In this document: positions 1-64,000 of the stretch, piece by piece
How positions within the stretch are numbered: position 1 is the first letter of the stretch
Layout: every line of letters begins with the position of its first letter
Assembly: GCF_014174375.1 (NCBI RefSeq)
Contig: NZ_JABEQE010000020.1
Coordinates: 1-64,000, forward strand
Source: Gluconacetobacter asukensis
Lineage (GTDB): Bacteria > Pseudomonadota > Alphaproteobacteria > Acetobacterales > Acetobacteraceae
DNA: 64,000 nt
Direction of reading: 5' to 3'
The notes under the pieces: model-generated
The model's database searches: none
What the model saw: only the letters and a program-made list of their open reading frames with translations
Told to the model about the DNA's origin: nothing
Translations under genes and position numbers: made by a program

Positions 1-1
1 C

Positions 2-280
2 GCCGCGAAGGCGTTCGCCGGCGCCAAGCTGGTGAAAGCGTTCAATCACCTGATTGCCGCCACCCTGGCGACCGATCCGGTCGTCGAGGGCGGCCACCGG
101 GTCGTCTTTCTGTCGAGTGACGATGAGGATGCGACCGTTCCCGTGGTGGCCCTGGCCAAACAACTCGGGTTCGCACCCGTCAAGCTGGGAAAACTCAACG
201 AGGGTGGCGCATTAGTGCATGCACGCGGCCGCATTTGGGGACCGCTCATTTTCCAGGATTTGTTCAAGAAGGAACAGTAA
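2..280 (+). CDS. NAD(P)-binding reductase-like protein, C-terminal part (5' end outside window)
   Basis: The reading frame is open from the first bases of the window, so the gene begins upstream. About 92 residues remain. The text resembles the C-terminal half of NADPH-dependent F420-reductase-like (ProC/NADP_oxidored type) proteins: an AKLVKAFNHL segment, a VFLSSDDEDA segment and a Gly-rich tail ending in GPLIFQDLFKKEQ. Proteins of this family bind NAD(P)H with an N-terminal Rossmann fold, which is not visible here. Substrate unknown. An internal GTG at 32 is not a plausible true start, because homology-like sequence continues upstream of it. Confidence 0.6.
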   Translation, partial: AAKAFAGAKLVKAFNHLIAATLATDPVVEGGHRVVFLSSDDEDATVPVVALAKQLGFAPVKLGKLNEGGALVHARGRIWGPLIFQDLFKKEQ

Positions 281-605
281 TCGATCTACAACCGTCTGAT
301 ACCGGCATAGCCTCCGACATTGTATTTCTGACGACCGGGATGTTCAGTCTGGAGAAGCTTTCCATGCGGGAATTGTCGATCAAAAATGTCTCAATTCCCA
401 CTCCTTTCATTCCGGTTTTCACCCCGTTTGCATCCGTATTACTGTCAAATCAGCCAGCAGGACGTGGGAATGAAATAGATCGATAAGACCTCACAGTGAA
501 CGACGACAATACTCGTCCAAGCCTTCTCCTACATGCCGCATCACATTATCCGACGACGGCAATGAACTGACTGCGAATGTCGTGCTGAAATAGGCACAGA
601 ATCAT

Positions 606-840
606 GGCATGCAATGGCGCTACATTGCCCCCAAGCCGGCCCAGACAGAATGGCTATGTTGAGAGCTTCAATGGCCGAATGCGAGACGAACTTCTGAACA
701 AGACAATCTTTACAAGCATGGCCTAGGCCCTCGCCGTCATCTCAGCCTAGAAAACCGACTACAACACCGCCAGGCCGTATTCGGCCTTGGGATATCAGAC
801 CCCGACGGCGCGCACCGCACCATTCAAGGCAATGGGGCCA
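606..840 (+). pseudogene. IS3-family transposase (OrfB) relic
   Basis: In the frame from 649 the sequence reads [19 protein letters not shown], the highly conserved C-terminal catalytic block of IS3-family (IS51/IS407 group) OrfB around the last acidic residue of the DDE triad. The upstream half ([10 protein letters not shown]) is one base out of frame, and stop codons interrupt the downstream part (TAG near 723 and 750). Only the last quarter of a transposase remains. It is dead by frameshift and stop codons, and marks an old insertion in this accessory segment. The rest of 281-1064 shows no gene I can support. Confidence 0.7.
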
Positions 841-1064
841 GGATCGGAGCCCGGAGCGGGGCGGAGATCCTAACCCCATTGCACACTCTACAACTAAGGG
901 CTTAACTTTCCCCGAAGGGCTACTTTCCGTTGGATGAAAGGCCTATACTTGATCGCCCGATATTTCGTTGGCCTTCCCAGGAAACCTCTGCCGTCGCAGC
1001 CTTCCGTCATTACTCCCAAAGTATGTTTGAAGCCTTTTTGAATGAGGTTTAATGATACTCGATA

Positions 1065-1994
1065 TCATCGGGTAATATCTGGAACGAGAACAATCTTTCC
1101 GGGCTGCCTGGATCTTTCCTTCAAAGCATCTTGAGCGATTGCAGCGTCCGCCAAGGCAAACGACACAGCAACTTTGACGTTGAGAGACCCGGCTTCAACC
1201 AGATCGACGAGCCGGGCAAGTATTCGGGTATCTGGGCGGGCGAATACGGTTGTTACCCCAGGGCCGCCATCCGCTATCGAACAGACTCTCGCGCCTGGGA
1301 TTGCTACAGCCATAGCTGTCGCCAACGAGCCATGGCCCGCGCAATCCACGATAGCCGTCACGCCAGCGGGGGCGTGCTTTCTAACCTGTTCAGCGACGTC
1401 GTCGCCGTACTGGATGGGTAGCGCTCCGATCGACGTCACATAGTTTTGGTGTGAGACAGAGGCACTTCCAATTACGGTGGCGCCTGACCCCACCGCCAAC
1501 TGTGTCGCCAACGAGCCGACGGCTCCTGACGCACCGAGTACGAGAACGACATCCGCGTCGGATACACGCAGGGTGTCAACAACCGAACGATAGGCCGTTA
1601 ACCCGGCGAGTGGGAGCCCAGCCGCTTCGCCCCATGAAGCATTCCTTGGCTTTCGCCATAAGCGCTCTACAGGCACACTCACCAGTTCCGCATAAGTACC
1701 ACTGTGCAGGATTTCCTGATGCGTATAGGCAATGACTTCATCGCCCGGCTGAAATTCGATGACGCCGGCTCCTACGCGTTCGACGATTCCGGCGAGATCC
1801 CATCCGGGCACGACGGGAAACCATGTCTCCATAAAACTCTCACCAAAGCCGGCCTGCAATGCGACATCGGCCGGATTGATTGCTGCGGCCATCATGCGGA
1901 CAATCACGGCATTCTGCGACAGCTTCGGCTCTGGCAATTCGCCGTATTCGAGGACTTCAGATCCGCCGAATCTCTTATAAGAAACGCCCTTCAT
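1065..1994 (-). CDS. NADP-dependent quinone oxidoreductase-type MDR protein
   Basis: A 309-residue medium-chain dehydrogenase/reductase of the zinc-free quinone-oxidoreductase branch. Visible are the GroES-like N-terminus (SYKRFGGSEVLEYGELPEP), the INPADVALQAG segment, and the Rossmann motif VLVLGASGAVGSLATQLA (AxxGxxG type). No catalytic zinc Cys/His set is present, as expected for this branch, which reduces quinones or enones with NADPH. It lies 10 bases downstream of an NTF2-like gene on the same strand, so the two are probably one operon. The divergent Rrf2 regulator at 2575 is the likely controller (inference). Confidence 0.85.
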   Translation of the reverse strand: MKGVSYKRFGGSEVLEYGELPEPKLSQNAVIVRMMAAAINPADVALQAGFGESFMETWFPVVPGWDLAGIVERVGAGVIEFQPGDEVIAYTHQEILHSGTYAELVSVPVERLWRKPRNASWGEAAGLPLAGLTAYRSVVDTLRVSDADVVLVLGASGAVGSLATQLAVGSGATVIGSASVSHQNYVTSIGALPIQYGDDVAEQVRKHAPAGVTAIVDCAGHGSLATAMAVAIPGARVCSIADGGPGVTTVFARPDTRILARLVDLVEAGSLNVKVAVSFALADAAIAQDALKERSRQPGKIVLVPDITR

Positions 1995-2004
1995 GTCGCT
2001 TCTC

Positions 2005-2478
2005 CTAGAAGGCCATCGGAAGGTCGAGATAGATACGATGGTGCGCTATCATCCAATGTCCATCGATTTTTTTTAGAATCGGACGATAATAACCGGTCTC
2101 TATCGGGGCGATCGTTCCTTGCGCACCATAGGCTCCTTCCGGCCAACCCCCTTCAGGCTTTTCCGCACCAACGACGTTGAACACTACGAACTGGGCGTCA
2201 AGCATCCCGGTGTCACCATTCACTTCGATGATCGGGTCATGGGTGGTGTGATGGCTCCATCCACGCGGCGGATGTGGCTTCATCATCGTGGTCACGGCCG
2301 CGCCAATGGCTTCCGACCCGATCAACTCGCCAAGCGGCTCGGGCGTCCCTGCATTGTTATAAAATATCTCCACCTTGCCTTCTGGCACGAAGAGTTCGGC
2401 CATTGCCGCTCCGTCTCGGTGATCGGCTGCCCGAACATATCGAGCCATCAACTGCTGAATTTCACGTTCATCGGACAT
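2005..2478 (-). CDS. NTF2-like / SnoaL-like nuclear transport factor 2 family protein
   Basis: 157 residues with the layout of small alpha+beta-cone proteins: N-terminal helices (EIQQLMARYVRAADHRDGAAMAELF), then strands ending in YYRPILKKIDGHWMIAHHRI. Family members bind or transform small hydrophobic molecules (ketosteroid isomerase and SnoaL types), but nothing here fixes the substrate. The start at 2478 has an AAGGA ribosome site eight bases upstream. First gene of a probable two-gene operon with the MDR oxidoreductase, divergent from an Rrf2 regulator. Confidence 0.8.
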   Translation of the reverse strand: MSDEREIQQLMARYVRAADHRDGAAMAELFVPEGKVEIFYNNAGTPEPLGELIGSEAIGAAVTTMMKPHPPRGWSHHTTHDPIIEVNGDTGMLDAQFVVFNVVGAEKPEGGWPEGAYGAQGTIAPIETGYYRPILKKIDGHWMIAHHRIYLDLPMAF

Positions 2479-2515
2479 GGTAAGTTTCCTTGAAGAGAAG
2501 TGATCCTATCATAGA

Positions 2516-2539
2516 TGCATATTTCGCGCTTGATATGCA
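2516..2539. promoter_or_regulatory. Candidate Rrf2 operator in divergent promoter
   Basis: The intergenic space between the NTF2-like gene and the Rrf2 gene is AT-rich and carries an inverted repeat, TGCATAT-N10-ATATGCA. A further half-site-like run (GATACATATTGAT) lies 10 bases on, before the ribosome site of the regulator. Rrf2 proteins bind such short dyads near their own promoters, so autoregulation plus control of the divergent operon is likely. This is inference from position and symmetry. Confidence 0.45.
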
Positions 2540-2574
2540 ATGATAAAAGATACATATTGATCGGCAAGGAGCAG

Positions 2575-3021
2575 ATGATGATCGATGTCCGTTTCCCAAC
2601 GGCCTTGCAGATGATGCTTAGCCTCGCGCTAGCCCAGACCGCAGGCGTCGAACGATTGAGCTCCGCCCAGTTGGCTGAGGGGATTGACTCCAACCCGACC
2701 TTTGTCAGGCGATTGCTGGTCCCCCTGATCCAGGCAGGTCTTGTTCATTCCACCATGGGACGAGATGGGGGTGTAAGTCTAAGCACCGACGCGGCCATGA
2801 TTACGCTTGGCGACATCTATAAGGCCACTATGGGGAACAAGAAGCTGTGGACCGGACGTAGCGACATCCCCCATCGTTGCCTTGTCAGCTGCAATGTCGA
2901 ACGCTTCTTTGGAAACTTGGCCGACGAGGTCGATGAGTCGGTATTAGACCTGTTGAGCAAGCGTACGCTAGCCGATGCCCTCTTGGAACTTCGCACCCTC
3001 GACGCCGCGCGCGCTCAATGA
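2575..3021 (+). CDS. Rrf2 family transcriptional regulator
   Basis: About 148 residues. Winged-helix HTH: FPTALQMMLSLALAQ, LSSAQLAEGIDSNPTFVRRLLVPLIQAGLV, then a wing with GRDGGVSLS. This is the Rrf2 signature. The C-terminal half contains CLVSCNVERFF, but the three closely spaced cysteines of IscR/NsrR iron-sulfur sensors are not all present, so an Fe-S cluster is uncertain; single-Cys redox or electrophile sensing (YwnA/CymR-like) is possible. Start chosen at 2575 (or 2578) because GGAG sits just upstream; an in-frame ATG at 2515 overlaps the operator-like dyad. Confidence 0.85.
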   Translation: MMIDVRFPTALQMMLSLALAQTAGVERLSSAQLAEGIDSNPTFVRRLLVPLIQAGLVHSTMGRDGGVSLSTDAAMITLGDIYKATMGNKKLWTGRSDIPHRCLVSCNVERFFGNLADEVDESVLDLLSKRTLADALLELRTLDAARAQ

Positions 3022-3030
3022 AGATAATCG

Positions 3031-3969
3031 CTACCGGCTGCGCCGACGGATGGTAGCCACATGGTCAGATGTCCTCTTGCGACGCGCTTCTTCGATAAAT
3101 GAGATCAAGGCACGCAATCCGGCGGATTGAAATCGGCGGCTTGGATAATAGAGACACAGCCCTGCTGATGTGGGAACAAAGCCATCTAGGACCCGGCGAA
3201 GTTTCCCGTCACGAACGCTCTCACCGATCCACCATTCGGCCAAATAGGCTAGGCCCGCCCCAGCCAGCGCAGCCTCCAGCGTCAAGCTTGCGTCATCAAG
3301 GGTAAGCCTTCCCGGCACATCGAGCGTGACAATCCGCCCATCCTGCTCGAACTCCCAGCGATACATGCTCCCGCTGGGCATCCTCGCACGAATGCAGGTA
3401 TGGCGCAGCAGGTCCTGAGGCGTCTCAGGCGCTGCCTTACCCTCGAAATAAGCTGGCGACCCAACCACGGCAGATCCCTGTATTGGCTCCAGACGGACGG
3501 CAATCATATCGCCAGGCACCGCGTCACCCGGTCTCACGCCCGCATCGAAACCCTCAGCCACTATGTCGATCGGGCGGTCTTCCGTCACGAGATCCACCTG
3601 CATCTCGGGATAAAGACGCACAAAATCCAAAATAATGGGGGAGAGAATACGTCGTGCTGCTCCAACGGAACTATTGATTCGCAATATGCCGGCAGGTCTA
3701 TCCCGATGGTTGTTGACAGTCTCCATCGCATGATTGATCACACCCACGGCCGGTTCGATTTCCGCGAGGAATTGCTCTCCGGCATGTGTCGGAGAGACGC
3801 TACGCGTCGTCCGGTTGAACAGGCGAACGCCCAACCTTGCTTCGAGCCCCGCGATTGTCTGGCTAAGTGCCGTTGGGGAAACGCCAAGGTCAGAGGACGC
3901 GGCGCGGAAACTTCGTCGCGTGGCGACTGCCATTGCCGCCTCAAGCTCCACGATCCCGATTTTCCGCAT
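3031..3969 (-). CDS. LysR family transcriptional regulator
   Basis: 312 residues. N-terminal winged HTH ([41 protein letters not shown]) followed by the periplasmic-binding-like effector domain, with segments typical of the CrgA/AaeR-like group ([29 protein letters not shown]-type motif absent). It is divergent from the aldehyde dehydrogenase gene at 4071 with a 101-base AT-rich gap, the usual arrangement for a LysR activator and its target (inference). The effector cannot be read from sequence. Confidence 0.9.
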
Positions 3970-4070
3970 TATCCAGATTCCTGCATCACTTCATGAATGA
4001 TAATACGGATTATAATGGACATTCGTAAGCCCTATATCTTGCGTAGTCGCTCCGGTCAGGAAAAATTGAG

Positions 4071-5495
4071 ATGCAAGAGATTACTCACGTCTACATTGAT
4101 GGCCAGTTCATCGAGCCACATGGAACCGAGCTGTTCGATTTGCACAACCCAACAACCGGGGAAGTATTCGGCCACGTCAGGCTGGGAGATGTGCATGACA
4201 CAAGAGCCGCCATTGCAGCAGCGAAGCGCGCGTTTCCGGAATGGTCGCGAACTACGAAGGCGGAACGCATTTCCCTTCTGCATCGTCTTCACGACGCGAT
4301 GGAGGCCAAGAAAGACGCCCTGCTGGATGCGATCATTCTTGAGTACGGCGCACCGATCTCTCGATCGACCTGGATGGCCGCTTACGCATCAAGTAGCTTC
4401 CTGGATGCAGCGCGTACCCTGGAAGGTTTCGATCTGACTCAACGGATTGGTACCGCGGAACTCATAATGGAGCCCGTCGGCGTGAGCGGGCTGATCACGC
4501 CTTGGAACAGCAATGCCGGCTTCATTTGCAACAAGCTTGCCTATGCGCTGGCCGCTGGATGCACTGCCGTCATTAAGCCTAGCGAGATGAGCGCTGCTCA
4601 AACGCAGGTCGTGCTTGAAGCATTGCATGAGGCAGGCGCGCCTGCCGGCCTGTTCAATATCGTCAATGGACGAGGCGACGTGGTGGGCGCTGAAATCTCC
4701 GCAAATCCTGACATATCAAAAATCTCATTCACCGGCTCCACCGCGGTTGGGAAGTCGATCTTGTGTGCCGCCGCCGACACCCTGAAGCGCGTGACCTTGG
4801 AACTCGGCGGCAAATCGCCCACGGTGATCCTTGACGACGCCGACTTCGCCAAGGCAATTCCGCTGGCGCTTGAGACAGGCTTCGCGAACAGTGGCCAGGC
4901 CTGCATTGCCGGCAGCCGTATCCTCGTCCCTGCCTCGCGGCTTGATGAAGCGCTCGCGGAGACGCAGATCGCCCTTGAAAAAATAAAAGCAGGCAACCCG
5001 CGCGACGCCGGTACGACCATTGGGCCGATGGTAAGTCAGACTCAATACGAGCGGGTCCAGCACTACATTCGGCTCGGCATCGAGGAAGGCGCCACCATCG
5101 TCGCCGGTGGCGAAGGGCACCCCGACGGCCTCGGCGGCTACTTCGTGAGGCCGACAATCTTCGCCAACGTCACCAATGACATGACAATCGCTAGGGAGGA
5201 AATTTTCGGACCGGTGCTGTGCATCCTGACCTATAAGAATGAGGCAGAAGCGATCTCAATCGCCAACGACACGCGCTATGGGTTACAGGCCTATGTCATC
5301 TCCTCCGACCTAGATCGGGCGACGGCAGTAGCCGGCCAGATCCAGGCAGGGCGTATTGTTATCAACGGCGCACCACACGATCCCACCGTACCGTTCGGCG
5401 GGTTCAAACAGTCGGGCATCGGCCGCGAGTACGGCGTCTTTGGACTCCAGGCCTATTTGGAGCCGAAGGCTGTTCTGGGCGCGGCTTCGGCATGA
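4071..5495 (+). CDS. NAD(P)-dependent aldehyde dehydrogenase family protein
   Basis: 474 residues, the usual length for the ALDH superfamily, which oxidises aldehydes to carboxylates in the cytosol. The general base is Glu244 in LELGGKSP and the nucleophile is Cys278 in SGQACIAGSR, 34 residues apart as in characterised ALDHs. The cofactor-binding TPWNSNAG and FTGSTAVGK segments and the C-terminal FGGFKQSGIGRE block are intact. Its stop overlaps the next start (ATGA), so it is translationally coupled to a carboxymuconolactone-decarboxylase-like protein. Likely regulated by the divergent LysR at 3031-3969. Confidence 0.92.
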   Translation: MQEITHVYIDGQFIEPHGTELFDLHNPTTGEVFGHVRLGDVHDTRAAIAAAKRAFPEWSRTTKAERISLLHRLHDAMEAKKDALLDAIILEYGAPISRSTWMAAYASSSFLDAARTLEGFDLTQRIGTAELIMEPVGVSGLITPWNSNAGFICNKLAYALAAGCTAVIKPSEMSAAQTQVVLEALHEAGAPAGLFNIVNGRGDVVGAEISANPDISKISFTGSTAVGKSILCAAADTLKRVTLELGGKSPTVILDDADFAKAIPLALETGFANSGQACIAGSRILVPASRLDEALAETQIALEKIKAGNPRDAGTTIGPMVSQTQYERVQHYIRLGIEEGATIVAGGEGHPDGLGGYFVRPTIFANVTNDMTIAREEIFGPVLCILTYKNEAEAISIANDTRYGLQAYVISSDLDRATAVAGQIQAGRIVINGAPHDPTVPFGGFKQSGIGREYGVFGLQAYLEPKAVLGAASA

Positions 5496-5896
5496 AAGAG
5501 GAGCTTGCTGAAGGCGCCCGCGTCTACGCCGAGTTGAGGGGGAAGGCCAGGGCGACGCAAATGCAGGAGCTGGCTCACGGAATCGGCGCAGAGGCTGTCA
5601 TCGCTGGCCTGTCGCTGGAGTTCATCTTCGGCAAAGTGTGGAGTCGTGATGGGCTGGATCGCAAGCATCGAAGCCTTGTAACGATCGCCGTTCTGGTCGC
5701 TCTGCGCCAGACATCTGAGTTGCAAAACCATTTTCGTATCGGCCTGACGAACGGTCTGACTCAGGCCGAGATCGAAGAAGCCATCGTGCAAACAGCCCCG
5801 TATGCCGGTTTTCCAGCAGCTTGGACTGCTGCACAGGCCTTCGTGAACCTGACACAAGATCGTAGCAACACATCAGACAAAGATGCGGGTGACTGA
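5492..5896 (+). CDS. Carboxymuconolactone decarboxylase-like (AhpD-fold) protein
   Basis: 134 residues, all-helical AhpD/CMD fold. Family landmarks are DRKHRSLVTIAVLVAL, ELQNHFRIGLTNGLTQAEIEEAI and the C-terminal AYAGFPAAWTA-like block (here APYAGFPAAWTAAQAF). The CxxC redox pair of AhpD is absent, so it belongs to the 4-carboxymuconolactone decarboxylase (PcaC-like) side, acting on aromatic ring-cleavage lactones or related molecules. Overlaps the ALDH gene by four bases; the pair suggests a small aromatic or aldehyde catabolic operon. Confidence 0.85.
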   Translation: MKEELAEGARVYAELRGKARATQMQELAHGIGAEAVIAGLSLEFIFGKVWSRDGLDRKHRSLVTIAVLVALRQTSELQNHFRIGLTNGLTQAEIEEAIVQTAPYAGFPAAWTAAQAFVNLTQDRSNTSDKDAGD

Positions 5897-6053
5897 CACA
5901 AGCGTAGAATAACGGATCTCTCGGCGAAATGATGATTCCAAAGACCGCTCTACGATGCCTCGCTCGGCGAAATGATCTGCCGGAATCGCAGCGGCAAAAT
6001 CGCATTGCAGTTCCTTGTCACAGTGTCAGCAAAAAAATCGGGTAGTCGGGACC

Positions 6054-6980
6054 ATGCAAGTCGCGGAGTTCGGTTATTTTCTAGCAGTTATTGAAGCTGG
6101 AAGTTTCGGCAGGGCCGCGCATGCTTTGCAGTTGCAGGTATCAACCCTCAGCCGCGCCGTTGGCCGACTTGAGGACAGGCTCGGAGTCACGTTGATAGAA
6201 AGGACATCGACCGGAATCCGACTCACCTCGCCGGGTCGCCTTGCCCTTCGTCACGTTCGCCGTGTCTTAGTCGAGACTAATGCCTTGAAAGAAATTCTCG
6301 GTCGATCCAGTGCTGGAGAAATAGGCGATATCCGCTTAGGCTTCCACCTGCCGCCCGTGAATAGCCTTCTAGCTGACCTGCTTCTGGAGTGGCGTAAAAT
6401 CCACCCTGGCGTCAGCGTGACACCCCATGAAGCGGGTGAAAGCACTCTTCATGCCGCGCTAACCAGCCGCCGAATCGATGCTGCTCTGGTGCCGGATTTC
6501 CTGCTGCACTGTTATGAGACGGGTTCCCCGGTGTATTCTGAACTCCTGATGGCAGTCTTGCCGACCGGTCATCATCTAGCGGATAAACAGGCACTGCGCT
6601 GGACCGATCTAGAAAATGAGCCTTTGCTTGCGGGGGTATGGGGAACGGATCCAACTGGTCGGGACTTCTTCGCTAACCGCTTGCCTATCGCAGGCCTACG
6701 GGTCTTCGAGGCAAGCAATATGACCGTGCTCGCCTTCGTACGTGCGGGTTACGGGATCACGATCGCGCCACAGACTTATTCTACCTTGAATCTTCCGGGC
6801 CTTACGTTTGTGCCTATCGCCGAGGAGAATGCGCACTTCGAAGTCAGCTTGGTATGGCGACCGGAGACAGAAGATCCCGTGATCGGAAAATTCGTCACAT
6901 TCATGAGGGATCAGACGAAGGCCCGCTGCAGAGCGCTGCCTTTTCGCGTTGCTTCCGAAAGCCCCTATCCGCCTCCATAA
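6054..6980 (+). CDS. LysR family transcriptional regulator
   Basis: About 308 residues from the ATG at 6054; an in-frame ATG at 6015 would add 13 unconserved residues. HTH at the N-terminus (EAGSFGRAAHALQLQVSTLSRAVGRLEDRLGVTLIERTSTGIRLT) and an effector domain with DIRLGFHLPP and the C-terminal VRAGYGITIAPQTY block. The last 80 bases overlap, tail to tail, the DUF2274 gene on the opposite strand, and the final residues (from about ARCRALPF) look unlike a LysR terminus. This junction is a likely seam between accessory DNA and the conjugative element. Confidence 0.85.
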   Translation: MQVAEFGYFLAVIEAGSFGRAAHALQLQVSTLSRAVGRLEDRLGVTLIERTSTGIRLTSPGRLALRHVRRVLVETNALKEILGRSSAGEIGDIRLGFHLPPVNSLLADLLLEWRKIHPGVSVTPHEAGESTLHAALTSRRIDAALVPDFLLHCYETGSPVYSELLMAVLPTGHHLADKQALRWTDLENEPLLAGVWGTDPTGRDFFANRLPIAGLRVFEASNMTVLAFVRAGYGITIAPQTYSTLNLPGLTFVPIAEENAHFEVSLVWRPETEDPVIGKFVTFMRDQTKARCRALPFRVASESPYPPP

Positions 6981-7152
6981 AGCGCGCGAGCATCGGCGCA
7001 ATCAGCTTCGCGGGGGCGATCTCGCTCCGACCGCTCTCACGCGCCAGCAGCCGCCCGTATTCGGCAAGATCACGATGTACGGCTGCAGGAAGTTCCACAG
7101 TGAGCCGCACCGGTTTGTCATCCGCAATCGGCCCGAGTCTGAGCTTCGTCAT
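6901..7152 (-). CDS. DUF2274 domain protein, last gene of the trb operon
   Basis: 83 residues. The core VRLTVELPAAVHRDLAEYGRLLARESGR followed by LIAPMLARFMEADRGFRK matches DUF2274, a small RHH-like protein that habitually follows trbI in alphaproteobacterial conjugative elements. Its start overlaps the trbI stop by four bases (ATGA-type coupling). The C-terminal tail after FRKQREK is atypical and lies inside the 80-base overlap with the convergent LysR gene, so the original end may have been replaced when the element joined the flanking DNA. Confidence 0.8.
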   Translation of the reverse strand: MTKLRLGPIADDKPVRLTVELPAAVHRDLAEYGRLLARESGRSEIAPAKLIAPMLARFMEADRGFRKQREKAALCSGPSSDPS

Positions 7153-8309
7153 CGGGAAACCTCCTGTCCGTAGGGGGTGAGAACCAGGTCACGATGCACC
7201 ATGACCCGCACCGGAAAGCCTGGCCGGATGATATTCGTGGGCTGGATATTCAGCGATCGCCCGACGATCTGCTCGCCGATCTGGTTGAAGCCCTGCGAGC
7301 CGCCGGTGCGCAACGCCTGGGCGATGCCATTGCCGCCGCTGATATCGGCTTCGGAACCAACGCTGAGGACGGTCGAGACCAGGGCGGCCTTGAACACCTC
7401 GCCCCAATGGTTATCGGTCTGGTCCTGCAAGCCCGCGAACCCCGCCGTATCGGCGGCCGGCTCGTTTTCCAGCACGATCGAATCCCCGGCTCCGCGCATC
7501 AGCCGGGTCCAGACCAGCAGCACGCGGGTCTCGCCATAGGCAATCTGGGAATCATAGCGGCCGATCAACTTTGCGCCCTGCGGAATCAGCAGGATGTGTC
7601 CGGTCGGGCTGTCATAAATATTCTCCGTTACCTGGGCGGTGACCTCACCGGGCAGGTCCGAACGGATGCCGGTGATCAGCGCACCGGGAATGATCGCGCC
7701 TGCTTGGAGCACATAGGGGCTGGGAATGGGTGTCAGCCTCTCGACGCTGACGGTGCGGTGATCGACCGGACCGTCGAGGAATGCCTGCTTGCGATCGGCG
7801 GGAACGCTGCTTGGCGGGACTGCGGTCGTGCCCGGTGTCACCGGCGTCGCGATATCCCGCCCCATCTGCGTCTGGGTGAACAGATGGCTGACCCGCGCGG
7901 CTTCCTGCTCTTGGGCGATACGCTGCTTCTCCGGATCGGCGGGTGCGGCCGGTGTCGCCATGCCGGGAGCACCCACGCCAGCCTTAAGCAACGGCCCGCC
8001 AAGATCGCCGGGCAGCGGCGGACCGATACGCGGCGGATGGCTATAGTCTCCCGGCAGATTGGCCAACCCGTCGGGCGTGGTGCGACTGCCGGTATTATAG
8101 AGTTCGGCATTGCTCTTCGGTGGCACCGGCCTCAGCGCCAGATAGAGCGCGCCGCCGACGCCGGTCACGGCGACGACGGCCAGCCCCACGATCACCTTGC
8201 GCGACAGCCGCGTGACCGGCGGCCGCGTCGTCCGCAGCCGCATCTCTCCAGATGGCCTGACGGCGGCCCCTGGCGTTTCGGTGCCGCCACTTCCGGCGCT
8301 TTCGCTCAT
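7149..8309 (-). CDS. trbI: TrbI/VirB10-family conjugal transfer protein
   Basis: 386 residues. A basic N-terminus is followed by one membrane segment (KVIVGLAVVAVTGVGGALYLAL), a Pro-rich periplasmic linker and the VirB10/TrbI C-terminal beta-barrel domain (YVLQAGAIIPGALITGIRSDLPGEVTAQV; LLIPQGAKLIGRYDSQI; AL.TGGSQGFNQIGEQIVGRSLNIQPT). In P-type type IV secretion systems it spans the envelope and links the inner-membrane ATPases to the outer-membrane pore. Overlaps trbG by four bases. Confidence 0.95.
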   Translation of the reverse strand: MSESAGSGGTETPGAAVRPSGEMRLRTTRPPVTRLSRKVIVGLAVVAVTGVGGALYLALRPVPPKSNAELYNTGSRTTPDGLANLPGDYSHPPRIGPPLPGDLGGPLLKAGVGAPGMATPAAPADPEKQRIAQEQEAARVSHLFTQTQMGRDIATPVTPGTTAVPPSSVPADRKQAFLDGPVDHRTVSVERLTPIPSPYVLQAGAIIPGALITGIRSDLPGEVTAQVTENIYDSPTGHILLIPQGAKLIGRYDSQIAYGETRVLLVWTRLMRGAGDSIVLENEPAADTAGFAGLQDQTDNHWGEVFKAALVSTVLSVGSEADISGGNGIAQALRTGGSQGFNQIGEQIVGRSLNIQPTNIIRPGFPVRVMVHRDLVLTPYGQEVSR

Positions 8310-9292
8310 GACCGCCGCGACCCGTCGGTGCGGACGATCCGCACCACCTGCTGGTGCTTGGCCCCCAGCCGCAACTCGGCTGCGGCAAACAGACGATCGA
8401 CGATCATCCGATTGCCGCGCACCCGATAGTTCACGAGTTGGCCGTCACCCTGCGGGCCGATGACCCACAGCGGCGGCATCTCACCCTGGGCGATGCCGGT
8501 CGGAAACTCGATGAAGACCTGCCGCCCGTCATCGAAGGCCCGCAACGGCCGCCATGGCGCCTCGTCGCCCTCGATCCGATAGCGGAAATTCAGCGCATCG
8601 AGATCGACGCCGGTCGCGACTGGCGTCGTGAGGTCCGCGTCACGATCCTGGTCGCGCAGGGCGACGATCTGGTCCTGAGGATAATCCCAGGACACCGACG
8701 CCATATAGGTCCGCTCATCGGAGCGCAGTTCCAGATGATAGGTGCGGCGGTCGGTATTGATGACCAGGTTGGTGGTCAGGTCCGGGCGCGTCGGCTTGAG
8801 CAGGATATGAATGCGCTTGGCCGCCCCTGCCCCGCTCTCGGTATCGCCGATGATCCAGCGCACGGTATCGCCGGCAGCGACCGGACCGGAGCCGACCAGC
8901 TTTTCGCCCGGCTGCAGCGCGATATCGGTGATCTCCCCCGGCGCCGCGTAGAGCTGATAGAGCGCACCCTCGGAGAACGGATAGACCTGGATTGCATTGA
9001 GATAGCCGGCCCGCGTCGGCTGGATCCGCGCCGCACTGTTGGCGCGCTCGACCCGCTGGTGCGGATCCGTCGGGTCCGGTGCCGCATGCCGAAAGGGGAT
9101 CGGCTTGAGCTGCCCCGGCAGCGGCAGGGGCTCGGGGAGTGCCACCACCTGCACCGGCTTGGGCGGCTCCGGGGTGAGAACCGCCTGCCGGGGCGTATCG
9201 TCGTATTTGATGGCAGGCGGCTTCCATGAGGAGCAGGCCGCCAGCGGCGCCAGCAGGATCATGAGCGGCGCGATGGTGTTGAAGGTGCGCAT
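8306..9292 (-). CDS. trbG: P-type conjugative transfer protein TrbG (VirB9-like lipoprotein)
   Basis: 328 residues from the ATG at 9292, where TGATG couples it to trbF. The signal peptide MRTFNTIAPLMILLAPLAAC ends in a lipobox (LAAC), so it is likely an outer-membrane lipoprotein. The VirB9/CagX domain shows ALYQLYAAPGEITDIALQPGEKLV and, at the C-terminus, YRVRGNRMIVDRLFAAAELRLG. In the transfer channel VirB9-class proteins form the outer-membrane ring with VirB10. Confidence 0.93.
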   Translation of the reverse strand: MRTFNTIAPLMILLAPLAACSSWKPPAIKYDDTPRQAVLTPEPPKPVQVVALPEPLPLPGQLKPIPFRHAAPDPTDPHQRVERANSAARIQPTRAGYLNAIQVYPFSEGALYQLYAAPGEITDIALQPGEKLVGSGPVAAGDTVRWIIGDTESGAGAAKRIHILLKPTRPDLTTNLVINTDRRTYHLELRSDERTYMASVSWDYPQDQIVALRDQDRDADLTTPVATGVDLDALNFRYRIEGDEAPWRPLRAFDDGRQVFIEFPTGIAQGEMPPLWVIGPQGDGQLVNYRVRGNRMIVDRLFAAAELRLGAKHQQVVRIVRTDGSRRS

Positions 9293-9972
9293 CAGCCGAG
9301 CTCCCTGGACCAATTGAGGGCGTGGATGTAGATGCCGAGCGGGTTCTTGCGCAGCCGCTCGGCATCGGTCGGGGTAGTGACGACGATGGTGAGGATCGCG
9401 CTCCAGCGCTCGGTGGCGGCCAGCGCGCCGTCGACATAGCGGCGCTCGATCCATTCCACCCGGAAGCTGTCGTCGGAAGCGCGGATGACGCTGGCGATCT
9501 CGACTGCCACCTGCATCTTGCCGATCCGGCTGAAGGGATCGCTGGTGCGGGCATAATCGTTCAGGGCCAGCGCGCCGCGATCGGTGACGTAGTTATAGGC
9601 GTCGAGCCAGTTCTGCCGCAGCACCACCGGATCGGCGGGAATGCCGCGCACCTCGGAAATGAAGCGCGCCAGATACCAGGCGATCTGCGGATCGGTCGGC
9701 CGATAGGCAGCCGTCGCCGGACCGACGGCCTGCGCCTGCCCGAGATGGTCGATCTGCACCACCCAGGGGGTGACGGTGCCACGCAGCGACTGCCAGACCA
9801 GCCCGGCGCCCAGGCCGCCGCTCAAAGCGAGACAGCCGAAGAAGGCCAGCCGCCAGTTGCGGGCCTGGACACGGGCCGAGCCGATGCGGTCGTCCCAGAC
9901 CTGTCCGGCCCTGTGATAGGGGGTCTCGGGCTCCGGTGTTTTGCCGAAACGCACATTGGGGCGGCGGAACAT
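9292..9972 (-). CDS. trbF: Conjugal transfer protein TrbF (VirB8-like)
   Basis: 226 residues. N-terminal cytosolic segment, one membrane helix (WRLAFFGCLALSGGLGAGLVW), then a VirB8-like periplasmic NTF2-fold domain (TDPQIAWYLARFISEVRGIPADPVVLRQNWLDAYNYVTDRGA). It is an inner-membrane scaffold of the mating channel. Coupled to trbG by a one-base TGATG overlap, and starts two bases after the trbL stop. Confidence 0.93.
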   Translation of the reverse strand: MFRRPNVRFGKTPEPETPYHRAGQVWDDRIGSARVQARNWRLAFFGCLALSGGLGAGLVWQSLRGTVTPWVVQIDHLGQAQAVGPATAAYRPTDPQIAWYLARFISEVRGIPADPVVLRQNWLDAYNYVTDRGALALNDYARTSDPFSRIGKMQVAVEIASVIRASDDSFRVEWIERRYVDGALAATERWSAILTIVVTTPTDAERLRKNPLGIYIHALNWSRELG

Positions 9973-9974
9973 GG

Positions 9975-11231
9975 CTATTCTCCTTCCGAGAGATCGACGT
10001 CGTGGCCGCCGCTAGGTCGGTCACCGCCCTTGATCGCCTGCGCGGCGGCGTCAGCCCCGCCCTTGATCCGGTTGTTGCGCTGCATCCGGCTGGCCCAGGC
10101 TGGCGGCTTGCCGGCGGAGCCTGCACCGCCAGCACCCGAAGCGGTCGCACCACCAGCGCCGCCGGTCGCGGCCGCCCCGCCGGCCTGATAGCTGGTGCGG
10201 ACACTGGCCGCCGCGCGGCGCAACGGGCTGGCGGCAGCGGACAGTCCGGTTTTGGCCACACCTGCCGCGCCGCCCGCCCGATAGGCGGCTGTGGCACCTC
10301 CGGCGACAAAGGCCCCACCACGAACGGCCGCCATCGCTGCACCCGCAGCGAGTCCGACCCCTGACGCGGCGGCCACGCCGGCACCGACGACCCCGGCCGC
10401 GGTGGCAACGACGGAGCCCGCACCCAACTGAGGACCACCGGCGATCAGCCCATTGGCCAATGCCGGGCCGAACACGGTCAGGCCGAGCAAGGTCAGGGAA
10501 GCGAGGATCAGGGTCAGCGCATCATTGATGGTGGGCGGGTCGTTGAAACCGCTGGTGAACTGGCCGAATACCGTCGAGCCGATGCCGACGATGACCGCCA
10601 GCATCAGCACCTTGATCCCGGACGACACCACGTTGCCCAGCACCTTCTCGGCGAGGAAGGCGGTGCGGCCGAACAGGCCGAACGGCACCAGTACGAACCC
10701 GGCGAGCGTGGTCAGCTTGAACTCGATCAGCGCCACGAAAAGCTGGATCGCCATGACGAAGAAGCTGATGACCACGATCAGCCAGGCAATCAGCAATACC
10801 GCGATCTGGATCGCGTTGTTGAAGATGGCAATGAAGCCGACCAGTGAGGAAATCGAGGTCAGGATCGGCTTGCCGGCGTCGATGCCGACCTGCGCCAGCC
10901 GCCCCGGCTGGAGCAGCTGCGCCTGGGTGAGATGTCCACCACCGGCCTCGATGCCCAGCCCGGCGAAGGACTCGTAGATGATCTTCGCCAGCCCGTTGAA
11001 GTCGCCGATGATGAAGGCGAACATGCCGATGAACAGGGTCTTGCGGATCAGACGCGCCAGCACGTCTTCATCCGGCGCCAGTGCCCAGAACAACCCGGCC
11101 AGGGTGATGTCGATCGCAATCAGCACACCGGCGAGCCAGTGGACGTCGCCCTGCACCAGACCGAAGCCGGAATCGATATACTGGGTGAAGGTGGCGAGGA
11201 AATTGTCGATGACGCCGGTGCCCTGCTGCAT
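9975..11231 (-). CDS. trbL: P-type conjugative transfer protein TrbL (VirB6-like)
   Basis: 418 residues from the ATG at 11231. Polytopic inner-membrane protein with about six hydrophobic helices (e.g. AGVLIAIDITLAGLFWALA; AVLLIAWLIVVISFFVMAIQLFVAL). The TrbL block TNFLATFTQYIDSG-like (here IDNFLATFTQYIDSGFGLV) is clear. The C-terminal third is a low-complexity Ala/Gly-rich tail (AAAVR, AGGAAAT, GGAGGATAS), common in TrbL. Candidate channel lining. Confidence 0.93.
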   Translation of the reverse strand: MQQGTGVIDNFLATFTQYIDSGFGLVQGDVHWLAGVLIAIDITLAGLFWALAPDEDVLARLIRKTLFIGMFAFIIGDFNGLAKIIYESFAGLGIEAGGGHLTQAQLLQPGRLAQVGIDAGKPILTSISSLVGFIAIFNNAIQIAVLLIAWLIVVISFFVMAIQLFVALIEFKLTTLAGFVLVPFGLFGRTAFLAEKVLGNVVSSGIKVLMLAVIVGIGSTVFGQFTSGFNDPPTINDALTLILASLTLLGLTVFGPALANGLIAGGPQLGAGSVVATAAGVVGAGVAAASGVGLAAGAAMAAVRGGAFVAGGATAAYRAGGAAGVAKTGLSAAASPLRRAAASVRTSYQAGGAAATGGAGGATASGAGGAGSAGKPPAWASRMQRNNRIKGGADAAAQAIKGGDRPSGGHDVDLSEGE

Positions 11232-11235
11232 GGCG

Positions 11236-11508
11236 TCACCGTGCCGCGTCAGGCGCGAAGAAGCGCTTGCGGTTCTCGGCCCAGATCGCGGCACAAGCCG
11301 GATCGCCGTCGGCCTTTATGCCGAGGGCCTGGCAGCGTGCGAGACCAGCGGCCAACCGGTCACGAGAGCCCGGCGGTCCTAGATCCGGCACCCCCACGTC
11401 ACGAGGGACGTGCCGGAGATGCAGGCTCGCGGCAACCAGGATCAGAACGACCAGCCCGACGGCAACGAGCCGGAAGACGATCGGCGGGGAAAGGCGCGGC
11501 CAGTGCAT
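11236..11508 (-). CDS. TrbK-alt, putative entry-exclusion protein
   Basis: 90 residues. One N-terminal membrane helix (IVFRLVAVGLVVLILVAASLHL), then a short periplasmic part with RLAAGLARCQALG and ACAAIWAENRKRFFAP, the signature of the TrbK-alternative family encoded between trbJ and trbL. The start at 11508 overlaps the trbJ stop (TGATG). By family it limits redundant transfer between cells carrying the same element. Confidence 0.85.
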   Translation of the reverse strand: MHWPRLSPPIVFRLVAVGLVVLILVAASLHLRHVPRDVGVPDLGPPGSRDRLAAGLARCQALGIKADGDPACAAIWAENRKRFFAPDAAR

Positions 11509-12254
11509 CAGTGGAACATCTGCGCGGTGCCGGGGGTATAACCGGCCCCGTAATTCAGGAAATTCGCCAGTTGAGCCCTGCCCTGCTCCTCGCCCTCGAC
11601 CTGACGGGCGCCTTCCAGCGCCTGGGCGCGACCCATCGCCGTCACGACCGCGGTGAGGTCGGCAAGCTGGCGGGTCTGCAGCGCGGTAAGCTGGTTGCCC
11701 GATTGCGCGGCCTGCAAGGCGCCGCTCGCCGCCTGGCTCGAGGTGACCAGACTGTCGATCTGGCTGCGCGTGGCATCGAGATTCTGCACCGCGCCGGTCT
11801 GTACGCGCAGCCCGTCCTGATAGGCGCCCCGCGCGTTCTGCCATCGCGTCTGGGCGTCGGCCGTCATCTGCGCCGCCGAACTCGGGCTCGCCAGCGCCTG
11901 CGGGTAAGTCTGGGTAAAGGCCTGATCGATGCTGGTCAGGTTATAGGCCAAGCCCTGCGCCTGCCCGACGATCTGCTCGGTCGCTTCGATCGACTGCTCC
12001 AGCGGCGCCAGCACCGAGAGCGGGAGATTGGCGAGGTTGCGGGCCTGGTTCTCCAGCATGATCGCCTCATTGGTGAGGCTTTGCGCCTCCTGGTTGACCT
12101 GCTGCAATTCCCGCGCCGCGATCAGCACCGTCTGGACATGGGCGGCGCCGTCATAGACCGCCCATTGCGCCTGGGCCGGTGCGGTCACAGAAAACGGCAG
12201 CACCAGGACAGCGCCAAATAGGAAAGCCGATTTCATTGTCAGCCCATTTTTCAT
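11508..12254 (-). CDS. trbJ: P-type conjugative transfer protein TrbJ (VirB5-like)
   Basis: 248 residues. A cleavable signal peptide (MKSAFLFGAVLVLPFSVTAPAQAQ) precedes WAVYDGAAHVQTVLIAARELQQVNQEAQSLTNEA, the conserved TrbJ N-terminus. The rest is helical and Gln/Ala-rich. VirB5-class proteins sit at the pilus tip and aid recipient contact. An ATG at 12254 or six codons in (12236) could both serve; the first is coupled to trbE by an ATGA overlap. Confidence 0.92.
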   Translation of the reverse strand: MKNGLTMKSAFLFGAVLVLPFSVTAPAQAQWAVYDGAAHVQTVLIAARELQQVNQEAQSLTNEAIMLENQARNLANLPLSVLAPLEQSIEATEQIVGQAQGLAYNLTSIDQAFTQTYPQALASPSSAAQMTADAQTRWQNARGAYQDGLRVQTGAVQNLDATRSQIDSLVTSSQAASGALQAAQSGNQLTALQTRQLADLTAVVTAMGRAQALEGARQVEGEEQGRAQLANFLNYGAGYTPGTAQMFH

Positions 12255-14677
12255 GATCCCTCTCCCGGCCTGAGCATTTCGATCGCCCAGTCCACGCCCC
12301 TGTGCGCCAGCCAGGCCGCCGCGAACCCGTCACGCCCATGCCGGGCGAAGATCCGGTCGATCACGGCCTGATCGTCGGGGGAAGACGCAGCGGTGAAGGC
12401 CAGCGCCACCTCGGACAGGCCGAGATCGAACAGCCGGTTGCCTCTACGGGACTGGCAGTAATAGTCGCGCTTGGGCGTGGCCCGGCTGAGGATCTCGATC
12501 TGGCGGTCGTTCAAGCCGAAACGGCGATAGATGGCGGTGATCTGCGGCTCCAGCGCCCGGTCGTTGGGCAGGAAGATCCGCGTCGGGCAGCTTTCGATCA
12601 GCGCGGGGGCGATCGGGCTGGCGTCGATATCGGCCAGCGACTGGGTGGCGAAGATGACGGAGGCGTTCTTCTTGCGCAGCGTCTTCAGCCATTCCCGGAG
12701 TTGCCCGGCGAAGGCGCGATCATCCAGCGCCAGCCAACCCTCGTCGATGATCAGCAGCGTCGGGCTGCCGTCAAACCGGTCTTCGATGCGATGGAACAGA
12801 TAGGACAGCACGGCGGACGCCGCACCCGAGCCGATCAGCCCCTCGATCTCGAAGGCCTGGATATCGGCAACACCAAGACGCTCATGCTCGGCGTCGAGCA
12901 ATTGCCCCCACGGGCCACCAACACAGTAGGGTTGCAATGCCTGCTTCAGCGCCAGCGACTGGAGCAGCGCCGACAGACCAGTGATGGTGCGTTCCGCCAC
13001 GGGTGCCGAGGCCAGCGAGGTCAGCGCCGACCACAGATGCTCCTTGAGGTCGGGGGCAACCGTGACGCCCTCGCGCTCCAGCAGGGTCGCCACCCATTCC
13101 GCCGCCCAGGCGCGTTCGCCCGGCTCGTCGATCCGCGCCAGCGGTTGCAACGCGACCGGTTCGTCCCCGTCCTGCGCCAGCGCGCCGCCGAGATCGTGCC
13201 AGTCGCCACCCATCGCCAGGGTGGCCGCGCGGATCGAGCCACCGAAATCGAAGGCGAAGATCCGGGCGCCCGCATAGCGGCGGAACTGCATCGCCATGAA
13301 GGCCAGCAGCACCGACTTGCCAGCCCCCGTCGGCCCGGCGATCAGCGTGTGTCCGACATCGCCGACGTGGAGTGCGAAGCGAAACGGGGTCGAACCCTCG
13401 GTGCGGGCATAGAACAGCGGTAGCGCCGCGAAATGCCCGTCGCGCTCCGGCCCCGCCCATACCGCGGAGAGCGGGATCATGTGCGCCAGGTTCAGGGTCG
13501 AAACGCAGGGCTGGCGGACATTGGCATAGACATGCCCCGGCAGGCTACCGAACCAGGCCTCGATGGCGTTCACCGTCTCACGCATGCAGGTGAAGTCGCG
13601 GCCCTGGATGGTCTTCTCCACCAGCCGCAGCCGGTCGGCGGCGACGGTCGGATCCTCGTCCCATACCGTGACGGTGGCGGTGACATAGGCTTGGCCGACT
13701 TGGTCGGTGCCGAGTTCCTGCAGGGCAGCATCGGCGTCGGCGGCCTTGTTGGCGGCGTCGGAATCCAGCAGCACCGAGGCCTCGTTGGTCATCACCTCCT
13801 TGAGGATGGCCATGATCGATTTGCGCTTGGCGAACCATTGCCGCCGGATCCGGCCCAGCACCTTGGTCGCGTCGGTGCGGTCGAGGCAGATTGCCCGCGT
13901 CGACCAGCGATAGGGAAAGGCCAGCCGGTTCAGCTCGTCCAGCAGCCCCGGCCAGGTCTGGGTCGGGAAGCCGGTGACGGTGAGCGTGCGCAGATGCGCA
14001 TCGCCCAATCGGGGTTCCAGCCCGCCGGTCAGTTCCTCATCAACCAGGATCGCGTCGAGGTGCATCGGGATTTCCGGCACCCGGACCCGCTGCATCCGCG
14101 TGGAGATGCAGGAATGGAGATAGGTCAGGGTTTCGCAGTCATCGAGCCAGTCGGCCTCGGGCATGAAGCCGTCGAGCAGCGCCAGCACCCGATCGGTCTG
14201 GTCGATGAAGCCCGCGACCACCGCCTGCCGGTCGGAGCCACCACGGGCGCGGTTCTCATAGAGCCAGGCTTCCGCGCGGGCAGCGTCGTCGGCCGGCGGG
14301 AGCCAGACCAGGGTCAGGAAATAACGGCTCTCGTAATGCGCGCCCTCTTCCTCGAACTGTGCCCGGCGCTCGGCGTCCACCAGTTCAGCGGCCGGATCGG
14401 GAAACGGGCTGGCCGGATAGCCGCGCGCTTGCCGGCGCTGTGCCTCCACAAAAATGGCCCAGCCGGAGCCGAGACGGCGCAGGGCGTTGTTCAGGCGCGA
14501 CGTGATGGCGACCAGTTCGGAAGCGGTCGAGGAATCCAGGTCGGGACCGCGGAACCGGGCGGTGCGCTGGAAGGCACCGTCCTTGTTCAGCACCACGCCC
14601 CTGGCGACCAGCGCCGCCCAGGGCAGGAAATCGGCGAGGCGGTCGCGACGATGGCGGTATTCGGCGAGATTCAGCAT
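12251..14677 (-). CDS. trbE: Conjugal transfer ATPase TrbE (VirB4-like)
   Basis: 808 residues from the ATG at 14677; the longer frame to 14824 is merely open through trbD. N-terminal MLNLAEYRHRRDRLADFLPWA is typical of TrbE. Walker A is GPTGAGKS near residue 447, and Walker B is TLLIIDEGWLALDD in the C-terminal half. VirB4 ATPases power pilus assembly and substrate passage at the inner membrane. Length matches the family (800-850). Confidence 0.95.
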   Translation of the reverse strand: MLNLAEYRHRRDRLADFLPWAALVARGVVLNKDGAFQRTARFRGPDLDSSTASELVAITSRLNNALRRLGSGWAIFVEAQRRQARGYPASPFPDPAAELVDAERRAQFEEEGAHYESRYFLTLVWLPPADDAARAEAWLYENRARGGSDRQAVVAGFIDQTDRVLALLDGFMPEADWLDDCETLTYLHSCISTRMQRVRVPEIPMHLDAILVDEELTGGLEPRLGDAHLRTLTVTGFPTQTWPGLLDELNRLAFPYRWSTRAICLDRTDATKVLGRIRRQWFAKRKSIMAILKEVMTNEASVLLDSDAANKAADADAALQELGTDQVGQAYVTATVTVWDEDPTVAADRLRLVEKTIQGRDFTCMRETVNAIEAWFGSLPGHVYANVRQPCVSTLNLAHMIPLSAVWAGPERDGHFAALPLFYARTEGSTPFRFALHVGDVGHTLIAGPTGAGKSVLLAFMAMQFRRYAGARIFAFDFGGSIRAATLAMGGDWHDLGGALAQDGDEPVALQPLARIDEPGERAWAAEWVATLLEREGVTVAPDLKEHLWSALTSLASAPVAERTITGLSALLQSLALKQALQPYCVGGPWGQLLDAEHERLGVADIQAFEIEGLIGSGAASAVLSYLFHRIEDRFDGSPTLLIIDEGWLALDDRAFAGQLREWLKTLRKKNASVIFATQSLADIDASPIAPALIESCPTRIFLPNDRALEPQITAIYRRFGLNDRQIEILSRATPKRDYYCQSRRGNRLFDLGLSEVALAFTAASSPDDQAVIDRIFARHGRDGFAAAWLAHRGVDWAIEMLRPGEGS

Positions 14678-14684
14678 GGCGCCC

Positions 14685-14951
14685 TCACCCGACCAGATGG
14701 GTGGGATAGCGCAGGTGCCGGCGCACCACGTCGACGAAGGCGGGATCGCGCTTGGCCGCCCAGACGGCGGCGAGATGGCCGACCAGCCAGAAAATGCCGC
14801 CCGCAATCCACAGTCGCAGGCCAAGCCCGATTGCTGCGGCCAACGTGCCGTTGACGATTGCCACCGTGCGCGGCGCGCCGCCGAGCAGGATCGGCTCGAT
14901 CAGGGCGCGATGCACCGGGGCAGCGAAGCCGGAGATGGCGTCCGGCTCCAT
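14685..14951 (-). CDS. trbD: Conjugal transfer protein TrbD (VirB3-like)
   Basis: 88 residues with two hydrophobic stretches (AIGLGLRLWIAGGIFWLVGHLAAVW). The N-terminal PVHRALIEPILLGGAPRTVAIVNG motif is characteristic of VirB3/TrbD. The start at 14951 overlaps the trbC stop by one base (TGATG), and the gene ends eight bases before trbE. Small inner-membrane partner of the VirB4 ATPase. Confidence 0.92.
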   Translation of the reverse strand: MEPDAISGFAAPVHRALIEPILLGGAPRTVAIVNGTLAAAIGLGLRLWIAGGIFWLVGHLAAVWAAKRDPAFVDVVRRHLRYPTHLVG

Positions 14952-15277
14952 CAGATCAGCGCCCCGCCCGAGAAGGAGAAGAAGGACAGGAAGAAGCTGG
15001 ACGCGGCGAAGGCGATCGAGAGGCCGAAGACGATCTGGATCAGGCGGCGGAACCCGCCCGAGGTTTCGCCGAAGGCCAGCGTCAGGCCGGTCACGGTGAT
15101 GATGATCACCGAGATGATCTTGGCCACCGGCCCCTGCACGGATTCCAGGATCTCGTTGAGCGGGGTTTCCCACGGCATGCTGGAGCCCGAGGCATAGGCC
15201 GGGGCCGACAGCAGGGCGAGCGACAGGGTGGCGCCGGCCACGGCGAGGCGGCGGCGCAGGGCGATCATGCTTGTCAT
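14951..15277 (-). CDS. trbC: Conjugal transfer pilin TrbC (VirB2-like)
   Basis: 108 residues. A long signal sequence (LAVAGATLSLALLSAPAYA) is followed by SSMPWETPLNEILESVQGPVAK and two membrane helices (IISVIIITVTGLTLAFG; QIVFGLSIAFAASSFFLSFF), the pilin layout. The start at 15277 overlaps the trbB stop (ATGA). Processed VirB2-class pilins polymerise to form the conjugative pilus. Confidence 0.93.
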   Translation of the reverse strand: MTSMIALRRRLAVAGATLSLALLSAPAYASGSSMPWETPLNEILESVQGPVAKIISVIIITVTGLTLAFGETSGGFRRLIQIVFGLSIAFAASSFFLSFFSFSGGALI

Positions 15278-16242
15278 GACGGGTCTCCGGCGGGGGTGAG
15301 GATGTAGTCCCCGTCCAGGGTCAGGCCCCGGACAGTGGCGAGTTCGGCCAGCCGGCGCGCGTTTCCGCGCCCGGACAAGATCGCGATCACGTCGATGGTC
15401 TCGGCGATCAGGGTGCGCGGCACGGTGACGACGGCTTCCTGGATCAGCTGCTCCAGCCGGCGCAGGGCACCGATCGCCGAGCCCGCATGTAGCGTGCCGA
15501 CGCCGCCGGGATGGCCGGTACCCCAGGCCTTGAGCAGGTCCAGCGCCTCGGCGCCGCGCACCTCGCCGATCGGAATCCGGTCGGGACGCAGGCGCAGAGA
15601 GGAGCGCACCAGATCGGAGAGCGAGGCCGCGCCGTCCCTGGTGCGCAGAGCGACCAGATTGGGCGCCGCGCATTGCAGTTCGCGGGTATCCTCGATCAGC
15701 ACCACCCGGTCCCCGGTCTGCGCGATCTCGGCCAGCAGGGCGTTGACCATGGTGGTCTTGCCGGTGGAGGTGCCCCCGGCGACCAGGATGTTCTGCCGGT
15801 CGGCGACGGCGCGGCGCAGAAACGCGGCCTGCTCGGCGGTCATGATCCCGGCGGCCACATAATCGTCGAGCGAGAACACCGCGACGGCGGGACGCCGGAT
15901 GGCAAAGCAGGGTGCTGCCACCACCGGGGGCACCAGCCCCTCGAACCGCTCCCCGCTTCCCGGGAGTTCGGCGGAGACGCGCGGGCTGCCCGGATGGACC
16001 TCGACCCCGACATGGTGGGCGACCAGGCGGACGATCCGCTCGGCATCGGCCGGCGCGATCCGGGTGCCGGTGTCCTCCATCCCGCCGGCTAGCCTGTCGA
16101 TCCACAGCTTTCCATCGGGATTGAGCATCACCTCGACGATCGACGGATCGTCGAGATGCCCGGCAATCGCCGGCCCAAGGGCGGTGTGCAGCATGCGCGT
16201 GCCGCGGGCGACGGCTTCGGAACGGAAGGGAGCGATGGACAC
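15274..16242 (-). CDS. trbB: P-type conjugative transfer ATPase TrbB (VirB11-like)
   Basis: 322 residues. N-terminal [21 protein letters not shown] is the TrbB hallmark. Walker A GGTSTGKT is at residues 156-163, followed by Asp box [11 protein letters not shown], an [15 protein letters not shown] block and [12 protein letters not shown]. Hexameric secretion ATPase that switches pilus biogenesis and DNA transfer. First gene of the trb operon here. In related elements copG and traG lie directly upstream; in this window about 7 kb of other DNA intervenes. Confidence 0.95.
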
Positions 16243-16456
16243 CGTGAACCCCGCGATTGACCTCCCGAGAGAGGCGATGGATCAGCGGGGTTGATTAGAA
16301 AGAGGCATGGACACGGAAGCGCAACAAGTGTCTCGCGGCCGTAGGGCGCTGGGATAGAAGAACTTGCATAGGGGTGTGTCGCCGTTTCAACGGTGACGGG
16401 GCGAAAGGGCGCTGCTACCGTTCACGGAATCGACCACCACACGGACTTGCGCCCGC

Positions 16457-16726
16457 ATGAGCAAAGCCTTCATTGCCGCCGTTCTTCAGGATTCCCTCGC
16501 CTGCACAGGTGTTGCCGCCGCCAAGGCCGCCGATGACCTGGTCGGGGCCATTGTCGCCGAGCTGGAGCAGGAGGGCGGGTTCACGCTGCCATCCTTCGGG
16601 ACGTTCACGGTCCACAAGACCAAGGCCCGCAAGGCGCTCAATCCCCGCACCGGTGAGCCGGTGAAGGTCAAGGCCGGCAAGACCGTGCGCTTCAAGGCCA
16701 GTCCCGTTCTGAAGAAGGCAGTCTGA
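16457..16726 (+). CDS. HU-family DNA-binding protein
   Basis: 89 residues. HU/IHF fold: helical N-terminus (AFIAAVLQDSLACTG..KAADDLVGAIVAELEQEGGFTLPSFGTFTV) and the beta-arm signature ARKALNPRTGEPVKVKAGKTVRFKASPVLKKAV, with the Pro in NPRTGE. A nucleoid-like protein that bends DNA. It is on the plus strand, opposite to the flanking trb genes, and opens the cargo segment. A 7-bp-stem hairpin (ATTGGAC/GTCCAAT) directly follows the stop. Confidence 0.93.
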   Translation: MSKAFIAAVLQDSLACTGVAAAKAADDLVGAIVAELEQEGGFTLPSFGTFTVHKTKARKALNPRTGEPVKVKAGKTVRFKASPVLKKAV

Positions 16727-16745
16727 TTGGACTCATCGTCCAATG
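16727..16745 (+). terminator. Hairpin after HU gene (weak terminator)
   Basis: A perfect dyad ATTGGAC-TCATC-GTCCAAT starts at the HU stop codon. No T-run follows, so it is a transcript end stabiliser or weak terminator rather than a clear intrinsic terminator. The remaining 250 bases to the next gene are AT-richer with no recognisable gene. Confidence 0.35.
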
Positions 16746-16997
16746 ACCGCGAGACGGTAATGTTCGGTAATAGAAGACAGGAGACTGGCAATTTCCGCTT
16801 CATCTCGGACGTATTGACTTCAGAACCCATTCTTGCAAAGCGGACACGAGCGATTCAGCTCTCGTCTCGAAAGAAGTTGACGTGATGTCCTCCCTCTGGA
16901 TCCAATCGTCTTGGCCACGTAATTTGCTCAAAAAGATAGTAGTTAATCTCGGCACGTTTCACGATCGGTATTTGATTGACTTTTAAAAGGAATACAA

Positions 16998-17993
16998 ATG
17001 AACGCAGCGCAAGCACGGCAGATTTTACGGGGATTGGATGAGGAGGAACCAGCAGTGTTGCCAGTTTCTGTCCTAAAAAATCTTAATGTAAATGATATTC
17101 CAGATGGTTGCGGATTTCAAATCGGTACTATCGAAGATAGCATCCATAAAATCGAGTGGAATGGCACCATCTACCGACGAGGCGCGAATTTGGTCGGGGA
17201 AGCCGATCATACATGGACGCGCAAGTATTGGTATTCTCCGATTGGTCTGGAACAGTATCTTGATCTTGTCCGTCGAGCCGTAGAGGCACGGCAAAAAACT
17301 TGTGGCGACGTTGCGATAACCTATCAAGATGACGATGGGGCGTATGTCGCGCTACGTTTCGAAATAATGACAACCGAAACCAATTTGAGTTTGGCCTACG
17401 CTGCTATACTCAAAGTTAGCCATCAAGTCGAAGAAGCTGCAACTGCTGCGTCGGACGAAGTTGGCAAGCGGATATCAGAAATAGCCGCCCGCCTATCAGG
17501 CTGGGGATCAGAAAGTCTAGATAATCTTGTTGACGCTGTAGAAACCGCATCGACAAATCAGGATAAGGGGCGTGCTTTAGAAGAACTTTGTAGCCGACTA
17601 TTTGAAACAGTTCCTGGCATGTCAGTCACTCAGCGCATACTTACTGAGACTGAGGAAATTGATATTTCTATTATAAATGGAAGTGAAGATTCCCGTTTCA
17701 AACGGGAAGGAGCAATTATTCTCGCTGAGTGTAAGAATTGGTCCCGGAAATGCGGAAAAAATGAATTTGTCGTATTTCGTTCTAAAGTAGAAAATCGTAG
17801 TCGGAGAGCAACACTAGGTTTTCTGATTTCGTGGAACGGGTTTGCTGAAACGATCACAAAGGAAATGCTAAGAGGTAGCCGTGAAGAGACATTGATTATA
17901 CCGCTTACAGGTCATGACATACGTGAAGCAGTTCGGAACATGAATTTCTCTCAAGTGTTGGCAAAGACATGGGACGCTGCCGTCTCGTTGTAA
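16998..17993 (+). CDS. Mrr-like PD-(D/E)XK restriction endonuclease-type protein
   Basis: 331 residues, markedly AT-richer than the trb genes, with AAGGA nine bases before the ATG. Residues 1-150 are unrecognised. From about 188 the C-terminal domain reads KGRALEELCSRLFETVPGMSV, then EEIDISI (Asp222) and ILAECKNWS (Glu244-x-Lys246): the helix, Asp and E-x-K elements of an Mrr/REase-type PD-(D/E)XK nuclease, with the last strand FLISWNGFAETI. It is 138 bases upstream of a Rad50-like ATPase on the same strand. The pair resembles Lamassu-type (LmuA nuclease effector + LmuB SMC-like sensor) defence systems by architecture only; no alignment was run. Confidence 0.75.
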   Translation: MNAAQARQILRGLDEEEPAVLPVSVLKNLNVNDIPDGCGFQIGTIEDSIHKIEWNGTIYRRGANLVGEADHTWTRKYWYSPIGLEQYLDLVRRAVEARQKTCGDVAITYQDDDGAYVALRFEIMTTETNLSLAYAAILKVSHQVEEAATAASDEVGKRISEIAARLSGWGSESLDNLVDAVETASTNQDKGRALEELCSRLFETVPGMSVTQRILTETEEIDISIINGSEDSRFKREGAIILAECKNWSRKCGKNEFVVFRSKVENRSRRATLGFLISWNGFAETITKEMLRGSREETLIIPLTGHDIREAVRNMNFSQVLAKTWDAAVSL

Positions 17994-18131
17994 ATTGCCA
18001 CATATCGACATTTTGTATTGTTTCAGTGAGACGCAATCACAAAAATTGCAGGTCGTTCTCCGGTATATATGATAGAACGCATGCGTATAGATCGAGAATA
18101 TCACAATATTTTCGGGAAATTAGGGGCTGTT

Positions 18132-20894
18132 ATGACTGCACGCGAAGGCGCTTTTGAGTTCAACGAGAATGCAAGTCTTGAGGAAAATCTATCTGCATTC
18201 GGAAGCCATATCAGCCAATTGGATGCGGCCCTTGCCGCAGATCTGTGTGACCGCTTTCCGATCTTGCTGGATGGAAAGTACAAGGTCGAGGAAATATGGG
18301 ATCGATTACTCGATATCTGCGTCACACCGCCAGCAACGGAAGCAGTTGCTACGGCTCAGGAGCAAACCGCAGCAGCAAACCCCAATGCGCCAGCGGTCGT
18401 GCAATCTTTGCCCACTCCGCCCCCAACCGTGACAGGTTGGCTCCTCGAAGGAGTCTTAATCGAGGGATTCAGAGGCGTGAACAACGAAGGTCAGCCGCTC
18501 GAACTCAAACTTCACCCGACCAAAGTCAACAGCATTTCTGCGGTCAACGGTGTTGGAAAGACGTCCGTTTACGACGCAGTGCGCTATGCGATTACCGGAA
18601 AGCTGCCTTGGCTCGACGACCTTCCTGCTACCGAACGGGACAAGGATTATTACCAGAATCGCTTTCATTCTACCGGGCAATCAACCATCAAGCTTCAACT
18701 CGTCGCTGAACCAGGCTCCGAGAAGTGCGAGATCACGGTAATTCGGAACTCGTTGGGGCAGCGCGCCGTTAGTGCCCCCACACCGTGGGACGCGACAGCG
18801 ATACTGGCTGGACTCAATCGTGAGTTCGTATTTCTTGATGGTCCGACATTTCAGAGATTCATCGAGGCTGCACCGCTGACTCGCGGGCGTACCTTCTCTG
18901 GGCTTCTCGGCCTATCTGCATACAGCGACCTTCGCCAAGCACTGGCGGGGTTGGCGAACACTCGCGCCTTCAACAGTCATTTCGGCATCACTGCCCATAC
19001 ACAAGCTAAAACCCGTGAGGAACGGACAGTAGGCGAGTTATCAAGGGCGATCGCCAACGACTACGAGACACTGGTTGGTACCGCCATCGGAACATTGGAT
19101 ACGACGACTGCAAAAGAAAAGTGTAATGAAGCGCTGACCCAGATCGCCCCGCTCAAACCGGTGTGCCAGGGAAAGGCGTTCGATACCATCAACATCGATG
19201 CCTGTATCGAGGCTATCAAAGATGCTGAGGGTGGACCGAAGCGCGAACGGCTCGGTGCCTGTATCCGCGAGCGTGGAGGCCTCGCAAAGGTCAACCACGA
19301 CGCTCCCAACACGGCACGTGCCGAGCTGTTGGTTACTCGCGCGACCGAGCGGGCGGAGGCACTGGAAAGAACCGCTGGCGACTTGATGCTCCAGCTTTAT
19401 CAAGCCGGTACAAAGGTTATCGAAAGTGGACAGTGGGAGGACACGCACCTTTGCCCGCTCTGTGATGGAAAGGCACCCCGTAGCCTAAAAGAACACCTCG
19501 CCTTCCGGCTTTCCGAATTTGAAGCATTGGACAAAGCGACCGCCTTACTTGCGGCCGAATGGAATGAAGCCGGGTGGACAGAGCTATTACAACTTGAAGC
19601 AGTCATTGAGACCGTTCCAGAAAAACGCCTGTTCGCTGGGCACCAGGCCCGTGCCAGATCTGGCACAATCACACAGGCTGAAGCAGAGACTTTGGTGCAA
19701 TACTTGGCAACGTTGCGCTCGAAAGCAACGGAGCTTGATGAGCAGCTCGAGAGGGAACAGGCCCAGCTCGAGCGGGAACTGCCACCGTCATCGGTGGAAG
19801 TTACCAAGAAGGTGGAGACCGCGCGACGTCTGCAGGAGAATTGGAGCAAGCTCGATCTGTCACAGAAGGCATTGGTTGCTGAGCAAGCGAGGGAAGATTG
19901 CGTTGACCGGATCAGGAGCTTCTTGAAGGGCACATCCAGCGCCTTTGCGACAGCTGAGGCTGGCATGAGCAGCGCCCGGCTTGCGGCAGTCGAACCCATC
20001 TTCAAAAGCTATTTTAAGAAGATGTCGTTCTACGGAGTGGAACCAGCTGTCTCCAAGAAGGTGAACAGCGAGGAACTCCGCATTAACCTTGCCCAGTTCT
20101 ATGGGCTGACGAATGTCTCTCCGCAGGCGCTCCTCTCCGAGAGCTTTCGGAACGCCTTCGCTATATCGCTCTATCTGGCCGCCGCATCACTCTACAGCGG
20201 TCTGCCGAAATTCATCGTACTCGACGACGTGACGTCAAGCTTTGATGCCGGTCATCAGAACTTTCTTGTTGAACTTATCAGGACAACATTTGCGCGGCCT
20301 GGCAACGCCGCAGGCCCACAGGTCATACTCTTGAGCCATGACACCATGCTCGAAAAGCTTTTCAACAAGCACACCGGCACAGGAACGTGGTGGCATCAAC
20401 GAATAGAAGGATCGCCCCAAGTGGCCGTCCTTCCGCAAGCCGGAGCAGTCAATAAGGTCCGGGACCGCACAATATCAATGCTTCAGGCTGGTCAGGTGGA
20501 CTTTGCCAAGGAAGGAGTGCGGCAATACCTGGAGTACCGCTTAAGTGATCTCATCAGCAAACTCCGGATCCCTGTGCCAGTCGATATCGCCTTTAACGAC
20601 GACAAGCACCTGTCACATGAGTTTCTGAAAGCGATCGAAGCTGCGGTTAAGCTGCACAAGGCGGCTAATATACTCACGCTGGCCTCGGCACAGGAAGTTG
20701 GTCTTAACACCAATATGATAACGATTGTCGGAAATTTCCTAAGTCATTGGGGCACTGGCCAAACTGCAGCGTTCTCCGGGCCGTCCTTGCTTGGCGTGAT
20801 GCAAGCCATTGACGACTATTGTGATTGCTTCACCTTCGAGCCTGCACCTGGCGCGCCCCGGCGATATTACAAGACGCTGTCGCAGCAGCAGTGA
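18132..20894 (+). CDS. Rad50/SMC-like AAA ATPase with zinc hook, putative defence sensor
   Basis: 920 residues from the ATG at 18132, chosen because AGGGGC precedes it; in-frame ATGs at 18069 and 18084 lack a ribosome site. After a helical 115-residue N-terminal extension with a Pro/Ala linker comes the ABC-type ATPase: LIEGFRGVN, Walker A VNGVGKTS (about 138-145), central helices with a CPLC zinc hook (Cys441, Cys444), an ABC signature-like LLSESFRNAFAISLYLA and Walker B KFIVLDDVTSSFDAGH (about 693-708). About 190 more residues follow the ATPase, a C-terminal extension. DNA-end or aberrant-DNA sensing with the neighbouring nuclease as effector is inferred. Confidence 0.8.
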   Translation: MTAREGAFEFNENASLEENLSAFGSHISQLDAALAADLCDRFPILLDGKYKVEEIWDRLLDICVTPPATEAVATAQEQTAAANPNAPAVVQSLPTPPPTVTGWLLEGVLIEGFRGVNNEGQPLELKLHPTKVNSISAVNGVGKTSVYDAVRYAITGKLPWLDDLPATERDKDYYQNRFHSTGQSTIKLQLVAEPGSEKCEITVIRNSLGQRAVSAPTPWDATAILAGLNREFVFLDGPTFQRFIEAAPLTRGRTFSGLLGLSAYSDLRQALAGLANTRAFNSHFGITAHTQAKTREERTVGELSRAIANDYETLVGTAIGTLDTTTAKEKCNEALTQIAPLKPVCQGKAFDTINIDACIEAIKDAEGGPKRERLGACIRERGGLAKVNHDAPNTARAELLVTRATERAEALERTAGDLMLQLYQAGTKVIESGQWEDTHLCPLCDGKAPRSLKEHLAFRLSEFEALDKATALLAAEWNEAGWTELLQLEAVIETVPEKRLFAGHQARARSGTITQAEAETLVQYLATLRSKATELDEQLEREQAQLERELPPSSVEVTKKVETARRLQENWSKLDLSQKALVAEQAREDCVDRIRSFLKGTSSAFATAEAGMSSARLAAVEPIFKSYFKKMSFYGVEPAVSKKVNSEELRINLAQFYGLTNVSPQALLSESFRNAFAISLYLAAASLYSGLPKFIVLDDVTSSFDAGHQNFLVELIRTTFARPGNAAGPQVILLSHDTMLEKLFNKHTGTGTWWHQRIEGSPQVAVLPQAGAVNKVRDRTISMLQAGQVDFAKEGVRQYLEYRLSDLISKLRIPVPVDIAFNDDKHLSHEFLKAIEAAVKLHKAANILTLASAQEVGLNTNMITIVGNFLSHWGTGQTAAFSGPSLLGVMQAIDDYCDCFTFEPAPGAPRRYYKTLSQQQ

Positions 20895-20995
20895 GGCATG
20901 CGAACGGAATTTTTGGGAAATCGGACAGGGACTTGCGCGGCGGGAATGAAGGCGTGTTGCAGGCGGGCGGCAAGCCCCCACCACCCTTCACTGAC

Positions 20996-23281
20996 CTAAT
21001 CTTCTTCGGCGAGAAGAGGCTCAAAGAGATTTTTCAAATCTTGATCGTCGAAAGTATCTTCCTGCACATCCTCACCGGTCACCGACAACTCTTCATCCTG
21101 CGCGGCATTCTCATTGACCTCTTCAATCCGGCTTTGAATGGCACGTTTAGCGCTCTCCACTGCCTGTGAGTTGTACCCGATACGATTGGCGAGTTTTTCA
21201 ACAGTCGAAATGTAGTCAGAGAGAGTTGAATCTGAGTCCACATGCCCGAGATTGTCGCTTACATTCTCGATCATTTCAGGAATTGCCGTATTTATTTCAT
21301 CATCGAACATATGTCCGAGATTGGCCTTGTTGGTGTCGATCGATGTCACAACGCGTTCGAGGTCATCAGGATCGAGAGAGCCGCCGAGCATTTTGCGAAT
21401 GGCGCTCTCGATAGCGACGGCCAACGGGCCTGTATCTTTTTTTTCGTTCTGAGGTGCAGATAGCAGGTTGGCGAGGATGGTGGGCAGCGCCCGAGCATCA
21501 TCCCATGATTTGAATTGGTCTTTTGGGTTGGTTGCGATTGCGACCGCCGTTTCCAAAAATAGCTTAAGTCCGCTCAACTTCCACCATAGAAGCAGCATAT
21601 TGATACGGTCTGATGTTGTCGTGTCATAGGCACGGAAATTGGTAGGGTTCGAAGGAATACGCTTCCATCTCGGTATCGTGTTGAGCCGTTGCACAAGCGC
21701 CGAGAAACCCGCCAAGAATGTCCTCCAGTCATTAGGCGTTAGGTCGGATAACTTTTTGAACTGATCGACTATTCGCATCGCGCACGAGGGCGTGGGGGCT
21801 CCTGCCGCCATCGTTACCAACAATTTTCTGTCGAGCAGATAGCGGTAGAGATAATCACGAACAGATGGGTTAATAAATGATATGCGGCCGTTTGCGACGG
21901 CGATAAAGCCGCCTTCCAACACTTTTACGCTGCTCTCAAAATCCTTAGCGTCCCAAGCTATGCCGAATTTCTGGCACAAAAGTGGATGCAGTCCTTCAAA
22001 TATTTCCTGAATATCTTCAATTTCTGCGCCGTATTGTGACCCAAAATAGAGAGAAAATAAAAGATGCTGACACCGACGTGGTATGTGATGCTGAAATTGC
22101 TTGTCCCAGATTGACTCTGGATCATTTAGCTTATTAATAAATATTTCAGGATAATCTTCGGCTGCCACATCTTCGATATGCGATGCGTCAGTCATCCATT
22201 CTACGATTCGCGGATTATAGAACTTGTGATCAATAATTTTCTTGATCGTTCCGGTATCATAGAGTGCTCGAATATGTTCGATTGGTACGCCAGCGACGAC
22301 GAGATGATTGTAAAGAATTCGAGCCCGTATTCGGCGAGTATAAATACCTACATCAAGCAGATATTGCGCCACGTCGAGCCTGTGATCGGCAAGGACATCG
22401 GACACAAGTTTTGCATGTTGAAAAACTGGTGCACGGGTCGTGAGGATAAACCTTGCTGTGGGCGTGCGACGTACTCGCGCAATAAACCGGCCAAGCTCGG
22501 TGTCTTGGGTAGATAAGGCTCTTTCGTCGAGCGCGATGCGACCCAAAAAGTCGTCAAAAAAGAACACCTGCCGGCGACTGTCATTTATCCGCGCAAATCC
22601 GTCGTCGAGACTTCGGATCGCGACGAGATCCCAATCTTCCCCGATGTAGGCATACGCCAGCATTTCGGCCAAAGTTGTCTTTCCCACGCCTCCAGGTCCG
22701 GAAATGATCAAAATGCGTTGGCTTTCGAGAACTTTTCGTCCCTGACCAAAGCTCGGGTTTTCGGCATAAACGTTTAGTTTTGCGGTGATCTCCGCTCGGG
22801 TGACTGTCGTGAAGTTATGTGATGCGGACTGCAAAACTCGTTCGAGGATAGCCGTATCGGATAGCCAAAGTTTGACGTGGCTTTTAGCGACATCGTCATG
22901 CTTTCGAAGAAGCGAGTTCAGGTCTTCAAAACCCAATATATCAGATGCGTTGATCAGGCTTGGGCCTATGATATCCGCGAGCGCCTTCTTATTAGCGGGC
23001 GTGAGAGAAACCGAAGTGACGAGAATATAGCGGTCCGGCTGTATTTGATCGATCGATGGTCGAGCATTCCGCATTTGCCTTGCCAATGCTGCGAAGCCTG
23101 ACATGCGAAGGTGCTTCGCCTGAAGGATCGTGGTTGCTCCAGATTTTGCGTGGCGTCCGTCAACACCTCCATCGGGACCAGGGCCAAACCCCTCAAATCG
23201 ACAAGCTAATTCCTCGCCCAACAAGTCTCGTGCAAGATCTTCAAAATCGGCTGGAGAGAGGGAGGTGAAACTGTATGTCAC
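20996..23281 (-). CDS. Mrr-like nuclease fused to STAND NTPase (nSTAND3-type), putative Avs-like defence protein
   Basis: 761 residues. N-terminal nuclease domain: SPADFEDLARDLLG, GPDGGVDGR (Asp41) and ILQAKHL (Gln54-x-Lys56), an Mrr-type D...QxK site. From 190 an NTPase of the STAND class: Walker A GPGGVGKT (195-202), Walker B VFFFDDFLG (about 239-247), sensor-like RFILTTRAP and a winged helix ending NPSVRDYLYRYL. The C-terminal 250 residues are helical and acidic with no known repeats, a possible ligand-sensing region. This domain order matches anti-phage STAND proteins with nuclease effectors. It is convergent to the Rad50-like gene with about 100 bases between stops and is AT-rich relative to the backbone. 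Confidence 0.8.
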   Translation of the reverse strand: MTYSFTSLSPADFEDLARDLLGEELACRFEGFGPGPDGGVDGRHAKSGATTILQAKHLRMSGFAALARQMRNARPSIDQIQPDRYILVTSVSLTPANKKALADIIGPSLINASDILGFEDLNSLLRKHDDVAKSHVKLWLSDTAILERVLQSASHNFTTVTRAEITAKLNVYAENPSFGQGRKVLESQRILIISGPGGVGKTTLAEMLAYAYIGEDWDLVAIRSLDDGFARINDSRRQVFFFDDFLGRIALDERALSTQDTELGRFIARVRRTPTARFILTTRAPVFQHAKLVSDVLADHRLDVAQYLLDVGIYTRRIRARILYNHLVVAGVPIEHIRALYDTGTIKKIIDHKFYNPRIVEWMTDASHIEDVAAEDYPEIFINKLNDPESIWDKQFQHHIPRRCQHLLFSLYFGSQYGAEIEDIQEIFEGLHPLLCQKFGIAWDAKDFESSVKVLEGGFIAVANGRISFINPSVRDYLYRYLLDRKLLVTMAAGAPTPSCAMRIVDQFKKLSDLTPNDWRTFLAGFSALVQRLNTIPRWKRIPSNPTNFRAYDTTTSDRINMLLLWWKLSGLKLFLETAVAIATNPKDQFKSWDDARALPTILANLLSAPQNEKKDTGPLAVAIESAIRKMLGGSLDPDDLERVVTSIDTNKANLGHMFDDEINTAIPEMIENVSDNLGHVDSDSTLSDYISTVEKLANRIGYNSQAVESAKRAIQSRIEEVNENAAQDEELSVTGEDVQEDTFDDQDLKNLFEPLLAEED

Positions 23282-23503
23282 GATCTTACCGCTAAATGTG
23301 TCTAGGTCGATACGCAGCGAAGCGTCGCCAAGGGTATCTGATCAAGTTCGTTCGAACGATAGCATATCCTGATAGTGGTCGCTTTCTACCGTCAGGCGAA
23401 GTGGCTCAAGTTGGCAGGTAGCGTCATTTGCATCAATGGCACAAATGACTGTTTTCGGTCATATCTTCCCAATACCCGACATTCCGCTGCCCCAGCCCAG
23501 ACA

Positions 23504-23965
23504 TCACGTTACAAGATTGCCTGGCGGATGAGGGGCGTCCTGCCCCCGTTCACCTAGCCCCACGTCCAGCCTCATCTCATCGTCCAGCGTCTTCCCTCTG
23601 GCAAGCCTGCGCCCCACCGCTTCAATGAACCCGTCATACCGCTCCCGCCCCTTGCTCTGCGCCGCAGCCAAAGCAGCATCCGGCAACGGCGGCGTGCTGG
23701 TCAGCCAGAACCGCACGAACACAGCTATCGATTCATTGGAGATCGTCACCCGCCGTTCCATGCGCTCCAACTGCCGCGTCATCCGATCCAGCCGACGGGC
23801 GAGCGCCGCTTCAAGCCGCTCCGGCCCATCCGGCGACAGGAACGACGCCAATGCCGTTTCCACGATCAGCGCCTGCGGCACCTTCTTGCGGGCGGCGTAA
23901 TCGGCGAGCCTGACACTAAGGTCAGCGGGTAGCCGGATCGTGTGTTTGATCCGCATGGCGGTCAC
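23504..23965 (-). CDS. CopG/ribbon-helix-helix family regulator of the transfer region
   Basis: 153 residues. N-terminal RHH (MRIKHTIRLPADLSVRLADYAARKKVPQALIVETALASFL), then a helical part with RLEAALARRLDRMTRQLERMERRVTISNE and FVRFWLTSTPPLP. This extended CopG protein typically sits between traG/virD4 and trbB in these elements and may control transfer genes. Its start overlaps the traG stop by four bases. ATG at 23956 is an alternative start. The 220 bases downstream hold no gene and adjoin the defence cargo. Confidence 0.85.
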   Translation of the reverse strand: MTAMRIKHTIRLPADLSVRLADYAARKKVPQALIVETALASFLSPDGPERLEAALARRLDRMTRQLERMERRVTISNESIAVFVRFWLTSTPPLPDAALAAAQSKGRERYDGFIEAVGRRLARGKTLDDEMRLDVGLGERGQDAPHPPGNLVT

Positions 23966-25944
23966 AGCCCCATCCGGTCCGCGGGATCGAGGGAGACCTG
24001 CCGTGCGAGAGCCCGCTCGCCGCGCCGCAAGGTCTGTGCTCGCGTCGCATCGTCCTCAGCCTCAGCCTCGGGCGGGTCGAATTCATGCACCGGCTTTCTC
24101 GGCGCCTGCACCACCTCTTCCTGTTCCGGCAATTCCGGCTCACGGCGAATGCCGGCATTGGCAGGATCATCATCCGCATTGCTGGCAGGAGGCGGCTGGA
24201 CTACGTCGGCCCAGTCCCCCTGCGGCTGCGGTCCGATGGGCGGCGTTCCCTCTGGAGACTGCGGTGGTTTGAACCTGGGTGGCGGGAGGATGCGCGCGGC
24301 CAGTTCGGCGTCTTCGAAATACCGCGCCTTGCGCGCCCGGATCGGCGGGCAACCCGACACCAGCACCAGTTCCTCGTCAGGGGGAAGCTGCATGATCTCG
24401 CCGGGTGTCAGCAAAGGCCGCGCGGTTTCGTGCCGCGTCACCATCAGATGCCCAAGCCAAGGCGACAGACGGTGCCCGGCGTAATTCTTGGCGTCCCGGA
24501 TCTCGGTCGCGGTACCCAAGGCGTCGGACACCCGTTTGGCGGTCCGTTCGTCATTGGTCGCGAAACTGACCCGGACATGGCAGTTGTCGAGGATACTGTT
24601 GTTCTGGCCATAGGCTTTCTCGATCTGGTTCAGGCTCTGGCCGATCAGGAAGCTCTTGATGCCGTAGCCTGCCATGAAGGCCAGAGCGCTCTCGAAGAAA
24701 TCCAACCGCCCCAGCGCCGGGAACTCATCAAGCATCAGCAGCAGGCGATGGCGGCGTTTTGCCTCCAGTTCCTCGGTCAGCCGGCGGCCGATCTGATTCA
24801 GCACCAGGCGCACCAGCGGCTTGGTGCGGCTGATGTCCGAAGGGGGCACCACCAGATAGAGCGTCGCCGGATGGGTGCCAGCGACAAGATCGCGGATCCG
24901 CCAGTCGCAGCGGCGCGTCACATGGGCCACGACCGGATCGCGATAGAGGCCGAGAAACGACATGGCGGTGGACAGCACACCGGAGCGTTCATTGTCGCTC
25001 TTGTTGAGCAATTCCCGCGCCGAACTGGCGACGACGGGATGCACGCCTTTCGCCCCGAGATGCGGCGTGGTCATCATGGCGCGCAGCGTGGTCTCGATCG
25101 CGCGCTTGGGGTCGGAGAGGAAATTGGCGACCCCGGCCAGGGTCTTGTCTTCCTCCGCGTAAAGGACATGCAGGATGGTACCGACCAGCAGGGCGTGGCT
25201 GGTCTTTTCCCAGTGGTTCCGCTTCTCAAGGGCGCCCTCAGGATCGACCAGCACGTCGGCAATGTTCTGCACATCGCGGACTTCGCGCTCGCCGCGCCGG
25301 ACCTCCAGCAGCGGATTGTAGGCAGCACTGGCAAGGTTCGTCGGATCGAACAGCAGCACCCGGCCGAAACGAGCGCGCCAGCCGGCAGTCAGTGTCCAGT
25401 TCTCGCCCTTGATGTCATGGACGATCGCCGCACCTGGCCAGGTCAGCAGCGTCGGCACCACCAGTCCCACCCCCTTGCCCGAGCGGGTGGGCGCGAAGCA
25501 CAGGACATGCTCCGGCCCGTCATGACGCAGATAGGCATCGGCCGAGCGGCCCAGCACCACGCCATCGGGCGCGAGCAATCCGGCGCGCCGGATCTCGCGC
25601 GGCTCTGCCCAATGCGCTGAACCATAAGTGGTGGCGCGTTTCTTCTCGCGGGCACGCCAGACGGACATCGTGATCGCGACGATGACGGCGGCAATCCCGC
25701 CAGAGGCCGCGATATAGCCCCCGGTGGTAAAAATGTCCTGGGCGTAGGCGTCATAGGCGAACCACCACCAGAAGAACTCCGGCGGATAATAGACCGACCA
25801 GCCGACCAGCATGAACCACGGGGCGCCGAGCTGCGGCTGGAAGCCGAGCCGCCAGGCAGTCCATTGCGTCGCGGCCCAGGTGAAGGCGAGGATCACGGCG
25901 CTGACGGCAAGCACCGAGCCCCAGAGGATCTTGGTCTGGTTCAT
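23962..25944 (-). CDS. traG: Conjugal transfer coupling protein TraG/VirD4
   Basis: 660 residues. Two N-terminal membrane helices (LWGSVLAVSAVILAFTWAATQW; YIAASGGIAAVIVAITMSVW), then Walker A FAPTRSGKGVGLVVPT near residue 150, Walker B LLMLDEFPALGRLDFFE, and VRVSFATNDERTAKRVSDALG. The C-terminal 100 residues are a Pro-rich acidic tail. The coupling protein recruits the relaxosome to the Trb channel. It begins about 45 bases downstream of a small ORF and ends coupled to copG. Confidence 0.95.
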   Translation of the reverse strand: MNQTKILWGSVLAVSAVILAFTWAATQWTAWRLGFQPQLGAPWFMLVGWSVYYPPEFFWWWFAYDAYAQDIFTTGGYIAASGGIAAVIVAITMSVWRAREKKRATTYGSAHWAEPREIRRAGLLAPDGVVLGRSADAYLRHDGPEHVLCFAPTRSGKGVGLVVPTLLTWPGAAIVHDIKGENWTLTAGWRARFGRVLLFDPTNLASAAYNPLLEVRRGEREVRDVQNIADVLVDPEGALEKRNHWEKTSHALLVGTILHVLYAEEDKTLAGVANFLSDPKRAIETTLRAMMTTPHLGAKGVHPVVASSARELLNKSDNERSGVLSTAMSFLGLYRDPVVAHVTRRCDWRIRDLVAGTHPATLYLVVPPSDISRTKPLVRLVLNQIGRRLTEELEAKRRHRLLLMLDEFPALGRLDFFESALAFMAGYGIKSFLIGQSLNQIEKAYGQNNSILDNCHVRVSFATNDERTAKRVSDALGTATEIRDAKNYAGHRLSPWLGHLMVTRHETARPLLTPGEIMQLPPDEELVLVSGCPPIRARKARYFEDAELAARILPPPRFKPPQSPEGTPPIGPQPQGDWADVVQPPPASNADDDPANAGIRREPELPEQEEVVQAPRKPVHEFDPPEAEAEDDATRAQTLRRGERALARQVSLDPADRMGL

Positions 25945-25987
25945 GACAGGAACCGACCAAACGGCTCGATTTCCCGATACTCAAGGC

Positions 25988-26191
25988 CTAATTAAAGCGC
26001 CTCGGGTCGCCGGACGGGAGCGGATAATAAACGGACGGTTTCCCGCCGACCTTCACGGCGGCAAGAATATCGAGAATCGTGCGCGTGCTGACGCCACTTC
26101 GCTCGCCCTGTTCCAGCAACTCGACAAGCGTGCGCTCGTCTTGACGAGTGGCTGGATAACAGATCGTTGGCGCCTTATTTCGCCTTGTCAT
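25988..26191 (-). CDS. Small protein of unknown function (possible antitoxin-like)
   Basis: 67 residues from the ATG at 26191, preceded by GGAG at a long spacing. The middle reads DERTLVELLEQGERSGVSTRTILDILAAVK, which resembles the C-terminal toxin-binding tail of ParD-type antitoxins (L..GxxSG.S), but no DNA-binding part is visible. It lies between traG and the parDE pair, all on the minus strand. Could be an antitoxin remnant or an element-specific small protein. Function not assigned. Confidence 0.45.
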   Translation of the reverse strand: MTRRNKAPTICYPATRQDERTLVELLEQGERSGVSTRTILDILAAVKVGGKPSVYYPLPSGDPRRFN

Positions 26192-26353
26192 GCTGGGAAA
26201 CTCCGATCGCCTTGTCGTCGCATGTGGAGAAGAACCCGGTACGGTAAAGATGCCTCCGCCGGATGATCGCATCCACATTCTGATCGTCGTGATGGCGCCG
26301 AAGTTCATCGTCATTGACGACCGCGGCGCACGATCCCACGGGAAATCCTGACT

Positions 26354-26647
26354 CTACGAGTCGAATATCTGCGGCAGATCCCGTGCGCCATGAAGCACAC
26401 GGACGATGCGTACCTCGTCGGCCAGTTCACGGAAGAACAATAGGTAGCGGCCGTGAACAATGACCCTCAATCCGGGACTGATCTCATCGCGCGCCGGAAA
26501 GCTCCCCGGATGTTCAGCCGCAACGGCGGCCTTCGCTTCCAGTTCGGCAACGAAGCTGATGGCTCGCTCGGGATTGTCCTCGGCGATGTAGAGCGCGATT
26601 TCCAGGAGGTCGGCACGCGCGGCCGGAGCGAAGCCGAGCCGTTTCAT
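26354..26647 (-). CDS. parE: ParE/RelE-family toxin
   Basis: 97 residues with the RelE/ParE fold: LGFAPAARADLLEIALYIAEDNPERAISFVAELEAKAAVAAEHPGSF, then LRVIVHGRYLLFFRELADEVRIVRVLHGARDLPQIF. ParE toxins poison DNA gyrase, RelE-like ones cleave mRNA; the R...HGARDLP ending is typical of ParE. The start overlaps the antitoxin stop by four bases. Stabilises the element by post-segregational killing (family knowledge). Confidence 0.92.
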   Translation of the reverse strand: MKRLGFAPAARADLLEIALYIAEDNPERAISFVAELEAKAAVAAEHPGSFPARDEISPGLRVIVHGRYLLFFRELADEVRIVRVLHGARDLPQIFDS

Positions 26648-26916
26648 CCCTGCGCACGACGGCGAGCGATCACGTCACGCAATTCGGCGAAGACGCTCTC
26701 AGCCGGGATGCTCGACCCGCTCTCGTCGCCCATCCTGATCGCCTCGCGCAAGGTGTCGAGATCGCGGCGGTCGGTATCGCGCCGACGCATCCACTCGCGC
26801 AATGCCTCGCGCACGACCTCGCTGGTCGAGGCATACTCGCCGCCATCGACGGACTGGCGCAGGATCGCAGCCATTTCGGACGGCACGGTAATGGTCATAC
26901 GTTCGATCGTGGACAT
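26644..26916 (-). CDS. parD: ParD-family antitoxin
   Basis: 90 residues from the ATG at 26916, which has a strong GGGAGGAG site. N-terminal RHH DNA-binding part (MTITVPSEMAAILRQSVDGGEYASTSEVVREALREWMRR) followed by a toxin-binding tail (LDTLREAIRMGDESGSSIPAESVFAELR). The open frame extends upstream to 27114 but that part is anti-sense to the relaxase end. Autorepressor of the parDE operon by family. Confidence 0.93.
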   Translation of the reverse strand: MSTIERMTITVPSEMAAILRQSVDGGEYASTSEVVREALREWMRRRDTDRRDLDTLREAIRMGDESGSSIPAESVFAELRDVIARRRAQG

Positions 26917-27005
26917 GAGGCGGCTCCTCCCAAGCGAGCATACTTTATCATACTTATGAAGCACCTGCTTTGTCAGCCGAAAACCTGCAGGCGGGCCACC
27001 CGCCA

Positions 27006-28760
27006 TCAAATCCCGAGCCCGCGCTTCCGCCCGAAATTCCAGTCCACCGCTCCACCCGGCGACAGGGTGCCGGAAACCTGCCGTCCGAGCTTCTGCTCCA
27101 GCGCTGGACGCCACGGCACGAGTTGGAAGCCCAGCCCGTCATCGACCATCGCGAAGCGGCCGGAGGACAGGGCCACCCGCTGGCGATAGACCCCCGAGAC
27201 GATCTCGCCTTCCTTCGCGGGCCGGTGTTCCAGCCCGGTCTGCGCGGCGAGCCGGGCCGCCGCCTGATCGAGATCACGCTGGCGCAGGGTGCCGATCAGG
27301 TCGGGTACGAACACCACCCGCTCGCCCTGTCGCCGGGCCAGCCCCTCGGACGCCAGATGGTCGATCCGCTGCGCCATCGCCTCACGGACCTCGGCCCCGA
27401 AGCCCGCATTGGCCAATGCCGGATCCTTGGCGAGCAACTGGCGGTCGAGCCAGGTCGCACCGGGTGCCGTCACCTGCTCGGCCAGCGTGAAGTCCGAGCG
27501 CGTCGCCAGTGACAGGCGCTGCGTGCCCTTGGCGTCCTCCCAACTCCGGGTCTCGACGATCGCGCCGGTCCTGGCGTCGCCGGTCAGGTCCAGATCGGGG
27601 AAGCGGACATGATGCGTCCGCCCATCGGTCCCCGCGATCACCACATAGCCCGAGCCCTTCAACTCGTCATCCAGCCCACGCTCGACCAGCCGACCAATGA
27701 CGGGATCGGCCAGCGTCTCGCCGTGGATCGCGAAACCCGCAACATCGGGTTCTGCCCCGCCGCCGGACATGGCGCGGTGCATGGTCCTGATGATGTCGCC
27801 CCGGATGGAGAGATCGCGCAGGGTCGCCTCCAGCCCCGGCTTGAGGGTCCAGCGTGCCACCCCGACCTGTTCGGCGAGACCAAGCCCTTCCAGCTTGGTC
27901 GCCCGGCCCACCAGCAGGCGCCGCAGTTGCGGATCTTCGGCACCCGCGCCCGGCCGCAGATCGACGATGCCACCCCCTTCGTCGCTGATGTCCTGCAACG
28001 CGCGATCGAGGCTGGTCCAGCGGTCGGCACCGATTTCGGTCTCCAGGGCGGTGCGGATTTCCTGCTCGCTGCGCGGGCCAAGTTCCAGCGTCACCCGTTC
28101 GGCGGCGCGGTCGTGCATGCCCTGACTTATATAAGCGCGGCTGATCACCAGATCCTTGCCGTCATCGGCCACCCCGCGCACCAGGATGTGGACATGCGGA
28201 TTGTCGGTGTTCCAGTGATCCACCCCGACCCAGTCCAGCTTTGTGCCGAGATCGCGCTCCATGTCCTGCATCAGTTCCCGCGCGAAGCCCCGCAGATCCT
28301 CCATCCGTGCCGCATCCTCGGGCGAGACGATGAAGCGGAAATGGTGCCGGTCGTCTTCGCAGCGCTCTGCGAAGGCCTTGCTGTCCGCTTCGTCGGAACC
28401 GGCATCGAACAGATGGGCCCTGGCGCCGTCGCGGGTCACGCCCTCGCGCCTGAGATAGGCGATGTGCCGGGCGAGCGGCGCCGACCGGAAGCGCGTGCCC
28501 TGCTGACGAACAATGCGCGCCTTGACCACGACCCGACGGGCGTTGCCGCGCAGCCGCATGGACAGCGCCGCACGTCGGCCGCGTCCGAAGCGGGAACCAC
28601 CGCCGCCTCCCCTGCCCTTCGCTCCGAACCGGGTGCCGGTATGACCGGCCCTCTTCGCGGCCCGCATGACCTCACCGACGAAGGATTTCGGTCGTGCGCC
28701 CTGATTGCCATGCCGGATGCGTCCGGGCCGGACAGTCAGGCTGTCATCGCGCGTCGCCAT
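27006..28760 (-). CDS. Conjugative relaxase (MOBP-like, DUF3363 domain)
   Basis: 584 residues from the ATG at 28760 (MATRDDSLTVRPGRIRHG). A Gly/Arg-rich N-terminal stretch precedes the relaxase core: HHFRFIVSPEDAARM, and DHWNTDNPHVHILVRG with the metal-binding His triad (His182, His189, His191). DUF3363 follows to the C-terminus (GRFAMVDDGLGFQLVPWRP). The enzyme nicks oriT and pilots the strand through the coupling protein. The catalytic Tyr is not obvious to me. Together with traG and trb it makes the element self-transmissible in principle. Confidence 0.9.
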   Translation of the reverse strand: MATRDDSLTVRPGRIRHGNQGARPKSFVGEVMRAAKRAGHTGTRFGAKGRGGGGGSRFGRGRRAALSMRLRGNARRVVVKARIVRQQGTRFRSAPLARHIAYLRREGVTRDGARAHLFDAGSDEADSKAFAERCEDDRHHFRFIVSPEDAARMEDLRGFARELMQDMERDLGTKLDWVGVDHWNTDNPHVHILVRGVADDGKDLVISRAYISQGMHDRAAERVTLELGPRSEQEIRTALETEIGADRWTSLDRALQDISDEGGGIVDLRPGAGAEDPQLRRLLVGRATKLEGLGLAEQVGVARWTLKPGLEATLRDLSIRGDIIRTMHRAMSGGGAEPDVAGFAIHGETLADPVIGRLVERGLDDELKGSGYVVIAGTDGRTHHVRFPDLDLTGDARTGAIVETRSWEDAKGTQRLSLATRSDFTLAEQVTAPGATWLDRQLLAKDPALANAGFGAEVREAMAQRIDHLASEGLARRQGERVVFVPDLIGTLRQRDLDQAAARLAAQTGLEHRPAKEGEIVSGVYRQRVALSSGRFAMVDDGLGFQLVPWRPALEQKLGRQVSGTLSPGGAVDWNFGRKRGLGI

Positions 28761-29006
28761 AGCCCGCTCTCCGCTTCGATGTGCGCCTGACGGCGCTCGG
28801 ATCGTTGAAAACATTAGGAAAATTGCGTGGACAGCCGCAGGTGGTGCGTCGTGAGAGGACAAATTCTCCAATCAAACCAACCACATGCAGCCCCGAACGG
28901 GCGCTGCTTTTACCTTGCCGTCCTACCCTCCGTTGCCTGCCTCCCCCCAGCACCCCATCCCCAAGGCACCCATCGCCCGCCAGCGCCCGATGGACCGGAA
29001 CGGGGA
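28761..29006. other. Intergenic space upstream of the relaxase, possible oriT location
   Basis: About 245 bases between the relaxase start and the lytic transglycosylase stop contain no supported gene. The relaxase-proximal half is AT-richer (around 28805-28880) and an imperfect dyad, GCAGCCCC-GAAC-GGGCGCTGC, lies at about 28884-28904. Origins of transfer commonly sit next to the relaxase gene. No nic consensus was identified, so this is positional inference only. Confidence 0.2.
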
Positions 29007-29708
29007 TCATCGGCGTGCTTCCCCCTGCCATGACGCGAGGAACAGACCGGCCGATTGCGGTGCGAGCGCCGTCCAGTCGGTCGGGCGGGCACCGTCGGCA
29101 TGCTCCGGATTGTGCGCACTCTCGCCATGCCGGGACGCACTGCCCGTGCGCAGGAATGACGCCGGAAAGAGGGAAGACTCCTGCCAGGATGGCGCAGCCA
29201 GAGCACTGATCGCTATGTCGTCGACAAGCGGAAGAGCGAGCCGGGCGCTGACCGACGCCACATAGTTCCGCGTCTCGGCAGGCAGCGGCCGGCCGGTCGC
29301 GAGATGATCGTCATAGCGCGCGGGACCGACATTGTAGGCGGCGAGAAATCCCGCCGTACCGTAGCGGTCCCGCATCCAGCGCAGATAAGTGGCACCCGCC
29401 AGGATGTTGTCATGCGGGTCGAACGGATCGTCGCCGAGCCCGAGCGACGTGCGCAAGCTGGCCCATGTTCCGGGCATCACCTGCATGAGCCCCATCGCAC
29501 CCGCCGATGACACGGCCCGCGCATCGCCTCGGCTCTCCGCGTGCAGGACGGCAGCGATCCATGCGGCCGGAATCTGCGCGCGCGTGGCTGCTTCCGCGAT
29601 CATGTCAGCGTATGGATCGGCGACCGCGACATGCTCCGATATCGTCATGGAAACGACCACCGGAAGCACGACACCGAACAGCCGTGGCCCCATTTTACCG
29701 CCGGTCAT
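29007..29708 (-). CDS. Lytic transglycosylase (conjugation-associated)
   Basis: 233 residues. An N-terminal hydrophobic signal segment (RLFGVVLPVVVSMTIS) is followed by the SLT domain: AAVLHAESRGDARAVSSAGAMGLMQVMPGTWASL with catalytic Glu58, then FDPHDNILAGATYLRWMRDRYG and FLAAYNVGP. It opens murein so the Trb channel can cross the cell wall (VirB1/TrbN role). Follows a DUF736 gene and overlaps it by 14 bases. Confidence 0.92.
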   Translation of the reverse strand: MTGGKMGPRLFGVVLPVVVSMTISEHVAVADPYADMIAEAATRAQIPAAWIAAVLHAESRGDARAVSSAGAMGLMQVMPGTWASLRTSLGLGDDPFDPHDNILAGATYLRWMRDRYGTAGFLAAYNVGPARYDDHLATGRPLPAETRNYVASVSARLALPLVDDIAISALAAPSWQESSLFPASFLRTGSASRHGESAHNPEHADGARPTDWTALAPQSAGLFLASWQGEARR

Positions 29709-30033
29709 CGCGCCTTACCGGACGGGTCCAGACCAGATGGAAGGCACGGCCCTGACGATCGGACTGGAACAGATTGGCACGGATCGGCTGCGCCAGCATG
29801 GGATCGTCGAGAACGAGCGAGAGATAGGTGCCCGCCTTCTCGCCGGTGCGCTTCCAGCCTGCGCCGATCTCCGGTCCGGCGTCAGCGTCACCGAGATGGA
29901 CGCGATAATCGGGCGCATGCTCGGCGTCCGACGATGTCGCCGGCACGATCGTCAGTTCGACGTCGAGGGCGAGCGTGCGCAGGCGACCGGCGAAGCCGTC
30001 AGATGTGCGCATAAAGGTTCCGATCTGGGCCAT
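29695..30033 (-). CDS. DUF736 family protein
   Basis: 112 residues from the ATG at 30033. The pattern MAQIGTFMRTSDGFAGRLRTLALDVELTIVP and KAGTYLSLVLDDPMLAQPIRANLF..RAFHLVWTRP matches DUF736, small proteins found almost only in conjugative elements, function unknown. A second paralogue is at 36867-37193. One base separates it from traF upstream; it is part of the traF-DUF736-transglycosylase-relaxase run. Confidence 0.9.
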   Translation of the reverse strand: MAQIGTFMRTSDGFAGRLRTLALDVELTIVPATSSDAEHAPDYRVHLGDADAGPEIGAGWKRTGEKAGTYLSLVLDDPMLAQPIRANLFQSDRQGRAFHLVWTRPVRRDDRR

Positions 30034-30034
30034 A

Positions 30035-30577
30035 TCAGCCTCGTTTCTGGTTGGGGTTGGGAGAAAGCGGTGACGGCATGAGCCACAGCGGCCGCGCGCG
30101 GCCGAGCACCGCATCGACCGGCAGGACGCCGAAATAGCGGCCGTCGAGACTGGTCGGGACTGCCGGATTCATGACGAAGATCTGGCCGGGCAGGACGTGC
30201 CGACAGCCCTGCCAGACCGGCAGCGGACGGCCGCGATGATCGCGAGCCAACGCATCGCCGAGCGGCTTGCCGTCAACCGACACGATGGTGCCGACCCGGC
30301 AGACCAGTTGTCCCGGCAGTGCCGCGACCGGCTTGAGCAGCGGGACACCGAGCGGCAGATAGCCACCGCGCGCCAGCAGCGCGGCCATGTCGGCTGGCGG
30401 CCGGATCGCGATCAGGTCACCGACATGCAATCGGCGCACCGATTGCAGGCGATACAGCCCGACCGGAGTGCTGGCGGTGGCATTCCAGATCAACCACGGC
30501 GTAGGACGGAACACGGCGCCCAGCACGATCGCCATCACCGCGACATAGGTGGTGAGGAACCAACCAAGCCGGCTCAT
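30035..30577 (-). CDS. traF: TraF-type S26 signal peptidase
   Basis: 180 residues from the ATG at 30577. An N-terminal membrane anchor (GWFLTTYVAVMAIVLGAVF) is followed by the S26 catalytic Ser in NATASTPVGLY (Ser36) and the Lys region LLKPVAALPGQLVCRVG, then MNPAVPTSLDGRYFGVLP. TraF peptidases mature and cyclise TrbC pilin in RP4-like systems, fitting the trbC gene here. Overlaps the DUF2840 gene by four bases. Confidence 0.93.
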   Translation of the reverse strand: MSRLGWFLTTYVAVMAIVLGAVFRPTPWLIWNATASTPVGLYRLQSVRRLHVGDLIAIRPPADMAALLARGGYLPLGVPLLKPVAALPGQLVCRVGTIVSVDGKPLGDALARDHRGRPLPVWQGCRHVLPGQIFVMNPAVPTSLDGRYFGVLPVDAVLGRARPLWLMPSPLSPNPNQKRG

Positions 30578-31038
30578 GACACCGCCCTCCGGCGCAGCCA
30601 GGCATGATGGCGATCGCGTGTGTAGGGGCGTGGCGCCTGCCCGGCGAGCATCCGATTGTGCAGATGCCGCCAATGGTCGGGCGCCACGTCGACGGGGTCG
30701 ATGCCGGTCGCCTCGATGCGGTCTATCGCTTCCAGCACCAGACGGACCCTCGGCCAGCCGCTCTGCCGCAGCAGGCTCTCGCCACCGGGGCGCACGAACG
30801 GCACCGTCTGATACGGCTCGCCGGGACGGGTGACGCGCACGATGTCGATGCAGGACACCACCGTGCCGTAATCGTTCGCCGCCCAGCGTAGGAAGGCGAA
30901 CACGGTGTCCGGCGGAAAGCTCAGTATCCGCCGCCGACGATCGAGAACCTGCTCATGGGCGACAGGGCCGAAGCGGATCCAGTGTTCGATACGCTTCTCG
31001 ATCCAGGTGAGTTCGACATGAGCGAGGGTGTCGTTCAT
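30574..31038 (-). CDS. DUF2840 domain protein
   Basis: 154 residues. HVELTWIEKRIEHWIRFG, AFLRWAANDYGTVVSCIDIVR and DPVDVAPDHWRHLHNRMLAG are typical of DUF2840, a protein found beside traF in alphaproteobacterial ICEs; biochemical role unknown. The frame is open upstream to 31365 but starts at 31038, where it overlaps the RHH gene stop by four bases. Confidence 0.88.
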   Translation of the reverse strand: MNDTLAHVELTWIEKRIEHWIRFGPVAHEQVLDRRRRILSFPPDTVFAFLRWAANDYGTVVSCIDIVRVTRPGEPYQTVPFVRPGGESLLRQSGWPRVRLVLEAIDRIEATGIDPVDVAPDHWRHLHNRMLAGQAPRPYTRDRHHAWLRRRAVS

Positions 31039-31277
31039 GGCACATCTCCAGGAGTATCGGGGAACTCGCGGGCCAGCAGGGCGCGCAGCATGTCGGCGAC
31101 GGTCATGCCGCGCTGGAACGCCGCGACCTTGAGCCGCGCGCGCAGCGCCGGCGTGACGTCGATGGTCAGCCGGGCGGTGAAGTGGTTGGCAGCCGCAGGC
31201 TTGTCCGGCGCCTTGACCCAGCGTTCCCGGTCGGCGGGGCGCGACGCGAAGCCGGGTAGCGTGCGACGCTCTGTCAT
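31035..31277 (-). CDS. Small ribbon-helix-helix-like protein near parA
   Basis: 80 residues. The C-terminal half, TARLTIDVTPALRARLKVAAFQRGMTVADMLRALLAREF, is a clear RHH/ParG-like DNA-binding fold, preceded by a flexible basic tail. Centromere-binding partners of ParA with this layout are known (ParG type), so a partition or repressor role is plausible. It is separated from parA by a DNA methyltransferase gene and overlaps it by four bases. Confidence 0.75.
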   Translation of the reverse strand: MTERRTLPGFASRPADRERWVKAPDKPAAANHFTARLTIDVTPALRARLKVAAFQRGMTVADMLRALLAREFPDTPGDVP

Positions 31278-32017
31278 GGCGATATTCCCTCGCCGAGCGG
31301 CAGCACGGACGCGATACGGTCGCGCGCCTTCTGCGCCATGACGGGATCGATCTCGCAGCCGACATAACGCCGGCCGGTCAACCGGCAGGCGACGCCTACG
31401 GCACCAGAGCCAGCGAACCAGTCGCCCACCAGGCCACCCGGCGGGCAGCTCGTGCGGATCAGGATCTCCAGCAACGCCACCGGCTTCTCGGTCGGATGGA
31501 TGGCGCGGCCATGCGTATTGCGGACCGGAATTACGGAGCGCATCAGGCGCGGGCCGCCATCCTCGCTGACGTAATGGCCAGCGTCGATCTGGCCCATATG
31601 CGGCGGCCGATGTTTCCGCCGCACCGTGCGCGCCCGCGCGTCGGACGTGGTCGGAACCACGTTGTAGACGGCACGCCAGGGCGTATCGTCGCGATAGAAC
31701 TGGACAATCAGTTCATGCACGCGCCGGAACCGATCGGCATGGAAGCTGGAATCGTTCTGCTTCTCCCAGACCAGTTCCTGGGCATATTTCCAGCCTACAT
31801 TCCGAAATGCCGCGTTGGATGCGAGAAAGCTCCGCAGCGAGCCGAAAACCCAGAGCGAGCCGCTGGGTTTCAGGGCGGCGAGCGCCTTGCCAGGCCAATC
31901 CGCTATGCGCCGGTCCCATGCGAGCGACGTATCGCCATAGGGGGGATCGACCAGGATCATGTCGTAGGGGCCGTGCCAGGGCATCAGGAGCGCACTGTCG
32001 CCGGTCAGGAGGGTCAT
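31274..32017 (-). CDS. DNA methyltransferase (N4/N6, DPPY type)
   Basis: 247 residues. Catalytic motif DPPYGDTSLAWD (Asp24-Tyr27) near the N-terminus and the SAM-binding FAGSG motif near 200, followed by VGCEIDP: the beta-class order seen in CcrM-like and phage methylases. No restriction partner is adjacent, so it is an orphan methylase that may protect the element on entry or mark its DNA. Coupled by four-base overlaps to parA upstream and the RHH gene downstream. Confidence 0.88.
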   Translation of the reverse strand: MTLLTGDSALLMPWHGPYDMILVDPPYGDTSLAWDRRIADWPGKALAALKPSGSLWVFGSLRSFLASNAAFRNVGWKYAQELVWEKQNDSSFHADRFRRVHELIVQFYRDDTPWRAVYNVVPTTSDARARTVRRKHRPPHMGQIDAGHYVSEDGGPRLMRSVIPVRNTHGRAIHPTEKPVALLEILIRTSCPPGGLVGDWFAGSGAVGVACRLTGRRYVGCEIDPVMAQKARDRIASVLPLGEGISP

Positions 32018-32652
32018 GCCACCAGCCCCCCAATCTCGGCTGTCAGCGCGGCGATTTCGCGGGCGGCAATCCCCTGCGGGCGCAGGTCGCAGACAAGGCG
32101 GCCGGTGCGCGCCATGTCGGCGAACGCGACCCGCTGGCCGATCCGCGCTGCCAGCGCCGCCGGCTCATGCCCCACCAGCGCCAGCCGGGTTTCGCGGGCG
32201 ATCACCGTGCGCGCGGCGCAGCGGTTGAGCACAAAACGGGCCAGCAGGCCGGGACGGAAGAGACGTGCTTCTGCCAGCAGCCGCAGCATCTCGGCCGAGG
32301 CCCAACCGTCGAAGGGCGAAGGCTGCGCCGGGATCAGCACCAGATCAGCGGCCAGCAGGGCGGAGCGCAGCAGTGCCGCTACCCGTGGGGGACCGTCGAT
32401 GACGACGTGATCCACCCCCTGAGCCAGGGCCAGTGCCTCATGGTGCAGCGCGTCGCGCGCCAGTCCGATGACGCCGAACAGCCGTGGCAGTCCCTCCCGC
32501 GCCCGCTGCGCCGACCAGTCCAGCGCCGAGCCCTGCGGGTCGGCGTCGATGACCGTCACGCGCCGGCCTTCCCGAGCCCATTGGCCCGCGAGATGCAGCG
32601 CCAGCGTCGTCTTGCCGACGCCGCCCTTCTGGTTGAGGAAGGCCACGATCAT
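32014..32652 (-). CDS. parA: ParA-family partition ATPase
   Basis: 212 residues from the ATG at 32652 (MIVAFLNQKGGVGKTTLALHL), with the deviant Walker A KGGVGKT at 9-15. TVIDADPQGSALDWS and VVIDGPPRVAALLRSALLAADLVLIPAQPS complete the ATPase. It lacks an N-terminal HTH, so it is the short (type Ib) form. The start overlaps the repA stop by four bases. Secures segregation or stability of the element, with the RHH protein or the ParB-like protein as possible partner. Confidence 0.92.
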   Translation of the reverse strand: MIVAFLNQKGGVGKTTLALHLAGQWAREGRRVTVIDADPQGSALDWSAQRAREGLPRLFGVIGLARDALHHEALALAQGVDHVVIDGPPRVAALLRSALLAADLVLIPAQPSPFDGWASAEMLRLLAEARLFRPGLLARFVLNRCAARTVIARETRLALVGHEPAALAARIGQRVAFADMARTGRLVCDLRPQGIAAREIAALTAEIGGLVA

Positions 32653-33704
32653 GACCCCTCTCCGGGGCTTATCCACGGATCGGAAGGGGTGCCAACATCC
32701 TTAAAGTTAGACTCTTTTAAGTTAGATTCTAAGTTAAGGGCATCATAACCATTTGATTCGACATCCTGATTCGGCGTTTTCTGCAAACGATAGCACGGAT
32801 GCCGTGGCAGTGATGGCACGGATAAATCCACAACTGATAGCACGGATGAATTCACAGCTTGTCCACAGGCGCCTGTGGATAGTTTGACAGGCGCGAAGGC
32901 CAGCATGTCATTGCCATTGCGGTCGGGGCGCACCGACAGCCGATAGCCCGGAAAAGGCTGACGCTTCGCCATCTCGCGCAGTTCGAAGGCAAAGCGGCGA
33001 TATGGGGAAAGACTGGCGGATTTTTCGTAGAGATGGCGCAGGCCGAAGGCCCAGCCCGCACGCTGGCGACCGCCATGCTTGCGCACAATGCGATACAGCC
33101 AGCGCTCCAGGCCGCCTGTGAGGCCAAAATAGGCAGGGTCGATGGTCAGCACGAGCGCGTCATCGAGAACCGCCTGGTAGAACCAGTCGGGCAGGATCAG
33201 TTCGATCACGCGGGTGCGCCCTTCCCGCGCGGTATGCCGTTTCCATTCGTTGATCCAGGAAAAGCGGTGCAGTTGCCCCTTCCCGGTCTGCCGGAGCGAG
33301 GTCTTGATCGTGGTGGATTGCAGCCGATCGAACGCCGCTTCCAGCCGCTCATAATCCCGCGCACTGTCGCCTCGACCGATGAAAGTCAGGATCTCGCGCG
33401 GGCTGGTCACCATCAGCCGGGACGTGCGCCGACCGGCGTCGCGTGCGGCAACGAGATGGCTGGCGGCCCAGATCAGCACGTCGGCATCCCAGATCGTGGC
33501 CATGCCATGTTCGGCAGACGCCTCGACCCGGATGGTGACATCCGGGGTCCGGTAATCGATCGGGACCATGCGAGGGGATTTGGCGAGGCTGAAGAACGGG
33601 AACACCATCAGATCCTGTGCATCACGAGGAGCAAAATCTCCCGCGATAGCGTGGAAGAGTTCCAATTGCTCGCGCTCGGAGCGTGCTCTGCCGGGCGGAG
33701 GCAT
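32649..33704 (-). CDS. repA: Replication initiator protein A (RPA family)
   Basis: 351 residues. DLMVFPFFSLAKSPRMVPIDYRTPDVTIRVEAS..GMATIWDADVLIWAASHLVAARD, then TIKTSLRQ and RWLYRIVRKHGGRQRAGWAFGLRHLYEKSAS are the conserved blocks of RPA-type initiators found on plasmids and in ICEs. It supports either a plasmid or a replicating ICE circle. The C-terminal 60 residues are AT-richer and Asn/Ser-rich, with variable character. Coupled by overlap to the HTH gene before and parA after. Confidence 0.9.
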   Translation of the reverse strand: MPPPGRARSEREQLELFHAIAGDFAPRDAQDLMVFPFFSLAKSPRMVPIDYRTPDVTIRVEASAEHGMATIWDADVLIWAASHLVAARDAGRRTSRLMVTSPREILTFIGRGDSARDYERLEAAFDRLQSTTIKTSLRQTGKGQLHRFSWINEWKRHTAREGRTRVIELILPDWFYQAVLDDALVLTIDPAYFGLTGGLERWLYRIVRKHGGRQRAGWAFGLRHLYEKSASLSPYRRFAFELREMAKRQPFPGYRLSVRPDRNGNDMLAFAPVKLSTGACGQAVNSSVLSVVDLSVPSLPRHPCYRLQKTPNQDVESNGYDALNLESNLKESNFKDVGTPSDPWISPGEGS

Positions 33705-33988
33705 CAGCGGCGACTCCCGCGTGGTGTCGGCGGGATCAGCGGACTTTGCCGCGCCGCCGCCGATACGGTGCCGGCGGTGGTGTCGGAGGTATGGGCGCGT
33801 GCCCCGCTCTCGACCCAGGCCTGCAACTCATCGACCCGATAGACCACGCGGCCGCCGAGCTTCGAGTAGCGCGGTCCGGTGCCGTAAATCCGATGTTTTT
33901 CCAGGGTGCGAATAGAAAGTCCGACGAAGCGCGAGGCATCGGGCGTGCGCAGATAGCGCGGCGGCAGATCGCTGTAATTGGCGGACAT
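33704..33988 (-). CDS. AlpA-like helix-turn-helix protein (excisionase type)
   Basis: 94 residues from the ATG at 33988. PPRYLRTPDASRFVGLSIRTLEKHRIYGTGPRYSKLGGRVVYRVDELQAWVES is the MerR-like HTH_17 fold of AlpA and excisionase DNA-binding proteins. It heads the repA-parA operon with a one-base overlap and probably regulates it or acts as a recombination directionality factor (inference). Confidence 0.9.
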   Translation of the reverse strand: MSANYSDLPPRYLRTPDASRFVGLSIRTLEKHRIYGTGPRYSKLGGRVVYRVDELQAWVESGARAHTSDTTAGTVSAAARQSPLIPPTPRGSRR

Positions 33989-34233
33989 GAGGTGGCTCCG
34001 TGATCGCTGTCTGGGGCCGCGGGACAAATGCGGCCGACGTGGATCACGGTTGTGGATTGGGGAGGACGGACATAGGGCGATGTCGCTGGGCAACGAGATC
34101 GCCCTGGTGATGGCATCGCCGTCGCCAGCGGTTGTCAGTCGCTTCGATCAGCGCCAGTCCGGTTCTGAACCTAAAACTTAGCTAATTGGATTACTTTCTT
34201 GACGAGAGGCTCAGGATAGGATTAGTTAGCCAT

Positions 34234-34575
34234 ATGGCTCACCTTGATCGCATCTTTCATTCCCTGTCGGATAGCACCCGTCGCGCGGTCATTGCGCAGC
34301 TTGCTCATGGCCCGGCCAGCGTCGGCGATCTGGCGCAACGCCATAGCATGGCGCTGCCCAGCTTCATGAAACATGTCCGCGTTCTGGAAGAGAGCGAAAT
34401 CGTCATTTCCCGCAAAATGGGGCGCGTACGCATGTGCCAGTTGCGTCCCGACGCGCTCGCAGTCGCACAAGGCTGGCTCGAACGGGAGCGTCACATTTGG
34501 GAATCCCGCCTGGATCGGCTGGATTCTTTCGTCGAAACACTGGCTGAACAGGACAATACCCATGGACGTAAATGA
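34234..34575 (+). CDS. ArsR/SmtB-family HTH regulator
   Basis: 113 residues from the ATG at 34234. Winged [68 protein letters not shown]. No metal-binding ELCVCDL motif is seen, fitting the group paired with SRPBCC/AHSA1 proteins. An in-frame ATG at 34186 would add 16 unconserved residues. Plus strand, against the backbone direction. Overlaps the SRPBCC gene by 14 bases. Confidence 0.88.
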
Positions 34576-35029
34576 CCAACTCGACCTCGTCCTCGAACGC
34601 ACGGTCAAGGCCAGCCCAGCCCAACTGTGGCGTGCCTGGACGGAACCAGATCTGCTGATGCAATGGTTCGCGCCACGGCCCTATGGCGTGGCCAAGGCCG
34701 AAATCGACCTCGTGCCGGGCGGTACGTTCAATGTGGTGATGCGTTCGCCGGACGGTGTGGCTTTCCCGGAAAAGCCAGGCTGCATCCTTGTGGTGGAGCC
34801 GGAACGGCGTCTGGTCTGGACCGACGGTCTGGGCCCGCAGTTCCGACCGAATGCCGAAGCCTTCATGACGGCGGAGATCACGATGGAGCCAGTGCCCGGC
34901 GGCACGCGTTATCGCGCCCTCGTACGCCACAAGAACGCGCAGGATCGGGCGAAGCACGAAGAAATGGGGTTCTTCCAGGGATGGGGCACCTGCCTGACCC
35001 AGTTGGAGGAACTTGCCGCGCAGATCTGA
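34562..35029 (+). CDS. SRPBCC (AHSA1/START-like) family protein
   Basis: 155 residues: [57 protein letters not shown], and a C-terminal helix [23 protein letters not shown]. These helix-grip proteins bind hydrophobic ligands; the ArsR-SRPBCC two-gene module is widespread and of unknown ligand. Probable cargo between the repA operon and the DUF2285 gene. A nested hairpin follows at 35080-35142. Confidence 0.88.
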
Positions 35030-35079
35030 ACTAAAGCTGCGACGGCTCGCTGCCCTCGACAAAAAGAGTAACCGTGAAC

Positions 35080-35142
35080 CAGCGGCCTCAAGGCAACCGA
35101 CCGCTATCGGGCAGATTTGTCCCGATAGCGGATAGGCCGCTG
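35080..35142. repeat. Nested inverted repeat (cruciform-like) after the ArsR-SRPBCC module
   Basis: The inner stem is a perfect 11-bp dyad (CCGCTATCGGG at 35101 with CCCGATAGCGG at 35121, nine-base loop). An outer 9-bp stem (CAGCGGCCT at 35080 with AGGCCGCTG at 35134) encloses it. It lies in a 140-base gap between convergent genes. It could end transcription from both sides or mark the edge of the inserted module. Confidence 0.6.
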
Positions 35143-35173
35143 CCCACGGGTGCAGGTGTTTGGGCGACGATCG

Positions 35174-35945
35174 CTACACCCGTCCTCTATAAGGATGCAA
35201 CAACAGGCGCCGATAGCCGCCCCTTACCATTCCCTGCCCGAGTTGCACCAACCGCTTGATGCGATCACGCGCGTCATGCGAGATCCAGGATCGATCTGAC
35301 AGATCGATCCCACCGGGCAGGATGCAGGCCAAATCACGGTAAGAAGCCCCCTCTGCCCGACCGTCCAGAGCACGGAGCGCAAGGATCAGCCGTCTGGTCC
35401 GTTCGGACGACAGGGTAGCCGGATTGGGGCCAGGGCGCCTGCCTGTCATCGCACGCCAGAGCCGTAAAGCAGCCTGGACGCGCACTTCGAACAGCGCGTC
35501 GAACGGCAAGACGACAGACGGCATATCCATGCCGGCCGCCACAACATGCAGGCGGAGAAGAGCACCTGAACGCTGGATCAGCACGTCACCCGTCTGATCT
35601 GCTGACACTCCGATGAACACGGAGGCGAGCGGTGGGTGATCCGGGTCAGCCAGACCGGCCGGAAGATCCGCCAGCGCGATCACACCCGGCAGCACCGCAG
35701 CGGTCCATAAGGCAGAGCGCGGGTTCAAGGCAGTGCGCACACTTTCGAAATCGCAACCCCCAGCGCCGGGCGAACGCCTCGGCATCTGGCTGCATCAGGA
35801 CGCCCCGGCGCGTGGCGCGCTGAAGGGCGGCACGCTCGCGCATAAAGTCGCGGTTACGGCTGACAAATTGCAAGGCAAAGGCAGGGGCGTCGAGCGACCG
35901 CAGGCCCTCGTACGCGCCCGCCGACCGCCAGGTGGCGCGGCTCAT
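35174..35945 (-). pseudogene. DUF2285 family protein, split by a single-base frameshift
   Basis: The N-terminal domain starts at the ATG at 35945 (MSRATWRSAGAYEGLRSLDAPAFALQFVSRNRDFMRE..ARRWG), typical of the transcriptional-regulator-like half. The C-terminal DUF2285 half (LILALRALDGRAEGASYRDLACIL..WISHDARDRIKRLVQLGQGMVRGGYRRLLLHP) lies in another frame, open from 35785. The switch falls at or just after a run of five G (plus-strand C run at 35757-35761): one base fewer or more there joins the two frames as RRWGCDFESV. A real mutation, a sequencing error, or slippage are all possible. Confidence 0.75.
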
Positions 35946-36077
35946 GGCGTCGTCTCCGATGCGTAACGGGTGGGAACAGGGCAAGCACTTGCTCGCGAGA
36001 GTATGCCAGACCGTCCCGTTGCCCGCTACGCCCCGGCCATGCAACAGGTCTTGCGGATCACGCAACGATTCAGGGTG

Positions 36078-36356
36078 TCAGTGGGGTGCGCCGCCGCGCA
36101 GCAGATGCTGGTAGCCATGCTCGGTCATCCAGTGCGCCCGCGCCAGATGGCTGTGCCAGCAGCGGTGGACGCCCTCGGGATCGGCCGCCGGGTCGCGGTG
36201 GAGCACGATCCGGGCGACCTCGCGCCAGTCCGCGCCGTCGGCCTCGGCGTCCAGCAGACGCAGATAGGTGATGAGGTGCTGTTCGTCATAGCCGGTGAGA
36301 CAGGACGCCTCCGGGGCGCTGTCGGCGACGGACGGGTCGAGCGGGGGCTTCTGCAT
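36078..36356 (-). CDS. Short DUF2285-like protein
   Basis: 92 residues. TGYDEQHLITYLRLLDAEADGADWREVARIVLHRDPAADPEGVHRCWHSHLARAHWMTEHGYQHLLRGG has the DUF2285 pattern (L..L.....GA..R..A..L......W..D..R...H L.RA..M...GY..LL). It lacks the N-terminal domain of the neighbouring gene. Probably a small DNA-binding regulator of the element; same strand and 11 bases downstream of an XRE gene. Confidence 0.78.
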   Translation of the reverse strand: MQKPPLDPSVADSAPEASCLTGYDEQHLITYLRLLDAEADGADWREVARIVLHRDPAADPEGVHRCWHSHLARAHWMTEHGYQHLLRGGAPH

Positions 36357-36367
36357 GGTGGGACCGA

Positions 36368-36652
36368 TCAGGTCGGAGAATGAACGCGACGCACCCTAGC
36401 CTGCCGCGTTTGGATGTCGGAAGTCTCGTGAAGAAACATGACGCCGCGCCCTTGTCCGGACTCGATGAACAGGATGCCCGCCGCCTCCAGTGCGCGGCGG
36501 ACCTGGTCGATCGTGCCCTCATGGACACCGAGACCACGCTCGGATTCAAGACGCTTCAGCGCGGTCAATGCTACAAGGGCTTCTTCGGCGAGCCGTTCCT
36601 GCGTCCAGTTCAGGAGTGCCCGCGCTGCCCGTACCTGTCGGCCAGTGATCAT
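36368..36652 (-). CDS. XRE-family helix-turn-helix regulator
   Basis: 94 residues. ITGRQVRAARALLNWTQERLAEEALVALTALKRLESERG is a Cro/CI-type HTH; the rest (IDQVRRALEAAGILFIESGQGRGVMF) is the usual short C-terminus of this ICE-associated group. The start at 36652 has no strong ribosome site. A CGACT-N5-AGTCG palindrome lies 43 bases upstream, and the same palindrome occurs at three other places in the backbone, so this protein is my first candidate for the factor that binds it (inference). Confidence 0.85.
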   Translation of the reverse strand: MITGRQVRAARALLNWTQERLAEEALVALTALKRLESERGLGVHEGTIDQVRRALEAAGILFIESGQGRGVMFLHETSDIQTRQARVRRVHSPT

Positions 36653-36694
36653 CCACGATCACATCCGACAAGAGACAGGCACACACCAGAAATA

Positions 36695-36709
36695 CGACTA
36701 TATTAGTCG
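36695..36709. promoter_or_regulatory. Operator palindrome CGACT-N5-AGTCG upstream of the XRE gene
   Basis: CGACTATATTAGTCG, flanked TA...CA, sits 43 bases before the XRE start in an AT-rich pocket. It is one of four copies of the same dyad in the element backbone (also 38285, 38896, 55322). Confidence 0.65.
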
Positions 36710-36832
36710 CACAACGGTGGTTCAAGCCTATTTTTTCAAGGCACGCCGCGTTCCGAATCGGTCGGCTGGTCCTCGCCGAGATCGGTGCTGTCCCTTGCTG
36801 GGGCCCACCGACGTCCCTTGGGGGAGAGAAAC

Positions 36833-36856
36833 CCCCGCCCGGAGAGCCGGGCGGGG
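36833..36856 (-). terminator. GC-rich hairpin terminator after DUF736
   Basis: A perfect 10-bp stem CCCCGCCCGG-AGAG-CCGGGCGGGG lies 10 bases beyond the DUF736 stop. In minus-strand direction it is followed by GTTTCTC, a weak T-rich stretch. Likely intrinsic terminator of the DUF736 transcript, insulating it from the XRE gene. Confidence 0.6.
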
Positions 36857-36866
36857 CCGAGGCGGC

Positions 36867-37193
36867 TCACTCCCCGTTGCGCCGCCCGTTGGGCCGGGAC
36901 CAGATCAGGCTGTAATCCTCGCCATCCTCGTCCCGGAACAGGTTGGCGTAGATCGGCGCGTTGAAGCTCGGATCGTCCAGCTTGACCGAGAGATAGTCGC
37001 GGCCCTCGTTGGAGGTCTTCTTCCACGCCGCCCCGATTTCGATCCGGCCGACGAAGACCCGGTGGCTGGGCGCGTTGTCGTTGCTCCGGTTGGCTTCGGC
37101 GACGAAGCGGACGTTCTTCGTCTGGAGGGACAGAGTGACGATCTCGCCCTGGATCTCGTTGCCGACCTTCTTGAAGGAACCGATGTTGGCCAT
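36867..37193 (-). CDS. DUF736 family protein (second copy)
   Basis: 108 residues from the ATG at 37193: MANIGSFKKVGNEIQGEIVTLSLQTKNVRFVAE, SHRVFVGRIEIGAAWKKTSNEGRDYLSVKLDDPSFNAPIYANLF..YSLIWSRP. This is closer to the DUF736 consensus than the copy at 29695. Function unknown; abundant in conjugative elements. Preceded by a good site (AGGAGAAG) and by a long structured leader at 37314-37368. Confidence 0.92.
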   Translation of the reverse strand: MANIGSFKKVGNEIQGEIVTLSLQTKNVRFVAEANRSNDNAPSHRVFVGRIEIGAAWKKTSNEGRDYLSVKLDDPSFNAPIYANLFRDEDGEDYSLIWSRPNGRRNGE

Positions 37194-37746
37194 GTGACTT
37201 CTCCTGCTGTTATCGGGCAGCGACCACCGCGGCCTCGATGGCGATCGTCCGCCCGGGGGCGAGCGACCGGGCACCCGCTTGCGGGCCGGAGCACCGCGCA
37301 GGACGGCGGCGGCAGGACTTTCTTGCCTCGCGAGGAATGGCGCCCTGGCGCCAGGGGAAGAAAGTCCTGACGACGGCGTTGCCCCAGGGCGATCGAGGCG
37401 AAGCCGACCTCGGGCAGATCAGGCCAAGAGAGGACGGGGTGGTCGTTGCCTGACAGCATCTCCGGGAGAAATGTGGCTGACCGGCGTGTTCCCCGGTCAG
37501 GTCGCGCGGAGAGACAGGCCAGGCTCCACGCGATTCCGGCAGGACGCTGCCCGATCGCATCTTTTGACGAAGACGACACCACGGCAATGTGCCGGTTGCT
37601 GCTGTCTGAGCGCCGGACGGATGGAACTGGGGCGGTGGCAGAAACTCTCCCAGCCGGGCCGCCACGTTCCCGGTCAGGATCAGGCTGGATGATCCGGGCC
37701 TTGATGCCCCGATCGTCTCCCTACCGGCCGGAACAGGGGGGCCGGC
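37194..37746. other. GC-rich 553-base leader/intergenic region without a supported gene
   Basis: All frames here look like shadow translations of GC-rich DNA. The notable content is a three-part inverted repeat at 37314-37368, annotated separately, and a block AGCACCGCGCAGGACGGC at about 37290-37307 which recurs in similar form near 46759 beside a second structured leader. Confidence 0.5.
37314..37368. repeat. Three-way-junction-like inverted repeat upstream of DUF736
   Basis: Outer arms AGGACTTTCTT (37314-37324) and AAGAAAGTCCT (37358-37368) are perfectly complementary. Between them lie two perfect palindromes, CCTCGCGAGG (37326-37335) and CCCTGGCGCCAGGG (37343-37356). As RNA this would fold into a closed stem carrying two hairpins. 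It lies about 120 bases upstream of the DUF736 start on the minus strand. Confidence 0.65.
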
Positions 37747-38226
37747 CTATGCTTGTCCGGTCGGATCGATCAGCGCGCGACCGGGGAGCGTGCCATCCTC
37801 GCCATGAGCCGGCGTCGCCGGCGGGAGTTCCGCGCCAATACGGACCCAGGCCGTGCCACCGACAAGGACCGCACCGATCACGGCGAAGAGGTGCCGCCAG
37901 AAAGAGGACGGGACGCAGAGCTGCGACACGTCGAGCATGGCGCAGTAGCCGGCGATGACGGCGGGAACGGTGTAGAGCAGGCCGAGTGCCATCCGGAACC
38001 AGACGATGGGCACCATCGCGAACGCCATCTGACCGGCAACCTGCGTTGCCGTGCCGGCGACGATGCCGATCACAATGGCGCCGAGGTAGCCCGCACCGGT
38101 GTGCAGGCTGCCGAAGAAGGCGTTGAGCCCGACATAGAAGGGCAGCGCGTAAACGGCGACCACGAAGATCAGCCAGCAGAAAAGACCGAGAACGGACAGG
38201 AGGATGAAGGGTGCGAAGACAACCAT
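37747..38226 (-). CDS. Small polytopic membrane protein
   Basis: 159 residues from the ATG at 38226, with CGGAG nine bases upstream. Four hydrophobic helices are visible (APFILLSVLGLFCWLIFVVAVYALPFYVGL; YLGAIVIGIVAGTATQVAG; MALGLLYTVPAVIAGYCAM; HLFAVIGAVLVGGTAWV). No family recognised. Part of the element backbone by strand and by the CGACT-type operator 59 bases upstream. Possibly surface exclusion or envelope modification; function not assigned. Confidence 0.75.
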   Translation of the reverse strand: MVVFAPFILLSVLGLFCWLIFVVAVYALPFYVGLNAFFGSLHTGAGYLGAIVIGIVAGTATQVAGQMAFAMVPIVWFRMALGLLYTVPAVIAGYCAMLDVSQLCVPSSFWRHLFAVIGAVLVGGTAWVRIGAELPPATPAHGEDGTLPGRALIDPTGQA

Positions 38227-38284
38227 CTGCGATCTCCGTTGTACAGGATTGGATGATCGCGCTTTCCACCACCTCCCCAGCGCA

Positions 38285-38299
38285 CGACTAATATAGACG
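38285..38299. promoter_or_regulatory. Operator palindrome (degenerate copy) upstream of the membrane protein gene
   Basis: CGACTAATATAGACG matches the CGACT-N5-AGTCG dyad with one mismatch (AGACG for AGTCG), flanked CA...CT. It is 59 bases before the membrane protein start, a typical promoter position. Confidence 0.5.
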
Positions 38300-38394
38300 C
38301 TTTGAGCGCAAAATTCCATCAGGAAGTTACGGCAGCGGACAGAGCGTAAATCCACAGGCGGGGCCGCACGCCCAAAGGTCAGAAAGCTCCCGCG

Positions 38395-38553
38395 TCATGC
38401 GGGAGCCTCCTCGTCGGCAGCCCGGTCGCGTTCTGCCTGCCGGGCAATCGCCGCCGCGAGTTCGGCCTTGATCGCCGCCCGCTCCCGGCGGGTGAGATGG
38501 AAGCTGGTGAGTTCGGCGCGCAGTTGCTGGATGGTGTCGTACAGCGTGGTCAT
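38395..38553 (-). CDS. Small helical protein (52 aa)
   Basis: MTTLYDTIQQLRAELTSFHLTRRERAAIKAELAAAIARQAERDRAADEEAPA: a charged two-helix protein with AAAGGAG eight bases upstream. No family recognised with certainty. It resembles small accessory proteins encoded in ICE backbones. A long inverted-repeat leader (38660-38719) lies about 110 bases upstream. Confidence 0.6.
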   Translation of the reverse strand: MTTLYDTIQQLRAELTSFHLTRRERAAIKAELAAAIARQAERDRAADEEAPA

Positions 38554-38659
38554 TGTCCTGCTCCTTTCGTTTTGAAGACAGGACAGACGGGTCATGCGGG
38601 GACGGACCGGGTCGTGGATCGCCCTTGGGCGACCGGCTTGCCGGTGGGTGGGGAGCCGG

Positions 38660-38719
38660 TTTTGTCGAACGGGGCAAGGCACATGGCGCGCGGCAGCGCG
38701 CTCCTTGCGTTCGGCAAAA
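38660..38719. repeat. Long imperfect inverted repeat (structured leader)
   Basis: TTTTGTCGAACG (38660-38671) pairs with CGTTCGGCAAAA (38708-38719) with one G-T wobble. Inside, GCAAGG (38674) faces CCTTGC (38703), and a GCGCGC-rich inner hairpin closes the top. It lies upstream of the 52-aa gene on the minus strand. Similar in design to the structures at 37314 and 46783. The rest of 38554-39146 holds no supported gene. Confidence 0.55.
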
Positions 38720-38895
38720 TTGGGGGCACCGCCCGTCCACGACGCGGTTCAGCCACGCATGGTAGGATGGGAAGTCTGAAGAGACGGCCCCTCTTCTCCA
38801 CGTGGGGCAGAAACCTGCCCAGGCCAGCCGCGTTGGGCGAGCGTTCATGGTCGGCGCAGATGAACGTGTCATCCGCTATGCCGCTCGGACAAAAT

Positions 38896-38929
38896 GCGAC
38901 TTTAATAGTCGCCAATCGTATAGCGATTG
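38896..38929. promoter_or_regulatory. Two abutting 17-bp palindromes (operator pair)
   Basis: GCGACT-TTAAT-AGTCGC (38896-38912) is immediately followed by CAATCG-TATAG-CGATTG (38913-38929). Both are 6-5-6 dyads. The first belongs to the CGACT-N5-AGTCG family found at three other backbone sites; the second has the same geometry but different half-sites. They lie in AT-rich DNA between the 52-aa gene and the NepR/GST region, so two regulators may share this promoter. Confidence 0.6.
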
Positions 38930-39146
38930 AAAGCGCCGTGTGATATCGTGAAGGCGGCGCTTTGCGGTGCATCTTGCACAGCCACAGACGATGTCCGGCA
39001 GCGCACGAGGAAAAGATGTCTTTTATAACGGCGTATAGAAAGGGCGCTTTCATGCCTGATGACAGCACGCTGCTCATGGTCCGACGTCAGCAGTGGGATA
39101 GTAGCGGACCACGTCCTTGACCGGGTCCACGCCACAGTCCGCTCAC

Positions 39147-39320
39147 ATGGCCGAATTCCGAGAGCGGGCCTTTCAGGCCTGGCTAAAGGACACCTTGCGA
39201 CGCACGTTTGGCAACGTGACAAAAGAGCCGATTCCGGAAGCACTTTTGCGACTGATCGGTACGTCTTATTCTCCTCTGACAGAGGCTGAAACACGATCCA
39301 GAGCCACGGGGGAGCACATC
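39147..39320 (+). other. NepR-like segment in frame with the downstream GST gene
   Basis: From the ATG at 39147 the frame reads AFQAWLKDTLRRTFGNVTKEPIPEALLRLI, which resembles the core of NepR anti-sigma factors of the alphaproteobacterial general stress response (L...Y....EPIP..ll.Ll). No stop separates it from the GST start at 39321, so it is either a relic that reads through, a fused N-terminal extension, or a coincidence of frame. NepR normally binds EcfG and PhyR; neither is present here. Confidence 0.4.
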
Positions 39321-39920
39321 ATGGCGCAGTGTGTGCTGTATAATTGCGGGCCATCCGGAAACTGCTACAAAGTCCGCCTGTTCGCATCGCTTGCCGGCAT
39401 TCCGCTGAAGATCCTGGAGGTGGACCTGGCCGGAGGCGAGCACAGGCAAGCCGCGTTCACGGCGTTGAATCCCTGGCAGCAGGTGCCGGTGCTGCAGGAT
39501 GGCGCGATCGTCCTCTGGGATTCCCAGGCGATCCTGGTTTATCTGGCGGAAAGATACGCAGAACCGGAATGGTGTCCGCCCGACCCGCTGTCGCATGCCC
39601 AGATCACGCAATGGCTTTCGGTCAGCGCCAATGAGATCCAGCATGGTCCGGCCGATGCGCGGCTGGTGCGCAAATTCGGGTATCAATTGAATTACGATCA
39701 GGCTGCGCGGCTCTCGGCGCACGTCCTGGCGACGATCAATACGCACCTCACGGATCGCGACTGGCTGGCCTTGCGCGGGCCCAGCATCGCCGACTGTGCG
39801 GCCTATCCTTATATTGCGCTCGCCCCGGAAGGAGGGATCGACCTGGAACCATATGGTGCGATCCGCGCATGGATGGCGCGGATTGAAGTCCTGCCAGGCT
39901 ATATTCCCGTGGGATCCTAA
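39321..39920 (+). CDS. Glutathione S-transferase family protein
   Basis: 199 residues from the ATG at 39321 with GGGGAG eight bases upstream. Thioredoxin-like N-domain: CVLYNCGPSGNCYKVRLFASLAGIPLKILEVDLAGGEHRQAAFTALNPWQQVPVLQDGAIVLWDSQAILVYLAERY (Pro-Val cis-proline and the glutathione-binding WDSQAI), then an alpha-helical C-domain. Conjugates or reduces electrophiles with glutathione in the cytosol. First gene of the redox cargo. The frame is open upstream to 39117 (see NepR-like segment). Confidence 0.88.
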   Translation: MAQCVLYNCGPSGNCYKVRLFASLAGIPLKILEVDLAGGEHRQAAFTALNPWQQVPVLQDGAIVLWDSQAILVYLAERYAEPEWCPPDPLSHAQITQWLSVSANEIQHGPADARLVRKFGYQLNYDQAARLSAHVLATINTHLTDRDWLALRGPSIADCAAYPYIALAPEGGIDLEPYGAIRAWMARIEVLPGYIPVGS

Positions 39921-40478
39921 TTTTATAAGGGTTTGTCTCCAGATAAAGGCGCTCGGGAATTTCACAATGCGATCACGCAGGGCCTTTTTGCGAAAGACCT
40001 TGCCCGCTTGACAATCATACGGAAGCCTTCACTCCGGCAATGAATTCGGGAGCGATGCGACCGGCGTCCAATGGACCGCACGTTCTTCCAGGACCGGCTG
40101 CTTTACCAAGGTAGCCTGGAAGCTGATTACCGTGCGACGACACCACGGCCTTCGGATAACGGGCGCGAAGTATACCGGGCTGTGGCAGAGCCGTGGACAA
40201 CCATGGCATCCGTCCTGCTGTTCGCCGTCGTGTTCCGGTCATTTCTAGCCCGGCTACCGCTTGGGCTACTGCCGGGCGCTTAGGCGGCATGCCGAGCGGC
40301 CAACTAATGACGACGTTGCGGGCATATTTTCCAGTCCGTGCCACGCATCTCAGACAGGCGGCATAGCAGGGAGAGCCAAAAGTCTGGCTTCGGTGGAAAA
40401 TATATAGAATTCGGACAACAGGCTCCCTGAATGGCCGCTTTGGCCATGATGTCGTCATCAGTCATGCTCCGTATGGAG
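39921..40478. other. 558-base stretch without a supported gene
   Basis: Open frames on both strands (for example 40015-40458 on the minus strand) show no recognisable motif or ribosome site, and their codon use is unconvincing. Possibly decayed sequence at the edge of the cargo. I see no repeat or palindrome of note. Confidence 0.4.
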
Positions 40479-40907
40479 TCAGAATGGCTTCAGGACCACC
40501 AAGATGACGATCGTGCTCGTAGCGAGCACGACAAGCCACGGAGCATATCCCAGGTTTGCGCCGCGTTTGCCTTGGCCAATTGCAGCCTTTCGGAGGCTGC
40601 CCGACAGCAGCCCGTGGAGCATGGAAAGAGCGAGAACGACCCCGAGCTTTATCAGGAGCCATCGCTGTGGAAACCAGTCGCCCATCGTGGCGAGGGCGAG
40701 CCCCACGGCCCAGACCAGGATCATGGCGGGCGCGGTAACGCTGCGATCCCAGCGCCGCATGGCCGCCACTATCGCGGTTCTTTCTTTCGTCACGGGACGA
40801 TTGCCGCCCAGCGCCGTGGTCGCCAGCGTCAGAGCGGAGATCAGGAGCCCGCTTATCCATATGACCGCTGCGGAGACGTGAATCGCTTTCAGCCAGAGAT
40901 AGGCCAT
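40479..40907 (-). CDS. CopD-like integral membrane protein
   Basis: 142 residues from the ATG at 40907. Four membrane helices: MAYLWLKAIHVSAAVIWISGLLISALTLATTAL, MRRWDRSVTAPAMILVWAVGLALATMG, WLLIKLGVVLALSMLHGLLSG and APWLVVLATSTIVILVVL. The KAIHVSAAVIW.SGLL motif with a His in helix 1 is shared by CopD/HemJ-like membrane proteins that bind haem or copper. Last gene of a three-gene minus-strand operon with DUF3817 and DJ-1/PfpI genes. Confidence 0.75.
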   Translation of the reverse strand: MAYLWLKAIHVSAAVIWISGLLISALTLATTALGGNRPVTKERTAIVAAMRRWDRSVTAPAMILVWAVGLALATMGDWFPQRWLLIKLGVVLALSMLHGLLSGSLRKAAIGQGKRGANLGYAPWLVVLATSTIVILVVLKPF

Positions 40908-40917
40908 CACCGACCTT

Positions 40918-41253
40918 TCAGACAGAAGACGCCAGGGCGCGCTGCCGACGCGCAAGCAGCCGCTCATTGGCAAATGCCCCGAATGGAATGAAGGCGACGG
41001 CAAGCATCCGGACCGCCTCCGCCCTGGTCCAACGTCCACTGGCCAGCGTCTGGACCAGCATCCAGACATAGAGGGTGAAGGCGAGACCATGAACCGGCCC
41101 CATGATCCGCACCGCGACGGGGAAATCGGCAAGGTGCTTCAGCGGCACCGCGATGCCGACAAGCAGCACCAGGGTCATGCCCTCCAGGAGCGAGGCCGCC
41201 CGCATCCGACCGAGCTGGCGACATTCCTCGCTCTCGTCAACAGGAAGCGTCAT
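40918..41253 (-). CDS. DUF3817 family membrane protein
   Basis: 111 residues: LGRMRAASLLEGMTLVLLVGIAVPLKHLADFPVAVRIMGPVHGLAFTLYVWMLVQTL matches DUF3817 (SLLEG.tL..L....PLK......RiiGPvHGl.F..Y). Three membrane segments. Function unknown. The start overlaps the DJ-1/PfpI stop by four bases, so it is co-translated with it. Confidence 0.85.
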   Translation of the reverse strand: MTLPVDESEECRQLGRMRAASLLEGMTLVLLVGIAVPLKHLADFPVAVRIMGPVHGLAFTLYVWMLVQTLASGRWTRAEAVRMLAVAFIPFGAFANERLLARRQRALASSV

Positions 41254-41957
41254 GCGCGCATCTCGGCAGCGCGCGCGGCTGCGATCGATACGGTCTCACG
41301 GATTGTCCCTTCGCCCATCGCCGCATATGTGGCTGAAACGAGGGCCGGTCCGGCGGCCTGCGGATTACCCGTCGCGAAGGGTGGTTCGGGGTCATATTCC
41401 ATCATCAGTTGGGTCAGCTTCGCGACATCCTCGCCCCTGAGTTCGGCGAGCAGCTTCAGGCCAAAATCGATGCCCGCCGTGACGCCTCCACCTGTCCAGA
41501 TGTTCTCGTCATTCACCACGCGTTCATGGATCGTCGCGGCGCCAACGGCTTCAAGCGCCTCGAAGAGTGTCCAGTGCGTCGTTGCCCGGCGGTTTGCGAG
41601 CAGACCCGCCGTTCCGAGGATCAGTGAACCCGAACACACCGAGCAGAGATAGCCGGCCGAAGGCGCTACGCGCACCAGGAAGGCACGCAACGCCTCGTCG
41701 CGCATGGCGTCATTGGTTCCGAAGCCACCAGGCACGAGCAGGACGTCGAGCCGCCCCTCAAAATGCGTGAATGTCGCTGTCGGGACGAGTGCCGCACCAG
41801 TGTCGGAGACGACGGGATCGAGAGTCCGCGCGAAGAACTGCGTCCGACCATGAAGCCCGAGCGCCGATTGCGGTCCGGCAAGATCCAGCAGGGTGAAGCC
41901 CGGATAGAGGATGATGCCGATTTCGAGCGGATCGGGTGCGGGGTTGGTATCGGCCAT
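41250..41957 (-). CDS. DJ-1/PfpI family protein
   Basis: 235 residues. EIGIILYPGFTLLDLAGPQSALGL (Glu12 region), DVLLVPGGFGTNDAM and the nucleophile elbow YLCSVCSGSLILGTAGLLANRRATTHW with Cys108. This is the glutamine-amidotransferase-like group next to isonitrile hydratase (InhA) and GlxA regulators; members are isonitrile hydratases, chaperones or glyoxalases. Divergent from a GlxA-type AraC regulator 53-113 bases away, which probably controls it. Confidence 0.88.
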   Translation of the reverse strand: MADTNPAPDPLEIGIILYPGFTLLDLAGPQSALGLHGRTQFFARTLDPVVSDTGAALVPTATFTHFEGRLDVLLVPGGFGTNDAMRDEALRAFLVRVAPSAGYLCSVCSGSLILGTAGLLANRRATTHWTLFEALEAVGAATIHERVVNDENIWTGGGVTAGIDFGLKLLAELRGEDVAKLTQLMMEYDPEPPFATGNPQAAGPALVSATYAAMGEGTIRETVSIAAARAAEMRA

Positions 41958-42070
41958 GAATGTCTCCTGCTTGCACCCGCGAGTTTAGCCCTGGCAGCCA
42001 GGACGTGTGAGTGGCAGAAAAGACAACCATAGATCATATTCAGCCAAACGTCGAAGACACTGGGGACAGG

Positions 42071-43015
42071 ATGCACAAGGTCGCGATACTGGCGTTCGAC
42101 GGGGTCGTGCCGTTCGATCTCAGCATCCCCTGTGAAGTCTTCGGCCGCGTCCGTGCGCCCGACGGCGCGCCAGCCTATGCGGTACGCGTCTGCGGGCGGC
42201 GCGGCGCCATACAGACCAGGAATTTCACGTTGAGGGCGCCCGGAACGCTGGCGGACATCCGATCCGCCGACACAGTCGTGGTCCCCGGTATCGACGACGT
42301 GGAAAGAGACATGTCGCCTGCGGTTCTCGCAAGCCTGCGCGCTGCCTGGAAAGCCGGGGTACGAATCGTGTCGATCTGCTCGGGCGCGTTCCTGCTCGGG
42401 GCCGCCGGGCTTCTCGACGGCAGACGCGCCACGACACACTGGATCGCTGCCGCCGAGCTTGCCCGGCGATATCCAACGGCATGCATAGAGCCTGATGCGT
42501 TATTCGTCGACGAAGGCAGGCTGGTGACATCCGCCGGTGCGTCCGCTGGGCTGGACATGTGCCTGCATCTCGTGCGGCTGGATCATGGCGAGGCCGTGGC
42601 CGCCGACGCCGCGCGTCTCGCCGTCGCACCCCTCATTCGCGATGGCGGACAGGCCCAGTTCATTCGTCAGGCGCCACCACGCACAACGGCGGGTCTTGCC
42701 GCGACATTGGACTGGATTCTCGCCAATCTCGATCGGTCCCTGGACGTGCGCATGCTGGCGGACCGTGCCGGCATGAGCGAACGCAGTTTCGCGCGGCATT
42801 TCCGTGATCAGACCGGTTCATCACCGGTTCAGTGGCTGCTGGCCGCGCGCGTCCGGGCGGCGCAGGAATTACTCGAGATCACGCCCGCACCAATCGAAGA
42901 GGTCGCCCGCCAAGTCGGTTTTGAATCGCCCATTACCTTCCGCAGCCGTTTCCGGCGGATCGTGGGCATCAGTCCCATCGCCTATCGGCGCCGTTTTCAG
43001 ACCCAGACGGTATAG
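42071..43015 (+). CDS. GlxA family AraC-type transcriptional regulator
   Basis: About 314 residues from the ATG at 42071 (GGGGAC upstream); an in-frame ATG at 42011 would add 20 residues. N-terminal DJ-1-like sensor (MHKVAILAFDGVVPFDLSIPCEVFG; VSICSGAFLLGAAGLLDGRRATTHW) and a C-terminal pair of AraC HTHs (LDVRMLADRAGMSERSFARHFRDQTGSSPVQWLLAARVRAAQELLE; IEEVARQVGFESPITFRSRFRRIVGISPIAYRRRF). Divergent from the DJ-1/DUF3817/CopD-like operon. Confidence 0.92.
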   Translation: MHKVAILAFDGVVPFDLSIPCEVFGRVRAPDGAPAYAVRVCGRRGAIQTRNFTLRAPGTLADIRSADTVVVPGIDDVERDMSPAVLASLRAAWKAGVRIVSICSGAFLLGAAGLLDGRRATTHWIAAAELARRYPTACIEPDALFVDEGRLVTSAGASAGLDMCLHLVRLDHGEAVAADAARLAVAPLIRDGGQAQFIRQAPPRTTAGLAATLDWILANLDRSLDVRMLADRAGMSERSFARHFRDQTGSSPVQWLLAARVRAAQELLEITPAPIEEVARQVGFESPITFRSRFRRIVGISPIAYRRRFQTQTV

Positions 43016-43151
43016 ACGTCACCTTGATGTCCTCTGTGGTAGGCCAGATCGGCGGCTTGAATATTTTATGAACAGCAGCTTTCGGGAGCAAAAATTGGGA
43101 TCTGAATGGCAAGAATGAGGTAAAAGATGACATGTACTACCCGCACCGGGC

Positions 43152-43547
43152 CTATCGTTCGTCGTATTGCGATTGCGCTTTCCGCACCTGTTCCCAGTTT
43201 TCCTTGGCCCAGTCGACCAGCCCCTGTGTCGGACGTAGCAGACCTTTTCCCAAGGGCGTCATCTCGTATTCGACGCGGGGCGGTACCTCGGGAAAAACCT
43301 CCCGGATCACCATTCCATCGCGTTCGAGCGTCCGCAGCGTCGAGGAGAGCATCCGTTGCGAGATGCCGGGAACCGCCCGCTCCAGCTCTGAAAACCGGGC
43401 GCGGCCGCCCAGAATGTCGAGCGACAACACAATGAATATTGTCCATTTGTCGCCGATTTTCGTCAACAATTCCCGAACCGCCATCGGATCTGAACTGCGG
43501 CAGACCGCCGCAGGGTCCAGTTGTTTTGTCTTATGAGGCTTTCCCAT
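43152..43547 (-). CDS. HxlR family transcriptional regulator
   Basis: 131 residues. VRELLTKIGDKWTIFIVLSLDILGGRARFSELERAVPGISQRMLSSTLRTLERDGMVIREVFPEVPPRVEYEMTPLGKGL is the HxlR winged helix. HxlR proteins such as YodB and HypR sense quinones, diamide or aldehydes through cysteine and repress azoreductases or nitroreductases; one Cys (AAVCRSS) is present near the N-terminus. Divergent from an NTF2-like/azoreductase operon, a matching target. Confidence 0.92.
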   Translation of the reverse strand: MGKPHKTKQLDPAAVCRSSDPMAVRELLTKIGDKWTIFIVLSLDILGGRARFSELERAVPGISQRMLSSTLRTLERDGMVIREVFPEVPPRVEYEMTPLGKGLLRPTQGLVDWAKENWEQVRKAQSQYDER

Positions 43548-43662
43548 TACTTACCTCCACGTAAGTGACTAATATAAGAGTGCCCTCTTCTTCGTAACAG
43601 GCTTCCGATTTATATGTAGCTCTCACCCGGTAAGCAACATCGCGCGCCATGGAGAGATCCAG

Positions 43663-44097
43663 ATGCCAAATCGAGAATACGCGGCCTACCAACCTGCCGC
43701 GCCCTATTTCGATCTCGTTCGCAAAGCGCTAGGCGATCTCGTCGAGGGCGAACATTTCTTCGATGTCCTCACCGACGATACCATTTACGAGGTGCTCTAC
43801 GAAGTACCAGGCTGGCCGCGTATCATCACAGGGCGACGTGCCCTAATGGCGGCGTTCGAAGGATATGTCGGCGCCATTGCGTTGCATTCTGTCGACAATC
43901 TGGTGTGTCACCGGACGGACGGCGAAGTGATGGTCATCGAGTACGAAGTCCACGGCATGATTCTTGCCACTGGCGTGCGCTACGACAATCGATTCTGTTC
44001 GATCGTCAAAATCGAAAACCGCAAGATCGCGCACTGGCGGGATTACATGGACTCGCTCGCGGCCTGGAACGCCCTGACAGCAAAACAGGGAGCATGA
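43663..44097 (+). CDS. NTF2-like (SnoaL-type) protein
   Basis: 144 residues: AAPYFDLVRKALGDLVEGEHFFDVLTDDTIYEVLYEVPGWPRIITGRRALMAAFEGYVGAIALHSVDNLVCHRTDGEVMVIEYEVHG..FCSIVKIENRKIAHWRDYMDSLAAWNAL, the classic ketosteroid-isomerase-like cone. An AGAGATCC site precedes the ATG. Co-directional with azoR, four bases apart, and divergent from the HxlR gene, so probably induced with it by electrophiles. Confidence 0.88.
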   Translation: MPNREYAAYQPAAPYFDLVRKALGDLVEGEHFFDVLTDDTIYEVLYEVPGWPRIITGRRALMAAFEGYVGAIALHSVDNLVCHRTDGEVMVIEYEVHGMILATGVRYDNRFCSIVKIENRKIAHWRDYMDSLAAWNALTAKQGA

Positions 44098-44101
44098 AGC
44101 C

Positions 44102-44710
44102 ATGAAACAGATTCTCATGATCGAGATCAGTCCGCGCGGGCAGGACTCGGCAAGCCGGGCAGTGGCTGAGGCACTCGGCACACGGCTTGGGGCACTTTAT
44201 CCTTCGGCAAAACTTGTGCGTCGTGATCTTGCCCGCGAGCATCTGCCGCATCTGGACGGCGCTACGCTGCAAGCCATTTCGACACCAGACCCCGCCAAGG
44301 CGGGGCAGTCGGAAGAGGCCGCCCGTCTTTCCGATCACCTGACCGATGAGCTTCTGGCGTCCGACCTTCTCGTGATTGCGACGCCGATGTGGAACTTCGG
44401 TATTCCCTCGGCCCTGAAAGCGTGGATTGATCTGGTCGTTCGGCCAGGTCGAACATTCCAGTACGCCGAGAACGGCGTGCTCGGCCTGGCAAAAGGCACG
44501 AGGGCGATCCTGATCATCTCTTCTGGGGGCGTCTTTACAGACGGCCCGTGGCGTCCCTGGGACTATGTCGAACCCTACCTGCGTCAGGTCCTCGGGTTCA
44601 TTGGCATCACGGATGTGCAAGCTGTTCGTGTCGAGGGTATGAACATCCCTGCTCTATCATCCGGCGCTGTGTCGAAGGCCAAGGAAACGCTCGAAGATCT
44701 CGCGCTTTAG
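44102..44710 (+). CDS. azoR: FMN-dependent NADH-azoreductase
   Basis: 202 residues of flavodoxin-like fold: ILMIEISPRGQDSASRAVAEALGTRL, the FMN loop ATPMWNFGIPSALKAWIDLVVRPGRTFQY and LIISSGGVF. Reduces azo dyes and quinones with NADH, protecting against thiol-specific stress. Regulated in other bacteria by HxlR/MarR-type quinone sensors, and here an HxlR gene is divergent. Length matches AzoR (about 200). Confidence 0.93.
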   Translation: MKQILMIEISPRGQDSASRAVAEALGTRLGALYPSAKLVRRDLAREHLPHLDGATLQAISTPDPAKAGQSEEAARLSDHLTDELLASDLLVIATPMWNFGIPSALKAWIDLVVRPGRTFQYAENGVLGLAKGTRAILIISSGGVFTDGPWRPWDYVEPYLRQVLGFIGITDVQAVRVEGMNIPALSSGAVSKAKETLEDLAL

Positions 44711-45052
44711 CGAATGTCCAGTCGAATGGCGAGGCCTGTTTCTGGAAACACGGGTGTTTATTGACTACCGGGCCGCCAATCTCCGAGATGATCGGAGAAT
44801 TTCTGGGGACATAAAGCCTGTACTATGATGTCGGCGTTGGGAATCGTGGAGGCTATCTAGTGTCGTCGGAGCTGAGGCAGAAGCTGCCGTGAGGCGGCCG
44901 GTTCCTTAGTCTAATTTTTTTTCACGCCAGGTCCGTTGCGTTGCTGCCTTGCCATCTCAAGCAACTTTGCAGCGACCCTGCCGGAGGCGTCCATGCGTTC
45001 CTGACGCGGCCCGAACCGGACTCCACCCGATGGCCAAACCCGCGCGCCCCAA
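44711..45052. other. 342-base intergenic region without a supported gene
   Basis: Between the azoreductase stop and the cupin stop (convergent genes). A T-rich stretch (TAATTTTTTTTCACG near 44912) could serve termination. No reading frame with family features and no clear repeat seen. Confidence 0.4.
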
Positions 45053-45595
45053 TCAGACGGGTGCGTCGCGGCCGCATGTCAGAAGCGGCGTGGGTTGTGG
45101 CTGCCCCTCGTAATAATCGGCTTCACGCAGGAAGCCGCGGCGATCGAGGCCATCGATAACGAGCGAGCCGCTGTCGGGATAGGTGCAGACGTCCGCGGGC
45201 GGCTCGGCGCCGATCGCCAGATAGACCAGGTCGCCCCTGCCGTCCGGGGTCGCGGGGTTGGCGATCTGGTGGGCGATGCCCGTGTCGGCTGGACAGGAAA
45301 TGCAGTCTCCGGGGTGGATCCCATGCACCCGATCGCCGTAGCGGAATAGACCGTGCCCTTCGAGCACGACGAAGATCTCATCGGCCTGAAGATGCGTGTG
45401 CGCCGGGCACGCGCTGTAGCCTGGAGGTACCCGCACGGCGCCCATGCCGAGACGACCCATCCCGAAACGCCCCGGCCCCGCACTCCTCATCGCAGGTGTC
45501 AGCGCGCGCCGGAAATGCGTCCAGGCGGCGGGTACGTCTGCCGCGATTTCCGGCGCCGTGTGCATGTTGACGATCGTAGGCGCCTTCTCGGTCAT
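45053..45595 (-). CDS. Cupin domain protein
   Basis: 180 residues. Cupin motif 1: YSACPAHTHLQADEIFVVLEGHGLFRYGD (His-x-His..Glu metal set); motif 2: GIHPGDCISCPADTGIAHQIANP with the later His. Single-domain metal-binding beta barrel; enzymatic role (dioxygenase, isomerase or storage) not readable. Sits at the right edge of the redox cargo, minus strand. Confidence 0.85.
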   Translation of the reverse strand: MTEKAPTIVNMHTAPEIAADVPAAWTHFRRALTPAMRSAGPGRFGMGRLGMGAVRVPPGYSACPAHTHLQADEIFVVLEGHGLFRYGDRVHGIHPGDCISCPADTGIAHQIANPATPDGRGDLVYLAIGAEPPADVCTYPDSGSLVIDGLDRRGFLREADYYEGQPQPTPLLTCGRDAPV

Positions 45596-45727
45596 GTCGT
45601 TCTCTCATATCCGCACCAGACAAGCGCGGGCTGCTTTTCCGGCATGCGTGCCGTGATCACCACTTTTGATGTCTGCTATCGGAAATGCAAGTCGCTGCAC
45701 CCTATGTCGGGATGGAAGCGGGACCGG

Positions 45728-46654
45728 TCATCCGCCTCCAAACCGTAGGACCGGGATACCGAGGCGCTTCGCCTTGTCGGCCAGGTTCTCCTGGATGCCG
45801 GTTCCGGGAAAGACGATGACGCCGATCGGCAGGGTGTCGAGCATCGCATCGTTGCGGCGGAAGGGGGCTGCCTTGGCATGCCTGGTCCAGTCCGGCTTGA
45901 AGGCGATCTGCACGATCTCGCGGTGATCGGCCCAGCGTGAGGCGATGAATTCCGCCCCCTTGGGCGAGCCGCCGTGCAGCAGCACCATGTCGGGATGCTT
46001 GGCCCGGACTCTGTCGAGCCGATCCCAGATCAGGATATGGTCGTCGAAATCGAGACCGCCAGTGACGACCACCTTGGGACCGGGCGGCACCAACAATTCG
46101 CCCTCGGCCTTACGACGGGCGTTGAGGAAGTCGCGGCTGTCGATCATGGAGGCCGTCATGGTCCGGCGTGAGACCAGCGAGCCGGTCTTCGGCCGCCACG
46201 TGCTCAGGGTCAGGCGCTCGAACTGCTCCTGTGCCTCGTCGCGGAAGATCTCGTAGGCGTTGCGGCGTTCGATCAGGGTCAGCCCTTCGGCGATCAGCCG
46301 CTCCAGTTCCATCGAGCGGATCTCGCTGCCGTCCTGTTCCTGCTGGCTGCGCTTCTGCGCCTGCTCGTTGCGGTCAAGCTCACGTTCCACCTGGCCGACC
46401 ATGCGATGGAAGATGTTCACGGCAGACCAGAGCAGCGCCTCAAGGTCGGGTTCCAGCCGTGTGTCGGTCAGCGTCGCGGCGATGGCGTCGAAGATGTCGG
46501 CCACAGCACCCCCGATACGCTGTGCTTCGGGCAGCGGCCTTGGATCCGGCTCAGCCTCGAAGGGACGGTAGCCATACATCTGGAGTTCAGCCAGCACGTG
46601 GGCGGTGGAGGAAGCGGCGTGCAGCGGTTCGAAATCGTCGGTCATACGGGTCAT
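45728..46654 (-). CDS. DUF2493 (SLOG-like) domain protein
   Basis: 308 residues. The N-terminal 190 residues are helical and charged. The C-terminal domain KVVVTGGLDFDDHILIWDRLDRVRAKHPDMVLLHGGSPKGAEFIASRWADHREIVQIAFKPDW..HAKAAPFRRNDAMLDTLPIGVIVFPGTGIQENLADKAKRLGIPVLRF is DUF2493 (YAcAr/SLOG-type nucleotide-binding Rossmann fold). Common in ICE backbones beside toprim and DUF932 genes. A structured leader lies upstream (46783-46839). Confidence 0.9.
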   Translation of the reverse strand: MTRMTDDFEPLHAASSTAHVLAELQMYGYRPFEAEPDPRPLPEAQRIGGAVADIFDAIAATLTDTRLEPDLEALLWSAVNIFHRMVGQVERELDRNEQAQKRSQQEQDGSEIRSMELERLIAEGLTLIERRNAYEIFRDEAQEQFERLTLSTWRPKTGSLVSRRTMTASMIDSRDFLNARRKAEGELLVPPGPKVVVTGGLDFDDHILIWDRLDRVRAKHPDMVLLHGGSPKGAEFIASRWADHREIVQIAFKPDWTRHAKAAPFRRNDAMLDTLPIGVIVFPGTGIQENLADKAKRLGIPVLRFGGG

Positions 46655-46976
46655 GATGCGAGCCTCCCAGGTCTCCGGCCGCGCCCTTCGCGGCCTTTCC
46701 GGGGGCGGACAGCGACAGACCAGGGACGGGCCGGAACCGCGCGCTCGCGCGCGGCCGCAGCACAGCGAAGGATGGCAGGGGGCCGGCTATTTTGCTTCGA
46801 GATGCAAAGCGCGCTCTGCGCGCGGCGGAAAATAGCCGGTCCCCGCCATTGAAGGCCCGGCTCGGCTGGCGCCCGCTCCCCACTTGAAAGGCCGGGGCGC
46901 GGCCCTGCCGGACGGGAGACACACCACAGCTCCGCCAGACGAAAACGGAAACCGCCCACTCCTCTTTCCGGCCCGC
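46655..46976. other. GC-rich 322-base leader region without a supported gene
   Basis: No reading frame is convincing. It contains AGCACAGCGAAGGATGGC (about 46759-46776), which matches 15 of 18 positions of a block near 37290, followed in both places by a long inverted repeat. Upstream of the DUF2493 start on the minus strand. Confidence 0.5.
46783..46839. repeat. Long inverted repeat with inner hairpin (structured leader)
   Basis: CCGGCTATTTT (46783-46793) is perfectly complementary to AAAATAGCCGG (46829-46839). The 35-base interior holds a GCGCG-CTCTG-CGCGC hairpin (about 46810-46824). Position about 130 bases upstream of the DUF2493 start, orientation as for the 37314 structure. Confidence 0.6.
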
Positions 46977-48023
46977 TCAGGTGCCGGCGGCCTCCAGAAA
47001 CCGTGCCACGTCCGATGGCGCGAGTTGCGGATGCAGGATGGCCCGCAGCGCGCCGCGTCCGAGGGCACGGAGATCGTCGTTGAAATCGCCCAGCCGTGGC
47101 GACAGGCCGATCAGTTCGATCCCGGCGTCATTCGCGCGGGCGTGCAGCGTCGCCAACGCCTGATCCCCGGCCGGGTCGTCATCGCGCAGGACGTAGAGAC
47201 GGCGCAGCAGTGGCGGAAAGATCAAGGCAGCGAGATGGGCCGAGGACAGGCAGGCGGCCAGCGGTAGATCGGGCAGAACCTGCCGCAGCGACAGGATCGT
47301 CTCGATACCTTCCCCGGCGGCAAGCACGTCGGATGCCACCCCAAAGCGCACGGCATGGCCGAGCAGGCCCCCCAGGGCACGACGCGGATGATCCACCGGC
47401 GCCTTGCCACGCCCTTCCGCCGCCAGCCAGGTGCGATGCACGCCGGTCAGAGTGCCGTCGAGGTCGGTGACGGCGGCGATCATGGCCGGCCAGGTCTCGG
47501 TCGGACTGTCCTCGTCCGGCCGGTAAAAGCAGTGCGGATGGAAGCGCAGGGCGCCGGCTCCGTGCAAAAGCGTAATGTCGCGTCTACGGAGATACGCTTC
47601 TACGGACGTGCCCGTGATCGGCCCGGACATGGCCCAGAGCCGTCGAGCCGCTTCGGAAGAACTGGCAGAGCCACGCTCACGGGCCGGACGGTCCTGTGAC
47701 GACGGTACCGGATCGGGACGCGGCAGGCTGAGGAAGGCGCGCGCCTCGTCCGCCACGTCACGGAAATCCACCAGGCCGAGGCTTTCGCGGATCACGTCGA
47801 GCAGGTCGCCATGCTCACCCGACTGCGCGTCGGTCCATTTTCCCGCTCTGCCGTTGGCGGTGTCGTGCAGCCGGACGAACAGCGACCGGCCGGGCGCATT
47901 ACGCACGTCACCGACCAGCCAGTAATTGCCGTGACGGCGACCGGCGGACAGATACCGCCGGCACACCGCCTCCGCGTTCTCCGCCAGACGACGGGCGAGA
48001 TCGCCCGCATCATGCAAGGTCAT
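46977..48023 (-). CDS. Toprim-domain / primase-like protein
   Basis: 348 residues. LARRLAENAEAVCRRYLSAGRRHGNYWLVGDVRNAPGRSLFVRLHD is the N-terminal domain of ICE-borne DNA primase-like proteins; GVHRTWLAAEGRGKAPVDHPRRALGGLLGHAVRFG and LAAGEGIETILSLRQVLPDLPLAACLSSAHLAAL..LYVLRDDDPAGDQAL carry the toprim Glu and DxD. Such proteins prime the transferred strand in the recipient. Overlaps the 146-aa gene by 14 bases. Confidence 0.88.
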   Translation of the reverse strand: MTLHDAGDLARRLAENAEAVCRRYLSAGRRHGNYWLVGDVRNAPGRSLFVRLHDTANGRAGKWTDAQSGEHGDLLDVIRESLGLVDFRDVADEARAFLSLPRPDPVPSSQDRPARERGSASSSEAARRLWAMSGPITGTSVEAYLRRRDITLLHGAGALRFHPHCFYRPDEDSPTETWPAMIAAVTDLDGTLTGVHRTWLAAEGRGKAPVDHPRRALGGLLGHAVRFGVASDVLAAGEGIETILSLRQVLPDLPLAACLSSAHLAALIFPPLLRRLYVLRDDDPAGDQALATLHARANDAGIELIGLSPRLGDFNDDLRALGRGALRAILHPQLAPSDVARFLEAAGT

Positions 48024-48450
48024 CGCCCTGCCCTCCTGTGTCGGGATCGCCTCCGTCGAGGGCGATCGCCAGCCAGCGATCGGTGGTCATCCATGAAATC
48101 GTCTTGCGCCGGCCAAGGTCAAGCAGATGCGCGCCACCGCTGAAGGCGCCAATCCGGGGACGTGAGGCCGTATTGGCCCACTGGAACCCCCATCGGCCCC
48201 GCAACCGGAATGCCCGCGCACAGCGTAGCACGAATTCCACGACCTGATGCGGATCGCCGGTTGTCTCATCATGCATCCAGAGTTTCGTGCCGCCATATTC
48301 AGGCACGATCGACAGAATAAAACCGTCAGAGGGCGGGTCTTCCGCCGCCAGTTCGTCCATGAATTCATTGTAGAGGTCGAGCGCCTTGGCAGCGTTTTCC
48401 ACCGTGCCCACATCGAGCACGCAGGAAAAATGCGTGAAGAAATCAGCCAT
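48010..48450 (-). CDS. Conserved element protein of unknown function (146 aa)
   Basis: MADFFTHFSCVLDVGTVENAAKALDLYNEFMDELAAEDPPSDGF.. continuing FGGTKLWM-type (here YGGTKLWMHDETTGDPHQVVEFVLRCARAF). The pattern recalls small proteins found beside toprim and DUF932 genes in ICEs; no biochemical role known to me. Translationally overlaps the toprim gene. A clear terminator lies just upstream, closing the DUF932 transcript. Confidence 0.75.
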   Translation of the reverse strand: MADFFTHFSCVLDVGTVENAAKALDLYNEFMDELAAEDPPSDGFILSIVPEYGGTKLWMHDETTGDPHQVVEFVLRCARAFRLRGRWGFQWANTASRPRIGAFSGGAHLLDLGRRKTISWMTTDRWLAIALDGGDPDTGGQGDDLA

Positions 48451-48468
48451 CGGAAGAACTCCCGAAAC

Positions 48469-48495
48469 GAAAAAGCCCGGCGCAGGGGCCGGGCT
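48469..48495 (-). terminator. Intrinsic terminator of the DUF932 gene
   Basis: In minus-strand direction, AGCCCGG-8 bases-CCGGGCT is followed by TTTTTCG: a perfect 7-bp GC stem with a T-run, 39 bases after the DUF932 stop. Good intrinsic terminator. Confidence 0.75.
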
Positions 48496-48533
48496 CGTAA
48501 AAACGTCTTTACGGAAAGACAGAAAAGCGGCTT

Positions 48534-49718
48534 TCAGGAAGCACGCTCCATCAGCCTGCGGGCCTTCTCTTCCAGATCCAGCCGCGTGTCCTGGTTGGCC
48601 TTTGTCCGCGCCAGTGCCGTGATCCCCTGCACGAAATCGAAGACGCTCTCGGGCTTGCGTCCTTCCTCGTGCAGGACCGTTTCGATGATCTTCGCGGTTT
48701 CCGGCTTCGAGAACCCGCGACGACGCAGGAAGCTCTCGCGGTCCTCGTCAGTTTTCGCCACCAGCACCTTGCGCGACGCCTGAATGCCGGAGACGAATGA
48801 CGCCGGGCTGGCCGTGGCGAAATTCCGCAGCGCGGGCGTGGCCTGATGCACGAAACGCGAGGCTGCAAACTTGCTGTGCCGGATCGTGATCTGTTCGAAA
48901 TTTTCCACGCCCCACAACATGCGATTCTGGCACACTCCGCGCAGATAGAAGGAGGCGATGCCGAGGCTCTTGCTACCGACCTCGCTGTTCCAGGCGTAGA
49001 AGCCCCGGAAATAGAGATCGGAATCGCCGTTGGGCAGGCGTCCAGCCTCGATCGGGTGTGTATCGTCGACCAAAAACAGGAATACATCGCGATCCGATGC
49101 GTAAAGCGTCGTGGTTTCCTTCGTGATATCGACATAGGGATTATGGGTCATGGTGGCCCAGTCGATTACACCGGGCACCTTCCAGTTGGTATCGCCCGTG
49201 CCGTCACCCGCGATCTTGCGCACCGCCCCGACCAGTTCGTGGTCCCAGATGCGGCCGTAATCGGGACCGGTCACGGCGCGCAGTTCCACCCGTCCGTCCT
49301 CGGTCTCCAACGTCTTGACCAACTCGGCGCGGTGTGACAGCAGCCCGTGTTGGAGATTGATCGCCGCCAGCGGTGCCGGCAGGTCGCGCAGATAGGAAGA
49401 CGGAGCACCGACCAGGCTGCAAAGCTGTCCGAAGGACCAGTGCGTCGGCGCGACCAGTTCGGCCTGGCCCGGCACAGCCAGCGTCAGGCGTTCGGCATTG
49501 TCGCAGCTCGCCTCCACGCGAATGGCGCGGCACTCCACCGTGCGGGCCGTAGCCCGATCCGCCCGCGCCAGGGTGGCGGCGTGCAGGTCGGACAGCGACA
49601 GATACCGCTCATCATCGGGGCGCGAGAACCATTCGGACGACACGCGGGCGCTACGCTCCCCGCGCGAAGGATCGATGCGGAATCCGGCACGGCCGGAAGA
49701 CAGAACGGAAGCGGACAT
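48534..49718 (-). CDS. DUF932 domain protein
   Basis: 394 residues from the ATG at 49718, which has GAGAGGAGAG upstream; the frame is open to 49796. HWSFGQLCSLVGAPSSYLRDLPAPLAAINLQHGL, RAVTGPDYGRIWDHELVGAV and FFLVDDTHPIEAG-like (FLFLVDDTHPIEAGRL..DLYFRGFYAWNSEVGSKSLGIASFYLRGVCQNRMLWG) match DUF932, a phage- and plasmid-related family of unknown role. Ends at a good intrinsic terminator. Confidence 0.9.
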   Translation of the reverse strand: MSASVLSSGRAGFRIDPSRGERSARVSSEWFSRPDDERYLSLSDLHAATLARADRATARTVECRAIRVEASCDNAERLTLAVPGQAELVAPTHWSFGQLCSLVGAPSSYLRDLPAPLAAINLQHGLLSHRAELVKTLETEDGRVELRAVTGPDYGRIWDHELVGAVRKIAGDGTGDTNWKVPGVIDWATMTHNPYVDITKETTTLYASDRDVFLFLVDDTHPIEAGRLPNGDSDLYFRGFYAWNSEVGSKSLGIASFYLRGVCQNRMLWGVENFEQITIRHSKFAASRFVHQATPALRNFATASPASFVSGIQASRKVLVAKTDEDRESFLRRRGFSKPETAKIIETVLHEEGRKPESVFDFVQGITALARTKANQDTRLDLEEKARRLMERAS

Positions 49719-49874
49719 GGAAACTCTCCTCTCTTGCCGGACATTCGGCATCAGAGGCGAAGCCGCCCTCTCCCTCTTTTCTGGCCGGAACGGCACGAAA
49801 AAAGCGGCTTCCGGTTAACACCTTCCTCCGATAGAGTTTGCAGTGCGATGGCACTCATCGTCACTCTCGAGTGT

Positions 49875-50828
49875 TTATTGGGTGCCGGGAATTTCCTTGG
49901 CGCGCACGATTTCCTGATCCCAGGGTGGTATCGGCATGAATGCCGATACCAGCGCGTCGACCACGACGCGCACCTTGGGCGACAAATCGCGCGAACGTGG
50001 CCAGAGAACGGAAATCGGGCTGTCCTCGGTAAGAGTGGCGACTGGAACCATTACAAGCCGACCCCGCCTAATGTCCTCTCCAGCAAGCCAGGTCGAAAGA
50101 TAAGCCAGACCGAGCCCGTTCACCGCGGCGTCCCGCAAGGCTTCGCCATGACCGATTTGATGGCGGGGTCTGACGACGAGGGCTTTCTGCCCGCCGTGCT
50201 GGTCCGAAATCATCCATGGAAGCGGCCGGCCGTCCCGTGCAAAGGCGAGGCAATCGTGATGGCGAATATCTTCGATGCTGGAGGGACACCCCTTGCGTTC
50301 CAGATAGGCTGGTGCGGCGCAAATCACCGAACGCTGGGTGGCAATGCTTCTGCCGACCAGATTCACATGATCGCCGGGATCACCCAGCCTCACCACCAGG
50401 TCTATGCCTTCTTCGACCAGATCGACCCGGCGATCGGTGAAGGAAATATCGAGGTCGAGGTCAGGGTTGCGCACGGCTACTGTCGTCAGGACGGGCATTG
50501 CACACAACCGTCCGAACGAGACCGGCAAGTTGACGCGCAATGTTCCGGACACACTGTGCATACGCGAAGCCAGCAGCGATTCCGCTGCGTTCAGTTCGTC
50601 CAGAATCTTGAGGCAACTCTGATAGTAGGCTTGTCCCTCTGCCGTCAGGCTCAGACTTCGCGTGGTACGATTGAGGAGGCGGACACCCAGCCGTTCCTCC
50701 AGACGGGCTACGCTCTTGCCCGTGGCGGATTTGGAGACGCCCATGCGCGCGGCAGCAGCCGTGAAACTGCCCGTCTCGACCGAATGAACAAAGGCCGACA
50801 TGCCTTGCAGTTGGGAATGAAGATTCAT
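49875..50828 (-). CDS. LysR family transcriptional regulator
   Basis: 317 residues from the ATG at 50828; a longer frame to 50885 adds unconserved residues. HTH: GSFTAAAARMGVSKSATGKSVARLEERLGVRLLNRTTRSLSLTAEG; effector domain with LRVNLPVSFGRLCAMPVL and DLVVRLGDPGDHVNLVGRSIATQRSVICAAPAYLERKG, the CrgA/AaeR-like group. Divergent from the MDR dehydrogenase at 50942 with about 110 bases between, its likely target. Cargo inserted between DUF932 and DUF6915 genes. Confidence 0.92.
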   Translation of the reverse strand: MNLHSQLQGMSAFVHSVETGSFTAAAARMGVSKSATGKSVARLEERLGVRLLNRTTRSLSLTAEGQAYYQSCLKILDELNAAESLLASRMHSVSGTLRVNLPVSFGRLCAMPVLTTVAVRNPDLDLDISFTDRRVDLVEEGIDLVVRLGDPGDHVNLVGRSIATQRSVICAAPAYLERKGCPSSIEDIRHHDCLAFARDGRPLPWMISDQHGGQKALVVRPRHQIGHGEALRDAAVNGLGLAYLSTWLAGEDIRRGRLVMVPVATLTEDSPISVLWPRSRDLSPKVRVVVDALVSAFMPIPPWDQEIVRAKEIPGTQ

Positions 50829-50941
50829 GGTCGATAGATTTCCGACATTTTGGAGGAAGTCTTCGTCCATGAGATCGGAACACATTCCCTATGGTTGTCA
50901 ATATGCTCTGATATCGAGTCTCGTGCGGGAAAGGATCAGAC

Positions 50942-51973
50942 ATGAGCAAGACCATGAAGCGATGGCAGTTGTCGTCATTCGGCCTGAAGAATCTGGAACT
51001 GGCTACGGTGCCGGTTCCCACGCCCGGTAGTCACGAACTTCTGGTCCGGGTTTCAGCGGTTTCCCTTAACTATCGCGACAAGCTGGTGGTGGAAGGCGAA
51101 TTGCTGCCGGATGCGCCGGCCATGCCCTTCACGCCGGTTTCCGATATGGCAGGAGAGGTCGTGGCAACAGGCGACGGGGTTTCCCGTTTCAGGACCGGCG
51201 ATCGGGTGCTCGGCAATTTCTGGACTCAATGGATCGACGGCGAACCGCCTCGGGAAATGACGCGGCACGGCTTGTCGCTGGGCGGGCCTCTCCCCGGAGT
51301 ATTGGCCGAATATGTACTCATCCGCGAAGATGTCGCGGTCACTGCTCCTGCATCGCTGACTGACCGAGAAGCGTCGACGTTGCCGATCGCGGGGCTGACT
51401 GCATGGTTCGCTCTCGTCGAAACCGGTAAGTTGAAAGCTGGCGATACAGTCCTGGTCGAAGGGACTGGAGGCGTTGCCCTGTTTGGCCTCCAGATCGCCC
51501 GTGCTTTCGGTGCTCGCGCCATCGTCACTTCGCGGAGCGCCGAAAAGTTGAAACGGGTCGAGATTCTTGGCATGTGCGATGTCATCGATACCAGCGCCAC
51601 ACCTGACTGGTCGGCCGTGGCACTCGATCTGACAGGAGGGGCTGGCGTCGATCATGTGTTGGAATTGATTGGCGGCGACAATATCAGTCAATCATTGGCA
51701 GCACTCGCGAGCGGTGGCCGGATCGCGCAGATTGGCTTCCTCAATGGAACCGAGATCAGGTTTTCCGCCGTTCCGATGATGCTCAAAAGAGCAATCATCC
51801 AGGGCATCACAGTCGGACATCGTCGCGCCTTCGAAGATATGGTTCGAGCCATTGACGCTCGTGGCATCAAGCCGGCCATCGACGAAATCTATAGTTTCGA
51901 TGCGGCTCCGGAAGCTTTCAACCATCTTGAACGGGGCCCGTTCGGTAAGATCGTCATTGACGTTCTGAAGTAA
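50942..51973 (+). CDS. NAD(P)-dependent MDR alcohol dehydrogenase / quinone reductase
   Basis: 343 residues. MDR fold: [48 protein letters not shown], and cofactor motif [30 protein letters not shown]. The structural and catalytic zinc cysteines of classical ADHs are missing, so it is a zinc-independent reductase of the AdhA/zeta-crystallin-like branch. Paired with a divergent LysR gene. Substrate likely a quinone, enal or alcohol (inference). Confidence 0.9.
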
Positions 51974-52130
51974 AACAGGGGACTTTGCGGCTGCTCATAT
52001 GAATCGAAGAATAGGAGGAAATGAATACAATAGATATTTAGGCGGACGTATCCCGCTCGTCTCGCTTATCCAGACATTAGTGGTAGCGGAGCATCTGAAT
52101 TACCGGAAGCCGCTGTCTCGAAATCCCGCA

Positions 52131-52493
52131 TCAGCTCATACTGTGCGGTGTCTCACCTTCTACATCGAGGGGTTTGGCGCGTCCCATCCACGGACAGGGT
52201 CGGATTTCCTTCACCCAATCCGCAAAGCCTGGGATAAAACCGAAATCTTCCCGGACATGCTGTTCGCCGATCAGACGGATCGGTACTACCCGTCCGGTCG
52301 AGAGCGTAAGTGTAACGCCGAACAGTTTTTCGGCGAGGAAGATGCCTTCCGCATGGTGTCGCAGCGCCCGGTGCCGGAAATCCGCCGTGATCAGTTTCGA
52401 TTCATCGAACCATGTGTGCAACGGCAGGTAGTCCTCCACCGTACCGCCCCACTTCCGGACGGAAGAGAGGGCATGATGATAACTATGCGCCAT
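52131..52493 (-). CDS. DUF6915-like element protein
   Basis: 120 residues from the ATG at 52493: MAHSYHHALSSVRKWGGTVEDYLPLHTWFDESKLITADFRHRALRHHAEGIFLAEKLFGVTL. This conserved small protein (annotated DUF6915 in recent databases, as I recall) has a His-rich helical core reminiscent of phage-encoded proteins; role unknown. Overlaps the DUF6878-like gene upstream by 11 bases. Confidence 0.8.
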   Translation of the reverse strand: MAHSYHHALSSVRKWGGTVEDYLPLHTWFDESKLITADFRHRALRHHAEGIFLAEKLFGVTLTLSTGRVVPIRLIGEQHVREDFGFIPGFADWVKEIRPCPWMGRAKPLDVEGETPHSMS

Positions 52494-52980
52494 AGTGCCC
52501 CTCCTCCGTCCATTCATGGCCGTAGTTTTCGACGGCGGTGTAACGCTCGTTATACTCCAGGGCGATGGACCGTCCCGCGACGTCAAAGGTAAACTCGCCA
52601 TACGCACCATCATTGTTTTCCCAGCCACCATGCGCTTCGGAAAGCAGGTCGTAGCAGACGTTCTCAATGACATCCTTGACGCTGCAATCATCAGCTTTCG
52701 ACGTGGCACACTGCCAGTCGACAGAGATGTAAGGCATGCAGTTCTCCAGAACCGTATTATCGGTTTCCGGAGTGACCGCCATATCTTCGATCTGGCCGCT
52801 ATCTCCACAACCATCGAAGGTGACCACCACCGTTTCGATCCCAGCAGCATCAAGGCGATCAAACAGTGCTTTGCGATTGACTGCTCCCAACTCCTGTTGC
52901 CGTTTCCGATAGGCCTCGTAATGCTCGGAAAAGGCGGTGAAGGTATCGGCCTGTTCAGGCGTATTTCCTGGATTGGTCAT
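52483..52980 (-). CDS. DUF6878-like element protein
   Basis: 165 residues, acidic: RKALFDRLDAAGIETVVVTFDGCGDSGQIEDMAV, DVIENVCYDLLSEAHGGWENNDGAYGEFTFDVAGRSIALEYNERYTAVENYGHEW. The pattern of a small conserved protein that accompanies DUF6915 and ParB genes in alphaproteobacterial elements; role unknown. The family name is from memory. A GC hairpin lies 27 bases upstream of its start. Confidence 0.8.
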   Translation of the reverse strand: MTNPGNTPEQADTFTAFSEHYEAYRKRQQELGAVNRKALFDRLDAAGIETVVVTFDGCGDSGQIEDMAVTPETDNTVLENCMPYISVDWQCATSKADDCSVKDVIENVCYDLLSEAHGGWENNDGAYGEFTFDVAGRSIALEYNERYTAVENYGHEWTEEGHYGA

Positions 52981-53006
52981 GTCCTGTTTCTCCTGGATCA
53001 GCAGGA

Positions 53007-53030
53007 CGGCCCTGACCGAAGCCAGGGCCG
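53007..53030. terminator. GC hairpin between the ParB-like gene and DUF6878 gene
   Basis: CGGCCCTG-8 bases-CAGGGCCG, a perfect 8-bp stem 35 bases after the ParB-like stop in minus direction. No T-run follows, so it is a weak terminator or processing site rather than a full stop. Confidence 0.45.
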
Positions 53031-53064
53031 GTTAGGTTCGGATTCATGAATTACGAGGCGCCCG

Positions 53065-55125
53065 TCATTCGGCCGCGATATCCGTGGCGGTTTCGATGGG
53101 GATAACAGCGACCTGTTCCTGATGACCGTCGGTCAAACCAGCAGTTCGCAATGCTTCGGGCAGCCAGCCGGAGCCGTCCAGCAACTGCTCGGCCTCACTG
53201 GCCATGTCCATTTTCTTGAGATGGGCAATGCGGTCCGCTGCCTCATCGCCGCGTGCTTCGCGCACGGCTTCAAGGATGCGCGCCTTGGTGACACGGCCGA
53301 GATAGTTCTCCATCGTCGCCTGCCAGCCCACTTCGGTCAGATCGAGCCTGAGCGCAGTGGCGAGACGGTCGGCGCGGGCCACCCGCTCCGAGACGCTGCG
53401 CTGCGACACCGCACCATAGGGCGGCATCCGCTCGTAAAGGGCGTTGACGCCAAAAGACAGACAATGGGCCAGCAGCGCCAGGCGGCTGGTATCGTCCAGC
53501 CCATCCAGCCACTGCCAGAGCGCATTCTCATCCTCCGGCAGGTCGTGCTTCCAGCCTTCGTTGCGCTGGCGCAGCGCATAGGCTGGCAGACTGCCCGGCA
53601 TGTCTGGGGAATGGATCGACAGCGAGATTTCCCGGACATAGGCTTCCAGGCAGTCCGTGCCCGAGACCTGCCAGTAGAGATCGCGAACCAGCGTGTGAAG
53701 CAGTTCGGTCAGCGCGATGTGCGGATTGCCGGCAAATGCGTCGCGCAGGGCCAGCGTGCGCCAGGCCGTCAGTTCGGTCAGCACACGATCGGAAAGCGGC
53801 TTCAGCCCGTCTTCCTCCTCCGGCTCGATGTCGGGTGCGCCTTCCGTCCCATCCCCTTCGCCGTCGTCGCCCGCGCCGTGATGGACAACTGTGTCGTCAT
53901 ATCCCTCGGACTCATCGTGAGCATCATCCGAATCCGCCAGCATATCCTCGGGCAGAACGAAGCCCCGCTCCACCAGCAGTGTGCCGTCGGTATCTAGGCT
54001 AACGAAGGCTCCAGCGCGGGCCATGTCCGCCGGATCGAAGGACACAGGGCGTTCCTCCAACGCCTCGATGGCCTGCTCGATCTCGCCCAGCCAGATATCA
54101 ATGTCCTCGGGGAATTCATCGGCCTGCGCGTATTCCGCCTCGATGGCCTCCTGCTCGCTGTGCAGAGCGGTCAGACGCGCAACTTCTTCTTCCGAGAGCA
54201 CAACCGGCGTGCCTTCAATCCTCGCGAAGCCCCGCGCGTGTCCCCAGGGGAAGGACAGCGCCGTCTCGACCCATTTCCAGCCTTCGGCGCGGATGTCCTC
54301 GGCCGCACTGGTCAGTTTTTCCATGACCAGCCGGTCGAGAAGGGTGGGATCGTCCAACCAACCGCCATCGTCGGCTTCGAACAGGTCGCGCATGACGTGG
54401 CCGCCGGCCGCGACATAGGCATCTAGCCCGATGAAGCGCACGCGGCGATCCGATGCCCGCACGGTCTTTTCCGTCAGCATGCGGCGGATCAGATAGGGCT
54501 CGCGGTTATGGCTCTGGGCAATAATCTCCCAGACCTGTTCCTGACGGGCATGGTCATCGCTGATCGAAAAGGCCATGAGCTGTTCCAGCTTCATGCCGTC
54601 CTGCTCGTAGATATCGAGCAGCTTGTCCGACACGGTCATCAGGCGCAGGCGCTGCTTCACCACGGCCGGCAAGACGAAGAACGCCGCGGCGATCTCTTCC
54701 TCGGACATGCCCTTTTCCAGCATTTCGCGAAAGGCGCGAAACTGGTCCAGCGGATGCAGGGCGACCCGCTGGACGTTCTCAGCCAGGGAATCATCCTGGG
54801 CGAGAATGGCCGATCCGACCTCGCGCACGACACAGGGTACGGGGGCCGTCTTCGCCAGCTTCTTCTGCTTCACCAACAGTTCGAGCGCGCGGAAGCGGCG
54901 GCCGCCGGCTGGCACTTCGTAGGTACCGGTTTCGACCCCTTCTCCGTTCAGGACGGGACGGACGTTCAGGCTCTGGAGCAGGCCACGACGTTCGATATCG
55001 CGGGCCAATTCCTCGATCGACTGACCGGCCTTCACACGCCGCACGTTGGACTGCGACAGCACCAGCTTGTTGAAAGGAATATCACGGGACGCATTGAGGG
55101 CGATTTTCTGGATGGCGCTCGCCAT
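53065..55125 (-). CDS. ParB/RepB/Spo0J-family nuclease-like protein, large
   Basis: 686 residues. N-terminal ParB domain: IPFNKLVLSQSNVRRVKAGQSIEELARDIERRGLLQSLNVRPVLNG..YEVPAGGRRFRALELL, then SLAENVQRVALHPLDQFRAFREMLEKGMSEEEIAAAFFV and a KorB-like HTH VKQRLRLMTVSDKLLDIYEQDGM. The C-terminal 380 residues, with an acidic central insert, exceed the classical ParB length (about 300) and match ICE/plasmid ParB-like proteins of unknown role. Far from parA, so it may be a CTPase-type regulator rather than its partner. A CGACT-type operator lies about 190 bases upstream. Confidence 0.9.
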   Translation of the reverse strand: MASAIQKIALNASRDIPFNKLVLSQSNVRRVKAGQSIEELARDIERRGLLQSLNVRPVLNGEGVETGTYEVPAGGRRFRALELLVKQKKLAKTAPVPCVVREVGSAILAQDDSLAENVQRVALHPLDQFRAFREMLEKGMSEEEIAAAFFVLPAVVKQRLRLMTVSDKLLDIYEQDGMKLEQLMAFSISDDHARQEQVWEIIAQSHNREPYLIRRMLTEKTVRASDRRVRFIGLDAYVAAGGHVMRDLFEADDGGWLDDPTLLDRLVMEKLTSAAEDIRAEGWKWVETALSFPWGHARGFARIEGTPVVLSEEEVARLTALHSEQEAIEAEYAQADEFPEDIDIWLGEIEQAIEALEERPVSFDPADMARAGAFVSLDTDGTLLVERGFVLPEDMLADSDDAHDESEGYDDTVVHHGAGDDGEGDGTEGAPDIEPEEEDGLKPLSDRVLTELTAWRTLALRDAFAGNPHIALTELLHTLVRDLYWQVSGTDCLEAYVREISLSIHSPDMPGSLPAYALRQRNEGWKHDLPEDENALWQWLDGLDDTSRLALLAHCLSFGVNALYERMPPYGAVSQRSVSERVARADRLATALRLDLTEVGWQATMENYLGRVTKARILEAVREARGDEAADRIAHLKKMDMASEAEQLLDGSGWLPEALRTAGLTDGHQEQVAVIPIETATDIAAE

Positions 55126-55321
55126 GGGGGAACACTCCGTGACGGACGGGCGGAAGCCTCTCTCCCACCCCTGAATCCGTCACGAAAAACCCATGTCCCT
55201 CTTCCTCTCTTCCGGTCCCACCAGACGCCGGATCGCATCCACGGAACCGCGTAGAGACGGCTTTACGGAACGCAGGTCCGTGCCAACCAACCTGCGAGTC
55301 GATGCACACTGCGATAAATTA

Positions 55322-55357
55322 CGACTATTATAGTCGCGTTATCACCAATTTGTGATA
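55322..55357. promoter_or_regulatory. Two adjacent palindromes upstream of the ParB-like gene
   Basis: CGACT-ATTAT-AGTCG (55322-55336, flanked TA...CG) is the same dyad as at 36695. Three bases on, TATCAC-CAATTT-GTGATA (55340-55357) is a second, unrelated 6-6-6 palindrome. The AT-rich pocket lies between the divergent ParB-like gene (start 55125) and the 64-aa gene (start 55518), so it may serve both. The rest of 55126-55517 contains no supported gene. Confidence 0.6.
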
Positions 55358-55517
55358 GTGCCGACAGCGATAGCCGCGCGTATTCGCGACTATCCCGAAG
55401 CCCTCTTCCTACGATCCATCCCTTTGTTTCCGTGTACTTTTCTGTTCACGCACATCCCGTCCGACATCCACATTCCCGTCAGAGCTAACCAAAGGTCCAT
55501 GCAGAAAGGACGGGAAG

Positions 55518-55712
55518 ATGGCACGCCAACGCGATACGATAGCTGGAAAGCTGCGGCTCGTTCTCGACGCCCCAGACGCCAACGTGACACCATTGCGCGG
55601 TGGAGCCGATCCGCGGCTGGTCAGTCTGGTCCGGCTTCTGGCCCGTCAGGCCGCACGGGATTTCGTCAACGCTGAAGTGGAGGCCGCGAGGCGACGCGAT
55701 CTCCAGGATTAG
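55518..55712 (+). CDS. Small protein preceding the serine recombinase
   Basis: 64 residues: MARQRDTIAGKLRLVLDAPDANVTPLRGGADPRLVSLVRLLARQAARDFVNAEVEAARRRDLQD, with AAAGGACGGGAAG upstream. Helical, basic; small ORFs of this kind often precede serine recombinases in alphaproteobacterial elements and could be a directionality factor or partner. Ends 12 bases before the recombinase. Confidence 0.65.
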   Translation: MARQRDTIAGKLRLVLDAPDANVTPLRGGADPRLVSLVRLLARQAARDFVNAEVEAARRRDLQD

Positions 55713-55724
55713 GGAGATGGGATT

Positions 55725-57395
55725 GTGAAAGTCGCGCTGTATGCCCGCTACTCATCCGAGAACCAGCGTGATGCCTCGATCGAGGATCAGTTGCGCCTCT
55801 GCCGGCTTCACGCCGAAAAGCAGGGCTGGACGATCGTCGACAGCTACACCGACCGGGCGATCTCGGGTGCCTCCCTGCTCCGCCCCGGCATTCAGGAACT
55901 GATCCAAGATGCCACGCGCGGTCGCTTCACGATCGTGCTGGCCGAGGCCATGGACCGGCTGTCGCGCGACCAGGAAGATATCGCCGGCCTATTCAAGCGG
56001 ATGACCTTCTCCGGCGTGCGGATCATCACCCTCTCCGAGGGCGACGTCACGCACCTGCATATCGGCCTCAAGGGCACGATGAACGCCCTGTTCCTCAAGG
56101 ATCTGGCCGAGAAGGTCCGGCGTGGCCTGCGCGGACGCGTCGAGGACGGCAAGTCCGGCGGCGGCAATTCCTATGGCTATGACGTGGTGCGCCAGTTTGA
56201 CGCCAAGGGTGAGCGCATTCGCGGCGACCGGACCATCAACGAGGAAGAAGCCCGCACGGTCAGACGGATCTTCACCGACTACACGCGCGGCAAGTCCTCG
56301 CGCACGATCGCCATGGAACTGAACCGAGATGGCGTTCCGGGTCCGCAGGGACGTGAATGGGGACCGTCCACCATTCACGGCAATCGGGAACGCGGCACCG
56401 GCGTCCTCAACAACGAAATGTATGTCGGTCGGCTGGTCTGGAACCGGCTGCGCTATCTGAAAGACCCCGATAACGGCAAGCGCGTCTCACGCCTCAATCC
56501 TGAATCCGAATGGGTGATCCAGGAGGTGCCCGAGTTGCGGATCGTCGAGCAGGATCTGTGGGATGCCCTGAAGGCCCGCCAGGCCGAGACGACCTTCAGC
56601 CAGCCGGAACGGGGAAACGAAGCCCTCAGTGAGCGGCGCCGTCCGCGCCATCTCTTTGCCGGGCTAATCCGCTGCGGCTGCTGTGGCGGCGGCTACAGCA
56701 TGATCTCAAAAGATCTGCTGGGCTGCTCGACAGCGCGCAACAAGGGCACCTGTGACAACCGCCTGAACATTCGCCGCGACGCTCTCGAAGCATCAGTGCT
56801 GAGCGGGCTGCGTACGCATTTGATGGAACCGGACCTGTTCAAGGAGTTCTGCAACGAGTTTACCCGCGAGGTGAACAGGCTTCGGATGGAACACGGTGCC
56901 GATCTTGTCGCCATGCGGGCAGAACTGCCCCGCATCGATCGGGAGCTGGCAAAACTTCTAACCGCGCTCAAGGCTGGTGGACCAATCCAGGCAATCGTCG
57001 ACGACATGAAGCGGTTGGAAGCACGCAAGACCGAAGTGACAGAGCGTCTTGCTAATACTGAGGAGCCGCCTCCCCTTCTCCATCCAAACATGGCGGAGAT
57101 TTATCAGCGGCGGATCGCGTCTCTTTATGAGAGCCTTCAGGCCGAAGAGACGAAGACCGAGGCAGCCGAGCGCCTGCGCACACTCGTCTCGCAGATCACG
57201 CTCCAGCCAGCCGACGGCGAGCTGGCGATCATCCTGCGCGGCGACCTGGCGGCAATCCTGCAGTTTGCGGCGCATAAGAAAAACGCCACGGTCCATCCGG
57301 ACAGTGGCGTTCTTGATGCGTTCGTATCGCAAGTATCGTTGGTTGCGGGGGCACGGTCTGGCCGATACCAACACCCCCTTAAAATAGTCATTTAA
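55725..57395 (+). CDS. Large serine recombinase (site-specific integrase type)
   Basis: 556 residues starting with GTG at 55725 (GGGAG upstream). N-terminal resolvase domain with catalytic Ser10/Ser11 in LYARYSSENQ and R residues in AEAMDRLSRDQED; recombinase domain (GGGNSYGYDVV; GPSTIHGNRERGTGVLNNEMYVGRLVWNRLRY); zinc ribbon LIRCGCCGGGYSMIS..GCSTARNKGTCDNR (about 315-348) and a coiled coil (LPRIDRELAKLLTALKAGG). It is the only intact integrase of the large element and lies at its right end, so it is the candidate for integration and excision. Confidence 0.93.
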   Translation: MKVALYARYSSENQRDASIEDQLRLCRLHAEKQGWTIVDSYTDRAISGASLLRPGIQELIQDATRGRFTIVLAEAMDRLSRDQEDIAGLFKRMTFSGVRIITLSEGDVTHLHIGLKGTMNALFLKDLAEKVRRGLRGRVEDGKSGGGNSYGYDVVRQFDAKGERIRGDRTINEEEARTVRRIFTDYTRGKSSRTIAMELNRDGVPGPQGREWGPSTIHGNRERGTGVLNNEMYVGRLVWNRLRYLKDPDNGKRVSRLNPESEWVIQEVPELRIVEQDLWDALKARQAETTFSQPERGNEALSERRRPRHLFAGLIRCGCCGGGYSMISKDLLGCSTARNKGTCDNRLNIRRDALEASVLSGLRTHLMEPDLFKEFCNEFTREVNRLRMEHGADLVAMRAELPRIDRELAKLLTALKAGGPIQAIVDDMKRLEARKTEVTERLANTEEPPPLLHPNMAEIYQRRIASLYESLQAEETKTEAAERLRTLVSQITLQPADGELAIILRGDLAAILQFAAHKKNATVHPDSGVLDAFVSQVSLVAGARSGRYQHPLKIVI

Positions 57396-57412
57396 TAATA
57401 TATTTCAGAAAC

Positions 57413-57658
57413 TTAAAGGATGACATACTCCACCCGCTCGAGCGGGAGAAAACGCACACCGTGATCGCCAGCAGGGGAACGCTGACGCAGCCAGCGCCGC
57501 CATTGGTAAAGATGCTGCCGTGTCAGGTCGTGACGGCGGGCCACATCCGATACCGTCGCCCCATCCACCCCAACCTCGGACAGAACCCGCATCTTCTGTT
57601 CATCGGACCAGCGCCGCCGACGCTCCACGCCTATCAGGATCTCCTGCCGCATCCTCAC
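57413..57658 (-). pseudogene. IS66-family TnpA, C-terminally truncated
   Basis: 81 residues: MRQEILIGVERRRRWSDEQKMRVLSEVGVDGATVSDVARRHDLTRQHLYQWRRWLRQ is the IS66 accessory TnpA HTH. The frame stops abruptly after FLPLERVEYVIL, short of the usual 110-130 residues, and no tnpB or tnpC follows. The break lies about 20-35 bases beyond the recombinase stop, so the large element or a deletion ends inside this IS66 gene. Confidence 0.75.
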
Positions 57659-57816
57659 CTCCCAAACGACGTCAATAACGACGTGAACTTACCAATCCAC
57701 CGCCCCACTCATAAGGCGGCCATGAACGGCCGGTTACGACATGCTGGTCGCCTGAACAGAAAGTATCCGCAGAGCCAGATCGTGCAACTTAAATTCGGCC
57801 GCCCCTGGTCTTCAAG

Positions 57817-57924
57817 ATGGGGACCACTTCAAAGCTGCATGCGAAGATCGGCCAATTGCTGGTGGAACGTGATTTTTTGCGCGATGCCTCTGTTCAGTTG
57901 GGCGTGATCAGAGGCGGCAAATGA
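57817..57924 (+). pseudogene. IS3-family OrfA remnant
   Basis: Open frame TSKLHAKIGQLLVERDFLRDASVQLGVIRGGK followed by a stop, the C-terminal leucine-zipper end of IS3 OrfA. The upstream part of orfA and the left terminal repeat are missing. Its stop overlaps the OrfB start (ATGA), as in intact IS3 elements. The 57659-57816 stretch before it holds no supported gene. Confidence 0.65.
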
Positions 57925-58663
57925 TCGACCTGAAACGGCCTCGGCTTTCGGTCGTGCGGCAATGCACGTTGCTGCAACTCAATCGATCGGGCGTCTACTA
58001 CCGGCCTGTGCCAGAGAGCGAGGCGAATCTGGAACTGATGCGGCTGATCGACGTGCAATTCCTGGAGACACCGTATTACGGGTCCCGTCAGATGACCCGG
58101 CATCTTCGGCGTCTCGGCCACGATATCGGCCGCAAGCGGGCTCGCCGGCTCATGGCGAGAATGGGCTTGCGGGCGGTCTATCAGAAGCCGCGCACGACCG
58201 TGCCACATCCGGAGCATCGGAAATATCCGTATCTGCTGTGGGATCTGGTCATCGACCGGCCCAACCAGGTGTGGTGTTCCGACATCACTTATATCCCGAC
58301 GCGGAAGGGCTTTCTCTATCTGGTGGCGGTGATGGATTGGCACACGCGCAAGGTGCTGTCCTGGCGTCTGTCGAACACGATGGATGCGGAGTTCTGCGTC
58401 GAGGCACTCCGGGATGCCCTGGTGCGCTACGGCACCCCGGAGATTTTCAACACGGACCAGGGTTCACAATTCACGACGCCCCGGTTCACCGAGGTCCTGG
58501 AACGACGCCAGGTTCGCATCAGCATGGATGGGCGCGGTCGCTGGCTGGACAACGTGTTCATCGAACGTCTGTGGCGGTCGTTGAAATACGAATGCGTCTA
58601 TTTGCACGCGTTCGAGACCGGATCGGAGCTACGGGCCGGGCTTGCCGGATGGATCGCCCATTA
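57921..58663 (+). pseudogene. IS3-family OrfB transposase, 5' part (interrupted by a recombinase element)
   Basis: MIDLKRPRLSVVRQCTLLQLNRSGVYYRPVPESEANLELMRLIDVQFLETPYYGSRQMTRHLRRLGHDIGRKRARRLMARMGL, then the DDE core: VWCSDITYIPTRKGFLYLVAVMDWHTRKVLSWRL (Asp) and EIFNTDQGSQFT (Asp), YLHAFETGSELRAGLAGWIAH. The gene breaks exactly at GWIAH; the missing YNEQRPHSAL block is found 2.65 kb downstream at 61314. Two domains of the same gene are therefore separated by an inserted element. Confidence 0.9.
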
Positions 58664-58686
58664 GAACGCTGCTTTGCAAGACCCAT
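58662..58686. other. attL half-site of the recombinase element
   Basis: TA core at 58662-58663, five-base spacer, then arm CTGCTTTGCAAGACCCAT (58669-58686), complementary to the attR arm except at two positions. Confidence 0.8.
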
Positions 58687-58695
58687 AATACCGAC

Positions 58696-59217
58696 GTGCG
58701 GGAAGTTCTCTACCCCTGGCACCCCTGGTTTGGGCGTCGGGTGTGCGTCGAGGAGACGATCGAGCGGGGCGGCCAAGTCCTTTCCCGCTGTCGCCTGTCT
58801 GACACCGGAGGGGTCAGGCTCCTTGAATTGCCTGCATGGATGCTTGATCGCGCAGCGTGCGCCGGGATGCGACAGGCCCCGGATCCGGTCGTGTCACTGA
58901 ATGCATTGCATGATCTGCGATCGTTGCTGACGGGCTTTTTGTCGTCGCACCCATCTGAAACCGTCGCAGGCTTCTCTTCTGACCGGAATCGGAGAGAGGA
59001 CCATGCGACACGACGGACGACAGCGTTCCCGTGTGGGGACCATATCGGCGCAGCCGGATCTGTTCGGCGACAAGAGGGCCGATCCGCCCTGTCCGAACCT
59101 GATCTGGAAAGACCTCCCCCAGCAGGCGCGGAACGATCTGCAGTCGATGATGGCCCGCCTGATCCTCGATCACGTGCGCGGTCGCGGACCCAGCGCCGTG
59201 CAGGAGGCCCGCGATGA
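58696..59217 (+). CDS. Accessory protein of the recombinase element (N-terminal domain clear)
   Basis: From a GTG at 58696: [80 protein letters not shown], a small beta-rich protein found next to recombinases and transposases in alphaproteobacteria; role unknown. The frame stays open to 59217, but its last third overlaps the 59003-59224 ORF and looks like a shadow of it, so the real end is uncertain (possibly about 59000, or frameshifted). Confidence 0.5.
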
Positions 59218-59224
59218 GCCGTGA
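59003..59224 (+). CDS. Small accessory ORF preceding the recombinase
   Basis: 73 residues: ..[43 protein letters not shown]. The PLIWKDLP-type core (WxxLPxxaR...lMArLIldH) is a recurring companion of serine recombinases and IS accessory genes; role unknown. It overlaps the recombinase start by 11 bases. Confidence 0.65.
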
Positions 59225-61286
59225 CAAGATCAGCCCACGTCATCTGGAGCGCAGGGCAATTCTGTATGTGCGGCAATCATCCGCGCACCAGGTGCAGCAC
59301 AACCGGGAAAGCCGCGCCTTGCAATATGCCATGCGCGAACGGCTCGCCCTCCTGGGCTGGCAGACGATTGACGTGATCGACGACGATCTGGGCTGCTCGG
59401 CAGCGGGCGGCGTGACGCGCGTCGGCTTCGATCGCATGGTGGCTGAGGTCTGTTTGGGGCGCGTCGGTGCAGTCGCGGCCCTGGAGGTCTCCCGGTTCGC
59501 CCGGAACAGCCGCGACTGGCAGCAACTCATCGAAATGTGCCGTGTCGTCGACACACTCCTGATCGATCAGGAGGCCATTTACGCACCGCGTGTCGGGAAT
59601 GACCGGCTCCTGCTCGGTCTGAAGGGCAGCCTGAACGAATATGAGCTGGACCTTCTGCGACAGCGGTCCTTGACGGCACGTTATGAGAAAGCGCGGCGTG
59701 GCGAACTCGTGGTGGGTACGCCTGTCGAGTTCGTCAAAGACGGAGATCGTTACGAGAAAGATCCTGACATGCGGGTCCAGAAAGCCATCAGGCTCGTTTT
59801 TGACAAGGTCGCCGAACTCGGCAGCGCACGGCAGGCACTGCTGTGGTTTCACACGCATGACCTGGATCTGCCGGCACGACACCGAAACGGAGGTATTGTC
59901 TGGAGACGGCCAGACTATGCGACTATTCATCGCATGATCGCCAACCCGATCTATGGCGGCGCCTATGCCTATGGCAAGACCGGTGTGGCCGCGTCGTATG
60001 ACGGCAGCGCCTTCAATGCCCAGCGCCAGCGCAAACCACGTGAGAGCTGGCTTGCGCTGATCCCCGGCACGCATGAAGGTTATGTGAGCTGGGACAAGGC
60101 AGAGGCGATCCGCCGCATGGTGAGCGAGAACGTGCCGACCGGACGTCATCATGGCGCGCCCAAACACGGGAGCGCGTTGCTGGCCGGTCTGTTGCGATGT
60201 CACCGGTGCGGACGCAAGCTGGCGGTATGCTACACGGGAGCCAAACATAATATCCCGCGCTACAGCTGTGTGCGCGGCTGGCTCGATAGCGGGGAACCGC
60301 GCTGTATCGCCTTTGGCGGATTGCGGGTCGATGACGCGATCGAGACAGCCCTGCTCGACGTCGTAGGACCGGGTGCGATCGAGGCCGCCGCCACCGCTCA
60401 GGCGACCATCAATGAGCAGCGCGACCAGATACGCGAAGCTCTGGCGCGCGATCTGCAGGCGGCCCGTTACGAGGCTGAACGGGCATTCCGCCAATACAAT
60501 GCGGCCGATCCGGAAAACAGGCTCGTGACCGGAGAACTGGAACGGCGATGGAACGCTGCGCTGACCGCCGCGGCCGCGATCGAGCAGAGGATCGTCGACC
60601 ACGACGCGGCACGAGGACAGGAACCCGCATGCGAACCGCTCTCGTTGCGGGAACTGGCGAACGATCTCAAATCCGTCTGGCAGGCGCCAGCAACGGACGT
60701 CCGTCTGAAAAAGCGGATCGTCCGGACATTGGTGCAGGAGGTTGTTGCCGATCTCGATACCGAAACAGCGGAGATCGTCCTGGCCGTCCATTGGGCAGGG
60801 GGCATCCACACCGAACTACGCCTGCCTCGCCGCCGGCGCGGCCAGCGCAATAGCACCGGCGCCGACATCATCGCGGCCGTGCGTGACCTCGTCCGTATTG
60901 CGAACGATGACCTGATTGCCAGCCTCCTGAACCGCAACGGGCTACGGACTGGGAATGGCAATCGCTGGACGCGTGAGCGTGTGACTTCCATGCGCTCGCA
61001 TCACAGGATCCCAGTTTATCGAGCCACGCCTGATGAAGAAAAGCCATGCCTCAATTTGGGTGAAGCCGCGAAGCTGCTCGGCATAGCCCCTAAAACCTTA
61101 CGGCTTGCCGCCGAGGCCGGAAAGATCGCCGCAACGCACCCATTGCCCGACGGTCCCTGGATATTCGAGCGACATATCCTCGATAGCGACAAAGCGAAGC
61201 TCATCGCCCGCCAGGCAAAAACACGGCGCAGTCAGCTTGCTGGACAAACGCATGCACAAGAAAACTTATTCGAAACAGTCATATAG
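59214..61286 (+). CDS. Large serine recombinase of the inserted element
   Basis: 690 residues. Resolvase domain: [13 protein letters not shown] (catalytic Ser22/Ser23), [32 protein letters not shown] (Arg set); recombinase domain [30 protein letters not shown]; zinc ribbon [26 protein letters not shown] (about 326-364); coiled coil; and a C-terminal MerR-like HTH ([26 protein letters not shown]). Its only recognisable target is the IS3 OrfB sequence around the TA core. It ends five bases before the right arm. Confidence 0.93.
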
Positions 61287-61290
61287 ACAG

Positions 61291-61315
61291 ATGGGTGTTG
61301 CGAAGCAGGATTGTA
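61291..61315. other. attR half-site of the recombinase element
   Basis: Arm ATGGGTGTTGCGAAGCAG (61291-61308), spacer GATTG, TA core at 61314-61315. Directly followed by the restored OrfB codons TAT AAC GAG. Confidence 0.8.
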
Positions 61316-61451
61316 TAACGAGCAGCGTCCGCACTCGGCACTGGCTGGACGCACGCCCGATGAGGCGTATCATGACGTGCCGACGCCATCTGGTCCGGGG
61401 TTAACCCCGGACCAGATGGCCAACAGCAGCGCCGTCAGAATGGCGGCATAA
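61314..61451 (+). pseudogene. IS3-family OrfB transposase, 3' part
   Basis: YNEQRPHSALAGRTPDEAYHDVPTPSGPGLTPDQMANSSAVRMAA then TAA. This is the missing C-terminus of the OrfB at 57921. A perfect 36-bp palindrome (61385-61420) lies within it. The right terminal region of the IS continues to about 61515 (CTGTCCGAATGGACGGG..), where the haemagglutinin-like sequence resumes. Confidence 0.88.
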
Positions 61452-61509
61452 CGACAACCGGGTATAGCTTATCAAGCCCACAAAGCTGTCCGAATGGACG
61501 GGTCCACCT

Positions 61510-62390
61510 CTATCATCCGGTACTCCATACCCCTCATATCCTTCGGGAAGATCGGATTTCCCTGTCTTCGCGTTATCCTCAGCCTGATTGAACTGCTGCA
61601 CCGCCGAAGCTGCCGCCGCCCCATTCAGCGCATTGACCGACGCATTCCCCTTGCCCGCGCCACCCAGCAGCCCGCCGGCCGCACCGGCCACCGACGCCAC
61701 TCCGTTGCTCAGCACGTTCGCTACCGCCGCCCGTGTCGCCGGGTCAGTCGTCAGCCCGCTCGCCACCGACTGCGCCCAGTCGCGCGTCGCCGCCGACGCC
61801 AGACCGCCCGCCGCCGTGCCCAGCGCCACCGCACCCACATTCCCGCCCGTCACCGCCGCGACAATCGCGTTCCCCGCCGTCTCCAGCCCCACACGGCCCG
61901 CACCGCCTTCCGCGAAGGCCGGATTGCTTGATTTCAATACGTCGGAAACCTGCCCGCCAACCTCGCCCACCAACTGGCCGCCCAGTTGCTGCGCCTGCAA
62001 CGCATTGCTCAGCGCCGTCGGGTCGAATGCGTTCGCCAGATGCCCGTTCGCCGATCCCGGATCGCGGCTGTAGCTCCCACTGACGCTCCCCGCATCCACC
62101 GTGATGTTGCTGCCGATCGCCGACTGGCTGAGGCTGGTCTGCTCATGCGTGCGCCCGCCACCCAGCAGCTCCGACACCAGCCCGGTCCCCCACGAACGCC
62201 GAATGCGACGATGCGCTGCTCGCGCTCTGCGTCCTGTCCCACCCCGCCGACAGGTTCACGCCCTTCTGCGCCGCCAGCACCACGTCCTGGCCCGCCAACT
62301 GCGCCGCCACCGCGCTCAGGCTGCCGTTCGCAGCGTCGGACGCGTTTCCACGTTCAGCGTGCTCCGCGTCGTTTTGCCTTACCTATGCCG
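61510..62390 (-). pseudogene. Filamentous haemagglutinin/CdiA-like fragment (pre-toxin region)
   Basis: Frame ending about 62177: MSELLGGGRTHEQTSLSQSAIGSNITVDAGSVSGSYSRD.., Ala/Gly-rich ALSNALQAQQLGGQLVGEVGGQVSDVLKSSNPAF and LETAGNAIVAAVTGGNVGAVALGTAAGGLASAATRDWAQSVASGLTTDP, typical of the pre-toxin part of two-partner-secreted exoproteins. Upstream sequence to about 62390 continues in another frame (LSAVAAQLAGQDVVLAAQKGVNL). The end is cut by the IS3 right end (GYGVPD|DRGG). A decayed contact-dependent-inhibition locus. Confidence 0.65.
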
Positions 62391-62417
62391 GTCCTGCTTT
62401 TTCCTCGGAACGAAAAA

Positions 62418-62939
62418 TTATAACTGAAAAAAAGTCAGACATACTCCATACTCATCAAGAATATTATCAGCGACTTCGAATTCAAAATTCCGGTCAGGAA
62501 AACACTCACGAAGAGCAATATGCCAATATTGTTCAATTTGCCGTGCAAAAATGTGGCAAAGCTTATGATCTTTTTCCGTCAAACCAACCTTTAAAACCGG
62601 ACTTCCTGGAGAATCTTCCCATTTTGAAAAGAATTGGTTCACCGAAAAATTGTTTTGATACCGCTCTACATCTCTACGTTCTGTACTTGGGAGCAACTGT
62701 CCTGGCTTATTCTCCCTAAACCCTGTAAGGGCGCTTTGAGGAGAGAAATCTGAAGAATCTGCTTTCCAAAAAATATGATTATTATACTCAACAAAATCAG
62801 GTGACAAAATTCCAATAACTGCTGTCGCTTGCTCTATCGACACCATGTTTCCAACATAACCAAAAAAATCCGTCGCCCCAATATCACTCGAAAATAAATT
62901 CAGAACATTTTTTGGAATCTTTCCTTTACATATCGTCAT
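62418..62939 (-). CDS. AT-rich protein, candidate immunity protein of a CDI-type toxin
   Basis: 173 residues, no family recognised: MTICKGKIPKNVLNLFSSDIGATDFFGYVGNMVSIEQATAVIGILSPDFVEYNNHIFWKADSS.. Markedly AT-rich against the neighbourhood. Its ATG overlaps (ATGA) the stop of an upstream frame ending SVLNDLGLKK. A small, AT-rich gene coupled downstream of an exoprotein toxin tail is the classic position of a cdiI immunity gene; function is inferred from context only. Confidence 0.5.
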   Translation of the reverse strand: MTICKGKIPKNVLNLFSSDIGATDFFGYVGNMVSIEQATAVIGILSPDFVEYNNHIFWKADSSDFSPQSALTGFRENKPGQLLPSTERRDVERYQNNFSVNQFFSKWEDSPGSPVLKVGLTEKDHKLCHIFARQIEQYWHIALRECFPDRNFEFEVADNILDEYGVCLTFFQL

Positions 62940-63012
62940 TTCTTCAACCCAAGGTCGTTCAAAACAGAATTAGGCACATTTCCTTCAAAGGTCTTCGTAT
63001 CGTTTCCCTTTC
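62936..63012 (-). pseudogene. C-terminal tail of a toxin-like ORF cut by IS5
   Basis: The minus-strand frame reads KGNDTKTFEGNVPNSVLNDLGLKK then TGA, overlapping the immunity-like start by ATGA. It is interrupted at 63013 by the left end of the IS5 element. Likely the last 25 residues of the toxin whose immunity gene follows. Confidence 0.45.
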
Positions 63013-63884
63013 TAGAGGGTGTTATGTACTTTTGCGGCGCTTGGGTCTAATGGAACTGGATGAGCCCTGTTCTGCCTCGCAAGCCGTATCCGTCTGACGT
63101 CAGCGACGAGGAGTGGTCGCTGGTGGTTCCTTATCTCACTCTGATGACTGAGGCTGCGCCGCAGCGAGAGCATTCCCTGCGCGAGTTGTTCAATGCCCTG
63201 CGTTACGTGATCCGTTATGGCATTGCCTGGCGCGCCATGCCGAACGACTTCCCGCCGTGGTCGGCGGTGTATCAACAATCGCAGCGCTGGCTGGCGTCGG
63301 GCTGTTTCGAGGCCCTGGCACAGGATCTGCGAGCCTTGCTGCGCCTCGCCTCCGGACGGGCGGAAGAACCCACGGCCGCGATCATTGATAGCCGTACGCT
63401 GCGCTCCACGCCGGAAAGCGGCACCCGTGCCGGTTATGACGGCGCCAAGCGCAAGCGCGGCTCGAAGGTGCATATGGCGGTGGACACCCTCGGGCACTTG
63501 CTCGCTCTTCATGTGACGCCGGCCGATGTCGGCGATCGCGCCGCCGTGGCACGTCTCGCCGCCGACATCCAGGACGCGACCGGCGACAACGTCACACTCG
63601 CCTATGTCGATCAGGGCTATACCGGCGAAGTCGCGGCCGACGCCGCTGCCGCCGAAGGCATTGCCCTGCATGTGGTCAAACTGCCAGAAGCCAAGCGCGG
63701 CTTTGTCCTGCTGCCGCGTCGCTGGGTCGTGGAGCGATCCTTTGCCTGGGCCACGCGCTGTCGCAGGCTGGTCAAGGACTACGAAAGATACGCGACCACG
63801 CCCGCAGGCTTCCACGTCATCGCATTCGTCGGATACATGCTCAAACATGCCGCACAGATGATCCAATGTGCATAACACCCTCTA
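63013..63884. mobile_element. IS5-family (IS1031-like) insertion sequence, complete
   Basis: Terminal inverted repeats TAGAGGGTGTTATGTAC (63013-63029) and its complement GTGCATAACACCCTCTA (63868-63884) differ at one position. About 870 bases, one transposase gene. IS1031 elements of this size and end sequence (GAGGGTGTTATG) are typical of acetic acid bacteria. A 3-bp TNA target duplication could not be proven; the flanks share only TA. Confidence 0.85.
63060..63875 (+). CDS. IS5-family transposase (IS1031 group)
   Basis: 271 residues. SDVSDEEWSLVVPYL, LRYVIRYGIAWRAMPNDFPPWSAVYQQSQRW, then DDE: AAIIDSRTLRST (Asp), KVHMAVDTLGHLLALHVTPADVGDRAAV (Asp in V-D), YVDQGYTGE and WVVERSFAWATRCRRLVKDYER (Glu). 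Full length and intact frame, so probably active. Plus strand, opposite to the gene it disrupts. Confidence 0.95.
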   Translation: MSPVLPRKPYPSDVSDEEWSLVVPYLTLMTEAAPQREHSLRELFNALRYVIRYGIAWRAMPNDFPPWSAVYQQSQRWLASGCFEALAQDLRALLRLASGRAEEPTAAIIDSRTLRSTPESGTRAGYDGAKRKRGSKVHMAVDTLGHLLALHVTPADVGDRAAVARLAADIQDATGDNVTLAYVDQGYTGEVAADAAAAEGIALHVVKLPEAKRGFVLLPRRWVVERSFAWATRCRRLVKDYERYATTPAGFHVIAFVGYMLKHAAQMIQCA

Positions 63885-63900
63885 AAAGAAATAAGCTTTT

Positions 63901-64000
63901 TTAAACTGTGAAATTTTGATCCACGAACATCTCCGCAAACATCTGCGGACTTAGAATCACACCTTTTTTCTTTGCCGTTTCTTGATTACTTATCCACATA
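63901..64000 (-). CDS. C-terminal end of a gene running out of the window (possible toxin)
   Basis: Minus-strand frame ..WISNQETAKKKGVILSPQMFAEMFVDQNFTV then TAA at 63901. AT-rich and protein-like; the gene extends beyond 64000. Reading across the IS5 insertion, a different frame would join to KGNDTKTFEGNVP, so whether this is the same toxin or a separate gene is undecided. Confidence 0.4.
   Translation of the reverse strand, partial: MWISNQETAKKKGVILSPQMFAEMFVDQNFTV

Follow-up and report, generated by a model that had tools for sequence, protein, structure and literature searches.

A small serine-recombinase element inserted at the Tyr codon of a conserved IS3 transposase motif, and related elements adjoining genes of other mobile elements

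The element and the interrupted transposase gene

The window, i.e. the whole stretch of 64,000 nucleotides from Gluconacetobacter asukensis analysed here, carries an element of 2,652 bp (about 2.65 kb) that spans positions 58662–61315 and splits an IS3 OrfB gene at the Tyr of GWIAH/YNEQRPH (the slash marks the insertion point; Table 1). The N-terminal part of OrfB is cut after GWIAH and the junction creates a TAG stop codon that ends this part at position 58664. When the flanks are rejoined, the reading frame continues as GWIAH/YNEQRPHSAL. The original prediction had proposed, at these positions, an element with both att half-sites inside IS3 OrfB; its edges, its arms and the rejoined frame can all be read, and the observation of a precise element inside IS3 OrfB is confirmed.

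Table 1. Features of the element and of the interrupted IS3 gene (window coordinates)
Feature	Position	Strand	Basis or remark
IS3 OrfB, N-terminal part (rve domain)	57921..58664	+	Pfam rve, E 1.2e-25
Left core dinucleotide TA, common to host and element	58662..58663	.	Read from sequence
Left attP half-site, 25 bp including TA (element side of attL)	58662..58686	+	
5' ORF, GTG start assumed	58696..59217	+	Related sequence upstream of the recombinase in 65/65 both-end loci
73-aa ORF, no function assigned	59003..59224	+	Match in 59/65 loci
Large serine recombinase, 690 aa	59214..61286	+	Resolvase 15-164, Recombinase 189-306, Zn ribbon 322-372
Right attP half-site, 25 bp including TA (element side of attR)	61291..61315	+	
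Right core dinucleotide TA	61314..61315	.	Read from sequence
IS3 OrfB, C-terminal part, YNEQRPHSALAGRTPDEAYH...	61314..61451	+	Continuous in relatives L222-L226

The left edge reads CAT (58659–58661), TA (58662–58663), GAACG and CTGCTTTGCAAGACCCAT (58669–58686), and the right edge ATGGGTGTTGCGAAGCAG (61291–61308), GATTG, TA (61314–61315) and TAAC. The TA is the sole sequence common to both junctions. The 18-bp arms, located five bases inside each edge TA, are inverted repeats with two mismatches, just as had been described. A second, partial copy is found in the same genome (contig C37), with its left end within YNGKRPHSSL of another IS3. A search of the window's own assembly, allowing up to 3 mismatches, did not detect the 48-bp sequence that joining the two ends of the element would give.

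The uninterrupted target can be read in other records. A search of plasmids with the left part of the IS3 gave 35 records, 29 of which cover at least 80% of the query; among the matches listed (the best 15 of 35), all stop at window position 58663. This is the A of the core TA and marks the end of the host sequence. In the five of the 35 records that were fetched (L222–L226), the joined flanks align uninterrupted through CATTATAAC, and an IS3 transposase is annotated at the site in four of them, L224 carrying no annotated gene. All five show the CAT TAT AAC that had been expected at the site in empty IS3 copies. Homology of the IS to its relatives begins at window position 57831 (among the best 15 of the 35 matches) and the transposase gene of annotated IS relatives starts about 220 bp before this position; therefore, the IS3 of the window is probably shortened on its 5' side. 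In this search and in the contig scan for relatives, the closest matches come from Gluconacetobacter, Acidomonas, Acetobacter and Komagataeibacter. Another, different recombinase is located near the element (55725–57395).

The recombinase stop codon lies four bases ahead of the right half-site in the window, and in nearly every element that was read the recombinase gene likewise ends near the right edge. The Resolvase, Recombinase and zinc ribbon domains are each present in all 28 aligned proteins (window included). Residues S22, R20, R94 and R97 are invariant in this alignment, as are C329, C332, C352 and C364; we take the invariant Ser and Arg residues of the Resolvase domain to be catalytic. 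Fold and sequence matches of the protein include the SP-beta, phiC31 and LI integrases and TnpX; in NCBIfam, the matches (XisF, Ccr and others) are distant and fall short of their cut-offs. The low-confidence structure model (pTM 0.32) displays two long helices (386–430 and 436–467), which may correspond to the coiled-coil insertion of large serine recombinases. A C-terminal HTH_17/excisionase-like domain (about 613–654) falls under the Pfam cut-off in the window recombinase and is detected in 11 of the 28 aligned proteins; its TIGR01764 match is weak, and BldC and mycobacteriophage Xis are among its weaker fold matches. No DUF4368 domain was found at E 0.001 in the 28 aligned recombinases, window included.

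The 5' ORF and the 73-aa ORF of the window have no Pfam match. The name DUF5372 is tentative at best for the 5' ORF, PF17342 giving a weak match in one relative only (L203; E 0.0066, 16.9 bits, cut-off 25). By Pfam, none of the three main ORFs that make up the 2.65-kb element contains a phage or conjugation domain. In the closest relatives outside this genome (L005, L071 and L085), the recombinase genes are broken.

Ends and target codon in related elements

Of 162 relatives, 80 were retained in a scan of genome contigs, 6 of these 80 being fragments that were left out; the 76 loci examined thus comprise the window, L085 (from a separate search) and 74 of the 80. Both ends are present, by set thresholds, in 65 of the 76, with element sizes of 2.62–2.70 kb, so that homologous elements do have the same ends, a point on which the original prediction had staked itself. 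The other 11 are without one end because of contig ends, truncation or the threshold, among them L077, which has CA beside both arms. The relatives with the same ends are mostly 60–73% identical in protein, and such a recurrence is therefore not attributable to chance.

The core is identical at both ends in 64 of the 65 loci: 63 have TA/TA, one (L054) has TG/TG and the exception, L062, has a damaged core (AA/AG). In L054, the target codon is His (CAC) instead of Tyr (TAC), which indicates that core and target change together. In the relatives, the left half-site reads TACAAC...GAACGCCCAC and the right one differs little from it, whereas the window copy has diverged beside the core (GAACG on the left and GATTG on the right). 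As the relatives carry TACAAC there, the five bases beside the core belong to the half-site, which is 25 bp long on each side. The TA core and the 18-bp arms initially described are thus retained, and the 5-base spacer placed between them is dropped in favour of these 25-bp half-sites. The near-palindromic attP of about 50 bp, the 25-bp half-sites and the equal central dinucleotide in 64 of 65 loci agree with the large-serine-integrase design that had been recognized in the window alone.

The target was analysed in the 58 both-end loci with 40 bp or more of flank to either side. Searching the core for Tyr-(Asn/Gln/Ser)-x-x-Arg by regular expression gave a match in 47 of them (43 antisense and 4 sense). 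Reading corrected three of these (L053 is a false match, L024 has C-terminal halves on both sides and L051 a C-terminal half only) and six unmatched loci were added by eye (L014, L023, L049, L052, L054 and L062, the last with its damaged core). By regular expression and reading, 50 of the 58 loci rejoin to the Tyr-Asn codons of an IS3 or IS481-like transposase with both halves present, four are rearranged or one-sided (L024, L046, L051 and L071) and four are insertions elsewhere, off the motif (L010, L018, L053 and L084). A Pfam scan of 57 flanks (E up to 0.01), which left out 11 loci with fewer than 30 open codons, detected rve_3 in 43 and rve in 29 of the N-terminal halves. The targets include genes of what we take to be several IS3 subgroups and an IS481-like group; some loci share an IS half, so that these counts are partly non-independent. 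The initial expectation of an insertion always at GWIAHYN therefore holds for the homologous Tyr-Asn codon, but neither for a single kind of IS3 gene nor for the 4 off-motif sites among the 58.

As TA is palindromic, a serine integrase would be expected to insert in both orientations; against this expectation, 48 of the 50 full insertions are antisense and only two, the window and L013, are sense. In L071, a close relative of the window element lies beside the N-terminal half of the IS found in the window, but is oppositely oriented.

Proposed mode of movement and its alternatives

We consider it highly probable that the element, located at the TA of the Tyr codon in YN..RPH, moves as a circle by means of the 48-bp attP and its own recombinase. 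Recombination between attL and attR would excise a DNA circle, the presumed intermediate. The recombinase would bind the 25-bp half-sites of attP, pair them with YN..RPH DNA and exchange strands at the TA, the dinucleotide at which it is expected to cut. Its C-terminal domain may act as a built-in directionality factor, since this domain resembles excisionase-type proteins and engineered integrase-RDF fusions offer a parallel; the product of the 5' ORF is another candidate for such a factor. The truncated transposase is presumably inactive. This strategy would pay because codons of a conserved motif are DNA carried by many members of an abundant IS family, and it would provide many landing sites with little damage to host genes.

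The copies found in other genomes are consistent with such movement. The complete genome of Bradyrhizobium barranii 1S5 harbours four copies at different loci that are at most 1 base apart in 2,687; two of them, L040 and the L170 copy, have the same right flank over the length printed. Two further copies in this genome are identical to each other: L017, inserted in an IS3, and L018, at a non-IS3 site, have 0 differences in 2,687 bp. Such near-identical copies at separate sites indicate recent spread. Furthermore, Bradyrhizobium erythrophlei GAS478 carries two head-to-tail elements (L167, position 5460) that meet in an entire attP-type 48-mer, with the right arm from one relative and the left arm from another, so that the 48-bp attP form drawn by joining the ends of the window element also occurs naturally, as a tandem junction. 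Five contigs of Rhizobium altiplani, with 0 differences in 2,624 bp, were also considered as five identical copies, a count that was rejected because the contigs stop at the element ends; their three different left flanks indicate at least three copies, and their identity may come from assembly.

Rather than integrating repeatedly, copies could have spread by transposition of the IS3 or by homologous recombination after one ancestral insertion. Recombination between copies does happen: about nine loci combine, by eye, IS3 halves from different IS subgroups, which implies that some sites were rearranged later. However, the identical L017 and L018 occupy an IS3 and a non-IS3 site of the same genome, both orientations occur and several distinct IS3 subgroups are targeted with matching halves, all of which make a single ancestral insertion very improbable.

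The target DNA itself bears on a second alternative, in which the element inserts at random and is retained only where it does no harm, so that transposase genes would reflect selection and not recognition. IS genes are indeed dispensable and abundant in these genomes. Nevertheless, insertions occur at one codon (in 50 of the 58 loci) and are not scattered over the gene. Among 42 unique antisense sites, the attB half on the RPH side reads TACAAc-N6-CG.CCgCA, which corresponds to the codons of YN..RPH, and at least 4 of the 6 bases of CG.CC.CA are present in all 42 sites, all 6 in 28. Of the four sites off the target, L010 and L018 keep this DNA motif at the same distance with 6 of 6 bases, as do 0.11% of 26,917 background TA sites; L053 and L084 fit less (4 and 2 of 6 bases in the left half, 5 and 3 in the right half). 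The motif at L010 and L018, together with the exact identity of L018 to the L017 copy in an IS3, favours recognition of DNA over selection of harmless places, and random insertion is scarcely credible. A control with untargeted IS3 genes, intended for the wobble positions, offered 8 sites only and was dropped.

The remaining alternative, a DDE-type transposon (IS630/Tc1-mariner-like) that duplicates TA and carries the recombinase as a passenger, is hardly credible either: it would account for the TA at both ends and the short inverted repeats, but Pfam detects no DDE domain in any of the element's main ORFs (three), L054 has TG at both ends and in its target where a TA-specific transposase would need TA, the targets share a motif of about 20 bp and the recombinase gene keeps its place near the right end in nearly all the elements.

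Integration by the recombinase of the element, the preferred reading, also invites a comparison of attP with attB. By eye, the outer motif is shifted by about 6 bp between the two, which only roughly resembles the shift of the LI integrase; an ambiguous scan gave −5 as the best shift for the left arm, with +6 next, and no clear peak for the right arm. For the LI integrase, PMC3783163 gives a half-site of 25 bp and a zinc-domain motif whose distance from the core is 5 bp shorter in attB than in attP.

Sister lineages and known systems

Clustering at 60% identity of 141 full-length recombinases with distinct contexts gave 20 clusters, the cluster of the window containing 79. A tree was built with 85 recombinases, the 62 outside this cluster and 23 from within it. 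Wherever a cluster has at least two rows, as 13 do, it forms one side of a branch, and the 16 target labels on 75 tree rows need 17 changes, the minimum possible being 15. When genomes across the class were searched with a sister recombinase, few members were found (7 of 289 at E 1e-60).

By reading, 55 of the 62 elements outside the IS3 cluster adjoin a mobile-element gene at their right end, one of these 55 lying beside another element of the kind; L090, L096, L097, L099, L118 and L119 have no neighbour assignment. The neighbours are of the IS21, IS66, IS110, IS91, IS4, IS630, rve, group II intron and recombinase gene kinds. Pfam supports 35 of the 62 readings, 59 having been scanned (L096, L097 and L119 left out). 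The hits are IstB (10), IS66 transposase (6), Resolvase (6), IS66 TnpB (5) and RVT_1 (3), with single hits to IS91, DDE_Tnp_1, rve and the IS66 leucine zipper, and to IS110 for L089. The neighbour of L102 matches Helicase_C, a non-mobile gene. The tyrosine-recombinase, IS630 and rve (L152, L153) readings and some of the IstA, IS66 and reverse-transcriptase ones were made by eye alone, and Pfam finds no transposase domain in the flanks of L093, L155, L095, L152, L090, L118, L099 and L156.

Element boundaries in the sister lineages were set by near-identical pairs in different sites. Twelve of 15 rejoined sites give the same gene kind on both sides, cut within conserved motifs; L216 and L217 failed to rejoin at the left and the N-terminal half is not readable in L157. 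Many of these sites come from a few Bradyrhizobium genomes and hence are not independent. IstB is cut at LLLGP/GVGKTHLA, before GxGKTH, IS66 at LFAGS/GGAETWA and reverse transcriptases at VVDLDLEKF/FDRVNHD and LGIP/TVLDR; a serine recombinase is also cut. Related lineages would use, by reading, IS21 IstB, IS66, IS110, IS91, group II intron reverse transcriptases, tyrosine recombinases and serine recombinases of their own group. L167 shows an element of a recombinase-hunting lineage inserted, near residue 137, into a recombinase that belongs to the window's cluster; the L167 tandem lies, by reading, in an rve-type gene, which would make three nested levels.

These elements probably form a guild of small serine-recombinase elements, in which each lineage has as its attB a conserved catalytic motif of one kind of mobile gene and thereby breaks rivals. 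If so, they would represent an anti-transposon system that has evolved naturally, is aimed at motifs and involves several levels of parasitism. The guild sample comes mostly from Alphaproteobacteria.

The enzyme class is well known. The recombinase resembles phiC31, SP-beta YokA and LI/A118 integrases in its domain order, catalytic-type serine, zinc ribbon, near-palindromic attP of about 50 bp and 2-bp core. Unlike elements with such integrases, the one described here carries little beyond its recombinase, has its attB inside a conserved coding motif of other mobile elements and encodes a recombinase that includes a C-terminal excisionase-like domain. In engineered integrase-RDF fusions (PMC5737554), the directionality domain is at the recombinase C-terminus; here, an excisionase-like domain in this place is natural and its role would be analogous.

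Serine-recombinase transposition in small elements is known from TnpX and TndX, and the catalytic domain of TnpX is a PDB match of the window recombinase, a likeness to the TnpX/TndX and DUF4368 clade. Durrant et al. (PMC10083194) describe multi-targeting recombinases as either relaxed in specificity or adapted to sequences present at several host sites. In contrast to the multi-targeting DUF4368 clade, multi-targeting is here governed by a motif about 20 bp in length and does not necessarily imply relaxed specificity; the present element would be a specific form of the second type. A serine recombinase also serves as transposase in IS607 (PMC4058570, PMC6188088). IS607 has an N-terminal DNA-binding domain and a tnpB partner, whereas the Resolvase domain is N-terminal here (15–164) and Pfam finds no TnpB domain in the element. 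What may be new is the use, as attachment sites, of conserved motifs in genes of other mobile elements; among the matches listed in open-access full text, there is no report of recombinases aimed at transposase motifs.

The proposed targeting would illustrate a rule by which a transposon can be site-specific and yet abundant, i.e. aim at the motif codons that a widespread mobile family can hardly change. It would make attP and attB predictable for a large group and provide many natural integrases with readable sites. It may also explain chimeric IS3 genes and nested insertions, and a control of IS load by such elements becomes testable. Among plasmids, 531 records match the query by tblastn, mostly at less than 60% identity; in 348, the match extends over at least 80% of its length. 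In the two public records examined, the recombinase gene is labelled only "recombinase family protein".

Core, orientation and target halves

Despite the palindromic TA core, 48 of the 50 insertions in which both transposase halves are present (among the 58 loci that could be rejoined) lie antisense to the transposase. At L054, both ends of the element carry a TG core and the target codon is His in place of Tyr, a change of core that is matched by a change of target. By eye, the IS3 halves surrounding the element come from different subgroups at nine loci (L016, L017, L022, L024, L025, L026, L030, L041 and L070), and L024 displays C-halves on either side of the element; such mosaic target sites suggest exchange between copies.

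Tandem, nesting and surroundings

The tandem found at L167 consists of two elements, both of the kind inserted in IS3-type transposase genes, and includes a full attP-type junction. The recombinase gene of the second one is interrupted by an element of the recombinase-gene-targeting kind, so that this locus apparently comprises three levels of nesting.

In the window, similarity of the target IS3 to its relatives begins at 57831 in all 15 matches listed, a point that lies some 220 bp past the start of the relatives' coding sequence, and this IS3 therefore seems to be 5'-shortened.

Positions of the tandem and of the features neighbouring the target IS3
Feature	Location	Strand	Remark
Tandem of two elements	L167, 3385-10770		Bradyrhizobium erythrophlei GAS478
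Different large serine recombinase, 556 aa	window, 55725-57395		a short way upstream of the target IS3
IS-type ORF	window, 57413-57658	minus	adjoins the 556-aa recombinase

Relatives and copy number

The nearest relatives of the window element (L005, L071 and L085) share 93-95% protein identity with it, and in all three the recombinase gene is broken, by an in-frame stop or into two pieces. The genome of the window also carries, on contig C37 (L003, position 1501), a second, partial copy of the left end of the element (about 233 bp, 90% identity), for which the Tyr codon of a different IS3 is likewise the site: YNGKRPHSSLDARTLNQACFGSK. Two Bradyrhizobium genomes, G486 and G485, harbour 31 and 13 recombinase matches, respectively (E 1e-60), with several recombinase lineages side by side.
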